Origin: a virus
Reading direction: 5' to 3' (one strand)
Length of the DNA stretch: 45,771 bases
IMG/VR virus record: IMGVR_UViG_3300035183_000132
Location: 1 to 45,771 of that record
Shown: one piece after another, positions 1 through 45,771 of the stretch
Position numbering within the stretch: the first letter of the stretch is position 1
How the letters are laid out: the number at the start of each line of letters is the position of its first letter
Notes under the pieces: generated by a model
What the model was told of the DNA's origin: nothing
Database searches by the model: none
The model's input: only the letters and a program-made list of their open reading frames with translations
Made by a program: the position numbers and the translations under genes

Positions 1-127
1 ATCGTAGCCTCGTTGCCGCGCTCAACGAGCTTGGTGAGTCTGTCTCATGGCGCTGGGACAAGCTCCCCGCGCAAGAACAGTTCCTCACCACCACGACCAC
101 CTTCACCTGCTTCTCAGGTGGCTTCGG
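1..127. repeat. Terminal direct repeat, copy 1 (circular overlap)
   Basis: These 127 bases are identical to 45645-45771, the last bases of the window. The terminase gene reads continuously from the end into the beginning, so this is the overlap of a circularly closed or circularly permuted assembly. The unique length is therefore 45644 bp. A length of exactly 127 is a common assembler k-mer size, so it probably does not represent a biological terminal repeat. Confidence 0.93.
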
Positions 128-1700
128 TACAGGCAAGACCACCGCACTGTGCGCCAAGATCATCCTGTTGCTGACCGCGATTCCCAACAACCTGGGGTAC
201 CTCGGTCGCCTCGACGGTAAGTCCCTCAGGCACTCCACGCTACAAACACTCTTGGAGCTTCTACCAAAGGAGTTCATCAAGAAGCACAATGAGCAGCAGG
301 GGTTGATCTACTTGGACCCAGATTGTGGTGGCTCCAAGCTCGTCTACGGCGACTTCAAGGACATCAACGACCTCAAGAACATCCCGCTTGGCTTCTTCGC
401 CATAGACCAGATGGAGGAGGTTCCCTACTCTGTCTGGGAGTACCTCGCCGGGCGCATCCGCCGCCGCGTCCCTGTCTTGACCCCCGATGGGCTACGACAG
501 TACTACGTCGCTGGCGCATGCCCCCGCAACTCGACACCGGAAGCCTTGGGACGACACTACGCCACCAGCAAGGAGGTTGCCACACGGACATGCGTTCTGT
601 GCGATGCCCAGCTTCCCCCATTCTCTGATGAGCGTATCGGTCCCAACCGTACACCAGCGTGGGACCTCATCGTGTACAGGCGCTACGGCTTCGGCGTGTG
701 CAACCCAGAGGGTCCCTCGCACTGGATATACAAGACCTTCTCCGGCCTTCCTGGGCAACACGGGATCAGCACAGGCTTACCTGACCACCAAGCCTTCCAC
801 GCCACGATCTACGACGGCCTCCGCGCAGGCTTCGTCGACACACCCTACGTCGAGAACCTTGAGACACTCTACGCGGCCAACAAGACCATGTGGGATCGGT
901 ACTTGTTGGGCAAGTGGGTCGAGGCCCAAGGTCTCGTGTACCCCATGTGGAGCCGCGAGCTACACGTTGTCCCTTACCAGTCTGTACGGTGGGACACCAA
1001 CCAGCCCATCGTCCAAGCCGGTCGTGGACACCTGTTCGAGTACATAGACCACGGCCTCACCGCTGCCACCGCCGTGGGATGGGTCTACACAGAGCAATGC
1101 GAGTGTGGCTGCAACAAGACCAACTACTACCTGGTCGATGAACACTACGAGGGTGGCAAGACCATCTCGTACCATGCGGCACAGATCAAGGCACACCGCA
1201 TGCGTCTGGGCAACCTGCCCATCCAGGCCACCTACCTCGACAGCCAAGCCTTCAGCAAGACCCTCATGGGCACCAAGGGCACACCGAAGGAGAACGAGTT
1301 GTTCAGTGTCGCCGACGAGTACGTTGAGTATGACATCTACCCTGTGCCCACGCAGAAGGACTGGAAGGTTGGCTACGATAGGCTCAGCCAACTCCTGATC
1401 GTTGACCAAGACCACGTTCACCCAGTCACAGGTATCAAAGGTGCTCCACACCTGCTGGTCTTCAACACTTGTACCAACTTCATCCAGGAGATCGAAACGC
1501 ACAAGTGGCGCATCGTTCGCAATGCGGCGGAGCCACGCCAGGATGAACCAGCAGATGGGCATGACCACCACATGGACGGCATCAATGGCTTCCTCGCCTC
1601 ACGCCCTGCGGATGTGATTGCCTTCACTCCCCCTGCGGAGCCTGACTGGACTCAAGAACTCGACATGTTTGACACGACCACCACACACATGGCGGCATAG
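1..1700 (+). CDS. terL: Terminase large subunit (5' end lies at the window end)
   Basis: This is the ATP-driven motor that threads phage DNA into the prohead through the portal and cuts it. The start codon is at 45632 and the gene crosses the circular join, giving a protein of 570 residues. The Walker A motif GGFGTGKT is at residues 44-51 and a Walker B-like FFAIDQMEE at about 136-144. The C-terminal RNase H-like nuclease shows acidic residues in YIDHG (D354), YLDSQ (D418) and HHMDG (D530). Two short cysteine patches (CVLC, CECGC) are unusual and may bind metal. The portal starts directly after the stop codon. Motifs and context make the call secure. The packaging strategy (pac or cos) cannot be read from the gene. 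Confidence 0.95.
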   Translation, partial: RSLVAALNELGESVSWRWDKLPAQEQFLTTTTTFTCFSGGFGTGKTTALCAKIILLLTAIPNNLGYLGRLDGKSLRHSTLQTLLELLPKEFIKKHNEQQGLIYLDPDCGGSKLVYGDFKDINDLKNIPLGFFAIDQMEEVPYSVWEYLAGRIRRRVPVLTPDGLRQYYVAGACPRNSTPEALGRHYATSKEVATRTCVLCDAQLPPFSDERIGPNRTPAWDLIVYRRYGFGVCNPEGPSHWIYKTFSGLPGQHGISTGLPDHQAFHATIYDGLRAGFVDTPYVENLETLYAANKTMWDRYLLGKWVEAQGLVYPMWSRELHVVPYQSVRWDTNQPIVQAGRGHLFEYIDHGLTAATAVGWVYTEQCECGCNKTNYYLVDEHYEGGKTISYHAAQIKAHRMRLGNLPIQATYLDSQAFSKTLMGTKGTPKENELFSVADEYVEYDIYPVPTQKDWKVGYDRLSQLLIVDQDHVHPVTGIKGAPHLLVFNTCTNFIQEIETHKWRIVRNAAEPRQDEPADGHDHHMDGINGFLASRPADVIAFTPPAEPDWTQELDMFDTTTTHMAA

Positions 1701-3854
1701 ATGGCTGACATAGACACTAGACAGGGACACTACGACAACTCCGGCGCACCGACAAGCGAGTTGCAGCAACTTCAGAACTACTTCAAGGTGTGGGCCAACG
1801 CCACGGACATCGCACGCCAGAAGTTCCGTCGGGACTACGAGTACACTGAGGGTAATGGCAAGCAGTGGACACCCGCCGACAGGCAGGAGGTCCGCAAGTC
1901 CAAGCGCCCCGTCCTAGAGTTCAACCAGATTCTCCCGCAAGTCGAGTTCGTCTCCGGCCTACAGCGTGACATGCGCCTGGACTTCAAGCTCCTCCCACGC
2001 TCCTTCGAGGACGTGCGCCTGAGCGAGATTGCCAGCGCCACGCTCAAGGCGACCTACGACTTTGCCCGCATCCACCGCACCACGGATCAAGTCTTCGACG
2101 ACGGCACCATCTGTGGCCTCGGTGTGTGGGAGGTCCTCCACACCTTCGACGATGCCGATGACCTCCTGTGGGGCGACATCACGGTCACGCGCATCAACCC
2201 CATGGCCTTCATCTACGACCCCTGGTCCATTAGGCACGACATGCAAGATGGTACCTTCATGGGCAAGGCCACGTGGCTCGACTTCGAGACCTTCAAGCAA
2301 CGCTACCCCAAGTTCGCCCATCTCGCCTCGCCCGGTGAGTGGCTCCCTCGGCAGAACACGCTCGTCGGCGCAAGCGATGACCTCGGCACAGGTCCCAACC
2401 TTATCTCCGAGTTATGGGACCAATCCACGGGTCGTATTCGCTTGCTGACCATGTGGTGCAAGAAACCCACGCAGATCGTGGTCCTGGTTGATGAGCGCAC
2501 AGGCATGGTACAGGAGTTCAAGTCCAAGGACGATGCTGACGCACACCTCGCCAGCCTCGTCCACATGGCAGGGCAGGAGGCCGTCAAGCCCTTCCAGATC
2601 ATCACGCTTGGCTCCACAGCTACAATTGCCGACGCTCAAACAGGTCTGCCCATCGTCAACCCACAGACCGGTGCCCCGCAAGAGTTCGCCAACGCTGAGG
2701 TCGCTCAGGCTCACCTCAACGCACTGAGCCAGCACGCGGGCATGCAGGTGTTCGAGCGGTACAAGGTCATCACACGCCAGGCCAAGAAACCATATTGGTA
2801 CGAGATGGTCTACTGGCAAATCCTGGACAGTGGCCCCTCGCCCTTCCAGGATCGTAACTACCCCTTTGTCCCCTACATCTCCCGTCGCTTTGCCGACGAC
2901 CCCGAGTCCATCATGGGCATCGTGCGTAACCTGCACGACCCCCAAGATGAGTACAACAAGCGTTACAGTAACTTACTGGCGCACCTGAACAGTTCCAGCC
3001 ACAGCGGGTGGCTCAACCGCAAATCAGGCGGTGCAAACAAGCTCGAACTCGAACTCATGGGGTCCAAGCCCGGTGTCGTGGTCGAGTACGCCACTGTGCC
3101 CCCACAGCAAATCCACCCCGTGGAGATGTCGCAGGGGCACTTCGCCATGCTCCAAACCTCGGAGCGTAACATCCTCCGCACCAGCAGCATCAATGCGGAG
3201 ATGATCGGCATGACCACGCAACAGACTGTCTCCGGTCGTGCCATCAAGGCCCGTCAGGCTGGTGGTGCCACCGCGCTCAAGGCACGCTTCCGCAGCTTCG
3301 AGGAAGCACAGTTGGACTTGGCCCGCATGGTCTTCTCGCGCATCCAGCAGTTCTATCCACCCGAGAAGATCAAGCGCATCATCGGTGTCGCCGAGTTGTC
3401 CTCGCCACTTGGCGCTGCCGGACAACCCGTCTTCACAGACCCCGTTTCCGGCATGCCCGTTCCAGATGATGTCATTCTACAGTACCTGAAGAAGGTCACG
3501 AACATAGACTTCGACATCACCTTTGCATCACAGCCCTACACGCCTACAGAGCGTGAGGCTCAGTTCCAGACTGCCCTGCAGATCGCTGGTCTCGTGACAC
3601 AGAGCGGGCGTGCCATTGGCCCAGCCACCTTCCACGCACTCATAGACATGGCGGACATGCCCACCAAGCTGGCCACGGCCCTCAAGATGGACTCCATATT
3701 GCCACCCGTGGCCCCGCCAAACCCACATGCTCAGCAGGCCATCATGCAACGTCAACCCGCCAATGGTGACGGTCAATCAATAGGAGGAGGAAATGATCTC
3801 AGCACAGAGAGGAAGGCCGAAGCCGCGCAGGAGCGCTCCCAAAGCACTGGGTAA
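1701..3854 (+). CDS. Portal protein, P22-like
   Basis: This 717-residue protein forms the dodecameric ring at one capsid vertex through which DNA enters and leaves. It starts immediately after the terL stop, as portals usually do. The N-terminal half has the pattern of P22-type portals: an early helical segment with EYTEGNGKQW, then KSKRPVLEFNQI, then DFKLLPRS, and a stem/crown region rich in Gln and Ala towards the C-terminus. The length matches the P22 portal family (about 700 residues), which is longer than siphovirus portals. A P22-like portal supports a short-tailed virion. The family assignment is by pattern recognition, not by a search. Confidence 0.9.
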   Translation: MADIDTRQGHYDNSGAPTSELQQLQNYFKVWANATDIARQKFRRDYEYTEGNGKQWTPADRQEVRKSKRPVLEFNQILPQVEFVSGLQRDMRLDFKLLPRSFEDVRLSEIASATLKATYDFARIHRTTDQVFDDGTICGLGVWEVLHTFDDADDLLWGDITVTRINPMAFIYDPWSIRHDMQDGTFMGKATWLDFETFKQRYPKFAHLASPGEWLPRQNTLVGASDDLGTGPNLISELWDQSTGRIRLLTMWCKKPTQIVVLVDERTGMVQEFKSKDDADAHLASLVHMAGQEAVKPFQIITLGSTATIADAQTGLPIVNPQTGAPQEFANAEVAQAHLNALSQHAGMQVFERYKVITRQAKKPYWYEMVYWQILDSGPSPFQDRNYPFVPYISRRFADDPESIMGIVRNLHDPQDEYNKRYSNLLAHLNSSSHSGWLNRKSGGANKLELELMGSKPGVVVEYATVPPQQIHPVEMSQGHFAMLQTSERNILRTSSINAEMIGMTTQQTVSGRAIKARQAGGATALKARFRSFEEAQLDLARMVFSRIQQFYPPEKIKRIIGVAELSSPLGAAGQPVFTDPVSGMPVPDDVILQYLKKVTNIDFDITFASQPYTPTEREAQFQTALQIAGLVTQSGRAIGPATFHALIDMADMPTKLATALKMDSILPPVAPPNPHAQQAIMQRQPANGDGQSIGGGNDLSTERKAEAAQERSQSTG

Positions 3855-3936
3855 ACCACGCATCCAGATGATGCCTCGTGGGTCAGGCTTGAGCGCCAAA
3901 CAGAAGATGGGGTTTGGCTTCGCCCGCTCACGATAA
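3793..3936 (+). CDS. Small basic protein, 47 aa
   Basis: A 47-residue reading frame begins at ATG 3793 behind a very strong ribosome site, GGAGGAGG at 3783-3790. It overlaps the 3' end of the portal gene in another frame. The product is very basic and glycine-rich (RGRPKPRRS near the N-terminus, KQKMGFGFARSR at the C-terminus). No family is recognised. The strong Shine-Dalgarno sequence is the main support that it is translated. A role in the head or in nucleic-acid binding would be a guess. Confidence 0.6.
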   Translation: MISAQRGRPKPRRSAPKALGKPRIQMMPRGSGLSAKQKMGFGFARSR

Positions 3937-3975
3937 CCGCGCTAGATAACCGCGATGCCAACTTCGATAACCGCG
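3932..3975 (+). repeat. Three copies of GATAACCGCG
   Basis: The decamer GATAACCGCG occurs at 3932-3941, 3945-3954 and 3966-3975. The first copy contains the stop codon of the preceding small gene and the third lies just inside the next one (ATG 3955). The second copy directly precedes that ATG. It could be a regulatory site or simple slippage. Confidence 0.6.
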
Positions 3976-4212
3976 CCTGATAAACTTATAGACAGTCCTG
4001 TACTACCGAAGCCTGTCCCCGCGCAGGGACCCACCGACCTCAAGCGTCAGGTGGACGCAGCCGCACTGACTGTCCTGCTACAGCGTGTACAGGATGCAAA
4101 GAATAGCGGTGCAGTCAACGTTGCAGTCAATGTGGACTTCCTCCTCGAACTCTTGCGAGGTAGCCACGAGGCCGTGAGAAGCCTCAATTGGAAACTCAAC
4201 ACGGAGATTTAA
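3955..4212 (+). CDS. Hypothetical protein, 85 aa
   Basis: This 85-residue protein is predicted to be helical in its second half (QVDAAALTVLLQRVQ, then NVDFLLELLRGSHEAVR). It lies between the portal and scaffold regions in a tightly packed late operon. The ATG has no good purine-rich ribosome site and is preceded by the GATAACCGCG repeat, so the exact start is uncertain. No family is recognised. Position suggests a head-assembly or minor structural role. Confidence 0.6.
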   Translation: MPTSITAPDKLIDSPVLPKPVPAQGPTDLKRQVDAAALTVLLQRVQDAKNSGAVNVAVNVDFLLELLRGSHEAVRSLNWKLNTEI

Positions 4213-4213
4213 C

Positions 4214-4378
4214 ATGGCAGTCAAACACACTCAGGTAAAGGGTACATACAACCAGAAGTCGAAGGACAGCGACACGCAGGACCCGCGCAAATTCGGCAAC
4301 TGCTTCCATAAATCCACGGATGTTGATGCCAACAAGCATCAGTCGATCAATAAACCCAAGGACTCCGGCTCCGTGTAG
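4214..4378 (+). CDS. Small hydrophilic protein, 54 aa
   Basis: An ATG at 4214, one base after the preceding stop codon, opens a 54-residue frame ending at 4378. The product is strongly hydrophilic, rich in Lys, Asp, Ser and Asn, with a single Cys (FGNCFHK). No domain is recognised. Support comes from close spacing on both sides (the next ATG is at 4386) and continuity of the operon. Confidence 0.55.
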   Translation: MAVKHTQVKGTYNQKSKDSDTQDPRKFGNCFHKSTDVDANKHQSINKPKDSGSV

Positions 4379-4385
4379 GTGACAT

Positions 4386-4835
4386 ATGGCAGAGCAAGAG
4401 CTGTGCGATGAAGCCCAGTTTCTTGATCTCCTGAGGGCCGAAGTAAAGACGTGGCAACGGCGTCTCAAACTACGTGACTGGAACATAGAGGTATGTGTCA
4501 GGCGCTACAGTGACATGCCCGACGATGCCATTGCCACCATCGAGACTTTCGACGAGCGCAAGGATGCTCGCATCAGTGTCTTGGCTCCCTGTGACTTACC
4601 CCTACTGAAGGACCAGTTCTTCGGCTCCGAAGCCTCGAACTACAGTCTCAGTATCGTACACGAGTTACTACACTTACACTTATTACCACTCTCGTCATAC
4701 GAGGATCAATCGAAGCGCATCGCCGAGGAGCAAGCCATCAATGCTATCTCACGTGCGCTGATTGATGCATACACACCCACATCGAAGCCTGTTGTCCCTC
4801 CGGCACCAGCACACGATGTGGGCCACTACATGTAA
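4386..4835 (+). CDS. Zincin-like metalloprotease fold protein (HExxH), 149 aa
   Basis: The protein carries IVHELLHLHLLPL at about residues 97-109, a typical HExxH zinc-protease motif. It is followed about 20 residues later by EEQAINAISRAL, which could supply the third ligand. The N-terminal part contains LKLRDWNIEV, as in small SprT-like or phage minimal zincins. The likely role is a Zn-dependent peptidase acting on virion precursors, because the next genes encode scaffold and major capsid protein. That role is inferred from position. The HExxH motif itself is directly visible. Confidence 0.7.
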   Translation: MAEQELCDEAQFLDLLRAEVKTWQRRLKLRDWNIEVCVRRYSDMPDDAIATIETFDERKDARISVLAPCDLPLLKDQFFGSEASNYSLSIVHELLHLHLLPLSSYEDQSKRIAEEQAINAISRALIDAYTPTSKPVVPPAPAHDVGHYM

Positions 4836-4901
4836 TCGGGCGAATCTGTCTGGTCGCCGCAGACACCACGTCGTCGGTGGTTTACGGACGAAGGAGGATC
4901 A

Positions 4902-5885
4902 ATGCAAATCGTGGACAATGCCCCGGAGATGGACCCCAATAGCCCTGAGTTTGGGAAGATACTGGCTCAGATGTCTGCCCAGACGGTGGAGAAGGAAGCA
5001 GAGCAAACGGACGTAAAGGAAGAGGCGTCGTCGGCCCCGCCTGCTCCACAACCCGACCAACCTGCCCCAGAGGAGAAACACGAGGAGCAGGAAGAGGAAA
5101 CACCGGAGAAACTCAAGGCTCGCATCCGTGGTCTCCAAGCTGAGTTGACACGGAGGAAGGGCAACGCCGAGAAGGTCAGTGAACTCGAAGCCCAACTGGC
5201 TCGTGTTCAGAGCCAACTCGATACGTTGACCAAGGCCCCGCGCCAGCAGGAGGAGACCATCGAGGACCTTGTGCGGAAGCTCGATGACAAAGCACTCGTC
5301 TCCAAGGAAGTTGACTGGAACGACGAGTTGACGGATGCACGGACACGCTATGCCCAGGCTGAGGAACGTGGTGACGAGAAGGCGATGGAACGCCACGCCT
5401 CCCGCATCATGTATGCCAAGAAGGTCTTGGCTGCACTGAAGGCAGAGTCCAGCGAGAGACGCGAACGTAAACAGCTTGAAGCGGAACAGCTTCGTACCGA
5501 GCAAGCGAAGGTCAAGGCTGAACTCGAAAGCATGTATTCACTTGTCATGCAGAACTTCCCTGAGTTCAAGGACCAGAACTCGGACTTGTGGAAGGCTGGC
5601 AAGGCGGCATACGATGCCAACCCTGAGTTGATGAAGCGCCTTGGCCCCGCCAGCGAGATTGTCGCTGCGGCGGTCGCCGTGCTCGAAAACCCGCACCTGG
5701 TGAAGGGCAAGACCGAAGCTGAAGCGCGGAAAGCCGTTGTCTCCAAGTTGGAGAGTGGACTCAAGAAGTCCCTCCAAGTTGGAGCAACGTCACCAACTAC
5801 AGCACGAATCCCGATCCCATCGGTTGATACGAGCGAGGGCCTCGCTCAGTTCAATGCCCTGGTGGATCGGCTCAAAGGTGGATAA
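4902..5885 (+). CDS. Scaffolding protein
   Basis: A 327-residue, highly charged protein lies directly upstream of the major capsid gene. It has an acidic, Pro- and Gln-rich N-terminus (residues 1-65), then a long predicted coiled coil with heptad-like Leu spacing (LKARIRGLQAELTRR, then VSELEAQLARVQSQLDTL), a charged helical middle and a compact C-terminal end. This layout is typical of phage scaffolds that guide procapsid assembly and then leave or are degraded. The start is fixed by GGAGG six bases before ATG 4902. A zincin-like protein just upstream could take part in maturation. Confidence 0.8.
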   Translation: MQIVDNAPEMDPNSPEFGKILAQMSAQTVEKEAEQTDVKEEASSAPPAPQPDQPAPEEKHEEQEEETPEKLKARIRGLQAELTRRKGNAEKVSELEAQLARVQSQLDTLTKAPRQQEETIEDLVRKLDDKALVSKEVDWNDELTDARTRYAQAEERGDEKAMERHASRIMYAKKVLAALKAESSERRERKQLEAEQLRTEQAKVKAELESMYSLVMQNFPEFKDQNSDLWKAGKAAYDANPELMKRLGPASEIVAAAVAVLENPHLVKGKTEAEARKAVVSKLESGLKKSLQVGATSPTTARIPIPSVDTSEGLAQFNALVDRLKGG

Positions 5886-5890
5886 CGACT

Positions 5891-6901
5891 ATGCCAGTAA
5901 ACCTGACTACTAACTTCACTGATAGCACTGCGTCTGATGCGACGCAATCTATCTTCAACACGCTCCTGCTGGTTCGAGGCACCTACGCCTTGATCCATCA
6001 GGTACCCGTCAAGAAGTACAGCCTCTCCCGCCGTTCCGGCAAGACCATGATCTGGCGTCGGTATGAGGCGTTGCCGCTGGCAACCACGGCCCTGGCTGAA
6101 GGTACGAATCCGTCTGGCCTGTCCAAGACGAAGACCGATGTGGCGGCCACCATTGCCCCGTATGGGAGCTTCATCGAGGACTCGGACATGGTGATCGATA
6201 CCCAGCCTGACCCCCACACCTTGGAGAATGTGGAGTTGTTGGGACAACAGATGGGTGAGACGTTCGATGCGTTGTATCGTGATCTCTTCTCCAACGCAAC
6301 GAACATTGTGTACTCTAGCGGGTCGAGCACACTGACCGTCGATCAGATCGTGGACCGCAACGACCTTGATCGTGCCTACAGGCTGCTCAAGGTCAACAAA
6401 GCTCGTACCTTCTCGCCCATGATTATGGCTGGTCAGAATGTGGGCACCGGCCCTGTGATGCCGTCGTACTGGGCCATGTGCGATGAGCGTGTGGCCTTCG
6501 ACCTGCGTCACATCGAGGGATTCCTGCTCCCGTCTGAGTACAGCCAGAAGACTGGTATCCTGGCAGGCGAGTTCGGGGCAGATAAGAACGGTATCCGCTT
6601 CCTGTGCTCGCCCAACGGGTACTACCTGCCTGGTGCCAACGGTCAGACCGCCGCATCCACGCTGGTGAAGAACACGAGTGGCTACGTTGATGTCTACTCG
6701 ATCTTCATCTGTGGTCAGGAGTGTGTCGGTGGCGTCAACTTGGCCAACGGCAACGGTGGTGTCATCCGCAAGGCTCTTGGGTCTGCGGGTACTGCGGACC
6801 CCTTGAACATGCGGGCCACCGTCGGGTGGAAGAAGTATGATGCCCGCGCCATTCTGAATCAGAACTTCATGGTCGAGATTCAGACGGCTGTCAGCCTGTA
6901 A
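5891..6901 (+). CDS. Major capsid protein, N4-gp56-like
   Basis: This 336-residue protein resembles the N4-gp56 family of HK97-fold capsid proteins. It has an N-terminal LTTNFTDSTASDATQ arm, a strand-rich region SGKTMIWRRYEALPLAT, the segment YGSFIEDSDMVIDTQPDP followed by a long helix (LENVELLGQQMGETFDALY), and an acidic-to-hydrophobic C-terminal strand ending in QNFMVEIQTAVSL. It follows the scaffold by five bases. Length and order fit the family, which occurs mainly in podoviruses. Fold assignment is by pattern and context. Confidence 0.87.
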   Translation: MPVNLTTNFTDSTASDATQSIFNTLLLVRGTYALIHQVPVKKYSLSRRSGKTMIWRRYEALPLATTALAEGTNPSGLSKTKTDVAATIAPYGSFIEDSDMVIDTQPDPHTLENVELLGQQMGETFDALYRDLFSNATNIVYSSGSSTLTVDQIVDRNDLDRAYRLLKVNKARTFSPMIMAGQNVGTGPVMPSYWAMCDERVAFDLRHIEGFLLPSEYSQKTGILAGEFGADKNGIRFLCSPNGYYLPGANGQTAASTLVKNTSGYVDVYSIFICGQECVGGVNLANGNGGVIRKALGSAGTADPLNMRATVGWKKYDARAILNQNFMVEIQTAVSL

Positions 6902-6910
6902 GGAGACAGT

Positions 6911-7174
6911 ATGCCCGAATTCTATATGGTCACATTGAATGGAGTACCGCTCAACCGTTGGCTCACACGCAGCGAAGCCGAAGCAATGGCCGAGCGTTGG
7001 CAAGGCCAGCACGGAGGCTACCGTGGTGGCCAAGGTCTCCTCAAACACAAGGACCGTGGAGATTGGGTCGAAGTCAAGCGCGATGTCCTCGCCGAGCGGG
7101 AATGGGATGAGCGGTTCAAGACCGCTCGTGCGGGGGATCGCCAAACAATCACTTATCAAGAAAGGATAGACTGA
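6911..7174 (+). CDS. Hypothetical protein, 87 aa
   Basis: An 87-residue charged protein (TRSEAEAMAERWQGQHGG near the middle) follows the capsid gene behind a good AAGGAG ribosome site. Its TGA stop overlaps the ATG of the next gene by one base, showing translational coupling. No family is recognised. A minor head protein is a reasonable inference from its place. Confidence 0.65.
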   Translation: MPEFYMVTLNGVPLNRWLTRSEAEAMAERWQGQHGGYRGGQGLLKHKDRGDWVEVKRDVLAEREWDERFKTARAGDRQTITYQERID

Positions 7175-7479
7175 TGTCTCAACCCAAGGTGGTCATGGAC
7201 AAGGATGGTTACAGGGTCCGCCTGCGTAACCTCTCGCATGCACTTGAGGGCTGCATCGTCGATGGAACGACGGGGGCCGAGATCAGGTACACGCTTGAGC
7301 CAAACAGGTGGACGAAGGTACACCCTGCGGTGTACGACATGCTCAAGCGGAAGTTCGATACCATACGCGAAGTCGAAGTCCCCGACTGGGACCCAGGTGG
7401 CGATGGGCAGGCTCCGGTACAGCGCAATCGCACCGAGGCTCAGCAAGCCTACATCATGGAGTTCCGAGAGAAGGAATAA
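7174..7479 (+). CDS. Hypothetical head protein, 101 aa
   Basis: This 101-residue protein starts on the last base of the previous stop codon. The middle contains TLEPNRWTKVHPAVYDMLKRKF and the C-terminus QQAYIMEFREKE. The position between major capsid and tail or fibre genes, and the small size, resemble head-completion or decoration proteins, but no specific family is recognised. The gene is followed by a 57-base spacer with a new ribosome site for the next gene. Confidence 0.65.
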   Translation: MSQPKVVMDKDGYRVRLRNLSHALEGCIVDGTTGAEIRYTLEPNRWTKVHPAVYDMLKRKFDTIREVEVPDWDPGGDGQAPVQRNRTEAQQAYIMEFREKE

Positions 7480-7536
7480 CCTCAACAGGGATCGGCGGGT
7501 GTGACTCGCCCGCCGCATACCCTCAAGGAGTCATAT

Positions 7537-8187
7537 ATGTTTAAGCATGATAGTGCATTCGTCTGGCGGCCTGGTCGGTTGTACATCCCTGCCGTGCAGT
7601 TTACTGGTCTCACGGTGGGGGCTATCAATGAGGGTGGTACGAACAACTGGGCTATTGGCCGGAAGTGGACGAACACTGGTGAAACTGTAAACGCTGCGCT
7701 CGCGGCAAGTGGCCTATTCGGTATACAGTACGATTCAACAAGCGACTCGCTTGACACCGACATCATGATTCCATACGACCTCGACCCACAGAAAAATGTG
7801 TATGTACGTGTCGTGTGGACATCCGGTTCAACGAGCACATCGGATACAATTACGTGGCGTGTTACGCATCAGGTGCTTATTCCAAATCAAACACAGCTTA
7901 CGCTGGGGATGAGCGAGTTAGATAAGATCATCCCTCTACAGAACTATCCGTCTTCGTCATCGTTCGTACTTTGCAAGACGGATTGGGGCATCATCACACC
8001 TGGTGTTATAAAAGAATATGCCGAACATTGGCACCTGGCAGTGTATCTCAACGCATTCTCAATGTCCGCAGCAAAGTTCTTGCTCGGTCTTGAGATTGCC
8101 TACACCCCACGCCGCCTCTATGGTGGAGATGGGATGCTCAAGCCCGCTGATTTCCCTGTCCGTACACTGAGTAAGCAGTACTCGTAA
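7537..8187 (+). CDS. Virion structural protein, 216 aa
   Basis: A 216-residue strand-rich protein begins at ATG 7537 behind AAGGAG. An in-frame GTG at 7501 is less likely because it has no ribosome site. The C-terminal half contains ALAASGLFGIQYDST, NVYVRVVWTSGST and AKFLLGLEIAYTPRRLYGG, a beta-sandwich-like pattern common in phage head-fibre or decoration proteins. The gene ends just before a hairpin at 8197-8221. The exact role is unknown. Confidence 0.65.
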   Translation: MFKHDSAFVWRPGRLYIPAVQFTGLTVGAINEGGTNNWAIGRKWTNTGETVNAALAASGLFGIQYDSTSDSLDTDIMIPYDLDPQKNVYVRVVWTSGSTSTSDTITWRVTHQVLIPNQTQLTLGMSELDKIIPLQNYPSSSSFVLCKTDWGIITPGVIKEYAEHWHLAVYLNAFSMSAAKFLLGLEIAYTPRRLYGGDGMLKPADFPVRTLSKQYS

Positions 8188-8196
8188 TATATAACT

Positions 8197-8221
8197 GGGG
8201 GTACGCCCCGTGCGTACCCCC
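8197..8221 (+). terminator. Strong hairpin after structural gene
   Basis: The inverted repeat GGGGGTACGC / GCGTACCCCC (8197-8206 and 8212-8221, loop CCCGT) follows the stop codon at 8187. There is no clear T-run after it, so it may act as a weak terminator, an RNA processing signal or an mRNA-stability element for the abundant capsid transcripts upstream. Confidence 0.6.
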
Positions 8222-8239
8222 TTCCTACATGGAGGGTCT

Positions 8240-8374
8240 ATGCCACTGAAGAGTGGTAAGTCCAAGAAAGTCATCAGTGCGAACATCCGTGAGTTGATGG
8301 AGTCTGGTCGTCCACAGAAGCAGGCTGTTGCCATTGCCATGAAGAAGGCTGGGTTGTCCAAGCGTGGGAAGTAG
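8240..8374 (+). CDS. DUF6496-like small basic protein, 44 aa
   Basis: A 44-residue, Lys-rich protein starts at ATG 8240 behind GGAGGG. The sequence has the pattern [12 protein letters not shown], then [18 protein letters not shown], which matches a small family of unknown function (DUF6496) widespread in phages and some bacteria. Its function is not established; the basic character suggests nucleic-acid contact. Pattern recognition is good despite the short length. Confidence 0.75.
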
Positions 8375-8400
8375 ACACAGATTTTTACCAAATGGGCCAT

Positions 8401-8418
8401 TTTTACCGTACGGTAAAA
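8401..8418. promoter_or_regulatory. Perfect 18-bp palindrome (possible operator)
   Basis: TTTTACCGTACGGTAAAA at 8401-8418 is a perfect palindrome in the 60-base gap between the DUF6496-like gene and the gene at 8435. A partial copy of the half site (TTTTTACC) lies just upstream at 8383-8390. It may be an operator, a small hairpin in the mRNA or a weak promoter element. Only the symmetry is seen. Confidence 0.5.
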
Positions 8419-8434
8419 GTGTGTGGAGTAAGCC

Positions 8435-8821
8435 ATGAGCCTGCAACTCGACAAAGATGCACGCCCTAGTGAAGCTGGGTCGTTCTTCCTGAGTGCTGTA
8501 GTACCCACGGTACTGTCACACCGTGACTGGCGTTGGCTCCGCTGGACACGTTGGGCGGTGCCCACACGTTCCGGCGATGAGGGTCGATTCACGTCTGTGT
8601 GGCTGTTCGGTCACATTCAGGGCTACTGGGGCGATGCGAAGCATGATGCCACTCGGACGACTATGTATCAGTCTGGGCAACTCGACAATGGTGATGAGGT
8701 ACAGTACATGCCCATCAGTGGGTATCGTGTCTACACGGACAAGCTCAGTGAACGGCTTGCCTTCAGGTGGCGCACCGCTGGCCCCTCGCCCGTTGATGAG
8801 CGCAACATGGGTGGGTCGTAA
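8435..8821 (+). CDS. Hypothetical structural protein, 128 aa
   Basis: A 128-residue protein rich in Trp and Arg (HRDWRWLRWTRWAV at about residues 30-43). The start has GGAG spaced eight bases upstream. The TAA stop overlaps the ATG of the lectin-like gene by one base, so the two are coupled. No family is recognised. Co-transcription with the lectin-like and fibre genes suggests a part of the receptor-binding or head-fibre apparatus. Confidence 0.6.
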   Translation: MSLQLDKDARPSEAGSFFLSAVVPTVLSHRDWRWLRWTRWAVPTRSGDEGRFTSVWLFGHIQGYWGDAKHDATRTTMYQSGQLDNGDEVQYMPISGYRVYTDKLSERLAFRWRTAGPSPVDERNMGGS

Positions 8822-9576
8822 TGGCCTGTGTCATCACGAATGATGGTTCATCGTTGAACGGGCTGGTACGTTCGACCGGTGCATCTGGACTACCAGGGTA
8901 TGACATTACCGTAACGTGGCAGATGCAGTTCACCAACGTGGACCCAAGCCGGTACAGTACCTACGTGACACACGGCCCCAACACCTTCAATCTCACCAAC
9001 AATTACTGGGTTGCCTTCAAAGGCATCAGTCCTACGAATGTTGTGGCTATCGGTTCGGACGGTGATGACACGTACCACGCATCGTTCGTCCCCACAGTAG
9101 GCCCGTGGTATCAGATGGCTTTCCGCCGCCGTAGCACAGGTGGATCAAACCGAGAGCAGTTATTCTACCCAAACCTTGGCAATGACACGAGCATCGTCGT
9201 ATCTCGTCCTGATACGGACGGCGAGAACCTCACTTCCGATCTCGTATTCGCCATTGGCTACTCACCGTGGATCGGTGGCGAAGGGATGGAGGGCAAAGTC
9301 AGGGCGGTCAAGGTATTCACCAGCGTGCTGACGCTGACGCAGATGGTCAACGAGTCTGCGTATGCCAATGTATATGATCCCTCGCTGGCATCATCCCTAT
9401 GGGGTAGGTGGAATCTCAACAGTGATGGCACTGACCAGTCTGGTAATGCACGACATCTATCTGCCAACGGCACCGTCAGCTTCGATAACCAACCCGCTCC
9501 AGAGTTCAGCGGTGGTGGTCCGTTATTTTGTAAACTTATCAACAACCCACTAATTGCAGGTAGGCTCGCCCTATGA
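8821..9576 (+). CDS. LamG/concanavalin-like lectin-domain virion protein
   Basis: This 251-residue protein looks like a single jelly-roll (LamG-like) domain. It begins with strands around YDITVTWQMQFTNV, has a hydrophobic core strand WYQMAFRRRS and the segment GEGMEGKVRAVKVFTSVLT, typical of the last strands of LamG folds in phage structural proteins. It ends with a Cys/Leu-rich tail. Such domains bind glycans on the cell surface. Start and stop both overlap neighbours by a few bases, so it belongs to a coupled fibre module. The fold is inferred from the pattern. Confidence 0.68.
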   Translation: MACVITNDGSSLNGLVRSTGASGLPGYDITVTWQMQFTNVDPSRYSTYVTHGPNTFNLTNNYWVAFKGISPTNVVAIGSDGDDTYHASFVPTVGPWYQMAFRRRSTGGSNREQLFYPNLGNDTSIVVSRPDTDGENLTSDLVFAIGYSPWIGGEGMEGKVRAVKVFTSVLTLTQMVNESAYANVYDPSLASSLWGRWNLNSDGTDQSGNARHLSANGTVSFDNQPAPEFSGGGPLFCKLINNPLIAGRLAL

Positions 9577-10169
9577 TTCAGCCTCTAGGAGATTTTCGCC
9601 CAAACTCCGTCGTTCGATTTAAATGGAATACGGCTGGGGCCAACGGCGCGTCTATCACTCGATCAACGGCTGGAACAATCCGCATCTATAAGGACGACTC
9701 GACCACTGAGCGAACGTCCTCGAACGGTATTACTGATACAGTAAACTTCGATGGAATTACAGGTGTCCATCACTGTACAATTGACTTATCCGACAACACA
9801 GATGCTGGATTCTACTCGGCTGGTAGTGACTACTTTGTCGTCTTGGTTGGCGCAGTCATTGACGGGCAGACTGTGAATGCGACGCTGGCACAGTTCTCCA
9901 TCGGCAAACTACCTGAATCGAGACTCAGCGTTCGCGGCGTCGTTGGAACAGGCTCGACAACCACGAGCATTGTGACGAGCAGCTTGACGCCCTCGGTGAG
10001 CGCTGCCGATCAGCTACTGGGTCGCATCGTCATCTTCCACAATAACACGAGTACGCAAGCCTTACGTTCACAAGCCACGCGCATCACGGCGAGTACGGCT
10101 GCTGGCGTACTGACCGTGGATGCACTCACCCATGCACCGGCGAGTGGTGATACGTTTGACATCATCTAG
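9573..10169 (+). CDS. Virion protein with beta-sandwich domain, 198 aa
   Basis: A 198-residue protein starting on the overlapping ATGA of the previous gene. The N-terminal part (FRPNSVVRFKWNTAGANG, later AGSDYFVVLVGAVIDGQTV) resembles the Ig-like modules found in phage proteins described as minor structural or BppU-like. The C-terminal half is Ser/Thr/Ala-rich with short strands (VGTGSTTTSIVTSS). Likely a fibre- or capsid-associated protein. The specific role is unknown. Confidence 0.6.
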   Translation: MIQPLGDFRPNSVVRFKWNTAGANGASITRSTAGTIRIYKDDSTTERTSSNGITDTVNFDGITGVHHCTIDLSDNTDAGFYSAGSDYFVVLVGAVIDGQTVNATLAQFSIGKLPESRLSVRGVVGTGSTTTSIVTSSLTPSVSAADQLLGRIVIFHNNTSTQALRSQATRITASTAAGVLTVDALTHAPASGDTFDII

Positions 10170-10177
10170 GTGGAACA

Positions 10178-10966
10178 ATGGCTGGTGATCTCAAGATTAG
10201 TGAACTACCAACTGATGTTGTCACTCTAGCAAATGGTGACAAGTTCGCTGTCGCAGATGCGAGTGACCTGAGTGCTGATGCGTACTGCACGGCTGCTGAG
10301 ATCAAGACCTACGTCAATACGGCACCAGTGTGGGCAGCTGGCAGTGCTACTGCTGGGACATGGCCCAAGCAGACCAGCGGTACGCTGCTCACGACGCCAG
10401 AAGCAGGTGCCCGCGAGTACAACGGCAGCTTCTACGCTACGCCAAACAACGGTAACAGAGGCGTGGAGCGCGTCGAGCACTATGTCCGGCTCATGGCAGA
10501 CTACACGTTGGCGAATCAGACCGCTGCTCAAAAACTGTTCAATGCCACACCTAACGGAGCGCTTACGCTTCCCACGGGCCTTTACTTCTTCGACATGCTC
10601 CTGTCGATCAGCGGTATGTCGTCAACTAGCGGGAACGCGCAGATTCAGTTAGTGGGCGCTGGCACCGCCGTGGTAGACCAACCCCTGTGGTATAACGTCG
10701 GCGTTGACGGCGCAATAAACACTGCCGCTACGCAGACCGGCTCAACATCGAACGCCGCTAACTCACCGGCAAACATCGTCACGGCCGGAACTGGAACAGC
10801 CCTACAGGTTTCAATACGTGGCTCGTTCCGGGTGACGACAGCAGGGACGATCATCCCGTCTATCGCGCAAACGAACGCCGCAGCCGCAGTGGTTGCTACA
10901 GGTTCGTACTTCCGATGCTGGCGTGCCGGTGGGACAACGGATAACGTACTAGGTGCGTGGAGCTAA
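10178..10966 (+). CDS. Tail-fibre-like protein, 262 aa
   Basis: The 262-residue protein starts with DLKISELPTDVVTLANGDKF, a pattern common at the N-terminus of phage fibre and tail-spike-associated proteins (KISELP then a short strand-turn). The remainder is an Ala/Thr/Ser-rich beta-structured region without Cys clusters. The ribosome site is AGGTGG. Its place in the lectin/Ig-like cluster supports a surface-exposed receptor-binding or decoration role. Confidence 0.65.
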   Translation: MAGDLKISELPTDVVTLANGDKFAVADASDLSADAYCTAAEIKTYVNTAPVWAAGSATAGTWPKQTSGTLLTTPEAGAREYNGSFYATPNNGNRGVERVEHYVRLMADYTLANQTAAQKLFNATPNGALTLPTGLYFFDMLLSISGMSSTSGNAQIQLVGAGTAVVDQPLWYNVGVDGAINTAATQTGSTSNAANSPANIVTAGTGTALQVSIRGSFRVTTAGTIIPSIAQTNAAAAVVATGSYFRCWRAGGTTDNVLGAWS

Positions 10967-10969
10967 TTA

Positions 10970-11191
10970 GTGGCTACGTACATTAGCATACAGTCCGGTA
11001 CCGGACGCATCCGAGTTCAGTCTGGAACAGGCAATATCCTGTTACAGAGTAACTCTGCCCCACGCACCGGTGGGCCATTCACCCAGTTTAGGTCGTGGAT
11101 GGTCACGGGCATGCGCTACGGGAGCTTCGCCGGCCGTGGTAGTGCTCCGCCAAGCAAGGTGCAACGCTTGATGTTCCTTGGAGTAGGTTGA
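10970..11191 (+). CDS. Short fibre-associated protein, 73 aa
   Basis: A GTG start at 10970, four bases after the previous stop, opens a 73-residue frame. It contains a repeat-like strand unit (SGTGRIRVQSGTGNILLQS) followed by a Gly/Arg-rich end. The TGA stop overlaps the next ATG. No family is recognised. The GTG start lacks a strong ribosome site, so it is probably translated by coupling. Confidence 0.5.
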   Translation: MATYISIQSGTGRIRVQSGTGNILLQSNSAPRTGGPFTQFRSWMVTGMRYGSFAGRGSAPPSKVQRLMFLGVG

Positions 11192-11340
11192 TGGTTGTCT
11201 TTCTACCTAACTTAGGTATGGGTGCCAGCCCCACGGTTGCTGCTGCTGGTGGTGGACCACACCTGTTGATGCTCATGAACGTTGGTCGCATGTGGTGGCT
11301 ACCTGTCGTATCATTCGTGAAGGAGTGGTTACATGGCTGA
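11191..11340 (+). CDS. Small hydrophobic protein, 49 aa
   Basis: ATG 11191 overlaps the previous stop by one base, and the 49-residue frame ends at 11340, overlapping the start of the next gene (11333) by eight bases. The product is hydrophobic with a Gly/Ala-rich centre (SPTVAAAGGGPHLLMLM, then MWWLPVVSF). Coupled starts and stops on both sides support translation. A membrane or virion-packing role is possible but unproven. Confidence 0.5.
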   Translation: MVVFLPNLGMGASPTVAAAGGGPHLLMLMNVGRMWWLPVVSFVKEWLHG

Positions 11341-12655
11341 TAACATAGTTCTGAATGCTGGCTCAGGTGGAGCAACCATTGCTACGGATGATGATGGTAC
11401 TGCACACCACCAGTATGTCAAGATAGAGTTTGGTGCCGATAACACGTTCACCAAGGTCACAGCGACACAGGGCTTGCCCACGGACCCACTTGACCGTGCT
11501 ACACGTGACATGGGCAAGATTGACATTGCCATGGGTCAGGCGGCACACGATGCAGCTGGTGCAGCCTTCGACCCTGTGGCAGTTGGTGGCTACGCTAGTG
11601 CTACCGCACCGACGGCTGTCAGTGCAGACGGTGACATCTGTCGTCTCTGGGTGACACCCAGTGGTGCTGTCAACGTTGCTGATGGTGGTGGGTCACTTAC
11701 TGTTGATGGTACAGTAAGTGTTAGTGGTACTGTAGATACTGAGTTGACCACGGCTGACCTCGACACGGGTGCCGGTACTGATACACGGGCAGTCGTCGGC
11801 CTCGTCTACGGTGCGAACGGTGGTGGTGTCCTGGTGTCGACCACCAACCCGCTGCCTGTGGGAGACAATGGTGGGTCATTGACTGTCGATGGTACAGTCA
11901 GTGTTTCAGGTCAGGTTGACACCGAGCTTACAACTGCTGATCTTGACACAGGTGCAGGGACAGACACCAGGGCTGTTGTAGGTCTGGTCTATGGGGCCAA
12001 TGGTGGTGGTGTACTTGTCTCCACAACCAACCCACTTCCTGTCGGTGATAACGGTGGCTCCCTCACGGTGGACAATGGTGGTACCTTCGCTGTCCAGGAG
12101 AGTGGTGCTGCCCTCACAGCCTTACAGAAGATCGATGATCCTGTCTTTGTCGATAAGACAACCTTCACACCGGGTACCTCATCTGTATCCATGACTGGGT
12201 TTACTGTCGATGAGGTGGCCACAGACAATGCAAGTGAAGGTCAAGCGGCAGCCGCACGCATCACACCTGATCGGAAGCTCATCGTCACCCCACAGCCGCA
12301 CACTGCCGGTGGGTTGAGCATCTTCCGTAGCCTGGACCTTGATGAGACCGAGGAGGATGTCAAGACCTCACCAGGGTGTGTCTACGGTGTGTGGGTCACC
12401 AACACTGCTACCACCACACGGTGGGTCAAGTTCTACAACGACACGGCTGCCAACGTCGTGGTAGGTACGACGACACCCGTCATCACCTTCGGTGTACCAG
12501 GTAACACGTCAGATGACATCTCCGGTGTGTTCGCATCCACACATGGTATCCAGTTCTCCACAGCCATCTGCGTAGCTGCAACAACCGGCGTGGCGGACAA
12601 CGACACTGGTGCCCCTGCTAACAACGATGTCATCATCAACATCTTCTACAAGTAG
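11333..12655 (+). CDS. Repeat-containing virion structural protein, 440 aa
   Basis: This 440-residue protein has a helical/strand N-terminus, then two tandem 61-residue repeats (residues 119-179 and 180-240) starting with GGSLTVDGTVSVSG, then a short third start (GGSLTVD). After the repeats comes a compact strand-rich C-terminal domain (RWVKFYNDTAANVVVGTTTP). The repeats differ at one residue only, yet about two thirds of their codons differ synonymously. This class of protein is common in head-decoration or tail positions in metagenomic podoviruses. No specific family name can be given. Confidence 0.65.
   Translation: MADNIVLNAGSGGATIATDDDGTAHHQYVKIEFGADNTFTKVTATQGLPTDPLDRATRDMGKIDIAMGQAAHDAAGAAFDPVAVGGYASATAPTAVSADGDICRLWVTPSGAVNVADGGGSLTVDGTVSVSGTVDTELTTADLDTGAGTDTRAVVGLVYGANGGGVLVSTTNPLPVGDNGGSLTVDGTVSVSGQVDTELTTADLDTGAGTDTRAVVGLVYGANGGGVLVSTTNPLPVGDNGGSLTVDNGGTFAVQESGAALTALQKIDDPVFVDKTTFTPGTSSVSMTGFTVDEVATDNASEGQAAAARITPDRKLIVTPQPHTAGGLSIFRSLDLDETEEDVKTSPGCVYGVWVTNTATTTRWVKFYNDTAANVVVGTTTPVITFGVPGNTSDDISGVFASTHGIQFSTAICVAATTGVADNDTGAPANNDVIINIFYK
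11687..12052 (+). repeat. Tandem 61-codon repeat, two copies
   Basis: Copy 1 is 11687-11869 and copy 2 is 11870-12052. A third truncated start is at 12053. At protein level only one residue differs (Thr to Gln at repeat position 15). At DNA level, counting by eye, 39 of 61 codons have synonymous changes. The duplication is therefore old or repeatedly recoded while the protein was strictly conserved. Confidence 0.9.
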
Positions 12656-12662
12656 GTCACTC

Positions 12663-13010
12663 ATGTTCACCAACATCTACCCCAATGTCAAGGCCCGTAC
12701 CTTTTGGGAACGACTCAAGATCGCCTGGCGTATCTTGTATCACGGTGAGTACTTCCCTGCCCCATATGCGTGGTACGAGAAACTGGTCCCAATCGTGAGT
12801 AGTGAGTACTCCCATTTCGCCGAAATGGCTGTCGATAAAACCGAACGGGAGTACGGACCAGGTGTTGGGACACAGCCCATCAAGCTGTCCGAAGCGAGAC
12901 AGTGGATGCGGCACTATGCCCGCGAAGCGGGACACACCGGGGACATTCAACCGTGGCTGGCAAACTTCCTCATAGAGTGGTGGGTCGCTCGACGCAAGGG
13001 CCGGTTCTGA
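12663..13010 (+). CDS. Hypothetical protein, 115 aa
   Basis: A 115-residue protein starting at ATG 12663. An in-frame GTG at 12609 lies inside the preceding gene and has no ribosome site. It is rich in aromatic residues (WERLKIAWRILYHGEYFPAPYAW split over residues 15-37) and ends in a basic tail (WWVARRKGRF). No family is recognised. It sits between structural genes and is probably a minor virion or assembly protein. Confidence 0.6.
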   Translation: MFTNIYPNVKARTFWERLKIAWRILYHGEYFPAPYAWYEKLVPIVSSEYSHFAEMAVDKTEREYGPGVGTQPIKLSEARQWMRHYAREAGHTGDIQPWLANFLIEWWVARRKGRF

Positions 13011-13026
13011 GGTAAAGGAGATACTC

Positions 13027-13350
13027 ATGGCAAGTGGGATGAATAAGTATTCCGCGCAAGTCAATGCGACTGCGGCAACTGTTAGTGTAGTTCCTGTCAA
13101 TCTCATTAGTATAACCCTCCTTAATACGACTGGGGCCATTGCCTACTTACAGATGTTCTTCAAGAGTTCTGGTGTGACGGTGGGGACGACGACACCAGAT
13201 ATGGTGATTCCGCTTCCTGCGAGTGGTGGTGTTTCCATCTCCATCCCAGATGGATGGTGGCTTGGTGGCACAGGCTTGATTATCGCTGGCACCACGACAC
13301 GCACAGGCAACACTGGTGCTGCAATCGATGTGGCACTGGTCATGGGGTAA
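13027..13350 (+). CDS. Small beta-rich structural protein, 107 aa
   Basis: The 107-residue protein has an AAAGGAG ribosome site. It is made of short hydrophobic strands (VSVVPVNLISITLLN, then GVSISIPDGWWLGG) ending in AAIDVALVMG. The size and pattern resemble phage head-decoration or stabilisation proteins. The stop codon directly abuts the next gene. Function is inferred only. Confidence 0.6.
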   Translation: MASGMNKYSAQVNATAATVSVVPVNLISITLLNTTGAIAYLQMFFKSSGVTVGTTTPDMVIPLPASGGVSISIPDGWWLGGTGLIIAGTTTRTGNTGAAIDVALVMG

Positions 13351-13353
13351 GTG

Positions 13354-14247
13354 ATGCCTATTCCGTCTAATCCTACAGTGGCAGATATTGTGACGGATGG
13401 TCTCAAGCATGGTGGACGTGTCAATCCGACTGCTGCTGATATTACCAACGCCTCGAACATACAGTTCCAACAAGTCAAGTCTGACATCTACCTCAAGGCT
13501 CCACGCCATAGCTCACTGTTGACACAGGCTGCCATCCCAACTGTGGTTGGCGTGAGCCGCTACAACTGGCCTACTAACTGTGAGGCCATACGGTCTGTCC
13601 AGCTGATTGATGCGGCACAGTATGGGTCTTGGCGTGGCACAGCGCAGGGTGGTGGAGCGAACTATATCACGCTGGCATCTGGGTTTGATGAAGACCCCAC
13701 GAACATTATCGGCAGGTTTGTCTTCATCACAGGCGGTACTGGGCAGGGACAGTTTGGTCAGTGTGTGTCCTACAACAACAGTACCAAGGTATTTACCATT
13801 GAGGGTAACTGGTCCTCCTTGGACAACACATGGGTCAACCCGAATAGCACCAGTGTGTATCTCGTCGAGACACAACGCTTCAAGCTCTTTGACTACAGCA
13901 AGCCCGTTGACTGGGACACGATTGTGGCACCCTTTGCCAAGCAGATACCCTCGATGGCAACGGTTGTCGGACGACAACTCTGGCTCAACCACGCTCCTGA
14001 TCGTGTCTATGTCCTGTTCATCGACTACTGGCAGGCCCTCGATAAGCTTGATGAGACCTCCACACTCTTTACTGACCATCTCCGTAAGTTCCGTAGCCTG
14101 TGGACACAGGGTGTTGCCGTCAAGATCATGCAACGCTATGATGAGGACAGATACGGGATGGAGATGGGTATCTACAATGCCATGCTTGACCTCTATGGCA
14201 GCGAAGCCAGTGCCGTTGGTCAAGTCACCTTCCGTGATATTATCTAA
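13354..14247 (+). CDS. Head-tail adaptor-like protein, 297 aa
   Basis: The 297-residue protein (ATG 13354; GTG 13351 is an alternative) has an N-terminal helical segment containing VADIVTDGLKHGG, then a Gly-rich strand region, and C-terminal helices with many acidic and aromatic residues (FRSLWTQGVAVKIMQRYDED). It lies two bases before the gp10-like gene, the place where P22-like phages encode the gp4 adaptor. Its size is larger than P22 gp4, so the homology is uncertain. A neck or adaptor role is inferred from order. Confidence 0.6.
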   Translation: MPIPSNPTVADIVTDGLKHGGRVNPTAADITNASNIQFQQVKSDIYLKAPRHSSLLTQAAIPTVVGVSRYNWPTNCEAIRSVQLIDAAQYGSWRGTAQGGGANYITLASGFDEDPTNIIGRFVFITGGTGQGQFGQCVSYNNSTKVFTIEGNWSSLDNTWVNPNSTSVYLVETQRFKLFDYSKPVDWDTIVAPFAKQIPSMATVVGRQLWLNHAPDRVYVLFIDYWQALDKLDETSTLFTDHLRKFRSLWTQGVAVKIMQRYDEDRYGMEMGIYNAMLDLYGSEASAVGQVTFRDII

Positions 14248-14249
14248 CT

Positions 14250-15671
14250 ATGTCTCTACGTCGAGCAGTACCTGAACAAGAAGCACAGTATGAGGACCCC
14301 ATACTTGGTGTCAACCTCCGTTCCTCACAGGAGGACCTTCGACCAGGTGAGTCACCATTGATGCAGAATTGCATCTACCTTGGTGGGGTACGTAATAGGA
14401 CTGGGAGCCAGAGACTCAACTCCACCGCCCTAGCAACAAATCTGCGTATACGCGGTGGACATAAGTTCTACTACGGTGGTAGTGCCCCGACGAAGAAGCG
14501 TCTCATTGCGTATGGCACCAAGGTGTCTGTCTTGTCAGATACTGGTGTTGAGACGGTGTTGACCAGTGGGATGACCAACGATAAGGATACGCAGTTCCTC
14601 ACTTGGTCTATTACTGATAGAGTCTATATCTGTAATGGTGTAGATACCATACACCAGTACGACGGAGCGACGTACAGCGCAGTTGCTGGGACCGCCATTC
14701 CCGTTGCACGGTGGCTTGCACCTATTGCCGATAGACTCATGGCTATCACTGAGGCAGGCATCGAGCGGTGCAACCCACGTGATCCCACTGTATGGTCTGC
14801 CAACTCAAGCTGGGCTACGCTTCGTCCCTCCCGCGTGGGTTTGTTCACATGTATACACCCCGTGAGCCTACGTGGCCTGGACTCGATCAACTCAGGCTTG
14901 TTGGCATTCCAGCCCAATAGCTATTACCTGATTACAGGTACTAACTTCGGGGACAATGTTGCTGCAACTTCACCACCCACTGGTGAGGACAGCCGTATAC
15001 AGCTACTGGACTCCGCAGTTGGGACCAGTAGTCCATACAGTGTAGTTAGCATACCAGGTGTCGGTACGGCTTGGTTCACGTCTGATTTCAATGTGTACCT
15101 ACTGCCCGAAGGCTCCCTCAAAGGGATGTACATCGGGGATAAGCTCAAGAGCACCGGTGCCACGGTTGGGCTTGAGAGTACAGCCAACAACTTCCTAGAC
15201 CAGGTATGGATGGCCTACTTTGACCGCTTTCTCATGCTTGGCATCCCGACAGGTGCTGACTCATACACGACTGTACAGTACTGGATGGACCTCTACTCAT
15301 GGGTCCTCTACCCAGATCGTGGTCCCGTGTGGTATGGACCCATGACAGGGCAGAGCCTCAGTCGTGTGTGGGTCGAGAACCAGCAGAGTGACTTTGCCAT
15401 CTACGGTGGTGAGGGTAATCCTGCTAATAATACCTTCGTGTATCAGTTACGTGTACCCTCTAGGTATACTGATGCTGTAGGGTTGAATGATAATCCTGTC
15501 AGTATGATATACCAGACACATTACCCAGGCTTCGGGGCACCCTCTAAGCTCAAGTACCTCCGTAGTGTACACTTTGACTTGTCCTTCTCTTCCGGCTCAC
15601 CCACCTGCAATGTCCTTGACCTTGACGGGACGTTGCTTAGTGGTGCTACGATTAGCTCTGTGAGTAACTGA
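14250..15671 (+). CDS. P22 gp10-like tail nozzle/DNA-stabilisation protein (N-terminal part)
   Basis: This 473-residue protein resembles the gp10-type nozzle or packaged-DNA stabilisation proteins: PILGVNLRSSQEDLRPGES, then NCIYLGGVRNRTGSQRL near the N-terminus, followed by repeated propeller-like strands (RVYICNGVDTIHQYDG). Such proteins close the portal channel after packaging. The frame ends at 15671 in SSVSN, inside what looks like a continuing domain. A further strand-rich frame in the same direction appears at 16240 after an inserted reverse-strand endonuclease gene, so this is probably the larger part of a split gene. Confidence 0.7.
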   Translation: MSLRRAVPEQEAQYEDPILGVNLRSSQEDLRPGESPLMQNCIYLGGVRNRTGSQRLNSTALATNLRIRGGHKFYYGGSAPTKKRLIAYGTKVSVLSDTGVETVLTSGMTNDKDTQFLTWSITDRVYICNGVDTIHQYDGATYSAVAGTAIPVARWLAPIADRLMAITEAGIERCNPRDPTVWSANSSWATLRPSRVGLFTCIHPVSLRGLDSINSGLLAFQPNSYYLITGTNFGDNVAATSPPTGEDSRIQLLDSAVGTSSPYSVVSIPGVGTAWFTSDFNVYLLPEGSLKGMYIGDKLKSTGATVGLESTANNFLDQVWMAYFDRFLMLGIPTGADSYTTVQYWMDLYSWVLYPDRGPVWYGPMTGQSLSRVWVENQQSDFAIYGGEGNPANNTFVYQLRVPSRYTDAVGLNDNPVSMIYQTHYPGFGAPSKLKYLRSVHFDLSFSSGSPTCNVLDLDGTLLSGATISSVSN

Positions 15672-15989
15672 GCGACGCTTGCACTGCAGGAGGGTCAGTA
15701 CACCCTGGACACCCTCGTAGTGCTCAGCATACACATAGTCATGCTTACGCTTACCCTTACGCATGTACCAACATCCCGCCCGCTCGTTGGTGTACTCCTC
15801 TGAGACAACGTGGAACCCCAGTTCACCCAGAAACTGGGTAGCAGTGACCCAACTACCCCACGGAGCACGGATGACCACATCGATCCACCCATGGCTTCCC
15901 GCAGTCCGACAGGCATCGAGGCCCCGCTTCTTGGCCTCGTGGACCATCTCGTACTCTAACCTGCGGCCAGATAAGTAGTTTTTGTTCAT
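15597..15989 (-). CDS. Hjc-like PD-(D/E)XK endonuclease, possible mobile gene
   Basis: The 130-residue protein has the archaeal-type Holliday-junction resolvase pattern: SGRRLEYEMV (E12), RTAGSHGWIDVV (D37) and LLQCKR (Q102, K104). About 60 residues are inserted between the D and QxK motifs, more than usual. The start is at 15989 behind GGAGG with six bases of spacing; ATG 15992 is an alternative. It is the only minus-strand gene inside the late operon and its 3' end overlaps the gp10-like gene by 75 bases, so its last residues are antisense to tail-gene sequence. It may be a free-standing homing-type nuclease. The resolvase fold is inferred from motifs. Confidence 0.68.
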   Translation of the reverse strand: MNKNYLSGRRLEYEMVHEAKKRGLDACRTAGSHGWIDVVIRAPWGSWVTATQFLGELGFHVVSEEYTNERAGCWYMRKGKRKHDYVYAEHYEGVQGVLTLLQCKRRSVTHRANRSTTKQRPVKVKDIAGG

Positions 15990-15992
15990 CAT

Positions 15993-16239
15993 GTACCTCC
16001 TGTCAATCTTGACTAAATCACTGCGTAAACTCTGTAACCCCGCGCCACACAAACACTTTTCCTGTGAATTAGGCCCCAAAATGCCCTACTCAGTAGGCTT
16101 TTTTGAAAAGAAAATTTCCGGTCCATATGAAACTATGGGTCGCCAGTTTTCTCTTCCAAAATGCCCTACTCAGTTGGGTGTTTTTTGCAAAAGAAGGGCA
16201 TTCCTGCGCGAGTCTCGGACCAGCTACGGGGGTGCGTAG
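15993..16239. other. Non-coding insertion region upstream of endonuclease
   Basis: This 247-base stretch holds no gene. It carries the ribosome site of the minus-strand endonuclease (15994-16000), a 19-bp direct repeat (16076-16094 and 16156-16174) and a structured element (16076-16202) related to one at 31.87-32.02 kb. On the plus strand a GGGGGTG possible ribosome site lies at 16228-16234, before ATG 16240. Confidence 0.7.
16076..16202. repeat. Structured repeat element, copy A
   Basis: It contains TGAAAAGAAAATTTCC (16104-16119), identical to 31883-31898, then a small hairpin CCATA/TATGG with a six-base loop, then TTTTCTCTTCC which pairs back with the first block, making a long hairpin. 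It is followed by a second hairpin AATGCCCT (16159-16166) / AGGGCATT (16195-16202). The flanking 19-mer starting CCAAAATGCCC occurs on both sides of the first hairpin. The shared order with copy B suggests a defined RNA or DNA element. Confidence 0.6.
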
Positions 16240-16578
16240 ATGGCCTGTCCACTTTGGGGCGACGGCAGCAAGTGGGGCGACGGGGACCTGTGGTGCCGCC
16301 TCTTTGGCTCCCTGCCCTATGTTACGGAGGTAGATAGGCAGCTACGTAGGTGCTCTGTATCTATACAGTATACAGGTACTTCAAGTATGGTTATAGACCA
16401 TATACACCCCAACATAGACTGGGGACGGAGCCAGCAGGACTACACATATGCTGCTGAGGTAGATCGTGCTACTGGTAATAGGATAAGTATACAGGTAGCA
16501 TACAGTAGTCCACATAGCTTTACTATACACCGTATTGTACCCCAGGTACAGCTTAAGAAGCACCTCCCTGTGGGATAG
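16240..16578 (+). CDS. Possible C-terminal part of split gp10-like tail protein, 112 aa
   Basis: This 112-residue frame begins with ACPLWGDGSKWGDGDLWC, a WGDG strand repeat of the kind seen near the end of phage propeller and nozzle proteins, then has alternating short strands (CSVSIQYTGTSSMVIDHI). An in-frame TAG precedes ATG 16240, and GGGGGTG may act as a ribosome site, so it could be translated as a separate subunit. It lies just downstream of the inserted endonuclease. The interpretation that it once continued the 14250-15671 gene is inference from topology and order. Confidence 0.55.
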   Translation: MACPLWGDGSKWGDGDLWCRLFGSLPYVTEVDRQLRRCSVSIQYTGTSSMVIDHIHPNIDWGRSQQDYTYAAEVDRATGNRISIQVAYSSPHSFTIHRIVPQVQLKKHLPVG

Positions 16579-16597
16579 TGTTACATTGAGGTAACAG

Positions 16598-17632
16598 ATG
16601 GCTGACCTTGCCCTTGCCAATAGTACATATGCTGCTGGTACCATAGACACTGCCAGTACACTGGTCAACAACGTGAGTGCCACTGACGCACAACAGTGGA
16701 ATGGTGTTGCTACAGCATGTGTCGGTATCGAGAACATACTGGGCAATGCCCTGGACCTCAAGGGCACCGCTGTGGACCTCGTTGCACGCCTTGCTGTGTT
16801 GCTCCAAGCCAGCGGGCGCATCAAGGACAAAGATGGCAACACGACGTACAACAAGTATGACGGATGGCTTGGCTACGGTACGAACACACTACGCAAGTTC
16901 CGTAACTTTGGCTTCCCTGGCGAGATAGTCATGTCCAGTCTCAGCACAGTCCCCGCTGGGTGGCTGGAATGTAATGGTCAAGTAGTGTCATGTACGACCT
17001 ACGAGGACCTCTTCGACATGTGTGCCCCAGACCTAACCAGCACAGGTGTGGGATACAGATACTCTGCCTCACCCAAGTCATTCTCACCGTCTGATGTCAA
17101 TACGACAACTGATACAATCACGATCTCGTCACATGGCCTGAGCAACGGCACTGTCGTGTACCTACAGACAGGCTCCACGTTGCCGTCACCACTCGTAGCT
17201 AACACGAAGTACTACATCATCAACGCCACAACGAACACATTCCAGCTTAGCTCCATACTCAATGGCTCACCCATTGACCTGACCAGTCAGGGTACAGGGA
17301 CACACTACCTAGAGAGTACATTTACTCTACCAGATTACCGTAGTCGTTCCCCCATTGGTGCAGGTCAAGCGAGTGGATTATCTAACCGCGTACTCAACAC
17401 GACGTATGGTGCTGAGACACATACGTTGAGTGTTAGTGAAATGCCAGCGCATAATCATCCCATTTCGCAACTCCCATACTCTGCTTATCCACCTTCTATA
17501 CCTGGCTCGGCGGTGGCGTTTGGCTACACGTCATTTGCTCTTTATCCCCACATAACAGACAACACAGGTGGTGGTGCAGCACACAACAATCTGCACCCTG
17601 TCTTTGGTATCAAGTTCCTTGTGAGGTACTAA
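16598..17632 (+). CDS. Phage tail-collar-domain fibre protein
   Basis: A 344-residue protein with a helical N-terminus (residues 1-105) followed by a tail-collar domain: GEIVMSSLSTVPAGWLECNG, TLPDYRSRSPIGAG, and a His-containing end (EMPAHNHPI, then HNNLHPVFGIKFLVRY). An insert of about 80 residues (SFSPSDVNTTTDT to GTHYLES) splits the collar domain and resembles short beta-sandwich inserts of other fibres. Collar proteins form short-tail fibres and receptor-binding tips. It follows the gp10-like module, which fits a podovirus tail. Confidence 0.85.
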   Translation: MADLALANSTYAAGTIDTASTLVNNVSATDAQQWNGVATACVGIENILGNALDLKGTAVDLVARLAVLLQASGRIKDKDGNTTYNKYDGWLGYGTNTLRKFRNFGFPGEIVMSSLSTVPAGWLECNGQVVSCTTYEDLFDMCAPDLTSTGVGYRYSASPKSFSPSDVNTTTDTITISSHGLSNGTVVYLQTGSTLPSPLVANTKYYIINATTNTFQLSSILNGSPIDLTSQGTGTHYLESTFTLPDYRSRSPIGAGQASGLSNRVLNTTYGAETHTLSVSEMPAHNHPISQLPYSAYPPSIPGSAVAFGYTSFALYPHITDNTGGGAAHNNLHPVFGIKFLVRY

Positions 17633-18262
17633 GTGGTCATCGTTACGAACAATGGATGTAGCATCCACAACCGCTTCTTCCCACGTGAAGTGTGCATCCA
17701 GGTGTATCCTATCTGGTCCTGGCCTCATGACGAGATCGGATTGAGGGATGGTGGTGTACTGTACGGTATCACCGCTCATACACAACACGGTGTTGATGAA
17801 GCCTACCGCACACAGCTTCATGGACTCGAAGCACGTCTGCCTGAGTTCGAGCAAGCTATGCGTGATCTCCACCAGGCCAAGGTTGGTTCTGCAGAGTTTG
17901 CTTCACAGTCACCCATCGTCCACACTGTCAAGTCCATCTTCGGTCAAGATGGTCCATCACTGGTTAAATACGGTAATGTGTGGGTACGCCGGTGGTGGTG
18001 GAAGAAGGGTGAAGTTCTCAACGGACACAAGCACAACTTCGATCATGTCTCGTTGCTGTATCGTGGCTCAGCCAAGGTCACCGTCGATGGTGTTGAGACT
18101 ACGTACACCGCACCCATCGAGCTTATCATAGCCAAGGACAAGGAACACCGTATCGAGGCCCTAGAGGACAACACCGTGTGGATGTGTGTCTTCGCTGTGC
18201 GTGACGAGAACGGGGAAGTTGACATCTATGGCAACGCCAATAATCCGGCTAGCCACACCTAG
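17633..18262 (+). CDS. Cupin-domain protein, 209 aa
   Basis: The C-terminal half contains a cupin: GEVLNGHKHNFDHVSLLYRG with the HxH metal-site pattern, then APIELIIAKDKEHRIEAL giving the second motif with His. The N-terminal half is unrelated (EARLPEFEQAMRDLHQ). GTG 17633 directly follows the collar gene stop. Cupins bind metals and act as sugar-modifying or dioxygenase-like enzymes or as binding domains. In phage tail clusters they accompany fibre genes, but the substrate is unknown. It overlaps the next gene by 35 bases. Confidence 0.72.
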   Translation: MVIVTNNGCSIHNRFFPREVCIQVYPIWSWPHDEIGLRDGGVLYGITAHTQHGVDEAYRTQLHGLEARLPEFEQAMRDLHQAKVGSAEFASQSPIVHTVKSIFGQDGPSLVKYGNVWVRRWWWKKGEVLNGHKHNFDHVSLLYRGSAKVTVDGVETTYTAPIELIIAKDKEHRIEALEDNTVWMCVFAVRDENGEVDIYGNANNPASHT

Positions 18263-18650
18263 TGATGTACCTGCTATTGCTAGTGGGCTGTTGGAACTCA
18301 AGCAACAGACAGCCTGGGCACAGTGCCCGCACGATGGGTACACGCACGCTGCACTTGTTGAGTTCCTTGACGAGCAACTCCGTAATGACGATGCAATCAT
18401 GTATGTCTATGATACAGGCACCGTGTCAGCCTTCTGTGGCGGTGCCCTCGCTCGCTTCTACTTGCCCCCGCACACACTGTTTGTCCATGAATGGGGATGG
18501 TTCGGGGACAAGCGTGGGTGTGCAGCATGCTGGCAAGCCGTGAAGCAGTGGGGTAAGAAGTGTGGTGCCTACGCTGCACGACGTGTCCTTGCTCGTCCTG
18601 GTCATTCACGGACTCGGTACCGTGAAGAAACAACGTGGGAGGTCCTGTAA
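18228..18650 (+). CDS. GNAT-like acetyltransferase, 140 aa
   Basis: The start at ATG 18228 gives IIRLATPSDVPAIASGLLEL, the typical first strand and helix of GNAT enzymes, which transfer acetyl groups from CoA. The protein is 140 residues, near the usual minimum, and the CoA-binding Q/RxxGxG/A loop is not clear (KRGCAACWQAVKQWG may be the region). It overlaps the cupin gene and is coupled by TAATG to the next. Phage GNAT-like proteins of this type occur among structural genes, but their substrate is not known. Confidence 0.6.
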   Translation: MATPIIRLATPSDVPAIASGLLELKQQTAWAQCPHDGYTHAALVEFLDEQLRNDDAIMYVYDTGTVSAFCGGALARFYLPPHTLFVHEWGWFGDKRGCAACWQAVKQWGKKCGAYAARRVLARPGHSRTRYREETTWEVL

Positions 18651-19231
18651 TGGGCGGCTACGAACAGAGTGAATCTCAATCACAGACACGCACAGGGCTG
18701 CGGGGGACAGCCTACGAAGGTCAAGCGGCTGAGCAAGCCTACAAGCAGGGCATGCTCATGAGCGACTTTACCAACCGGATGTTCTCGTCACCTGGTGCTC
18801 TGCTTGGTTTTGGTCAACAGATGCTCCCTGGTGGCAGGTATGGGCTTGGTGCACCCGCTGATGCTGCAGTCGAGCAACTGGGCCGCATGATGTTCAGCAA
18901 CGCCAGCGCTGGTGGTGCCTTCCGTGGTCAGTTGAGTCCAGAGAACCAGACTGCGGTCATCGGTGCTGCAATGCAGAACATGTTACCCTACCTAATCCCA
19001 CAGATACAGCAATTCCAGGCTGCACAGTTCCTTGCTCCGCAGTCTCTGTTTAACTTGGCCCGCGCATCGGCAGACTACTGGAACCGTGCCTTGGGTGCTC
19101 AGTCTGATACAAGCTCGACGAGCTTCGGGTTTAATGTGTTAGGTAATCCCGTTAGTATGTCGTTTGGTGGTGGTAGTGGTAGCTCGGCAGGTGGTGCAGC
19201 TACCTCTGCTTTCATCCCTGGTGGCATCTAA
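18650..19231 (+). CDS. Internal virion protein candidate, 193 aa
   Basis: A 193-residue Gly/Ser/Gln/Ala-rich protein whose start overlaps the preceding TAA. It contains amphipathic helices (SPENQTAVIGAAMQNMLPY) and a Gly/Ser-rich tail (SMSFGGGSGSSAGG). It stands first in a run of three genes that look like ejection or internal virion proteins. No known family is recognised; the role is inferred from order and composition. Confidence 0.6.
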   Translation: MGGYEQSESQSQTRTGLRGTAYEGQAAEQAYKQGMLMSDFTNRMFSSPGALLGFGQQMLPGGRYGLGAPADAAVEQLGRMMFSNASAGGAFRGQLSPENQTAVIGAAMQNMLPYLIPQIQQFQAAQFLAPQSLFNLARASADYWNRALGAQSDTSSTSFGFNVLGNPVSMSFGGGSGSSAGGAATSAFIPGGI

Positions 19232-19244
19232 GGAGTCAACGTAA

Positions 19245-20678
19245 ATGAATGACTATGAAGCACTGGTAAACAGGCTCGCACCACATCCTGGGCCAGCCCC
19301 CACTACCTTTAACATTCTTGGTTTCAGGTTTGGTGAGCCTGCTAGGCAACAGTGGGAAAATGATCTTGCATTGCACAACTCCATCAAGCAACTCGTGCTT
19401 GAGGATCAGCTTAAGAAAATCACTGATCCGTTCTATCGTGCTACACTGTCTGACCTTGCCTTAATCAGTGGTAAACCTGTTGAGGACCTCGCCCTGCCAT
19501 CCCAGATCAAGATCAACAAGGAGCTTACTCCATCTGTCGTACCGCACTACAGTATCCCAGACGTAATACCGAGTATCCGTCCAATGTCCACTGGCTACAA
19601 CGTTGTTGAGCGTCAAGGGCCACCCACGCTACAACCCCGTTTTACCGCTGATGAACTCGCGTGGTTGGAGCGTATGGCTCCTGAGGAATTCCATGCGCGG
19701 TTCGGTACGCTAGATTATGTGGACCGTGAAGAGCTTCTAGCCCATATGCGAGAAGCGAAGGACCTTGTTTATCCACCTCCATCGACCGGCATCGAACCAT
19801 TCCTGCGCGAAGCTCCGCGTATGCGAGTTATGGAGCAACCTGGCGCTCCACTTGAGACCACGACACGGACTGTCGATCCCAATGCTCCACTCACAGATGT
19901 TCAAAAGGCCCTTGGCCGAGCCATACTCGAACGTGAGGAGAAGTGGCCACGCCAGCATGCGATGAACCAGTGGGAGATGCTTGCATCGGCACTTGGTACT
20001 CCACAGGCTGCTAAACTACTTGCTGATGATCTCGAATCACGAATTAAGCAACGTGAGGCAGCAGCTAACTTGTCCACATCTCGTATCGCTGTCAACGAAG
20101 CACGTGCTAAGGACTACTTGGCACGTGTTGGATTGACTGATGCACAGAAGGACCGGATAAGACAGCTTGTTGATGCACAACAGGCCCTACTCGAAGCACA
20201 AGCTGATCTTGCACGACAACGTGCGTCAGGTTCTAAGACTCAAACCGACATTGCGCAGCAACGCCTGAACTTCGATAAGTACAAGTTTGCTACAATAGCA
20301 AAGTACATTCTCTCGACACAGAACTTACCGAACGAGGTAAGAGATGAACTCGCCCGTGACATTCTTCGGACACTTGGTATTGAAACCGAGGGCGGACTGT
20401 GGGAGAGTGCACTGGAAAAGTTAATCGAGGAGTCTCTTGGTACCAGGGCGAAAATGGAGAAGGTTCCATCCCCCTTCGAGCCTAGTGTACAGACACAGGC
20501 TAAGCCACAGGAGCAACCAGTACGACCTGGCAAGGAGGAAGAAGAGCGACCTGACCTCTCGAACTTACCCCCTGCACCAGTCGGTACTCGCAAGCTCGAC
20601 AAGATAACTGGTCATGTGGCCATCATGACAAAGGATGGATGGAAGTGGCTTGACGGATGGACACCCAAAAAGAAATAG
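19245..20678 (+). CDS. Internal virion (ejection) protein candidate, 477 aa
   Basis: A 477-residue protein with AAGGAG before ATG 19245. The N-terminal third is mixed; residues about 215-330 form a long helical region rich in Gln, Ala, Leu and Arg (DAQQALLEAQADLARQRASG), and the C-terminal part is Pro/Glu/Gln-rich, ending in a Lys/Trp motif (KDGWKWLDGWTPKKK). Long helical proteins between fibre genes and the very large 1086-residue protein match ejection proteins that leave the capsid before DNA. It overlaps the next gene by 22 bases. Confidence 0.65.
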   Translation: MNDYEALVNRLAPHPGPAPTTFNILGFRFGEPARQQWENDLALHNSIKQLVLEDQLKKITDPFYRATLSDLALISGKPVEDLALPSQIKINKELTPSVVPHYSIPDVIPSIRPMSTGYNVVERQGPPTLQPRFTADELAWLERMAPEEFHARFGTLDYVDREELLAHMREAKDLVYPPPSTGIEPFLREAPRMRVMEQPGAPLETTTRTVDPNAPLTDVQKALGRAILEREEKWPRQHAMNQWEMLASALGTPQAAKLLADDLESRIKQREAAANLSTSRIAVNEARAKDYLARVGLTDAQKDRIRQLVDAQQALLEAQADLARQRASGSKTQTDIAQQRLNFDKYKFATIAKYILSTQNLPNEVRDELARDILRTLGIETEGGLWESALEKLIEESLGTRAKMEKVPSPFEPSVQTQAKPQEQPVRPGKEEEERPDLSNLPPAPVGTRKLDKITGHVAIMTKDGWKWLDGWTPKKK

Positions 20679-23600
20679 TCACTCAACTTGAGTACAACAA
20701 GTACTTGTACGACGTGGTGGAGTCTAACCGCAAGAGCCGCCAGAAGGTTATCACTCGCCCTGATCCGTCCGATCCACGCTTCTCTGAGGAAGCGGAGTTA
20801 GAGCGCCAACGGAAACTTATGGAACGTTCAGATAAGCGTCAGGCTAAGGATGACTTGGCTGACCGCTTCGTCGATGTGACACCAGACATACAGGATCGGT
20901 TTGTCGATGTCACACAAGATGCGTCAGATCGATTCGTCGATGTAGTAGACGAACCAAAGACACTGGGTCAACGTATCTACGACTATGTGGCGCCACGCCT
21001 CAACCTCCCGCAGGAGCAACCCAAGCGTGAGTCGACGATACCGTCGCTTGTACAAGGTTCTGTTGAGGACGTACAAGTGCGTCCATCGTGGCGTGATGAG
21101 TTGCGTCAATATGAAGCGATAAAGCAGCAGGGTGGCGACATCGACAACTGGCGAGCTAAGGCTATACTTGGATTGTCAGGTGCGTCACGTCTGATACCAG
21201 AGTCTGTAAGGAATCTGGGTAGTCGATTCTACGAAGATGCCCTCCGACCAATAGGGGAAGCTCAGGAAGAGTACATCAGTGGTCCCTTCAGGCGGTGGAT
21301 GTTCAAGGAGGACCCCTTTGTCACCCTGAGTCGCCAGGAGCCAGACTTACTCACAGCACCTGCTTCCGACATTATCAATCACTGGAAGAAGGTTGCGGCT
21401 GTCACACTGTTTGCTGATCCACTTGCGGCGGTGATGCCACTTGGGCGAGCGAAGCCACAGGTTGGTCATCCCACGCCGCCTGAAGTACCCCCAACCATAC
21501 AGGAGCCATTGTCCAATGCTGTAAAGGCAGTTGAGCAAGCACCTGTTGAGCCTAAGCCTGGTTTCCTTAAAACTGCTGAAGACAAGCTCGCGGAGCAGCT
21601 TGCCGCCCGTGACAAGGCGAAGGTCGAGTTAGAGAAGCAACTAGAGTCAAACCCCAAACCACCTGTACCTGACACACCTGAACTTGACCCACTTGTCAAG
21701 CAACCGGAGCAAGCTGGTCCAAGCACGTCTGCACCTACCTACACAGGTGAACGTACCTTCACGCAGCGTGACCCACGTAAGTGGGAACTCGCCCTCATGC
21801 AGGCTCTCGATGCACTCGCTCGTACAGGACCATATGGCGAACGCTTGGCTAGCTTGTTGCACTATGTCAAGGACTATGCTGAGCAGGCAGCGGTCGAGAA
21901 TGCTCTGGATGTACGCAAGTTGTTCTCCAAGTACTTCGAGACACCGGCGAAGGTACGCAACAGGCTCACTGCCATAGACCAGGAACCCACGCTCTTCCGC
22001 AAGATACAGCGCCTTGTCAATACGTCCCATGCAGACTATGGTCTGACACAGAAACAGAATGACGCTATCGTTGCCTTGCTCAACGCTGGGCTTGATGTCA
22101 ACAAGGTCTCTGCGAAGGCACGCGAGACATTGCCAGTCACTGACCCACGTATACAGGCACTAGCACAGGATTACTGGAAGGTAGCAACAGGTCGCGTGTC
22201 ATTCGACCCGCGCTCCCGATTGTTGACTGTGCGTGACTACATCACAGGGAAGGAGTATCCTGTTGGTGAACCCTCTCCATTCTGGCCCCATCAGGTTATA
22301 GACAAGGAACGCTTGGACGAACTCTCGGAAGCAACGCTTAAGAAAGTGTGGATGCGTGGCAACTACGAGGAAGCTGGCATCTCGTTCAAGCAGTTCAAGC
22401 GCATGTTGCCCACATTGATGCGTACCGATGACCCAGCATTCCGGTTGCGCCGGTTCGCTGGCTTGGAGCATGCTCGTCTCTTGACACCTGAGCTACTCGT
22501 CGAGGAGGCCAACTCTCGTGGCATCACGGAAGTGGACATGCTCCGCAAGCTGGGCTACGAGACAGATACCATCCGCATGCCACTCAAGTACAACTACTAC
22601 GGGTTCAAGCGCCTTGCCACGAAGGAGTATGAGAAGGAGTTCGAGTTACTCCAAGACCAACTCCAAGCTGAGTACCCAGACTCGCCCAAGACCAAGAAGT
22701 GGATCACGGAGATCATTGATCGAACACAAGGTATCTCGCCACGCGAGGACATGTTCGATCACAACTCCAATATCTTCGGTATGGTCCAGGCCATTGCTTA
22801 TCCAGCCTTCCTCAAGGCAAGCTGGCGTCAGAACTTCATGTTGCAGCCTACGTATGCTGTGCTGTACAATGGCTTCACACCCGTGGTCAAAGCCTACTGG
22901 CAGCATATCGGTAAGCAAATCGGGTTGAATGATGCACAGATCGCTGAGCTTGCCGAGCGGAGTGCAGCCAACTTTCCTGGATACTTGACTGAGCACCATG
23001 CCCCTGGTGGCATACTCGAACAGTATGCAAAGACAGCGCTTGAGTGGAACTGGTTCCACCACAGCGACATGGGGTCGAGGCAACTCTTTGCCATATCCGG
23101 CGTGTTCAACTTCCGTGAAATTGCCCACCAGTTCTGGAAGAACCCCGCAGACCCGAAGTGGAAGAACTTCATCAAACAGTACAATATCAACCCAGAGGAA
23201 CTCTACAAGGACCTGGCTGCACAGCCAAAGGAGACGTGGGTCAACGGTGTGCCTGTCCCTCCTGACAAGTACTTCAAGCGTGTTGCCCAGGTTGCAGCGA
23301 ACCGTGCTGCTGGTCGCACTGGTATCGAGCACCTACCGCTGTGGGCATCGGGTGACAGCACGGCAGCCAAGCTGTTCTTGATGCTCAAGCGTCAGATCAT
23401 TGCCAATGAGAGCAACTTGGTCAATATGTTGGTCAATGCTCCATCGCTGGGTGTCGGCCTGAAGCGTGTCCTTCAAACCATATTTGGTGCTACCGCAGCG
23501 GGCTTTATGTACAACGGTGTCAGCAACTGGATCATGCAGAAGCCCTTCATGGATGTCAATGAGTCCCTCAAGAAGGCGTTCGGTGGCCACGAGGGAGCAG

Positions 23601-23917
23601 CACTGTTCGCCAAGTCGCTCCTGCTTGGACTCGGTACACTGTCTGCCGGTATGGTTCTGACCGGTCTCAACATCGCAGGCGGCAATACGTTCGGTGGTGC
23701 CGCCTACACGTTGGCCGGACCCGCTGCGTCAACGCTCATCGATGAGACAATCAACAATATCGTCCACGGACAACCTCTCCGTGCTCTTAGCCGTCTACAA
23801 CCGTTCGAGTCACCCTACGTCATCTACAAGCGTGAGGAGCAAGCTGCGAAGGAAGCCAAGAAGCACCGTAGCGTGAATTTGCCCAACATCTTCCGTATGA
23901 GACCAAAGGAGGACTAA
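20657..23917 (+). CDS. Large internal virion/ejection protein, 1086 aa
   Basis: The largest protein of the window (1086 residues). Residues about 68-97 carry three copies of DRFVDV. The middle is long, soluble and helical. The C-terminal 200 residues contain several Gly/Ala-rich hydrophobic segments (TIFGATAAGFMYNGVSNW, then LFAKSLLLGLGTLSAGMVL) that could insert in a membrane. This architecture matches large podovirus internal proteins that form a channel across the cell envelope during DNA ejection. No lytic transglycosylase motif was recognised. Confidence 0.7.
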   Translation: MDTQKEIVTQLEYNKYLYDVVESNRKSRQKVITRPDPSDPRFSEEAELERQRKLMERSDKRQAKDDLADRFVDVTPDIQDRFVDVTQDASDRFVDVVDEPKTLGQRIYDYVAPRLNLPQEQPKRESTIPSLVQGSVEDVQVRPSWRDELRQYEAIKQQGGDIDNWRAKAILGLSGASRLIPESVRNLGSRFYEDALRPIGEAQEEYISGPFRRWMFKEDPFVTLSRQEPDLLTAPASDIINHWKKVAAVTLFADPLAAVMPLGRAKPQVGHPTPPEVPPTIQEPLSNAVKAVEQAPVEPKPGFLKTAEDKLAEQLAARDKAKVELEKQLESNPKPPVPDTPELDPLVKQPEQAGPSTSAPTYTGERTFTQRDPRKWELALMQALDALARTGPYGERLASLLHYVKDYAEQAAVENALDVRKLFSKYFETPAKVRNRLTAIDQEPTLFRKIQRLVNTSHADYGLTQKQNDAIVALLNAGLDVNKVSAKARETLPVTDPRIQALAQDYWKVATGRVSFDPRSRLLTVRDYITGKEYPVGEPSPFWPHQVIDKERLDELSEATLKKVWMRGNYEEAGISFKQFKRMLPTLMRTDDPAFRLRRFAGLEHARLLTPELLVEEANSRGITEVDMLRKLGYETDTIRMPLKYNYYGFKRLATKEYEKEFELLQDQLQAEYPDSPKTKKWITEIIDRTQGISPREDMFDHNSNIFGMVQAIAYPAFLKASWRQNFMLQPTYAVLYNGFTPVVKAYWQHIGKQIGLNDAQIAELAERSAANFPGYLTEHHAPGGILEQYAKTALEWNWFHHSDMGSRQLFAISGVFNFREIAHQFWKNPADPKWKNFIKQYNINPEELYKDLAAQPKETWVNGVPVPPDKYFKRVAQVAANRAAGRTGIEHLPLWASGDSTAAKLFLMLKRQIIANESNLVNMLVNAPSLGVGLKRVLQTIFGATAAGFMYNGVSNWIMQKPFMDVNESLKKAFGGHEGAALFAKSLLLGLGTLSAGMVLTGLNIAGGNTFGGAAYTLAGPAASTLIDETINNIVHGQPLRALSRLQPFESPYVIYKREEQAAKEAKKHRSVNLPNIFRMRPKED

Positions 23918-24228
23918 TGTACAAACACCTTAAGCCAGGTGTTGCCTACTCGAAGGACGGCATCACGCTCGACCTCCTTGATGGATTACTTGGAGCAGCA
24001 CACGTCTATGGTCAACATGGCTACGACTTCGTTGTGACTTCACTTGGTGATGGTACACACAAGGAGAACAGCCTACACTACGTTGGCCGTGCTGCCGACC
24101 TGCGTGTGCGTCACATACCCGTCGAGAAGCGGCAGGCGTTGCTACGCGCCATACGCGCCGCACTCACGCCACAGTATGACGTGATCCTTGAGTCAGATCA
24201 TATTCACCTAGAGTATGACCCCAAGTAG
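23917..24228 (+). CDS. M15-like peptidase, endolysin candidate
   Basis: The 103-residue protein has the compact M15/VanY-like zinc-peptidase pattern: SLGDGTHKENSLHYVGRAAD with His and Asp spaced for metal binding, and SDHIHLEYDP near the end. Such enzymes cut peptidoglycan cross-links. Its location two genes before the XhlA-like and holin-like genes supports an endolysin role. It begins on the last base of the previous stop codon, behind GGAGG. Size fits minimal phage M15 enzymes. Confidence 0.78.
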   Translation: MYKHLKPGVAYSKDGITLDLLDGLLGAAHVYGQHGYDFVVTSLGDGTHKENSLHYVGRAADLRVRHIPVEKRQALLRAIRAALTPQYDVILESDHIHLEYDPK

Positions 24229-24236
24229 GAGGTACT

Positions 24237-24584
24237 ATGCAACTCGTCGATGCACAGACTGTGCGGTTGCGTGCCCAGTTCACTGAGCCTACCAAGTCTG
24301 TCGATAACTCTGCACTGACAGACTTGAAACACACCACGGTATATGGTCGTGCCAACGGTGGACCTGTTGTTGCACTCATCACCAACCCTGCTACCAGTCC
24401 AAGTGGTGGTGGTTCAGTCTCGCTCGATATACTGGTCAATGCTCCCTCTGGTGTTGTGACCAACTGGGAGTTCTGGGCCACAGCTACGGACATCACAGGG
24501 AATGAGGGTCCTGCCAGTAACACTGTCAACCTGTCAATTGATCGTGTCGGACCAGCTGCACCAACGGGTTTTACCGTTGGCTAA
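24237..24584 (+). CDS. Ig/FN3-like small protein, 115 aa
   Basis: A 115-residue beta-sandwich-like protein (VRLRAQFTEPTKSVDNS, GSVSLDILVNAPSG, WEFWATATDITGNEGPAS) with the Thr-Asp-x-x-Gly-Asn-Glu turn of FN3/Ig-like bacterial domains. It has GGAGG before ATG 24237. The lysis-module position could mean a cell-wall-binding or virion-surface role. A hairpin covers its stop codon. Confidence 0.65.
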   Translation: MQLVDAQTVRLRAQFTEPTKSVDNSALTDLKHTTVYGRANGGPVVALITNPATSPSGGGSVSLDILVNAPSGVVTNWEFWATATDITGNEGPASNTVNLSIDRVGPAAPTGFTVG

Positions 24585-24610
24585 GGGTACTCGTTGAGAG
24601 ACTCTTAGCC
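24579..24610 (+). terminator. Hairpin over stop codon
   Basis: GGCTAAGGGT (24579-24588) and ACTCTTAGCC (24601-24610) form a ten-pair stem with one G-U pair and a 12-base loop, overlapping the TAA of the preceding gene. No T-run follows, so an mRNA-processing or translation-level role for the lysis genes is more likely than full termination. Confidence 0.5.
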
Positions 24611-24627
24611 CTGTTGATGAGGCTGTG

Positions 24628-24795
24628 ATGGACCAAGAAACGATACACGATATACACAATAGGTTACATACCATAGAGCAGGATGTCAAGCAGGTCCTGG
24701 CACACACCGAGCATCTGTCGTGGCTCAAGTGGCATATACGGGCACTGTGGGCTGCTATGCTTGGTTTGCTCGGTATCAAGACACTACATGGGTGA
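24628..24795 (+). CDS. XhlA-like membrane-associated lysis protein, 55 aa
   Basis: The 55-residue frame from ATG 24628 to 24795 contains a helical, charged N-terminus (HNRLHTIEQDVKQVLAHTE), followed by Trp-rich WLKWHIRALWAAMLGLLG, a single membrane segment at the C-terminus. This layout matches XhlA-type proteins found next to holins and endolysins. The next gene is holin-like and starts three bases later. The ribosome site is weak (GAGG at about 24619-24622). Confidence 0.68.
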   Translation: MDQETIHDIHNRLHTIEQDVKQVLAHTEHLSWLKWHIRALWAAMLGLLGIKTLHG

Positions 24796-24798
24796 GAT

Positions 24799-25215
24799 AT
24801 GTTTACTGGGTTGATACAGACCATCGTTGGCGGGATAGACTCCATCCTGGATAAGTTTATCCCAGATGCCAATGTACGCGAGCAAACCAGACAGGCCATC
24901 ATGAACGAGGCCCTCAACTGGGCCAAGCTCGAAGCGCAAGACCGCGACTCCGCACGTAGGCGTGAGGCTGAGACGAAGGACCCTACCACACGCGAACTTG
25001 CGTGGGTCTACACCATTGGCTACTTCGGTTGCTTAGCTGCACTACTCTTCGGCTGGGTCCAAGTCACAGAGAGCATGCGTGGCCTGGTCGATGTCCTCTT
25101 CGGTGTATTGACCGCTGGCCAGTACAGCATCATGGCCTACTACTTTGGTTCCAGCCAGGGGTCAGCACACAAAGATAGCGTGATCGGCAACATCGTCAGC
25201 AACGGTAAACACTAA
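24799..25215 (+). CDS. Holin-like membrane protein, 138 aa
   Basis: A 138-residue protein with an amphipathic N-terminus (residues 1-24), a charged linker rich in Glu, Arg and Asp, and two membrane segments (about 68-88, YTIGYFGCLAALLFGWV; about 95-117, LVDVLFGVLTAGQYSIMAY), ending in YYFGSSQGSAHKD, a tail typical of 3TM/GTA-type holins. It would form membrane holes that release the endolysin. It is the last gene of the plus-strand late operon, followed by a strong terminator. Confidence 0.72.
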   Translation: MFTGLIQTIVGGIDSILDKFIPDANVREQTRQAIMNEALNWAKLEAQDRDSARRREAETKDPTTRELAWVYTIGYFGCLAALLFGWVQVTESMRGLVDVLFGVLTAGQYSIMAYYFGSSQGSAHKDSVIGNIVSNGKH

Positions 25216-25229
25216 GGTACAACACACAT

Positions 25230-25270
25230 GGCCCCCTGCGCCTGTACGGTACAGGGGGCCTTTGTGTTTC
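25230..25270 (+). terminator. Rho-independent terminator of the late operon
   Basis: GGCCCCCTG (25230-25238) pairs perfectly with CAGGGGGCC (25252-25260), followed by TTTGTGTTT. It lies 15 bases after the holin-like gene and separates the rightward late operon from the convergent leftward early operon, whose last stop codon is at 25270. Confidence 0.85.
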
Positions 25271-25443
25271 TACTCGTCAACACGCACACACTTCCACTCC
25301 ACACGCACACCGTCCTGCGTCAACCACTGTTCGAGTATCTTACCGAGTATCGTACATGTCTCTGCATCGTAGCGTGTGACCGCCGGTAGCTCGACACGAT
25401 CATGGGCAAAGATGAGCGTGATGACGAGCACATAGTGGGTCAT
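25270..25443 (-). CDS. Small hypothetical protein, 57 aa
   Basis: A 57-residue frame starts at 25443 with ATGA overlapping the stop codon of the upstream gene, an arrangement that marks real coupled genes. It contains RYDAETCTILGKILEQWL and ends WKCVRVDE. No family is recognised. It is the last gene of the minus-strand early operon and ends close to the shared terminator. Confidence 0.6.
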   Translation of the reverse strand: MTHYVLVITLIFAHDRVELPAVTRYDAETCTILGKILEQWLTQDGVRVEWKCVRVDE

Positions 25444-25736
25444 ACTAGCTTTAGCTGTGTGGGTTCACTGCGCGTCTCCTGCAATCGTTGTGCGACCAGT
25501 GTGGCATACCCAGCAATGTCTGTCCAACTATCGACATACGCTGGGTCACCGTTGATGATACGTGCCATCTTGTGGCAGATCATGTCCAGGGCCTCACGCA
25601 TGTCTGCATCGAGTTGCTTCTTGTTCTGGTACAGGAACTGTGCCACGACAGACTTGAGTGTCTGTGCGACAATGGCGTGGTCCTTGAAGGACCCGTAGCG
25701 TGTCCCTCGTTCGGTGAGTACCTTATTGATGTCCAT
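25440..25736 (-). CDS. DUF6378-like protein, 98 aa
   Basis: The protein has the pattern VLTERGTRYGSFKDH at the N-terminus, then EALDMICHKMARIINGDP, then DSWTDIAGYATLVAQRL, matching a family of about 90 residues often seen in phages (DUF6378). The family looks like an all-alpha MazG-like relative, but activity has not been shown to my knowledge. The start overlaps the upstream gene by 14 bases and the stop is coupled to the small gene downstream. Confidence 0.75.
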   Translation of the reverse strand: MDINKVLTERGTRYGSFKDHAIVAQTLKSVVAQFLYQNKKQLDADMREALDMICHKMARIINGDPAYVDSWTDIAGYATLVAQRLQETRSEPTQLKLV

Positions 25737-25977
25737 ATGCCAGGCGTCCCTCCCTCATCTCCTTCCACCCAAGTATCATGCCGTCCCACCTATAACCCCA
25801 GACACGGCAGGCATTATAATCTAGCATGACCATCAGGCGAAGCAGTTCTGCGGAGTCAAGATACACTGTTGTAGCACCAACTTCCAGTATCAACTCATCC
25901 TTACCTGGCTTAGCAATAATCTCACCAGGCTTGGCCACCTGCTTCGGATCAGCTTGCTTTATGGCTGGCTTTGCCAC
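25723..25977 (-). CDS. Hypothetical protein, about 84 aa
   Basis: The frame ends at 25723. I chose GTG 25977, preceded by a modest GAAGG site; a GTG at 26043 is an alternative. Both overlap the gene upstream. The N-terminal part is Lys/Pro/Ala-rich (PGEIIAKPGKDELILEV), then TTVYLDSAELLRLMVML and a Trp/Tyr-rich end (ACRVWGYRWDGM). No family is recognised. Confidence 0.5.
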   Translation of the reverse strand: MAKPAIKQADPKQVAKPGEIIAKPGKDELILEVGATTVYLDSAELLRLMVMLDYNACRVWGYRWDGMILGWKEMREGRLAYGHQ

Positions 25978-26251
25978 GTTTCGCCTTCTTTGTTTTCGTT
26001 GTGGTGTTGCCACGCTTACCCTCCTTCGCTCGCTTCGTTGCACGCACCTGACGCATCACGTCCTTGATGTACGCTTCGAGGTCGCTCGGTGACACACTAG
26101 CTGGGATACGCCACGCATAGTAGCTGATGATGACATCGTGTGGTGCATCGTCAGGCATCGCCACGACCTGGTAGCCAAGGTCCACCAATGCTGCTGCCAA
26201 CGTCGGACTCCAAATATCACGCCCAAGCATCACTGTCAACGAATCATCCAT
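25949..26251 (-). CDS. Hypothetical protein with basic tail, 100 aa
   Basis: ATG 26251 has AAGGAGG upstream and is preferred to a longer in-frame start. The N-terminal 70 residues look globular (VMLGRDIWSPTLAAALVDLG, then PHDVIISYYAWRIP) and the last 30 are a run of Lys, Arg, Thr and Ala (KRGNTTTKTKKAKRGKA), probably binding nucleic acid. No family is recognised. Confidence 0.6.
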   Translation of the reverse strand: MDDSLTVMLGRDIWSPTLAAALVDLGYQVVAMPDDAPHDVIISYYAWRIPASVSPSDLEAYIKDVMRQVRATKRAKEGKRGNTTTKTKKAKRGKASHKAS

Positions 26252-26261
26252 GCACGCCTCC

Positions 26262-26858
26262 TTATGCTTTGATCTCTCTGATGAGATGCTTTGTCCGTAG
26301 GTAGAGAGACTGTAAGCCCAGTGTATCAGACTCACACCGGGCCACCATGGTCTTCATGGCTTTCTTCGGGTTAGACAAGACTTGGTTCCACTCATCGGCA
26401 CTCACAGACATCTTACGTACAACGTCTATGTTGTCTGTATCTGTTGATTCACCTGTCTTGTCTATGCGTAGCCAGTCGAGTAGGTGGGCCTGGCTACGTC
26501 TTGCTGTGGCGAGGTTGGCCTTGAGTGTGTAGTACAAGTCAATGTGCTTCTGTCGCTCAAGCGGGTCGAGACCCCACTTGAGCAACCTGGTGTTGATCAT
26601 CGGGAAGTCGAAGCTCTTCCCGTAGTACGAGACCCAACAATCGAAGCGACGCAGCATCTCGGCAGCCTGGTGGACCACACCCTTGTCCTGCCCAGGTCGT
26701 GTGATGCTGAACGTGACGGCATCCTTGTGTATGGGTCGTATGCTGATACACAGTACACTGTTGTAGTCTCCCTTGAGGCCAGTTGACTCAATGTCGAAGA
26801 AGCACAATGTACCGGCTTGCTCAACCAGCCTCAGGAAGTCTTGTGCGTCGATGTGCAT
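26262..26858 (-). CDS. DEDD-type 3'-5' exonuclease (RNase H-like, YprB-like)
   Basis: A 198-residue exonuclease with the four acidic motifs: FFDIESTGL (D and E, about residues 21-23), YYGKSFDFPMIN (the HNxxFD equivalent, about 78-89), HIDLYYTLK and RCESDTLGLQSLY (DEDDy-type end). Similar domains occur in YprB and other phage exonucleases. It probably removes nucleotides from DNA or RNA 3' ends during replication or repair. It sits in the DNA polymerase operon with GGAGG before its ATG. Confidence 0.8.
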   Translation of the reverse strand: MHIDAQDFLRLVEQAGTLCFFDIESTGLKGDYNSVLCISIRPIHKDAVTFSITRPGQDKGVVHQAAEMLRRFDCWVSYYGKSFDFPMINTRLLKWGLDPLERQKHIDLYYTLKANLATARRSQAHLLDWLRIDKTGESTDTDNIDVVRKMSVSADEWNQVLSNPKKAMKTMVARCESDTLGLQSLYLRTKHLIREIKA

Positions 26859-26869
26859 AAGCCTCCGTA

Positions 26870-27091
26870 TTAGTAGCGCTCGATACCATGTGCCTTGAGG
26901 GTGTCGCCCAGTTCACACATGAAGTTGTACAACGCTTGCGCCTTATCTTGTCCACCACAGGGGTTCGCGGTGAACTTATCTCGCACCGTCAAGTTGTAGT
27001 AGCACATACGACGGAGCATCATTGCCTCCTTTTCAGAGAGAACGATGGTGATGTCCCTCGTTGCTGGTATTTCCTGCACAGTGACATTCAT
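26870..27091 (-). CDS. Hypothetical protein, 73 aa
   Basis: A 73-residue protein whose ATG overlaps the polymerase stop (ATGA), coupling the two. It has a central helix (SEKEAMMLRRMCYYN) and ends in CELGDTLKAHGIERY. Similar-sized genes of this kind are common beside phage polymerases, but I cannot name a family or function. Confidence 0.65.
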   Translation of the reverse strand: MNVTVQEIPATRDITIVLSEKEAMMLRRMCYYNLTVRDKFTANPCGGQDKAQALYNFMCELGDTLKAHGIERY

Positions 27092-29655
27092 CCTTGAACC
27101 TCCTTTGTGTTAAAGTACTCCTTCGGTGTCATCTTGTGTCCACCTTGCTCTGGTGGCAGGATGACCTCGAAGTCTGCTGGGAATGTAGTTGCTTGGCCGT
27201 TGATTATGTGCGGTCGTTCGACAATGGACTTGATGCCATCGAATACCTCCTTGGTCAATCGTGCCTGTGTGATATACCACTTCTGCGAATCGTGCATGCC
27301 CCAGCCCCACCTGAGGAAGGGGTAGCGTTCCTTGAGTAGTACGATGGTCGTGTTGAAGATGTCTGATACGGCACCCTGCATTGGGTAGTCAAGACCCTCA
27401 CGCCGACGTTGGTCACCACCGCTGAGGAACCTCCGTGGCCGCCCCATGAAGGTACGGATCAACGAGGTCTGCTTCACCTCCTGCTCCAACTTGATACGCC
27501 ATGAGTAGTAGGCTGGATCAGATGCAGCCAGCTTATTCAATGCCTGCTTCAACTCGTTAGCATTGAGACCGAACGAGGCAGCAGCTTGTGCAGCATGCGC
27601 CCCAGTCCCGCCGTACCACATCTCGTATCGCCCCTGCTTGGCGAAGACCCGACGCGGGTCATCCTTCCCCTTCCAGTTGTACTTTGCCCTCCACTCCGCA
27701 CATGATGGTGCCTTGTGTGGGTCAACCAGGTCTGGCGGGAAGTCGTAGCCGAACATGAAGCACACGGTCCACGTATGCAGGTCGAAGCCCTCGTCGAAGG
27801 TGGACTTGAGTAGGGTTGACCCTGTGAGGGCCTGCAAGATACGTGGCTCTATGGCACTCCAGTCCCATGAGAGACATACTTCATCCGGCTCTGGACACAC
27901 CAGGTCACGCAGGTCAGCCGGTAGCTGAGCCAGCGGTGGGTTGGTGGTACTCCACCGCCCTGTCTTCTGTGCATGGATTGCGAAGTTGGGGTAGATACGC
28001 TCTACCACGTCCTCACTCTTGATACCGTTCTTCCAGTATGCCTCCCGTGCCTTACGTTTATCACCACTCTTGGTGGCATCATACACACCCTTGCACAGGC
28101 CGACGATATAGTTGTTGACAGTGTGCCATGTGCTGGCCCATAGTGCTCGACATTCGAGTATTGGGTCTGCACCTTGTCTGACACGACCTAGTACACTGAC
28201 ATGTTTCTCATCATCCTTGTCGAAGGTCAGTTCGAGTGATGTATCAACTGGAAGTATAGTCTGTCTTAGTGTGTTGATGGCATCATCGTTGGTCGTCGGT
28301 TGCTTGGTGTCCTTGTTGACCTGTAGTGGGTAGTTCATCTCATCGTACAGGTACTCTTTGAGTTTAACACCACTATTCAGGTTGATCGGATAACCGACCA
28401 TCAACTGTGCGTAAGCCTCGACACGCTTGGCCATGGTGTGGTAGGTATCGAATACCTCACACACACGTTGCTTGTTGACACGTATGCCGCTCCTCCTAGC
28501 TTCCAGAAGGATAGGTAGTAGCTTCAGCGACTGCTCACGGTAGATGGTCTCTGCAGCAGGGTCAGCCTTGAAGCCACTAACCATGCCTTGCCACACCGCG
28601 TGTGTATCAACCACGTCACCGTAGTTGTACAACAGTGGGTCTACCTTGGCTAGGTGCTTGAACTTCCTGTGCTTGCCATAGATGGATGCCAGGAATTCTA
28701 GGTCATGCGGTAACTCGCACCAGAGTACAGCATGTGCCAACATACTGTCCTCGACTCGCTTGTATTGCCATGGATGCAAGTCCAGGGTATCCTCAAGCAC
28801 GGGTATATCGGCCATGGCATTGTGGAAGACCACAGGCACTGACCATGCAATGGTGTGTACGCAGTGCCGCATCATCTCCCGCACCTGCGTCGATGCCTCA
28901 GCCCAGTTGACTGAGTAGACCTTCAGCTTACCATCTTTGTAGATACCTATACCAAGTAATGTCAAGTATAGGGTCGTTGGGTCATACTCAGTATCGATGA
29001 CAACATACTCAGCCTGCTTGGCGGCCTTCTCGAATTCGCCCACCAGGTTGACATCAATGTACTCAATGTCAACGACGACCCACTCAGGGTATGGGGCTGG
29101 ATATGTACCTACACGGAGCGAGTAGATACGCCGCCAGTCGAGCAGCGAAACCCACTTCATCAATGGGTCCCTGAAGGTGTCTGCAATGTGTACGGTGGCA
29201 TACGTCGGTATGTTCCACCGCGTTGCTGGCACCAGGTAGCCACGCCACGCATGCACTGACGTCTGGGTACCCATGGCGTACTCAAGTGCCAGTTTGCCTT
29301 GAGTGATGACCAACTTGGCATCTTGTGGTATACTCAAGTGTGCTTGTGTGCAGTGTTGTACTGCTTGTTCCAGTATGTCACCAGGTGGTAACTCATTGGA
29401 ATGACCATATCGACACTTGAGTACATTGCAGACACTAACCTCCTCGCGGGACAGACCAGCGAGTGGTAGGTAGGTCTCGTTGAGTGCTTGACCTGTCTTA
29501 CCACATGCTGGTCGCCCTTGTCTTTCCTCCTCTGCACCAGGGTTCTGCATCAGTACGTACACCTCTGACCCAGGGACAATCTCATCTGGGACGTAGTACG
29601 TACTCGCGCTGTAGAGCGGGCAACCCTGGCAACTTGATGGTTTAGTGATCGGCAT
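27088..29655 (-). CDS. UDG-like domain + 3'-5' exonuclease + family A DNA polymerase
   Basis: An 855-residue fusion protein, the probable replicase. Residues 1-170 resemble family 4/5 uracil-DNA glycosylase: CQGC (C9, C12), MQNPGAEEERQG, further cysteines in VCNVLKCR and QHC. Residues about 210-400 are an exonuclease (VVIDTEYDP with D221/E223, FHNAMADIPVL). The C-terminal part is family A polymerase: motif A LSWDWSAIEPR (D598), motif B KQGRYEMWYGG (about 673-683) and motif C GMHDSQKW, where the usual HDE is HDS. Start 29655 was chosen so that the protein begins just before CQGCPLY; it overlaps the previous gene by 14 bases. Glycosylase activity is uncertain. Confidence 0.88.
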   Translation of the reverse strand: MPITKPSSCQGCPLYSASTYYVPDEIVPGSEVYVLMQNPGAEEERQGRPACGKTGQALNETYLPLAGLSREEVSVCNVLKCRYGHSNELPPGDILEQAVQHCTQAHLSIPQDAKLVITQGKLALEYAMGTQTSVHAWRGYLVPATRWNIPTYATVHIADTFRDPLMKWVSLLDWRRIYSLRVGTYPAPYPEWVVVDIEYIDVNLVGEFEKAAKQAEYVVIDTEYDPTTLYLTLLGIGIYKDGKLKVYSVNWAEASTQVREMMRHCVHTIAWSVPVVFHNAMADIPVLEDTLDLHPWQYKRVEDSMLAHAVLWCELPHDLEFLASIYGKHRKFKHLAKVDPLLYNYGDVVDTHAVWQGMVSGFKADPAAETIYREQSLKLLPILLEARRSGIRVNKQRVCEVFDTYHTMAKRVEAYAQLMVGYPINLNSGVKLKEYLYDEMNYPLQVNKDTKQPTTNDDAINTLRQTILPVDTSLELTFDKDDEKHVSVLGRVRQGADPILECRALWASTWHTVNNYIVGLCKGVYDATKSGDKRKAREAYWKNGIKSEDVVERIYPNFAIHAQKTGRWSTTNPPLAQLPADLRDLVCPEPDEVCLSWDWSAIEPRILQALTGSTLLKSTFDEGFDLHTWTVCFMFGYDFPPDLVDPHKAPSCAEWRAKYNWKGKDDPRRVFAKQGRYEMWYGGTGAHAAQAAASFGLNANELKQALNKLAASDPAYYSWRIKLEQEVKQTSLIRTFMGRPRRFLSGGDQRRREGLDYPMQGAVSDIFNTTIVLLKERYPFLRWGWGMHDSQKWYITQARLTKEVFDGIKSIVERPHIINGQATTFPADFEVILPPEQGGHKMTPKEYFNTKEVQG

Positions 29656-29806
29656 GGTTATGTTTCTTGATGTATGACCGCATCTCGGCACGAGCAGCGG
29701 TCAAGGCGTTGATTGCCTCCTCCAAGACCTTATCGACTTGGATGATCTTATCCCATGCGTCCTTCAGTTCCTTGACTAGTAGTTCCTTGCTCTCTAGGAT
29801 AACCAT
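29642..29806 (-). CDS. Small helical protein, 54 aa
   Basis: A 54-residue coiled-coil-like protein (SKELLVKELKDAWDKIIQ, then VLEEAINALTAARAEM) ending in a His/Lys-rich KKHNHADH. The stop overlaps the polymerase start, suggesting coupled translation. The start lies one base from the stop of the upstream membrane peptide. No family is recognised. Confidence 0.6.
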   Translation of the reverse strand: MVILESKELLVKELKDAWDKIIQVDKVLEEAINALTAARAEMRSYIKKHNHADH

Positions 29807-29807
29807 A

Positions 29808-29888
29808 TCACTTACCATCCTTGAGGATGACGTAGGCCAGGTATCCTAGAAGGGCGATGACTAGTACGATTAAGATAGCTGCTGTCAT
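29808..29888 (-). CDS. Tiny membrane peptide, 26 aa
   Basis: ATG 29888 behind GGGAGG with six-base spacing opens a 26-residue frame: one hydrophobic segment (AAILIVLVIALLGYLAYVI) and a Lys/Asp-rich end (LKDGK). Single-span peptides in phage early operons may alter host membrane functions. The near-ideal ribosome site, size and compact spacing support translation, although such a short frame needs proof. Confidence 0.62.
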   Translation of the reverse strand: MTAAILIVLVIALLGYLAYVILKDGK

Positions 29889-29900
29889 GGCTGACCTCCC

Positions 29901-29984
29901 TTATGACTTGATTGAGCGGCCCATGATGAAGAACACCACAGCGATGAATGCTCCAACACCCAACAGTGCCAGTGAGTCGAACAT
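29901..29984 (-). CDS. Tiny membrane peptide, 27 aa
   Basis: ATG 29984 behind AAAGGAGG opens a 27-residue frame, MFDSLALLGVGAFIAVVFF then IMGRSIKS: one transmembrane segment with a short positively charged end. It lies between the SSB-like gene and the other 26-residue membrane peptide. The two are not obviously paralogous. Function unknown. Confidence 0.62.
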   Translation of the reverse strand: MFDSLALLGVGAFIAVVFFIMGRSIKS

Positions 29985-30001
29985 GTGGACCTCCTTTCGT
30001 G

Positions 30002-30541
30002 TTACTTCACCTTCCCAATGGACTGGACATAGTTCGATGCCTTCCATCCCTTCTCCCTATACTCCTTTGCCTCTGCCTCAGTCTTGGCATCGAAGTACGT
30101 CTTCTTGCCGTCGATGGGGCTTGGGTCACTGGCAAAGGTCTCCGTGATGAAGGCACCCACGGGGTATGTGGTAAACTTCTGCAACACATCACCTACCTTC
30201 AGTTGAGCCAACTGTTCTTCGTCCTTGATGTCTGGGTACAGCACACGTACCATCTGGCTGTACAGTCTGAACTCACGATCAAGGCGACCAGTCGAGGTAC
30301 GTCCTACCTCACTGCTCACGTAGAATGACACTGTACCTACCTTCTTGTCCTCCTTGAGCACATCGGCCTTGCAGTTGATCACTAACCGTCCCTTGGCATT
30401 CCGGTTTGCACTGAAACTCGTACCCTGGATTTTGTAGTAGTTCGTGGGTACAGTACGGAATGCATTGGCTTCAGCCAACGCAGAGGCGCTGGCCGTCTCA
30501 TTGAACAGTTCTTCGAGGGACACAGGAGTTACATCAGACAT
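30002..30541 (-). CDS. Putative single-stranded DNA-binding protein, 179 aa
   Basis: A 179-residue protein with an acidic N-terminus, then strand-rich segments (YYKIQGTSFSANRNAKGRL, KKVGTVSFYVSSEVGRTS) and a helical C-terminal part. The gene directly follows the Sak4-like ATPase. In many phages that position is occupied by an SSB or gp2.5-like protein. There is no obvious acidic SSB tail, so the call rests on context and beta-rich composition only. Confidence 0.5.
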   Translation of the reverse strand: MSDVTPVSLEELFNETASASALAEANAFRTVPTNYYKIQGTSFSANRNAKGRLVINCKADVLKEDKKVGTVSFYVSSEVGRTSTGRLDREFRLYSQMVRVLYPDIKDEEQLAQLKVGDVLQKFTTYPVGAFITETFASDPSPIDGKKTYFDAKTEAEAKEYREKGWKASNYVQSIGKVK

Positions 30542-30544
30542 ATA

Positions 30545-31312
30545 CTATCCTTTCTGCTGCGTTGCAGCGGGTTGAGGTTGAACTTGAGCATGTTCTGCGA
30601 TGGTATCGACAATGAGCTTCCACCCACCTGGGCCATTCGGTAGAGCAATGTCCTTGACGATCTGCTTTGCTAGGCGCTGGCGAACTACGATTGTTGAGTT
30701 TGGTGCAATGATGAGTTTACGCGAAACGGTTGCCGGTCCCACCACATCTGCTTGGAGATAGGCAACGAAGTCGAACCAGCCTGCACTACCTACTGCTTGT
30801 CTTCCCGGTAAGTCGGGTGAGATGTACGTGCGTTGTGTCACAGCATCAACACTACGGTCACTTGGACACACAGCCAGGACACGCTCCGCTGTGTTACGCA
30901 GTAGTGTCATCGCTGTGTCCATCTCCCTGTGGAACTCACCCCACTCGTTGCTCTCCTTCGTGATACGTGGCAGGCGGTCGGCACCAATAACAGACTTCAT
31001 CACAGCCTTACCTAGGACACTGATAGAGTCTAGGCCAACAGCACGGAGCTTCTTCCCTGCATAGTCACGGCAGAATGCCTTGAAGTCATCGTATGTCTCA
31101 AGTGTCTCACCGATTTCTCCAAGACCGAAGCTACGCACACTTGCTGCACCATCCTCACCAGCCATGTTGACGAAGCACACGGGGCCATGTTGCCGCTCAT
31201 GTGCCAGCATATCGCCAATCAGGTATGTCTTCCCTGATGCTCGTATACCATGGACCATCATGGTAAACGAGTTGGTTAGTTGTAAGTCTAAGTTGAACTT
31301 GATCCTTGCCAT
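30545..31312 (-). CDS. Sak4-like RecA-fold ATPase (phage recombinase)
   Basis: A 255-residue ATPase with Walker A GIRASGKT at residues 22-29 and a Walker B-like RAVGLDSISV near 90-99. It has the compact AAA_24/Sak4 shape (N-terminal strand, P-loop, then NEWGEFHREMDTAMTLLRN). Sak4-type proteins promote single-strand annealing and recombination with a partner SSB; the downstream gene may be that SSB. The GAGGAG ribosome site and operon position among replication genes fit this. Confidence 0.78.
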   Translation of the reverse strand: MARIKFNLDLQLTNSFTMMVHGIRASGKTYLIGDMLAHERQHGPVCFVNMAGEDGAASVRSFGLGEIGETLETYDDFKAFCRDYAGKKLRAVGLDSISVLGKAVMKSVIGADRLPRITKESNEWGEFHREMDTAMTLLRNTAERVLAVCPSDRSVDAVTQRTYISPDLPGRQAVGSAGWFDFVAYLQADVVGPATVSRKLIIAPNSTIVVRQRLAKQIVKDIALPNGPGGWKLIVDTIAEHAQVQPQPAATQQKG

Positions 31313-31321
31313 TCTAGCTCC

Positions 31322-31582
31322 TCAATGCACAGTTACTGTATCACCTGGGTCATGTTGGTACTCGATCCATGCCAAGTGTGTCAACATGAAGTAATCGATA
31401 GCCTTATCCATGTTGAACATTGGTATTGCTTCACCACGCTTTGCTGCCTCCCTGTATGTCCACCTGATCATATGTGGGAGGTGGTCCCACAGGAGTTGAC
31501 GACGCATGACGAGTTGGACATCATTGCCGTTCTCGTCAACACCAGGAACCACATCATCCCAACAGACATACTTCTGTAGCAT
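31322..31582 (-). CDS. Hypothetical protein, 86 aa
   Basis: The start at 31582 (MLQKYVCWDDV) is preferred to an in-frame ATG at 31600. The protein is rich in aromatic and charged residues (RWTYREAAKRGEAIPMF, then DYFMLTHLAWIEYQHD). No family is recognised. It stands directly upstream of the Sak4-like gene and is co-transcribed with it. Confidence 0.6.
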   Translation of the reverse strand: MLQKYVCWDDVVPGVDENGNDVQLVMRRQLLWDHLPHMIRWTYREAAKRGEAIPMFNMDKAIDYFMLTHLAWIEYQHDPGDTVTVH

Positions 31583-31612
31583 GTCACACCTACGTGTCAC
31601 TGTCTGTCATAG

Positions 31613-31798
31613 TTACTTATGCTGTGTCTGGACCTCGACACTACCCTGACACCCTGGTTCCACAATCACGAAGCCCTTGTACATGTACACGCACGGCCTC
31701 GACACCGCAGCCGGTGTCTGTTCGGCGTTATCGTGCACCACGACATGCCTCGTACACCCAGATAGAAGGAAAAGTGTAATGAAAACAAGCACTTGCAT
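31613..31798 (-). CDS. Small lipoprotein, 61 aa
   Basis: The ATG at 31798 follows GGGGTGAGG and opens a classic lipoprotein signal: MQVLVFITLFLLSGC, with lipobox LLSGC and Cys15 as the lipidation site. The mature part is about 47 residues. Small phage lipoproteins can be Rz1-like outer spanins, but this gene lies in the early operon far from the lysis genes, so a superinfection or envelope role is equally possible. The in-frame GTG 31807 is a less likely start. Confidence 0.7.
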   Translation of the reverse strand: MQVLVFITLFLLSGCTRHVVVHDNAEQTPAAVSRPCVYMYKGFVIVEPGCQGSVEVQTQHK

Positions 31799-32033
31799 AT
31801 ACCTCACCCCTTTGTTGATATATCTAAGTTGTTGATTCTACTGCATAAATACTCGATTTTGACCGCCAAAACCACCATTTTGTGAAAAGAAAATTTCCAA
31901 CCCATGGTTTACTATGGACTCGGATTTTTCTTTTCAGATTAGAAAGGGGTGGTCTGTAAGTATGCGAAATACAAGCCCCATTTCTATGGAGTTTTTCCAT
32001 AGTTGGAAAAGAAGGGGTGTTTTGACGCATATC
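31799..32033. other. Gene-free stretch with structured element and leader
   Basis: No gene is visible in these 235 bases, unusual inside a tightly packed operon. The stretch carries structured element B (31873-32020) and an AT-rich leader (31808-31860) with the ribosome site for the lipoprotein gene on the minus strand. It could hold a promoter or an RNA element for the downstream genes. Confidence 0.65.
31873..32020. repeat. Structured repeat element, copy B
   Basis: It shares TGAAAAGAAAATTTCC (31883-31898) and the following CCATGG/ACTATGG hairpin order with copy A at 16.1 kb. The block TTTTTCTTTTC at 31925-31935 pairs back to form a long stem. Outside it, CCACC and GGTGG may pair. A second hairpin has a perfect inner stem CTATGG (31984-31989) / CCATAG (31997-32002) within CCCC...GGGG. 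Both copies lie upstream of minus-strand genes. Confidence 0.6.
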
Positions 32034-32228
32034 TCAGGCAACCTTGGCCTTCCAGTTTGGGTTGCCACCCACACCCGCCCGTCCTGGGTCCTTCCCCATC
32101 CTGTAGGGCCACAGGGCACAGGTCTTGATGTGGCAGGTATCCACGAGTTGCTTGTGGCCCCCGCTACAGTCTATACACTTAGCACGTATTGCCCTCAGTA
32201 CACTGGTCATGGTCAGTTCCCTCGACAT
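32034..32228 (-). CDS. Small zinc-binding protein (CxxC...WPYR family), 64 aa
   Basis: A 64-residue protein with IRAKCIDCSGGHK, then DTCHIKTCALWPYRMGKDP: two pairs of cysteines and a conserved LWPYRxGxxP segment. I recognise this pattern from many phage genomes, where the function is unknown. The start has GGGGTG upstream. It is coupled with the MazG-like gene and precedes structured element B. Confidence 0.72.
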   Translation of the reverse strand: MSRELTMTSVLRAIRAKCIDCSGGHKQLVDTCHIKTCALWPYRMGKDPGRAGVGGNPNWKAKVA

Positions 32229-32230
32229 AG

Positions 32231-32548
32231 CTACACCCCTTCTTGCACACCCTCAGGGACATGCGATGCCGTACCAGTCTTGTGTATACGCCACCGCCTA
32301 CCACGGTTGACACGCATCTTGTAGTTGAGGGCACCTTGGAGGTCATACCCATGGCTGGCTGCCATGTGGCTCAACACAATGATGATGTCGGCCATCTCCT
32401 CAGGTATCACACCATACTCAGTATCGTGTTGTATGTACCGTGCCAGTTCACCCACCTCCTCGATCAACTTAGCCAGACACGCTAACTGCGATGGTCTATC
32501 GAAGGTCTCCACAGCCCATTTACCGATACTCTCGAAGGTCTCATCCAT
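32231..32548 (-). CDS. MazG-like nucleotide pyrophosphohydrolase, 105 aa
   Basis: A 105-residue all-helical protein with the metal-binding motif pair KLIEEVGELARYI (about residues 27-39) and EEMADIIIVLSHMA (about 50-63), as in MazG/dUTPase-like NTP pyrophosphohydrolases. The C-terminal VNRGRRW is also family-typical. It probably cleans nucleotide pools or degrades alarmone-type signals during infection. The start overlaps the upstream nuclease stop codon region. Confidence 0.8.
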   Translation of the reverse strand: MDETFESIGKWAVETFDRPSQLACLAKLIEEVGELARYIQHDTEYGVIPEEMADIIIVLSHMAASHGYDLQGALNYKMRVNRGRRWRIHKTGTASHVPEGVQEGV

Positions 32549-33433
32549 TCATACACCTCCATCCGGTAAGTTAAGTTGTACATAATCACGTTGCATCAAC
32601 TCTGGGTCGAAGTGGTACTCGAAGCATGCCTTGTACATCGGACACCACCCGAACTTATCACGGTGTGTCATGGCTTGGCGTGGTGGTATCTCGTCCTCAT
32701 GGAGCAACACTATATCCCGACTTACTTCTTGTGCAGATATTAGCCACGTCCGGTGTACCTCTGGCCCATAGACCCACCCTACTGACTTAATCCTGAACGG
32801 AGCACCAACAACAAGAAAAAGATAGCTATACACAGTGTGATCGTCAGATAGACCAAGATACTGGCGATAAGCATGAGCATACTGCATGAACTGAGCACTG
32901 TAATGATACTCTTCGATTGTGTCATTCTCCCACCTACTGTCAAGTGAGGACTTGTACTTGATGTCACCCACAAAGGGAAACCCATCTGGTGTCACACCAG
33001 CTAGGTCAGGCCGACATGAGTAGTCCTCGATGGTGAACTCGACATGCTCGACCTTCCAGTGTGTACGTAGGGGTGTCTGTAGGGCATACAGTGGGATGAC
33101 ACGTTGTAGCTCACTGGTACATGCTTCCTTAGTTCCCTCCCGGAATACCACACCCTGCTCGACACAGTAGTCATACTGTGTATTGAACACACCCACTGCT
33201 GTATCGACAGCAACCTGTTGGAACTCCTTGGACACGAGTAGGTCAGTATCACCAGCCTTGATACAATTGTGTAATACCTCAACACCCCGTGCAAAGGCAG
33301 TACCACGTAGGCGTGCACTCAACGAGTTACCAGCCTCACGTTGCTCCCACTTATCGACATACGTGAGTTGATACAACATAGGACAGCGGTCATAGACCTG
33401 TTGCCTTGACGGTGACTCAAGTATCTTGGGCAT
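32549..33433 (-). CDS. PD-(D/E)XK nuclease (Cas4/AddB-like), 294 aa
   Basis: The 294-residue protein has the Cas4-like arrangement: an early Cys (YDRCPMLYQLTYVD), RGTAFARGVEVLHN (conserved H), GVTPDGFPFVGDIKYKSS (D and IxYK catalytic pair), YSAQFMQYAHAY (QxxxY) and a C-terminal Cys (MYKACFEY) that may join an Fe-S cluster. Such enzymes process DNA ends in recombination and repair. The start at 33433 follows GGAGGTG; the upstream in-frame TTG is unlikely. It is the first gene of the early operon. Confidence 0.8.
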   Translation of the reverse strand: MPKILESPSRQQVYDRCPMLYQLTYVDKWEQREAGNSLSARLRGTAFARGVEVLHNCIKAGDTDLLVSKEFQQVAVDTAVGVFNTQYDYCVEQGVVFREGTKEACTSELQRVIPLYALQTPLRTHWKVEHVEFTIEDYSCRPDLAGVTPDGFPFVGDIKYKSSLDSRWENDTIEEYHYSAQFMQYAHAYRQYLGLSDDHTVYSYLFLVVGAPFRIKSVGWVYGPEVHRTWLISAQEVSRDIVLLHEDEIPPRQAMTHRDKFGWCPMYKACFEYHFDPELMQRDYVQLNLPDGGV

Positions 33434-33458
33434 AGCGGGCACCTCCAACGTCGGGTTT

Positions 33459-33489
33459 GCGGACCGGTGTTAGACACGAACCGGTCCGC
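33459..33489. promoter_or_regulatory. Perfect inverted repeat in early-operon leader
   Basis: GCGGACCGGT (33459-33468) and ACCGGTCCGC (33480-33489) form a ten-pair stem with an 11-base loop. It lies 26 bases upstream of the ATG of the first early gene (minus strand). It may be an operator, an RNA stability hairpin or an attenuator. Confidence 0.65.
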
Positions 33490-33523
33490 CGTGAGTCAGG
33501 TGTGCCGAAAAGGAGACAGGTAG

Positions 33524-33570
33524 TGTTGCATAAATGACACATGGTGACTCAAAACTCAAATTTACGTGTC
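33524..33570. promoter_or_regulatory. Conserved regulatory box, copy at 33.5 kb
   Basis: A GTGTTGCATAAATGACAC quasi-palindrome (33524-33541) is followed by a 27-base box, 33544-33570, beginning GTGACTCAAAAC and ending TTTACGTGTC. The box matches 44141-44167 in 25 of 27 positions. The 18-mer read on the minus strand matches 44123-44140 in 17 of 18. Both sites occupy divergent intergenic regions, so this is likely a promoter or operator. Confidence 0.7.
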
Positions 33571-33591
33571 TAAGGCTAACAGAGGGAGTCT

Positions 33592-33627
33592 GGCCGCCGC
33601 CCCATACGGGGACGGGCGGCCTTTTTT
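33592..33627 (+). terminator. Rho-independent terminator/attenuator
   Basis: GGCCGCC (33592-33598) pairs with GGCGGCC (33615-33621), with an inner CCCC/GGGG stem, followed by six T (33622-33627). It lies only 22 bases after the conserved regulatory box and about 190 bases before the ATPase gene, so it would end any plus-strand transcript started at that box unless antiterminated. Confidence 0.85.
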
Positions 33628-33819
33628 GTTTGAGCCTATCCAACCTGTTGCTCCTCCTGCCTTGTTACCTTCTCTGTACAGTCTGTTACCTTGAGACCAA
33701 CAATACGCATAAAAAGTCTATGGTAGAACTCACATGTCTCCTTATCCCTCCATTCCATGGTGATCGAGGACCCGTCTGGTGATATGATGACCAGCCACCA
33801 GACAAGCAGAGGTATCAGC

Positions 33820-34533
33820 ATGACCCGTGTCGTGACAGCCAATGAGTACATCACACTGCCTCGACCACAACTTGACTGGCTCGTTCCATCGTACATACCA
33901 CATCCTGGCGTTGTCTTGATTCTTGGTGAACCAAAAGCTGGTAAGAGCTTCCTCGCACTCCAGATTGGCTTACACATAGCCGGTGGCCTTCCTTTCATTC
34001 AGCGGCCTGTCGTCCAGGCACCTGTGTTATATCTACAGTTCGATACAAGTGAGACAGTATGGCGTCAACGCTTGGCCCAACTACAAGCCAGTGGTGTCAC
34101 ACTACCCAACAACTTCTACATGCTCCACCCTGATGATCAACCGATACATATCAATATACTGACACATGAAACACAGTCCATCATAAGACAAGCCCTCGAT
34201 GCGTGTCAACCCAAGCTGGTCATCGTCGATGTCCTGCGTGAGTGCCATAATGAGGACGAGCAGGACTCCACCAGCATGAAACGTGTCGGCGACCAGTTGA
34301 TGCAACTCTTCTATGGCCGTACACTGTTGTTGATCCATCACACCCATAAGTTATACGAGAGCTATGGCCCACCATCACCCATCAATGCCGCACGAGGGTC
34401 GAGTTATATCACAGGCAAGGCTGACGCTATCTGGTTATTGCACAACAATATCCTCTCTATCGCATCTCGCTTCCATCACGATGAGCGCCACCACGTCAAG
34501 CGCAAGACCAATGGTCTGTGGGAGATAGCCTAA
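33820..34533 (+). CDS. RecA/RepA-like AAA_25 ATPase, 237 aa
   Basis: The protein has Walker A GEPKAGKS at residues 36-43 (start chosen at ATG 33820 behind AGAGGT; an in-frame start at 33757 is possible) and Walker B KLVIVDVLRE at about 129-138, then LLLIHHTHK, a sensor-like His motif seen in RepA and DnaB-like ATPases. It is probably a replication helicase or loader. It is the only plus-strand gene between 25.3 and 44.7 kb and overlaps the sigma-like gene tail-to-tail by four bases. Confidence 0.78.
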   Translation: MTRVVTANEYITLPRPQLDWLVPSYIPHPGVVLILGEPKAGKSFLALQIGLHIAGGLPFIQRPVVQAPVLYLQFDTSETVWRQRLAQLQASGVTLPNNFYMLHPDDQPIHINILTHETQSIIRQALDACQPKLVIVDVLRECHNEDEQDSTSMKRVGDQLMQLFYGRTLLLIHHTHKLYESYGPPSPINAARGSSYITGKADAIWLLHNNILSIASRFHHDERHHVKRKTNGLWEIA

Positions 34534-35105
34534 TCTACCACACTCGATGGACAACATGATGGTGCATATATCTTGTACCACCTACGTAGCAAGTACTTGG
34601 CATGACGTAGCTTGCGTGCAACATGTGTCTGCGATACACCCAGTTTCTGAGCTATATCTCGTTGTGATATGCCTTCGATGAAGTTCCACTGTACCAGTGT
34701 ACGTAGCCGTGGTGGTAGTGACCTCATAGCAGCATTATATCTCGCATCGGCTATATCGTTGCTCTCATCCTGTTCTATCGTAGGTGCCTCACGTTGATGC
34801 AATGCCCGTATCTCGACAGCATTGACTATCTCAGGATCAGATAGGCTCTCAAGCACACCACGAGAGAGTATATCGCGGCTCGTGGAGTTGTCACGGATGT
34901 AGTTACGTATACGGTTTATCAGAGCTGAGGTTACATATGACCTCAGCTTGGCCCTATCGTGGATATATCGTTGGCATATGACGGGCCATAGATCGATATA
35001 CAGTTGTTCGAGTATATCGTGATCCAAGTATGGAAACATGGGGCGCACAACACGTAGGGCATACGGTTTGTGCGTGATGAAGTCCTGAGCTAGTCTATCA
35101 TCCAT
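34530..35105 (-). CDS. RNA polymerase sigma-70-like factor, 191 aa
   Basis: A 191-residue protein with a region 2-like helix set (LEQLYIDLWPVICQRYI, then RSYVTSALINRIRNYIRDN) and a clear region 4 helix-turn-helix: LPPRLRTLVQWNFIEG followed by ISQRDIAQKLGVSQTHVARK. This is the usual layout of ECF-like or phage sigma factors that redirect host RNA polymerase to phage promoters. The 27-base boxes at 33.5 and 44.1 kb are candidate targets. Last gene of the accessory operon. Confidence 0.8.
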   Translation of the reverse strand: MDDRLAQDFITHKPYALRVVRPMFPYLDHDILEQLYIDLWPVICQRYIHDRAKLRSYVTSALINRIRNYIRDNSTSRDILSRGVLESLSDPEIVNAVEIRALHQREAPTIEQDESNDIADARYNAAMRSLPPRLRTLVQWNFIEGISQRDIAQKLGVSQTHVARKLRHAKYLLRRWYKIYAPSCCPSSVVD

Positions 35106-35156
35106 GTGTATACCATTGTCAGACCTCCTTAACTAGTAGGATATGGTGGAACCTAT

Positions 35157-35381
35157 CTAGCAACATCCGGCATTCGGGAACACGAATACTTCCCGAAAGC
35201 TATCATCGGGGACTATCCAGGTACGTGTCGGCTCAACATTGAGAGCCTCGCAGTGTGCACCAATAGTTTCCAGAATCATGTTATTGGCATCTGCCGCGCA
35301 CGTTGCAATGACCAATAGGCTACCACCAGAATGGTAATGCTCACTGACGTGCGGGATTTCGTGCCAGAGGTACGCAAACAT
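35157..35381 (-). CDS. Hypothetical protein, 74 aa
   Basis: ATG 35381 has GAGGAG five bases upstream. The longer in-frame start at 35450 overlaps the paralog upstream and is less likely. The protein contains HEIPHVSEHYHSGGSLL, then ATCAADANNMILETIGAH and ends in PNAGCC. The His and Cys content could bind metal. No family is recognised. Confidence 0.6.
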   Translation of the reverse strand: MFAYLWHEIPHVSEHYHSGGSLLVIATCAADANNMILETIGAHCEALNVEPTRTWIVPDDSFREVFVFPNAGCC

Positions 35382-35394
35382 TGTTACTCCTCTC

Positions 35395-35733
35395 TTAAAG
35401 GTGCTTCTCGATGTACGTTGCAATCTCGTTGAACGTACACTCTTCATCATTCAAGTATTCTATGTGTTGGGCCTCACCAGGTGTTAGACCAGCCCAATCT
35501 AGTACAGCATACGGTGCAGAAACAGTGTATCCTTCATCACCATACACGATATGCAGTACATGTACTCCGTCTTCCTCGAAGACCGGTCTAGCTTGAATGA
35601 CCCCGTGCTCTGCCGCAATATCGCATAGCACACCCATTGCACACCGGGCGTCACCAGTAGCAAGTACGTGGGTTGTTTGACGTATGCCGCTTCTGAGTCT
35701 ACTTATCCACTCCCTCTTAATATCTTGTCTCAT
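35395..35733 (-). CDS. Paralog family copy 1 (112 aa)
   Basis: One of five related small proteins in this genome. Conserved features: N-terminal helix with EWISRLRSGIRQ, then GDARCAMGVLCDIAAEHG with a strictly kept Cys-Ala-x-Gly-Val-Leu, a variable strand region, a Trp-containing WAGLTPGE, and a C-terminal YLNDEECTFNEIATYIE. The same pattern (Leu-Arg-Ser-Gly ... Gly-Val-Leu ... ND ... IA-x-x-Ile-Glu) occurs in many phages without known function. It lies 13 bases from its neighbour. Confidence 0.72.
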   Translation of the reverse strand: MRQDIKREWISRLRSGIRQTTHVLATGDARCAMGVLCDIAAEHGVIQARPVFEEDGVHVLHIVYGDEGYTVSAPYAVLDWAGLTPGEAQHIEYLNDEECTFNEIATYIEKHL

Positions 35734-35744
35734 ATATGTTATCC

Positions 35745-36059
35745 CTATAGGTTATTTTCGATATACGTAGCAATCTCTTCAAACGTACAATCCTCGTCAT
35801 TCAAGCATTCTATGTTACGTAACTCGTCACGTGTGATGCATGCCCATCCTAAGATAGGTGTAGGTGCATCGCATCTATATCCGCCATAGTATGTTCTCTC
35901 CTCGGGTGTAACTACCTTGAAAGTAACACCGTGTTCAACAGCAATATCACAGAGAACACCCACTGCACAACGTGCGTCACCGCGTGCAAGCATACCTTTT
36001 ACCTGTGGTATACCACTTCTCAGCCTCTTGACCCACTCTTGTTTGATATCGTGCCTCAT
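35745..36059 (-). CDS. Paralog family copy 2 (104 aa)
   Basis: Closely similar to the copies on both sides: EWVKRLRSGIPQVKGMLA, GDARCAVGVLCDIAVEHG, WACITRDELRNIECLND and TFEEIATYIENNL. The middle (FKVVTPEERTYYGG) is the divergent part, which would fit a variable target-binding surface. It has its own short leader of 23 bases. Confidence 0.72.
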   Translation of the reverse strand: MRHDIKQEWVKRLRSGIPQVKGMLARGDARCAVGVLCDIAVEHGVTFKVVTPEERTYYGGYRCDAPTPILGWACITRDELRNIECLNDEDCTFEEIATYIENNL

Positions 36060-36082
36060 ATATTCCCCTAGTACTGTCTACA

Positions 36083-36400
36083 TCACAAGTGTTCATCGAT
36101 GAACTTAGCAATAACGGCAAATGAGGCTCCGTCATCGTTCATTTCACCTATCGTTGCAAGGTAATATTGACCAACGTCAGACCAATCATAGACTTCGGGT
36201 GGCACTAAATCCACGTAATTGCCTCCATAGACGACTAAACCGTCTTTTTCTATCCTTCTAGTTGTTATCCCAAGGTCAACCGCTATATCGCAGAGCACGC
36301 CTATGGCGCATCGCGCATCACCTTTGCCGAGCACACGCTTGACCTGTGGGATGCCACTACGTAACCTCGTAATCCACTCTTGTTTAATATCCGCCCGCAT
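36083..36400 (-). CDS. Paralog family copy 3 (105 aa)
   Basis: The start is ATG 36400 with GGGAGG upstream. The conserved core is EWITRLRSGIPQVKRVLG, GDARCAIGVLCDIAVDLG, and SFAVIAKFIDEHL at the end. The centre (RRIEKDGLVVYGGNYVDL) differs from the other copies. Four such genes stand in tandem, all in the same direction and closely spaced. Confidence 0.72.
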   Translation of the reverse strand: MRADIKQEWITRLRSGIPQVKRVLGKGDARCAIGVLCDIAVDLGITTRRIEKDGLVVYGGNYVDLVPPEVYDWSDVGQYYLATIGEMNDDGASFAVIAKFIDEHL

Positions 36401-36412
36401 ACGTCCTCCCAC

Positions 36413-36733
36413 TTACAGGTACTTGTCTATGAACCCGGCAATGGTCTCGAACGAGTCACCACGATCATTCAATGTCTCTACCAATGTGATGTCCTCTTGC
36501 CTAAGATTGGCCCATTGCTGTATATGAAGCGGGATCGCGTGTACACCCTCACCATCATATACCACAGTACCAGACTCAGGCCTAATCTCTTTGGTAGTAA
36601 CTCCTTGCTCCACAGCCACGTCACAGAGTACACCAAGAGCGCAACGAGCATCACCGATCCCCAGCTTACCCCTGATTTGCGGGACACCGCTACGTAACTT
36701 CTCAATCCATGCCTTCTTTACATCATCACGCAT
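36413..36733 (-). CDS. Paralog family copy 4 (106 aa)
   Basis: Related to its neighbours: AWIEKLRSGVPQIRGKLG, GDARCALGVLCDVAVEQG, HIQQWANLRQEDITLVE, and SFETIAGFIDKYL. First copy of the tandem block in the direction of transcription, preceded by a strong hairpin at 36753-36783. Function unknown. Confidence 0.72.
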   Translation of the reverse strand: MRDDVKKAWIEKLRSGVPQIRGKLGIGDARCALGVLCDVAVEQGVTTKEIRPESGTVVYDGEGVHAIPLHIQQWANLRQEDITLVETLNDRGDSFETIAGFIDKYL

Positions 36734-36752
36734 ATGTCCTCCAACATATTAT

Positions 36753-36783
36753 GTGTGGGCCACCCTCTCGTAGTGGCCCACAC
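36753..36783 (-). terminator. Strong hairpin between genes (possible partial terminator)
   Basis: GTGTGGGCCAC (36753-36763) and GTGGCCCACAC (36773-36783) form an 11-pair stem with a nine-base loop. It lies between the 72-residue gene and the paralog block. On the minus strand no T-run follows, so partial termination or RNA processing is more likely than a full stop. Confidence 0.55.
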
Positions 36784-36808
36784 CGCAGCGCATGTCTGGT
36801 TGTTGTTG

Positions 36809-37027
36809 TTAATCCTCGTTCGTTTCTCCTCCACACACAGTTTCCGGTGAACCACCAGGAATGGTGGTAGCTACCGACTTGAAGTACTTCCAAGCTGCTT
36901 CTGCGTACTTCACATAGGTTACAGTAACACCTCCTTCCATTTCAACCCGCACATGTCTACGTTCACCATCTCGCGTTACCTTGATGACCTTATCGGGATT
37001 GATTACTGTACGCCCAATGCGGATCAT
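36809..37027 (-). CDS. Hypothetical protein, 72 aa
   Basis: A 72-residue protein with an N-terminal strand pattern (IRIGRTVINPDKVIKVTRDG, then RRHVRVEMEGGVTVTYV) and a mostly acidic/Gly-rich tail (CGGETNED). GGAGG is located just before ATG. No family is recognised; it resembles small phage Ig-like/PH-like modules only in composition. Confidence 0.6.
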   Translation of the reverse strand: MIRIGRTVINPDKVIKVTRDGERRHVRVEMEGGVTVTYVKYAEAAWKYFKSVATTIPGGSPETVCGGETNED

Positions 37028-37040
37028 ACAACCCTCCTTG

Positions 37041-37247
37041 CTAGATTGTATTACCTGTAATACTTACCCACAAATCGGCACAATCAATGCACAGGCATCC
37101 ACCTGCTTCGGCAATGTACACAATCCCATATGGGTTCTCGTCGAACGATGCTACTAGATGCCCATATGTAAGACATGATATACATTGCCTTAGTATTGAA
37201 GCAGCCTCCGTACTCTCACCATGCTTCTGTGTATGGGTACGAGTACT
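37041..37247 (-). CDS. -1 frame extension of the amidotransferase (zinc-finger-like tail)
   Basis: On the minus strand this frame is open from inside a run of nine A (37247-37255 region) to TAG at 37041-37043. It encodes 68 residues, including RQCISCLTYGHLVASF and GGCLCIDCADLW: CxxC and CxCxxC, a zinc-ribbon-like pattern. It has no ATG near its beginning, and a TAA stop closes the same frame directly upstream at 37254-37256. It can therefore be expressed only by a -1 frameshift from the amidotransferase, giving about 357 residues, or through an unusual start. A stem-loop (GTACTC with GAGTAC, inner ACCCAT with ATGGT) immediately follows the A run. An assembly error in the A run is the alternative. 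Confidence 0.62.
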   Translation of the reverse strand, partial: STRTHTQKHGESTEAASILRQCISCLTYGHLVASFDENPYGIVYIAEAGGCLCIDCADLWVSITGNTI

Positions 37248-38113
37248 TTTTTTTTAAGCCGCTTCAATAGTTTCTTACCAACTTTGCCCATCACCTCCTT
37301 CTGTTGTGGGAGAACAATAGTACACTTACCATCATCACCAAACACATAGTCTGGTTGGTACGATGGTAGATAGTTTGCTGGCCTCCTGAGATACTCATCA
37401 ATGTTAAACTGTTGTTGCACAACTACAGGACTACCGAAGTTAAAGTCACCTACCTCTACACATGTGTGATTATGTACACGATATAGGTGTCCCTCTCGTG
37501 TATCGACACGTACATGGTCAGTAAATCCAGACAAGTGCAGGGCATCATATAGGCTATATGAACTACTTGACCATACGATACCATATGGTACACTAGTACC
37601 CAGCTGTGCTACTTCTAGGTCACTCATACGTGCTCGACCAAGGTATATGGTATCAGGTTCATCTACCTTTGTGTAGGTGACAGTACCAACACCATGTAGT
37701 TCATCAAGTGGTAGATTGTCAGCAATATGCCTAAATATGTGCTCACTATCTACCTCACAGTCACGTTGGTACTTTGCATTAAGTTCCTTGTGATTACGGA
37801 TGTAACCGTTATGTGCTCCGATGATACCGTTGTACACAAACGGGTGGGCATTACGTTGTGTAATTGCCCCCGTTGTTGCCTTTCTTGTATGTCCAATAAC
37901 ATGATAGTTAATGGAACCGCGTATGTTGCATGTCCGCACGATGGAGCCGACGTTCTTCGTGATGCTCCATTGTGTCAGGGCATCGCGTGATGCGATGCCC
38001 CAGCTTTCATCGCCACGGCTTTCATTACGAATGGCAAGTATAGCTGCTAGTATCTCTATACTCCCATACTTACCAGCGTCTGGTGCTAACTGCCAACCGA
38101 ACAATCCACACAC
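37190..38113 (-). CDS. Class II glutamine amidotransferase (Ntn hydrolase), 307 aa
   Basis: The product starts MCGLFGWQLAP, with Cys2 as the expected nucleophile after methionine removal. Further family motifs are RGDESWGIA, GHTRKATTG (74-82), GAHNGYIRNHKEL (Asn102, Gly103) and DSEHIF (122-127). It releases ammonia from glutamine for an acceptor enzyme. The partner is probably the amidoligase encoded just upstream in the operon. The last residues (KKLLKRLKKKVLVP) contain a run of nine A in the DNA. In the zero frame the protein ends 18 residues later, while the -1 frame continues into a cysteine-rich tail. Family call is strong; the frameshift product is a hypothesis. Confidence 0.87.
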   Translation of the reverse strand: MCGLFGWQLAPDAGKYGSIEILAAILAIRNESRGDESWGIASRDALTQWSITKNVGSIVRTCNIRGSINYHVIGHTRKATTGAITQRNAHPFVYNGIIGAHNGYIRNHKELNAKYQRDCEVDSEHIFRHIADNLPLDELHGVGTVTYTKVDEPDTIYLGRARMSDLEVAQLGTSVPYGIVWSSSSYSLYDALHLSGFTDHVRVDTREGHLYRVHNHTCVEVGDFNFGSPVVVQQQFNIDEYLRRPANYLPSYQPDYVFGDDGKCTIVLPQQKEVMGKVGKKLLKRLKKKVLVPIHRSMVRVRRLLQY

Positions 38114-38125
38114 AGTAGCCTCCCT

Positions 38126-39397
38126 TCAGTAATGGTCATATACCGCACTGGGACTATCGAAGTACCTGATACGTTCGTGAATCCACTCTGCTAAGTCAGG
38201 ACATAGAGACTTAAGCAACCTGATACTCGGTTCATAGATCACACCGTTACTAGACGAATACGGTTGTGTACCAAGCACCGATTCTATACTATCATGCGTA
38301 TGTGTTGCAGCAACATTGGCTAGTCTCTCCAACATTAGACCCCAGTTGATGATATTCTCTGGATAGACCATGCCTTGTGGTATGCGTATCTCCACTGTAC
38401 CGCGATATACCCATGAGTGTAAGTTGATAGAACGATACCGCTTCGTATGCCGCTTTGTCTTACGTACACTCTCTACATCTGACTTTTTGTAGAAACCGTA
38501 TAAGGTTGACAATAGTGCCTGCCTATAGGCAACCTCTTGCTGCCGTTCATTGAACTTGTCCATATATCCACGAACACGGGCAATAGACTGTACATATCGC
38601 CAGCCACATGGTACGCACGTACTGTTAGATCGTCGATCAAACGGTATCATGCAGTACATGGCACCCTCGACATGCGCCAAGATACGCATGAATAACGCAA
38701 GCTTGGTATAGTTGAAATCCCTGCAGTCTACGTGTATGTGGCAACCGGCATCCGGTGTAACATGTGCCTTGGCTACCTTGAGTGCTCCACATATCTCTCG
38801 AATCTGTGTCTCCCAGTACTTACCAGAAGCGGGATGCGTGTTAATCTCAAAGCCACCATACGGTAGACTACCATCATAGACAATGGACCCATTCCATGCC
38901 TTGACTACTTGTTCTACTGTACTCCAACGAGTAGCTATACCGCATACCTCTATCTCAGCTGACAGTAGCCTACGTCCATACTCGTGGTATCGTGCAAGGT
39001 TCACAGTACCTTGAAAGTACTCTGGCTGCTTTTCATCACCAAAGTGTGTACATCCACATGTACGATTCTTACATCGTCCACAGTACTCACACAATGAATT
39101 CATGTGTGTGTGGAAGTACCCACACTCTGGACAAGTATAGCACCTACAGCACCGTACACAAAGATGACATGCTGGACAGTAGGTACTGGTCACGTCATTA
39201 TCTAGTATTAAGTGTCCGCACAATGGACACCGCTCGCATACACAGCACACGTAGCAGTACCCACAGGAACACATATCTCCCTTTGTGTCTACTGCACAAC
39301 CTAGGCACACATGCTCTACCTGTGTGCTGGCAGAGCATATCGCGATACGTGTCTTAGCCTGCCTAGACTTGACAACGACCAACCGTGCTTGCGACAT
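38126..39397 (-). CDS. Amidoligase with 24-cysteine zinc-ribbon N-terminus, 423 aa
   Basis: Residues about 140-400 match the putative amidoligase family (COOH-NH2 ligase, glutamine-synthetase-like fold): LLSAEIEVCG, then DGSLPYGGFEINTHP, DAGCHIHVDCRDF and GTVEIRIPQGMVYPEN followed by INWG. These are the ATP/Mg-binding and catalytic strands. Residues 21-116 hold 24 cysteines in many CxxC pairs, an array of small zinc ribbons that might bind a protein or nucleic-acid target. The start at 39397 has AGAGG upstream. Such enzymes join a carboxyl to an amine. With the adjacent amidotransferase it may amidate or tag a peptide. The target is unknown. Confidence 0.8.
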   Translation of the reverse strand: MSQARLVVVKSRQAKTRIAICSASTQVEHVCLGCAVDTKGDMCSCGYCYVCCVCERCPLCGHLILDNDVTSTYCPACHLCVRCCRCYTCPECGYFHTHMNSLCEYCGRCKNRTCGCTHFGDEKQPEYFQGTVNLARYHEYGRRLLSAEIEVCGIATRWSTVEQVVKAWNGSIVYDGSLPYGGFEINTHPASGKYWETQIREICGALKVAKAHVTPDAGCHIHVDCRDFNYTKLALFMRILAHVEGAMYCMIPFDRRSNSTCVPCGWRYVQSIARVRGYMDKFNERQQEVAYRQALLSTLYGFYKKSDVESVRKTKRHTKRYRSINLHSWVYRGTVEIRIPQGMVYPENIINWGLMLERLANVAATHTHDSIESVLGTQPYSSSNGVIYEPSIRLLKSLCPDLAEWIHERIRYFDSPSAVYDHY

Positions 39398-40094
39398 ATT
39401 CGATGTCCTCTTGCATTATATCACGATCAGATATAAAGGTACCTGCAACTGGTGATTCAGTATGTGATACCTGTACTAAGTGTAATCCACTTAGCTGTTG
39501 TTCCTCCCGCGTCGGTGTAAACTGTATGATGGGACGCAATCGTTGTGATCGTGCAGCAAGTGATGATGCTTTTCGGTACAGTGTTGAGTACTCATGCCCA
39601 TATTTCTCATAAATGTTAGTGGACATAAATAGCTCAGAACGAAGATGGATGACATTGCATATGCGCAGTCTCCGCTTTACACCGTTTATACTGGCGTATA
39701 TAATCTCTCGTCCGTTTGTCTCACTACGATATATCGTAACATTGGGCATCAACGGTGCGAATACTAGGTTGTTGACTACCTCGATGTACTTATCGATATA
39801 CGTTACCGAATCCTCTATACGTTGCGGTAATTGAGGTAGTACGATGCTAACGTCCCTCTCACCGTAGAACCGTATATCGACTAGTAGTGCAATGGGTCTT
39901 GGATCACAGGTATTGTAAAGTTGCCACAACATCATGGCCGGATTCATGTTGTCTGCTGTCGACATAAAGTACTTGATAGACAGTTTTCGTTCAGTGTCTA
40001 TCGTGATACCTTCCTCGTACCTGTCATAGCGTAGCGTATTGATATACCTACTGATTAGTGGTTGATCGTTCTCGAATAATATCAATGGCTTCAT
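39363..40094 (-). CDS. Unknown protein of the amidoligase operon, 243 aa
   Basis: ATG 40094 behind GAGAGGG gives 243 residues; a longer in-frame start at 40166 is less likely. The sequence looks globular with mixed strands and helices (RPIALLVDIRFYGERDVSI, then IEDSVTYIDKYIEVVNNL) and ends in an acidic helix. No family is recognised. It overlaps the amidoligase start by 35 bases, suggesting tight translational coupling and a shared pathway. Confidence 0.65.
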   Translation of the reverse strand: MKPLILFENDQPLISRYINTLRYDRYEEGITIDTERKLSIKYFMSTADNMNPAMMLWQLYNTCDPRPIALLVDIRFYGERDVSIVLPQLPQRIEDSVTYIDKYIEVVNNLVFAPLMPNVTIYRSETNGREIIYASINGVKRRLRICNVIHLRSELFMSTNIYEKYGHEYSTLYRKASSLAARSQRLRPIIQFTPTREEQQLSGLHLVQVSHTESPVAGTFISDRDIMQEDIEYVASTVGRCQV

Positions 40095-40095
40095 A

Positions 40096-40596
40096 CTATC
40101 CCTCTCGATATGGCATTGGTACTTCATCACACAGGAACCGCACCATATCCATGTGTGCTGCGTCAAGCACGTGTTTGTTGACTACCTCATTGGCACCATC
40201 ACACTTGTTCTTCTCCAATAGGAATCGAGTGAATGGTATTGCATTAGCCAACATGCTACGCAGTACGAAACCGTCATCGACCACAACGATATGCCTTAGC
40301 TTGGTGGCATTCACCAATTTAGCGGTGATTCTGAGTATATCGGTGACAGATTCATATGGCCGGAAACCCATATCTATCCATTCCTCCAAGGTGAATGGGT
40401 CAATCCACTTACTGAAGGATGGATCATCTATCTTCATTGCTTCGACATAATCATATCTAGCATCAACTACCGTCCATCTGTTGTAACAATCCAACACATG
40501 ATGGACATGCATCAATCCCTTGACACATGTCTGATTAGTACCTAGCTTGACCACCAGGTACGCATACTCATTCCTACCTAAAGATACCTTTGTCAT
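40096..40596 (-). CDS. Unknown protein of the amidoligase operon, 166 aa
   Basis: This 166-residue protein starts in an ATGA overlap with the preceding small gene. It has a central helical region (ESVTDILRITAKLVNATK) followed by the strand-like RHIVVVDDGFVLRSML, reminiscent of Rossmann-like folds but without a nucleotide-binding motif I can name. The spacing to both neighbours is one or two bases. No family is recognised. Confidence 0.62.
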   Translation of the reverse strand: MTKVSLGRNEYAYLVVKLGTNQTCVKGLMHVHHVLDCYNRWTVVDARYDYVEAMKIDDPSFSKWIDPFTLEEWIDMGFRPYESVTDILRITAKLVNATKLRHIVVVDDGFVLRSMLANAIPFTRFLLEKNKCDGANEVVNKHVLDAAHMDMVRFLCDEVPMPYREG

Positions 40597-40766
40597 TTCG
40601 GTTTACTCCACATACTCTTGTTTATCTTTGGTGGTGGATCACCGGCATCCCGCCACCTTCTACGTAGTAAGTGATAGGCACATAGCACATATCGCTTACC
40701 AGTCTGCGGATCAGTATATCGTGGTCCATAGCAATCGTGGCAATGTACTGGTGTTCTCCTGACCAT
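40593..40766 (-). CDS. Small Cys/His protein, 57 aa
   Basis: A 57-residue frame from ATG 40766 to TGA 40593, coupled on both sides (start one base after the upstream stop; ATGA overlap downstream). It contains VHCHDCYGPRYTDPQTG and RYVLCAYHLLRRRWRD, i.e. CxxC and CxxH spaced like a treble-clef or zinc-ribbon, then a basic end. Probably a zinc-binding partner in the operon. No family is named. Confidence 0.65.
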   Translation of the reverse strand: MVRRTPVHCHDCYGPRYTDPQTGKRYVLCAYHLLRRRWRDAGDPPPKINKSMWSKPK

Positions 40767-40767
40767 G

Positions 40768-41202
40768 CTAGTACTTCTCCGTCTGTCCCATTACCCTGGT
40801 CTTCCTGTCATACCTAGTGACGTACAATCGTGCTCCTTCTGCATGTAAGAGTAGTGTACATGCTGCTAAGTCAATGGACAGTGTATGTCCCAAGGGAAGG
40901 TTAAATACAACGCTATACACTTCATCCTTCAACACAATATCGTATGGACTACGCCATACTACTTCTTGTGAGGCTAGTGTACCTGGCACGTCACACACGT
41001 ATATCGTGTGCCATTCGGTATCACTAGCATATATGAATCCAGTAATACCGTTGTTGTAACTCGTACATTCGATCACGGGTTTGTCTGCTTCCGTTGCTAC
41101 TCGCAGGTGGTCAGATGGATATGTATACCATGCATCTTTGTCTTGACACACGCGGATATGTCCGCTTACCTTGCCGTCTGGATAGATCGTATAGTATCGC
41201 AT
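40768..41202 (-). CDS. First gene of the amidoligase operon, unknown, 144 aa
   Basis: The 144-residue protein has AAGGAGGAG before its ATG. It is beta-rich (RYYTIYPDGKVSGHIRV, GFIYASDTEWHTIYVCDV, GARLYVTRYDRKTRVMG) and may fold as a small beta-sandwich. It lies directly behind the GC-rich, hairpin-dense region 41.2-41.5 kb, where the promoter of the operon should be. No family is recognised. Confidence 0.62.
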   Translation of the reverse strand: MRYYTIYPDGKVSGHIRVCQDKDAWYTYPSDHLRVATEADKPVIECTSYNNGITGFIYASDTEWHTIYVCDVPGTLASQEVVWRSPYDIVLKDEVYSVVFNLPLGHTLSIDLAACTLLLHAEGARLYVTRYDRKTRVMGQTEKY

Positions 41203-41511
41203 ACCGTCTCCTCCTTCTAACCTACTAGCCAGTATATCGTGGCCGTTGGACTGTTCCGCCGTTCGTCGAGACGCGTTCCCGTTCGAGGTTGCCCAAGAAA
41301 CCGGCCTAGTTGGCCGCAGGAACGTCGATCGTCACTCCGCCCTACCGATTGCCTTGCCCGCCCGCCTTCGCCTGTCTGGCGCCCGTTTTGTGCGTTTCCC
41401 GGTAGTGTGTCGAAAACGCCACACTTCGGGCGCGCCCGCGTTCCTTGGGCATACGTTCTGGACTAGGTGTTGCTTTTGTGCAACACCTAATCCGCAACGT
41501 ATGTTGCGAGA
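41203..41511. other. GC-rich non-coding region with nested hairpins
   Basis: About 300 bases without a convincing gene, clearly more GC-rich than the genes on its left. Visible structures: TAGGTGTTGC/GCAACACCTA (41464-41489, ten pairs, six-base loop), CGCAAC/GTTGCG (41493-41508), the palindrome CGGGCGCGCCCG (41427-41438) and AGTGTG/CACACT (41404-41425). It must contain the leftward promoter of the amidoligase operon and could be a structured RNA or a replication origin. Confidence 0.6.
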
Positions 41512-41577
41512 CTACTCACTAGCTAGGTAGATGGTCAAACCCGCTAGAATGAATACGGCTAGGAGATACTCAATCAT
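41512..41577 (-). CDS. Tiny membrane peptide, 21 aa
   Basis: ATG 41577 with GGGAGG upstream opens the 21-residue frame MIEYLLAVFILAGLTIYLA then SE. It is almost entirely one transmembrane segment. It starts inside the end of the preceding small gene. It is one of three such peptides in the genome (the others at 29.8-30.0 kb), all with near-ideal ribosome sites. Confidence 0.55.
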   Translation of the reverse strand: MIEYLLAVFILAGLTIYLASE

Positions 41578-41803
41578 GGGAAGTTCCTCCCACCTTGATC
41601 GAGCGTAGTAACCTACTGCGTAACCTGTGTTGCCGTTGCATGATTGTGTCTGGGATCGAGAGAATGGGACATGCCCAATACTGTGTTGGGCTAGTCGGCA
41701 GCACGACCACGTGGTAGGTCGTGGCCGTGCGTAGTCTGCTAGTCTCGTACTGTGCGCGGATTAGCGGATACTGCTTTGGTGGCGTCAAGTGTCGCAATGC
41801 CAT
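41570..41803 (-). CDS. Small hypothetical protein, 77 aa
   Basis: A 77-residue frame from ATG 41803, with GAGGG five bases upstream, to 41570. The product is basic (IMQRQHRLRSRLLRSIKVG). It begins right after a terminator belonging to the gene upstream, so it needs its own promoter or read-through. A longer version reaching through the terminator is rejected. No family is recognised. Confidence 0.45.
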   Translation of the reverse strand: MALRHLTPPKQYPLIRAQYETSRLRTATTYHVVVLPTSPTQYWACPILSIPDTIMQRQHRLRSRLLRSIKVGGTSHD

Positions 41804-41819
41804 GGTGTCCCTCATAAGC

Positions 41820-41854
41820 AAAAAAGCCCTACCTAGCTTGTGCCAGGTAGGGCT
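41820..41854 (-). terminator. Rho-independent terminator (minus strand)
   Basis: AGCCCTACCT (41825-41834) and AGGTAGGGCT (41845-41854) form a perfect ten-pair stem with a ten-base loop. On the minus strand the stem is followed by a T-run (complement of A at 41820-41825). It ends the transcript of the gene stopping at 41874. Confidence 0.88.
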
Positions 41855-41873
41855 GTTGGTGAACGTGGGATGC

Positions 41874-42251
41874 TTACTTGGTGCTTTCCCCAGCCTCCAG
41901 AATCGCGTTCTCATCTACTGGTAGGCCGTACTTCGCACGCACCTCGTTGAAATTCTCAACGGCAAGACCAGTAAGTACGTTGCCGATGAGACCGAACGAG
42001 TATTCTTGACCACCGATGGTAAACTGCATTCGATTCGAGCCGGTGGCCGCGAAGTTCAACAGAACTTGTCCGTCCTTCAAGGACACAACTACATTGGCCG
42101 GCACGGTATGACGGATGCCAGCATACTCTACCGTTACCGATGCCGTAGTGGGCAATCCCACCTTGGCCATGTCTTGCAAGGCAGCTTGCCGTAAGGCATT
42201 TTTTGCCAAGCGGTCAGGTTTCAGTTGTGACTTTCTCTCTACCGGCTTCAT
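41874..42251 (-). CDS. Hypothetical protein, 125 aa
   Basis: ATG 42251 has AAAGGAGGG upstream; a longer start at 42284 is unlikely. The protein has a basic N-terminus (KPVERKSQLKPDRLAKN), then strand-rich parts (PANVVVSLKDGQVLLNFA, MQFTIGGQEYSFGL) and an acidic end. No family is recognised. It is the last gene before a strong terminator. Confidence 0.65.
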   Translation of the reverse strand: MKPVERKSQLKPDRLAKNALRQAALQDMAKVGLPTTASVTVEYAGIRHTVPANVVVSLKDGQVLLNFAATGSNRMQFTIGGQEYSFGLIGNVLTGLAVENFNEVRAKYGLPVDENAILEAGESTK

Positions 42252-42308
42252 ATACCCTCCTTTGTTAAGCATGTCTCCTATCAATGGCTAGGAGACTAGG
42301 CCATGTTG

Positions 42309-42647
42309 TCACAGGTTTTCTTCGATCCATTGGGCAATCTCGGCGAACGGGATGCCACGATCGTTTGCCGTTGCGATATGACATGCTGCGTTGGAAGGGA
42401 GACAAGCCCACTCGAACACACTATCCGGTAACTCGTATGTGTGTCCGTCATAGGCGTAGTATTGGGTTTCTTTGCCGTTGGTGACCAATGCACGTTTTGT
42501 GCGCCCAGTAACCCCGACGTAGAAGGCTATGTTGGCAAGAACACCTAGGGCGCAATGACCCTCAGATGTATGAAGGAATTGTTTGTTCTGTCGATACTCT
42601 CCGCTCCTTAGTGCCTTGACCCACTCCGCTTTAATCTCCGGTACCAT
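42309..42647 (-). CDS. Paralog family copy 5 (112 aa)
   Basis: The most divergent member of the five-copy family. It keeps EWVKALRSGEYRQNKQFL, HCALGVLANIAFYVG, WACLPSNAACHI and TANDRGIPFAEIAQWIEENL. Unlike the other four it lies apart, 5.5 kb away, and is closer to the pattern seen in other phages (LRSGxYxQ). ATG 42647 follows GGAGGGAG. Function unknown. Confidence 0.72.
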   Translation of the reverse strand: MVPEIKAEWVKALRSGEYRQNKQFLHTSEGHCALGVLANIAFYVGVTGRTKRALVTNGKETQYYAYDGHTYELPDSVFEWACLPSNAACHIATANDRGIPFAEIAQWIEENL

Positions 42648-42672
42648 GGTGCTCCCTCCTTCCGTCTCACGC

Positions 42673-42721
42673 AAAAAGAAAGGCCGATCAGAGTACCTGC
42701 TTGGTACGTCTGATCGGCCTT
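42673..42721 (-). terminator. Rho-independent terminator (minus strand)
   Basis: AAGGCCGATCAGA (42680-42692) and TCTGATCGGCCTT (42709-42721) give a 13-pair stem, with an inner GTACC/GGTAC. On the minus strand it is followed by a T-rich tract. It ends the transcript of the small gene stopping at 42756. Confidence 0.88.
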
Positions 42722-42755
42722 GCCCGCTAGGGGCGGTGCCGTGTGTGTGGATGAT

Positions 42756-42953
42756 CTAGATTATGTCATCCACGCGAATGTGTCCCTCCGCCATGAGGGA
42801 TACTGCGGCACAACGTAGTGCCGCAGGTGATTTTCTGATAGCTTCCTCTATACGTCTTCGGACGGTACGCCACTCATCCGAAGACAAGTCTCCGTCATGC
42901 AAGTCATCCGAGATTTCGGCCTGACGGAGGCAGCGCTTGCAGAATTGTTCCAT
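42756..42953 (-). CDS. Small CxxC protein, 65 aa
   Basis: A 65-residue protein starting on the overlapping TAATG of the upstream gene. It has FCKRCLRQ near the N-terminus and a charged helical middle (SSDEWRTVRRRIEEAIRK). Only one CxxC pair is present, so dimeric or partial zinc binding is possible. No family is recognised. It ends 35 bases before a terminator. Confidence 0.6.
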   Translation of the reverse strand: MEQFCKRCLRQAEISDDLHDGDLSSDEWRTVRRRIEEAIRKSPAALRCAAVSLMAEGHIRVDDII

Positions 42954-43816
42954 TAGTCACGTCCCTTCTGCGGCCATGGATGGACGGCAATCCATGGACC
43001 ATGGCCAACGGGGAGAACGATTTCCTCTTCCGGATGATCGGGAGAGGAGATCTTCCCAGCTCGCATTGAATCCCAATCTTCTGGGATGGACACGCCATCC
43101 CGCGATTCGGTGGATGGGAAAGATTCAATGATCGATACACGTCCGGAATGCATCCGGACCGTGGCCCCTTGTACTTGGTGATTAAAAATGATGTGGTTCG
43201 TGGCCGGCTCGCGTTTGGATAGCCACGAGACGGCCGCTTGTGCTTCTGAGGTGAGAGTCTCCAACGGTGCCAGGGTCAAGTGACCCTGGCGATAGCATGC
43301 CTTCTCGACAACCTCCTTGTCGAGACAGGACACGCAGAGGCGGGTTTCCTCTTCCCCATTTCGGGAAGAGGAAGACACCGCCGACCAGGTAGTGCGTACC
43401 TGGTACGGACCGTCTGCCTTCAATGCCTTGATCGGCGGTCGGTCACGGAATCTTTCGAGTAGTACTTCATGCTCCCCTGCCGTGAAGGCAAGGGAGTCGG
43501 GGAGGACCAAGAATTGGGGATCACGCAGGAGTATCCCTACTCCTGGGAAAGCATTGGAAGAGTACGCCCTCTTCCAATGTGATAGGTGTGGTAAACCCTG
43601 TTCCGTCCAGGTTAACCCTGAACGGGAATGCCAGGGGCGCAAAACATAAAATACATCCCCTTTGATAACAGGTGAATAACCCCTGTCATCATAGGGGATT
43701 CGCCTGTCTGGCTGGCGTGTCACGTACCTGACACGCCAACTACGGCAACGTGGGCAGTGTGTGTAGTACACACTGCCAGGCGAAACCCATGACGTTGATG
43801 CAATCAACACGTCCAT
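42953..43816 (-). CDS. Hypothetical protein, 287 aa
   Basis: ATG 43816 behind GGGGGG gives 287 residues; a longer open frame to 43954 lacks a ribosome site. The N-terminal part has HCPRCRSWRVRYV (CxxC), and ETRLCVSCLDKEVVEK in the middle gives a second CxxC, as in a zinc-binding fold. The rest has no motif I can name. First gene leftward of the 43.8-44.7 kb regulatory region. Confidence 0.62.
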   Translation of the reverse strand: MDVLIASTSWVSPGSVYYTHCPRCRSWRVRYVTRQPDRRIPYDDRGYSPVIKGDVFYVLRPWHSRSGLTWTEQGLPHLSHWKRAYSSNAFPGVGILLRDPQFLVLPDSLAFTAGEHEVLLERFRDRPPIKALKADGPYQVRTTWSAVSSSSRNGEEETRLCVSCLDKEVVEKACYRQGHLTLAPLETLTSEAQAAVSWLSKREPATNHIIFNHQVQGATVRMHSGRVSIIESFPSTESRDGVSIPEDWDSMRAGKISSPDHPEEEIVLPVGHGPWIAVHPWPQKGRD

Positions 43817-44059
43817 GATTTCCCCCCTTTGCCCACATAGGGGCAATGGTGTCCGTCTTCCACGGCAGACGGCATGCCGTTTCGGCTCGCCATATGGCAA
43901 ACCCCGTGCCAACGCGCAAGTGTGCGAAATTCCTGGGGTTTGCATTTCTGCCACACTTGCAAGACCGCCACACTGTGGCGCAATTGTGCCACACTACCCT
44001 GGCACGCCCCTTGCATAGGCATGTTGGCACGGTAGTTGCATATGGCACGAAACTTGCAT

Positions 44060-44167
44060 GTGTGTCGTTTTTGCAACACTCGGGCATGCTGGCACGATCC
44101 TGGTCGAATCCCGTGCGGGAGTGTGTCATTTTTGCAACACGTGACTCAAAACCCAATTTTACGTGTC
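44060..44167. promoter_or_regulatory. Repeated GTGTC boxes and conserved 27-bp element at 44.1 kb
   Basis: GTGTGTCRTTTTTGCAACAC occurs at 44060-44079 (R = G) and 44121-44140 (R = A). It abuts the 27-base box 44141-44167 (GTGACTCAAAAC to TTTACGTGTC), shared with 33544-33570. The downstream CATATAAAG could be a -10 region for rightward late transcription. Likely a promoter/operator cluster. Confidence 0.65.
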
Positions 44168-44181
44168 ATATAAAGTTAGGA

Positions 44182-44280
44182 GTGTGTCTTCTTCCAGAAG
44201 ACCACACAGGTTTCGGGAAACCCTCAAGTTAATCAATAACTTACCAGGAAAATGTCTAGTTCGCGGCCCTAGTGGGCCGC
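44182..44280 (+). other. Run of four hairpins downstream of the conserved box
   Basis: Stem pairs: GTGTG-TCTTCT with AGAAGA-C-CACAC (44182-44207), GGTTT/AAACC (44209-44222), AAGTT/AACTT (44226-44242) and GCGGCCC/GGGCCGC (44263-44280). They follow within 15 bases of each other and would form a folded leader of the late transcript, or a small RNA. None is followed by a T-run. Confidence 0.55.
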
Positions 44281-44397
44281 TCACCTAAAGCACAAGTGGA
44301 GGTTGTGAGGGATAGAGGGATAGGCGGGGAGAAGGATAGGTAGGCACCTAGACCCCTCTAGTATCCGCACGGTACCACGTACCCAAAAATAGGCACT

Positions 44398-44435
44398 ATG
44401 TACCATGTACATATACAGTATGTACTATGTACATA
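44398..44435. repeat. Two ATGTAC[CT]ATGTACATA repeats, 22 bp apart
   Basis: ATGTACCATGTACATA (44398-44413) and ATGTACTATGTACATA (44420-44435), with a further partial copy (GGTACATAAC) at 44439. They are direct repeats that are also nearly self-complementary. They lie about 260 bases before terS, so they may be iterons or part of a packaging site. Confidence 0.6.
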
Positions 44436-44696
44436 ACAGGTACATAACATGCAATAGCATGTTCTGTGCCATGCCCGCAAGTAGGCACCGTGCTTGACGG
44501 TGCATGCTGTGGCATGCTTGGTGCCATAGCAACAATGGTGCCATGCGTTGTGTGAGCCGGTGCTGTCTGAACGGACACGGTGCTGGCGTGTGTGGACCAG
44601 GGGGTGACACTTGCGTGGCGCGTAGGCCACTGGGGGGTGGGGGGCCACGCTAAACCTCATACGGTGCCCATTTTGTAAAGCAGGAGTCCCAGAAAT

Positions 44697-45167
44697 TTGG
44701 CGATGCTCAAGAAAAAACAGGAGCTTGTGCAAAAAGACCAGGTGCAGCCCAAGCTCGACTATGCCACGCTCAACCCCGACGGTCGCGCTAAGTACAAGCG
44801 CCAGCTTGAGCACTTCGCCACGCTCAACGACGACGACAAGCTCAAGTCCATCCGCGAGACGTGGAAGGAGGTCGCCATGGTCGCTGCGACACGCGCCAAG
44901 CAGCTTGCCTCCACATGCGCCGCGAAGGACTTCGGCAAGCTGTATCAACTCATCATGAGCAGTGCCATCTCGCTCGACAAGGCCTTCCCGCCCAAGAAGG
45001 AGCCACCGCCTCCCGCACCGCCCCCACTCGTGTTCAACCTCTTTGGCTCCCTTGGCCAGCGTGCTGTCAGTGTGGTGACACCACAAACACCAGAAGTAGT
45101 CACAGTGCAGGCGAAGGAGTTACCACCAAGTGAAGGAGACAAACATGGCGAAGTTCAAGCTCCATGA
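44697..45167 (+). CDS. Terminase small subunit candidate, 156 aa
   Basis: First gene of the late operon, three genes before terL. The AGGAG at 44682-44686 is spaced best for TTG 44697; ATG 44703 is the alternative. The protein has a charged N-terminus, a helical body (RETWKEVAMVAATRAKQL, then FGKLYQLIMSSAISLDKAF) of the kind seen in TerS oligomerisation regions, a Pro-rich linker (PPPPAPPP) and an acidic end. The classical N-terminal helix-turn-helix is not clear. The call rests on position and helical pattern. Confidence 0.6.
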   Translation: MAMLKKKQELVQKDQVQPKLDYATLNPDGRAKYKRQLEHFATLNDDDKLKSIRETWKEVAMVAATRAKQLASTCAAKDFGKLYQLIMSSAISLDKAFPPKKEPPPPAPPPLVFNLFGSLGQRAVSVVTPQTPEVVTVQAKELPPSEGDKHGEVQAP

Positions 45168-45381
45168 TGATGGTACCATCGAGGTAGCGACACGAGGCAT
45201 GTCTGCGCGTGAGGCACGCTACAAGGTTGTCCAGCGTACCGTCGATGAGATCGAGGCTGCACTGTGGTCACTCGTCGATGACATCATGTACATTGAGGCT
45301 CAGTGCCAGATACATGACATGGCCGACATCGATGATGACGATGATGATGTAGACTACGAGGACCTGGCGGACGACGAGTAA
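45145..45381 (+). CDS. Hypothetical acidic-tail protein, 78 aa
   Basis: The start at ATG 45145 has GGAG with six-base spacing. The 78-residue protein has a helix (MSAREARYKVVQRTVDEIE) and ends in a strongly acidic tail (ADIDDDDDDVDYEDLADDE), which could mimic nucleic acid. It overlaps the terS-like gene by 23 bases. No family is recognised. Confidence 0.62.
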   Translation: MAKFKLHDDGTIEVATRGMSAREARYKVVQRTVDEIEAALWSLVDDIMYIEAQCQIHDMADIDDDDDDVDYEDLADDE

Positions 45382-45399
45382 GGCCAACAAGGACCACAC

Positions 45400-45642
45400 A
45401 TGGACACCTTCAACGACAAGGGCTTCGGGCAGGCATTCCGTGGTGAGGGCCACAGCCCACGCTACGGCTTCGCAAACACCTACACCCCACCTGCCTACGC
45501 TGGCCCCGCACTCGATGCCCTTGCCATGTTCCTTGTTGGCCCCGCCCTTGTCCGCAACTTAGCTGCCATCCCTCGCATCACGCAGCGCCTCTTCGCCCCC
45601 GCAGCCATACGGTCATCGTCCACTCAAACCAATGGCCGGTAG
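45400..45642 (+). CDS. Hypothetical protein, 80 aa
   Basis: An 80-residue protein overlapping the terL start by 11 bases. It is Ala/Pro/Gly-rich with an amphipathic stretch (PALDALAMFLVGPALVRNL). AAGGA precedes the ATG at a longer spacing. Its place between terS-like and terL genes suggests a role in DNA packaging or a short membrane-associated peptide. No family is recognised. Confidence 0.55.
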   Translation: MDTFNDKGFGQAFRGEGHSPRYGFANTYTPPAYAGPALDALAMFLVGPALVRNLAAIPRITQRLFAPAAIRSSSTQTNGR

Positions 45643-45771
45643 AGATCGTAGCCTCGTTGCCGCGCTCAACGAGCTTGGTGAGTCTGTCTCATGGCGCTGG
45701 GACAAGCTCCCCGCGCAAGAACAGTTCCTCACCACCACGACCACCTTCACCTGCTTCTCAGGTGGCTTCGG
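45632..45771 (+). CDS. terL: Terminase large subunit, 5' part (continues at base 1)
   Basis: ATG 45632 starts the terminase; the frame is open through the end of the window and continues at base 1, once the 127-base overlap is removed, into the coding region that ends at 1700. The N-terminus reads MAGRDRSLVAALNELGE, and the Walker A region begins at the very end of the window. No good ribosome site precedes the ATG, so translation is probably coupled to the gene ending at 45642. Confidence 0.9.
   Translation, partial: MAGRDRSLVAALNELGESVSWRWDKLPAQEQFLTTTTTFTCFSGGF
45645..45771. repeat. Terminal direct repeat, copy 2 (circular overlap)
   Basis: Identical to 1-127. It lies inside the terL coding sequence. 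See the first copy for interpretation. Confidence 0.93.

Follow-up and report, generated by a model that had tools for sequence, protein, structure and literature searches.

Class II glutamine amidotransferases of phages very probably share recoding as a family trait, and comparison of their genes points to frameshifting as a means, adopted by phages time and again, of producing the enzyme both with and without a C-terminal tail. In the window, by which we mean the whole 45,771-base virus record analysed here, one gene is probably recoded and would give rise to an amidotransferase (GATase) with and without a tail of four cysteines (C4). Support for recoding is weaker in the window than in the family, because the window lacks a well-spaced stimulator, its nearest relatives are tail-less and the site is known from a single contig.

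The amidotransferase gene and its predicted -1 frame tail

The GATase gene runs on the minus strand from a GTG start at 38113 to a TAA stop (Table 1). Its product begins with MCGLFGW, placing the Cys2 nucleophile right after the start codon, and scores above the Pfam cut-offs for GATase_4 and GATase_6. Near its end the gene reads CTT AAA AAA AAA GTA through a run of nine As, which is the sole homopolymer of at least seven in the 45.8-kb record. The first-pass annotation had proposed that a -1 shift at this run extends the protein into a zinc-finger-like tail, and our recheck of the ORFs and the sequence bears out all of its coordinates for the gene, the run and the tail. The 68 -1 codons up to the TAG are free of stops, a TAA at 37256-37254 shuts this frame just upstream of the run, and ATG, GTG and TTG are all absent before the first CxxC of the tail. 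The gap of 162 nt between the frame-0 stop and the next ATG (37027) is likewise as described. Read in the -1 frame the gene ends 13 nt from that ATG, right before its AAGGAGG, a spacing that matches the one among the other genes of the operon.

Table 1. Features of the amidotransferase region in the window
Feature	Position	Strand	Remarks
Class II glutamine amidotransferase, frame-0 ORF, 307 aa	37190..38113	-	Pfam GATase_4 5e-10, GATase_6 5e-9; phrog_4736 2e-16
A9 slip site, frame-0 heptamer A_AAA_AAA	run 37247..37255; heptamer 37253-37247	-	
Frame-0 extension past the A run, VLVPIHRSMVRVRRLLQY	37190..37246	-	not coding-like by codon usage
C4 zinc-finger-like tail (CISC-x27-CIDC), -1 frame	37041..37246	-	68 codons, then TAG (37043-37041)
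Stem-loop proposed by the first-pass annotation	37210..37246	-	directly abuts the A run
AAGGAGGTGATG, perfect SD-like sequence inside the GATase gene	37289..37300	-	its end lies 33 nt upstream of the A run
Amidoligase_2 gene (COOH-NH2 ligase type)	38126..39397	-	PF12224 8e-16; directly upstream of the GATase gene

A codon-usage score trained on the genes of the same record gives positive values in frame 0 as far as the A run. Beyond the run, positive values occur in the -1 frame and frame 0 is negative, with a mean of -0.23 to -0.37 for the frame-0 extension compared to +0.17 in the tail frame. Over its 68 codons the tail scores 0.10-0.14 per codon, which exceeds the 95th percentile of off-frame windows but lies towards the bottom of the in-frame range. 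An open frame of 68 codons arises by chance in 2.5 % of draws of random sequence with local composition, and such a frame together with the pattern C..C-x15-35-C..C in 0.03 %.

The first-pass annotation had also suggested a database search with the tail. Used alone, the tail gave no match in Pfam, PHROGs or by tblastn, and it matched modestly a profile built from the in-frame tails of homologous genes (E 0.0097). AlphaFold modelled the tail with low confidence (pLDDT 65), and Foldseek gave no significant match, the weak ones being mostly zinc fingers and RING domains. The codon signal, the in-frame tail profile and seven distant homologs whose C4 tail is encoded in the -1 frame at slippery heptamers are the reasons why we regard as well supported the proposal that the tail is part of the amidotransferase and would be reached by a -1 shift.

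The amidoligase encoded directly upstream is likely the partner enzyme of the GATase. Its N-terminus is very rich in cysteine pairs (39043-39340, minus strand), and zinc binding may thus be common to the two enzymes. On the same strand, 35395-36733 and 42309-42674 encode five small paralogs (about 105-120 aa, 34-56 % identical), four of them in tandem; all five match phrog_18067, a family of unknown function. The record carries exact direct terminal repeats of 127 bases (1-127 and 45645-45771) and a terminase gene that spans its ends, and is therefore probably a complete, circular or permuted genome.

Homologs with and without a frame change

Our survey covered 105 homologous loci, drawn from phage records, IMG/VR and a single MAG, and 72 of them have an in-frame C-terminal C4 module of the form CxxC-x(about 20)-CxxC. 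The profile derived from such modules ranked the window tail at the top of 937 six-frame segments, the runner-up having an E-value of 0.35, and all four cysteines of the window tail align to the in-frame tails of the family. The score was reached by 68 of 2000 shuffles of the window tail in which the cysteines were kept fixed (3.4 %); the match beyond the cysteines is thus modest.

Seven distant homologs, five on IMG/VR contigs and two in GenBank phage records, have their C4 tail in the -1 frame, and at every one of these junctions there is a slippery heptamer. The heptamer is C_CCT_TTC in L068 and A_AAA_AAG in the other six (L062, L067, L083, L098, L147 and L158). Each of the IMG/VR loci (L062, L067, L068, L083 and L098) has exactly one frame-0 heptamer within its ORF overlap, and the background frequency of A_AAA_AAR in these genes is 0.09 % of codons. 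The -1 tails of these five loci match the profile with E-values of 1e-11 to 1e-19. The GenBank records are Pseudoalteromonas phage Slicky01 (L147), where frame 0 ends in GCT AAA AAA AAG TAG, and Vibrio phage 275E43-1 (L158), where it ends in TCA AAA AAG TAG TAG TAG after GGAGG; the profile scores of their tails are weak (E 2 and 0.019 respectively).

Elements known to stimulate frameshifting accompany several of these sites. An SD-like element lies upstream in four of them, as AGGAG at 11 nt (L067 and L083) or GGAGG at 13 nt (L062) and 7 nt (L158), and a hairpin 6-8 nt downstream is found in L083 (z -4), L098 (z -3) and, weaker, L062. In the catalytic-domain tree, which omits Vibrio phage 275E43-1, the -1 arrangement requires five changes and is common to two sister pairs, L062 with L067 (support 99) and L083 with L098 (support 92), which argues that it was inherited in these pairs. 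Arrangements that are both inherited and stimulator-bearing are not random sequencing errors.

One further candidate, L108, was dropped. It is 99.3 % identical to L106, and within the GATase region the two are set apart by one-base indels in runs of A7/A8, C4/C5 and G4/G5. One-base run differences therefore do occur in this collection, and homopolymer lengths have to be read with caution.

The homologs with a -1 tail sit in a different clade of the catalytic-domain tree from the window. The first-pass annotation had suggested comparing relatives for a conserved slippery site; a slippery heptamer before a -1 tail is present in the seven distant homologs, whereas the closest relatives of the window, the other eight members of its clade (L003, L026, L029, L037 and L045-L048), are without a comparable tail. 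A search of IMG/VR for near relatives of the GATase, the tail and the amidoligase yielded none that fixes the length of the A run, and phages related to the window by capsid and polymerase had no copy of the GATase gene in the sequence examined.

Among relatives with an in-frame tail, A_AAA_AAG is frequent in the linker that follows the catalytic domain (codons about 225-300), where it makes up 24 of 84 KK pairs compared to 24 of 207 elsewhere (Fisher p 6e-4). Carriers include L021, L023, L055, L056, L058, L059, L063, L070, L077, L125, L126 and others, and some of these sites have an SD-like element 8-13 nt upstream. A -1 shift at such a site would yield a tail-less form.

Proposed slippage at the A9 run and alternative explanations

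We propose that standard decoding of the window gene would produce the 307-residue enzyme, and that the gain of one base at the A9 run, either by RNA polymerase adding an A or by the ribosome slipping back one on A_AAA_AAA, would bring translation into the -1 frame and add the putative zinc-binding tail. The Cys2 enzyme would release ammonia from glutamine for the amidoligase. The tail may bind zinc and serve to dock the GATase on the amidoligase, in which case the balance between docked and free enzyme would depend on slippage.

As in -1 programmed ribosomal frameshifting, the window has a frame-0 X_XXY_YYZ heptamer in the ORF overlap and a long coding-like -1 ORF without a standard start; as in transcriptional slippage, it has an A run of about nine or more at the frame change. 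The stem that the first-pass annotation had noted after the run does exist (-15.9 kcal/mol, z -1.7), but we rejected a stimulatory role for it because of the spacer of 0 nt and the unremarkable energy; once its first six bases are melted, z becomes +0.28. We found no SD-like element 6-17 nt upstream of the run (37254-37270), nor a stem or pseudoknot about 5-9 nt downstream of it. The SD-like AAGGAGGTGATG was also rejected as a stimulator, its 33 nt being too far for any known one; the 11-mer AAGGAGGTGAT has a single occurrence on this strand.

In bacteria, RNA polymerase is reported to slip efficiently on nine As (PMC5009743), and the coding sequence of E. coli contains a single AAA_AAA_AAA (PMC5009743, PMC4256274). 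Because of this literature and the absence of placed stimulators at the A9 run, we favour recoding at the A9 run in which polymerase slippage is no less likely than ribosomal slippage to cause the predicted shift. Polymerase slippage was missing from the explanations listed in the first-pass annotation, and the local anatomy suits it as well as or better than slippage by the ribosome.

The main rival to recoding in the window is a one-base sequence or assembly error, in which case the true run would be A10 and the gene a plain continuous GATase with an in-frame zinc tail. We consider this unlikely. Such an error would sit in the one long homopolymer of the record, where the run is known from one contig with no second sample and where assembly errors are to be expected of a long A run; it would restore the in-frame tail that is usual among relatives. 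Some in-frame relatives have A8-A9 in their Lys-rich linkers, and the one-A difference between L106 and L108 lies at the equivalent place. Against an error stand the seven homologs with -1 tails at slippery heptamers, mostly of six to eight As and with two sister pairs among them, and the lack of any frame disruption elsewhere in the window where relatives align. One apparent frame break that we checked base by base is a neighbouring short gene in another frame, and the remaining ones are record ends or antisense readings.

It is rather improbable that the run carries a true frameshift mutation or is phase-variable, with 9 or 10 As depending on the virion and the tail switched at the DNA level. 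Homopolymers mutate fast and A9 is an outlier for this genome; however, the codons of the tail are still coding-like, so decay is not advanced, and variation between genomes is a matter on which the window offers a single genome only. Highly improbable is a separate small tail gene starting at ATA 37196-37194 or at an internal GTG: although the in-frame ATA lies 8 nt downstream of GGAGG (37209-37205) and the annotation of Vibrio phage 275E43-1 gives the tail an ORF of its own, translation does not normally start at ATA, the GTG comes after the first CxxC, the coding signal in the tail frame starts already at the A run and relatives encode the module within one chain.

Known recoding systems and significance for phage metabolism

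Tail chaperone and capsid genes are the main examples of programmed frameshifting known in tailed phages. There too a -1 shift adds a C-terminal extension; the window gene differs in that its product is an enzyme of metabolism and has no part in virion morphogenesis. Compared to other phage pairs of class II GATase and Amidoligase_2, the window has the same neighbours, the Cys2 start and the C4 C-terminal module common among them, and it departs from most members in that their module is in frame 0.

The E. coli dnaX gene resembles the amidotransferases in having an A-rich heptamer, and it gives two protein forms from one gene as is proposed for them. In the homologs the heptamer is mostly A_AAA_AAG, several of them having an SD on its upstream side at 7-13 nt and some a hairpin on its downstream side at 6-8 nt. 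In contrast, the dnaX shift truncates while the GATase shift would extend, and the window A9 is without placed stimulators. Thermus thermophilus dnaX, which undergoes transcriptional slippage, has a run of nine As before its frame change as the window does. Similarly, in C. rodentium tssM1 slippage on eleven As before the frame change adds the C-terminal domain, with no ribosomal stimulators nearby (PMC4256274). Unlike these two, the window gene is that of a phage enzyme, and slippage in it is predicted from sequence. In the open-access literature we found no report of frameshifting in phage amidotransferases, and amidotransferases are absent from the reviews and surveys of bacterial recoding found there. 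The mechanism is thus already known and its use in phage amidotransferases appears to be new.

We tentatively raise a broader possibility, that frameshifting serves widely as a switch for the C4 tail in phage class II amidotransferases, adding it in the seven homologs and the window and removing it in many in-frame members. What is conserved would then be the ratio of the two forms and not the frame, and the window would be a polymerase-slippage variant. The two GenBank phages with textbook sites make the family case directly testable. Annotation pipelines would cut the zinc module off in such genomes. If frameshifting does recur in an enzyme family, its range would extend to phage metabolism, and the amidoligase pathways of phages, which are poorly understood, might involve a regulated ratio of tailed to tail-less enzyme.
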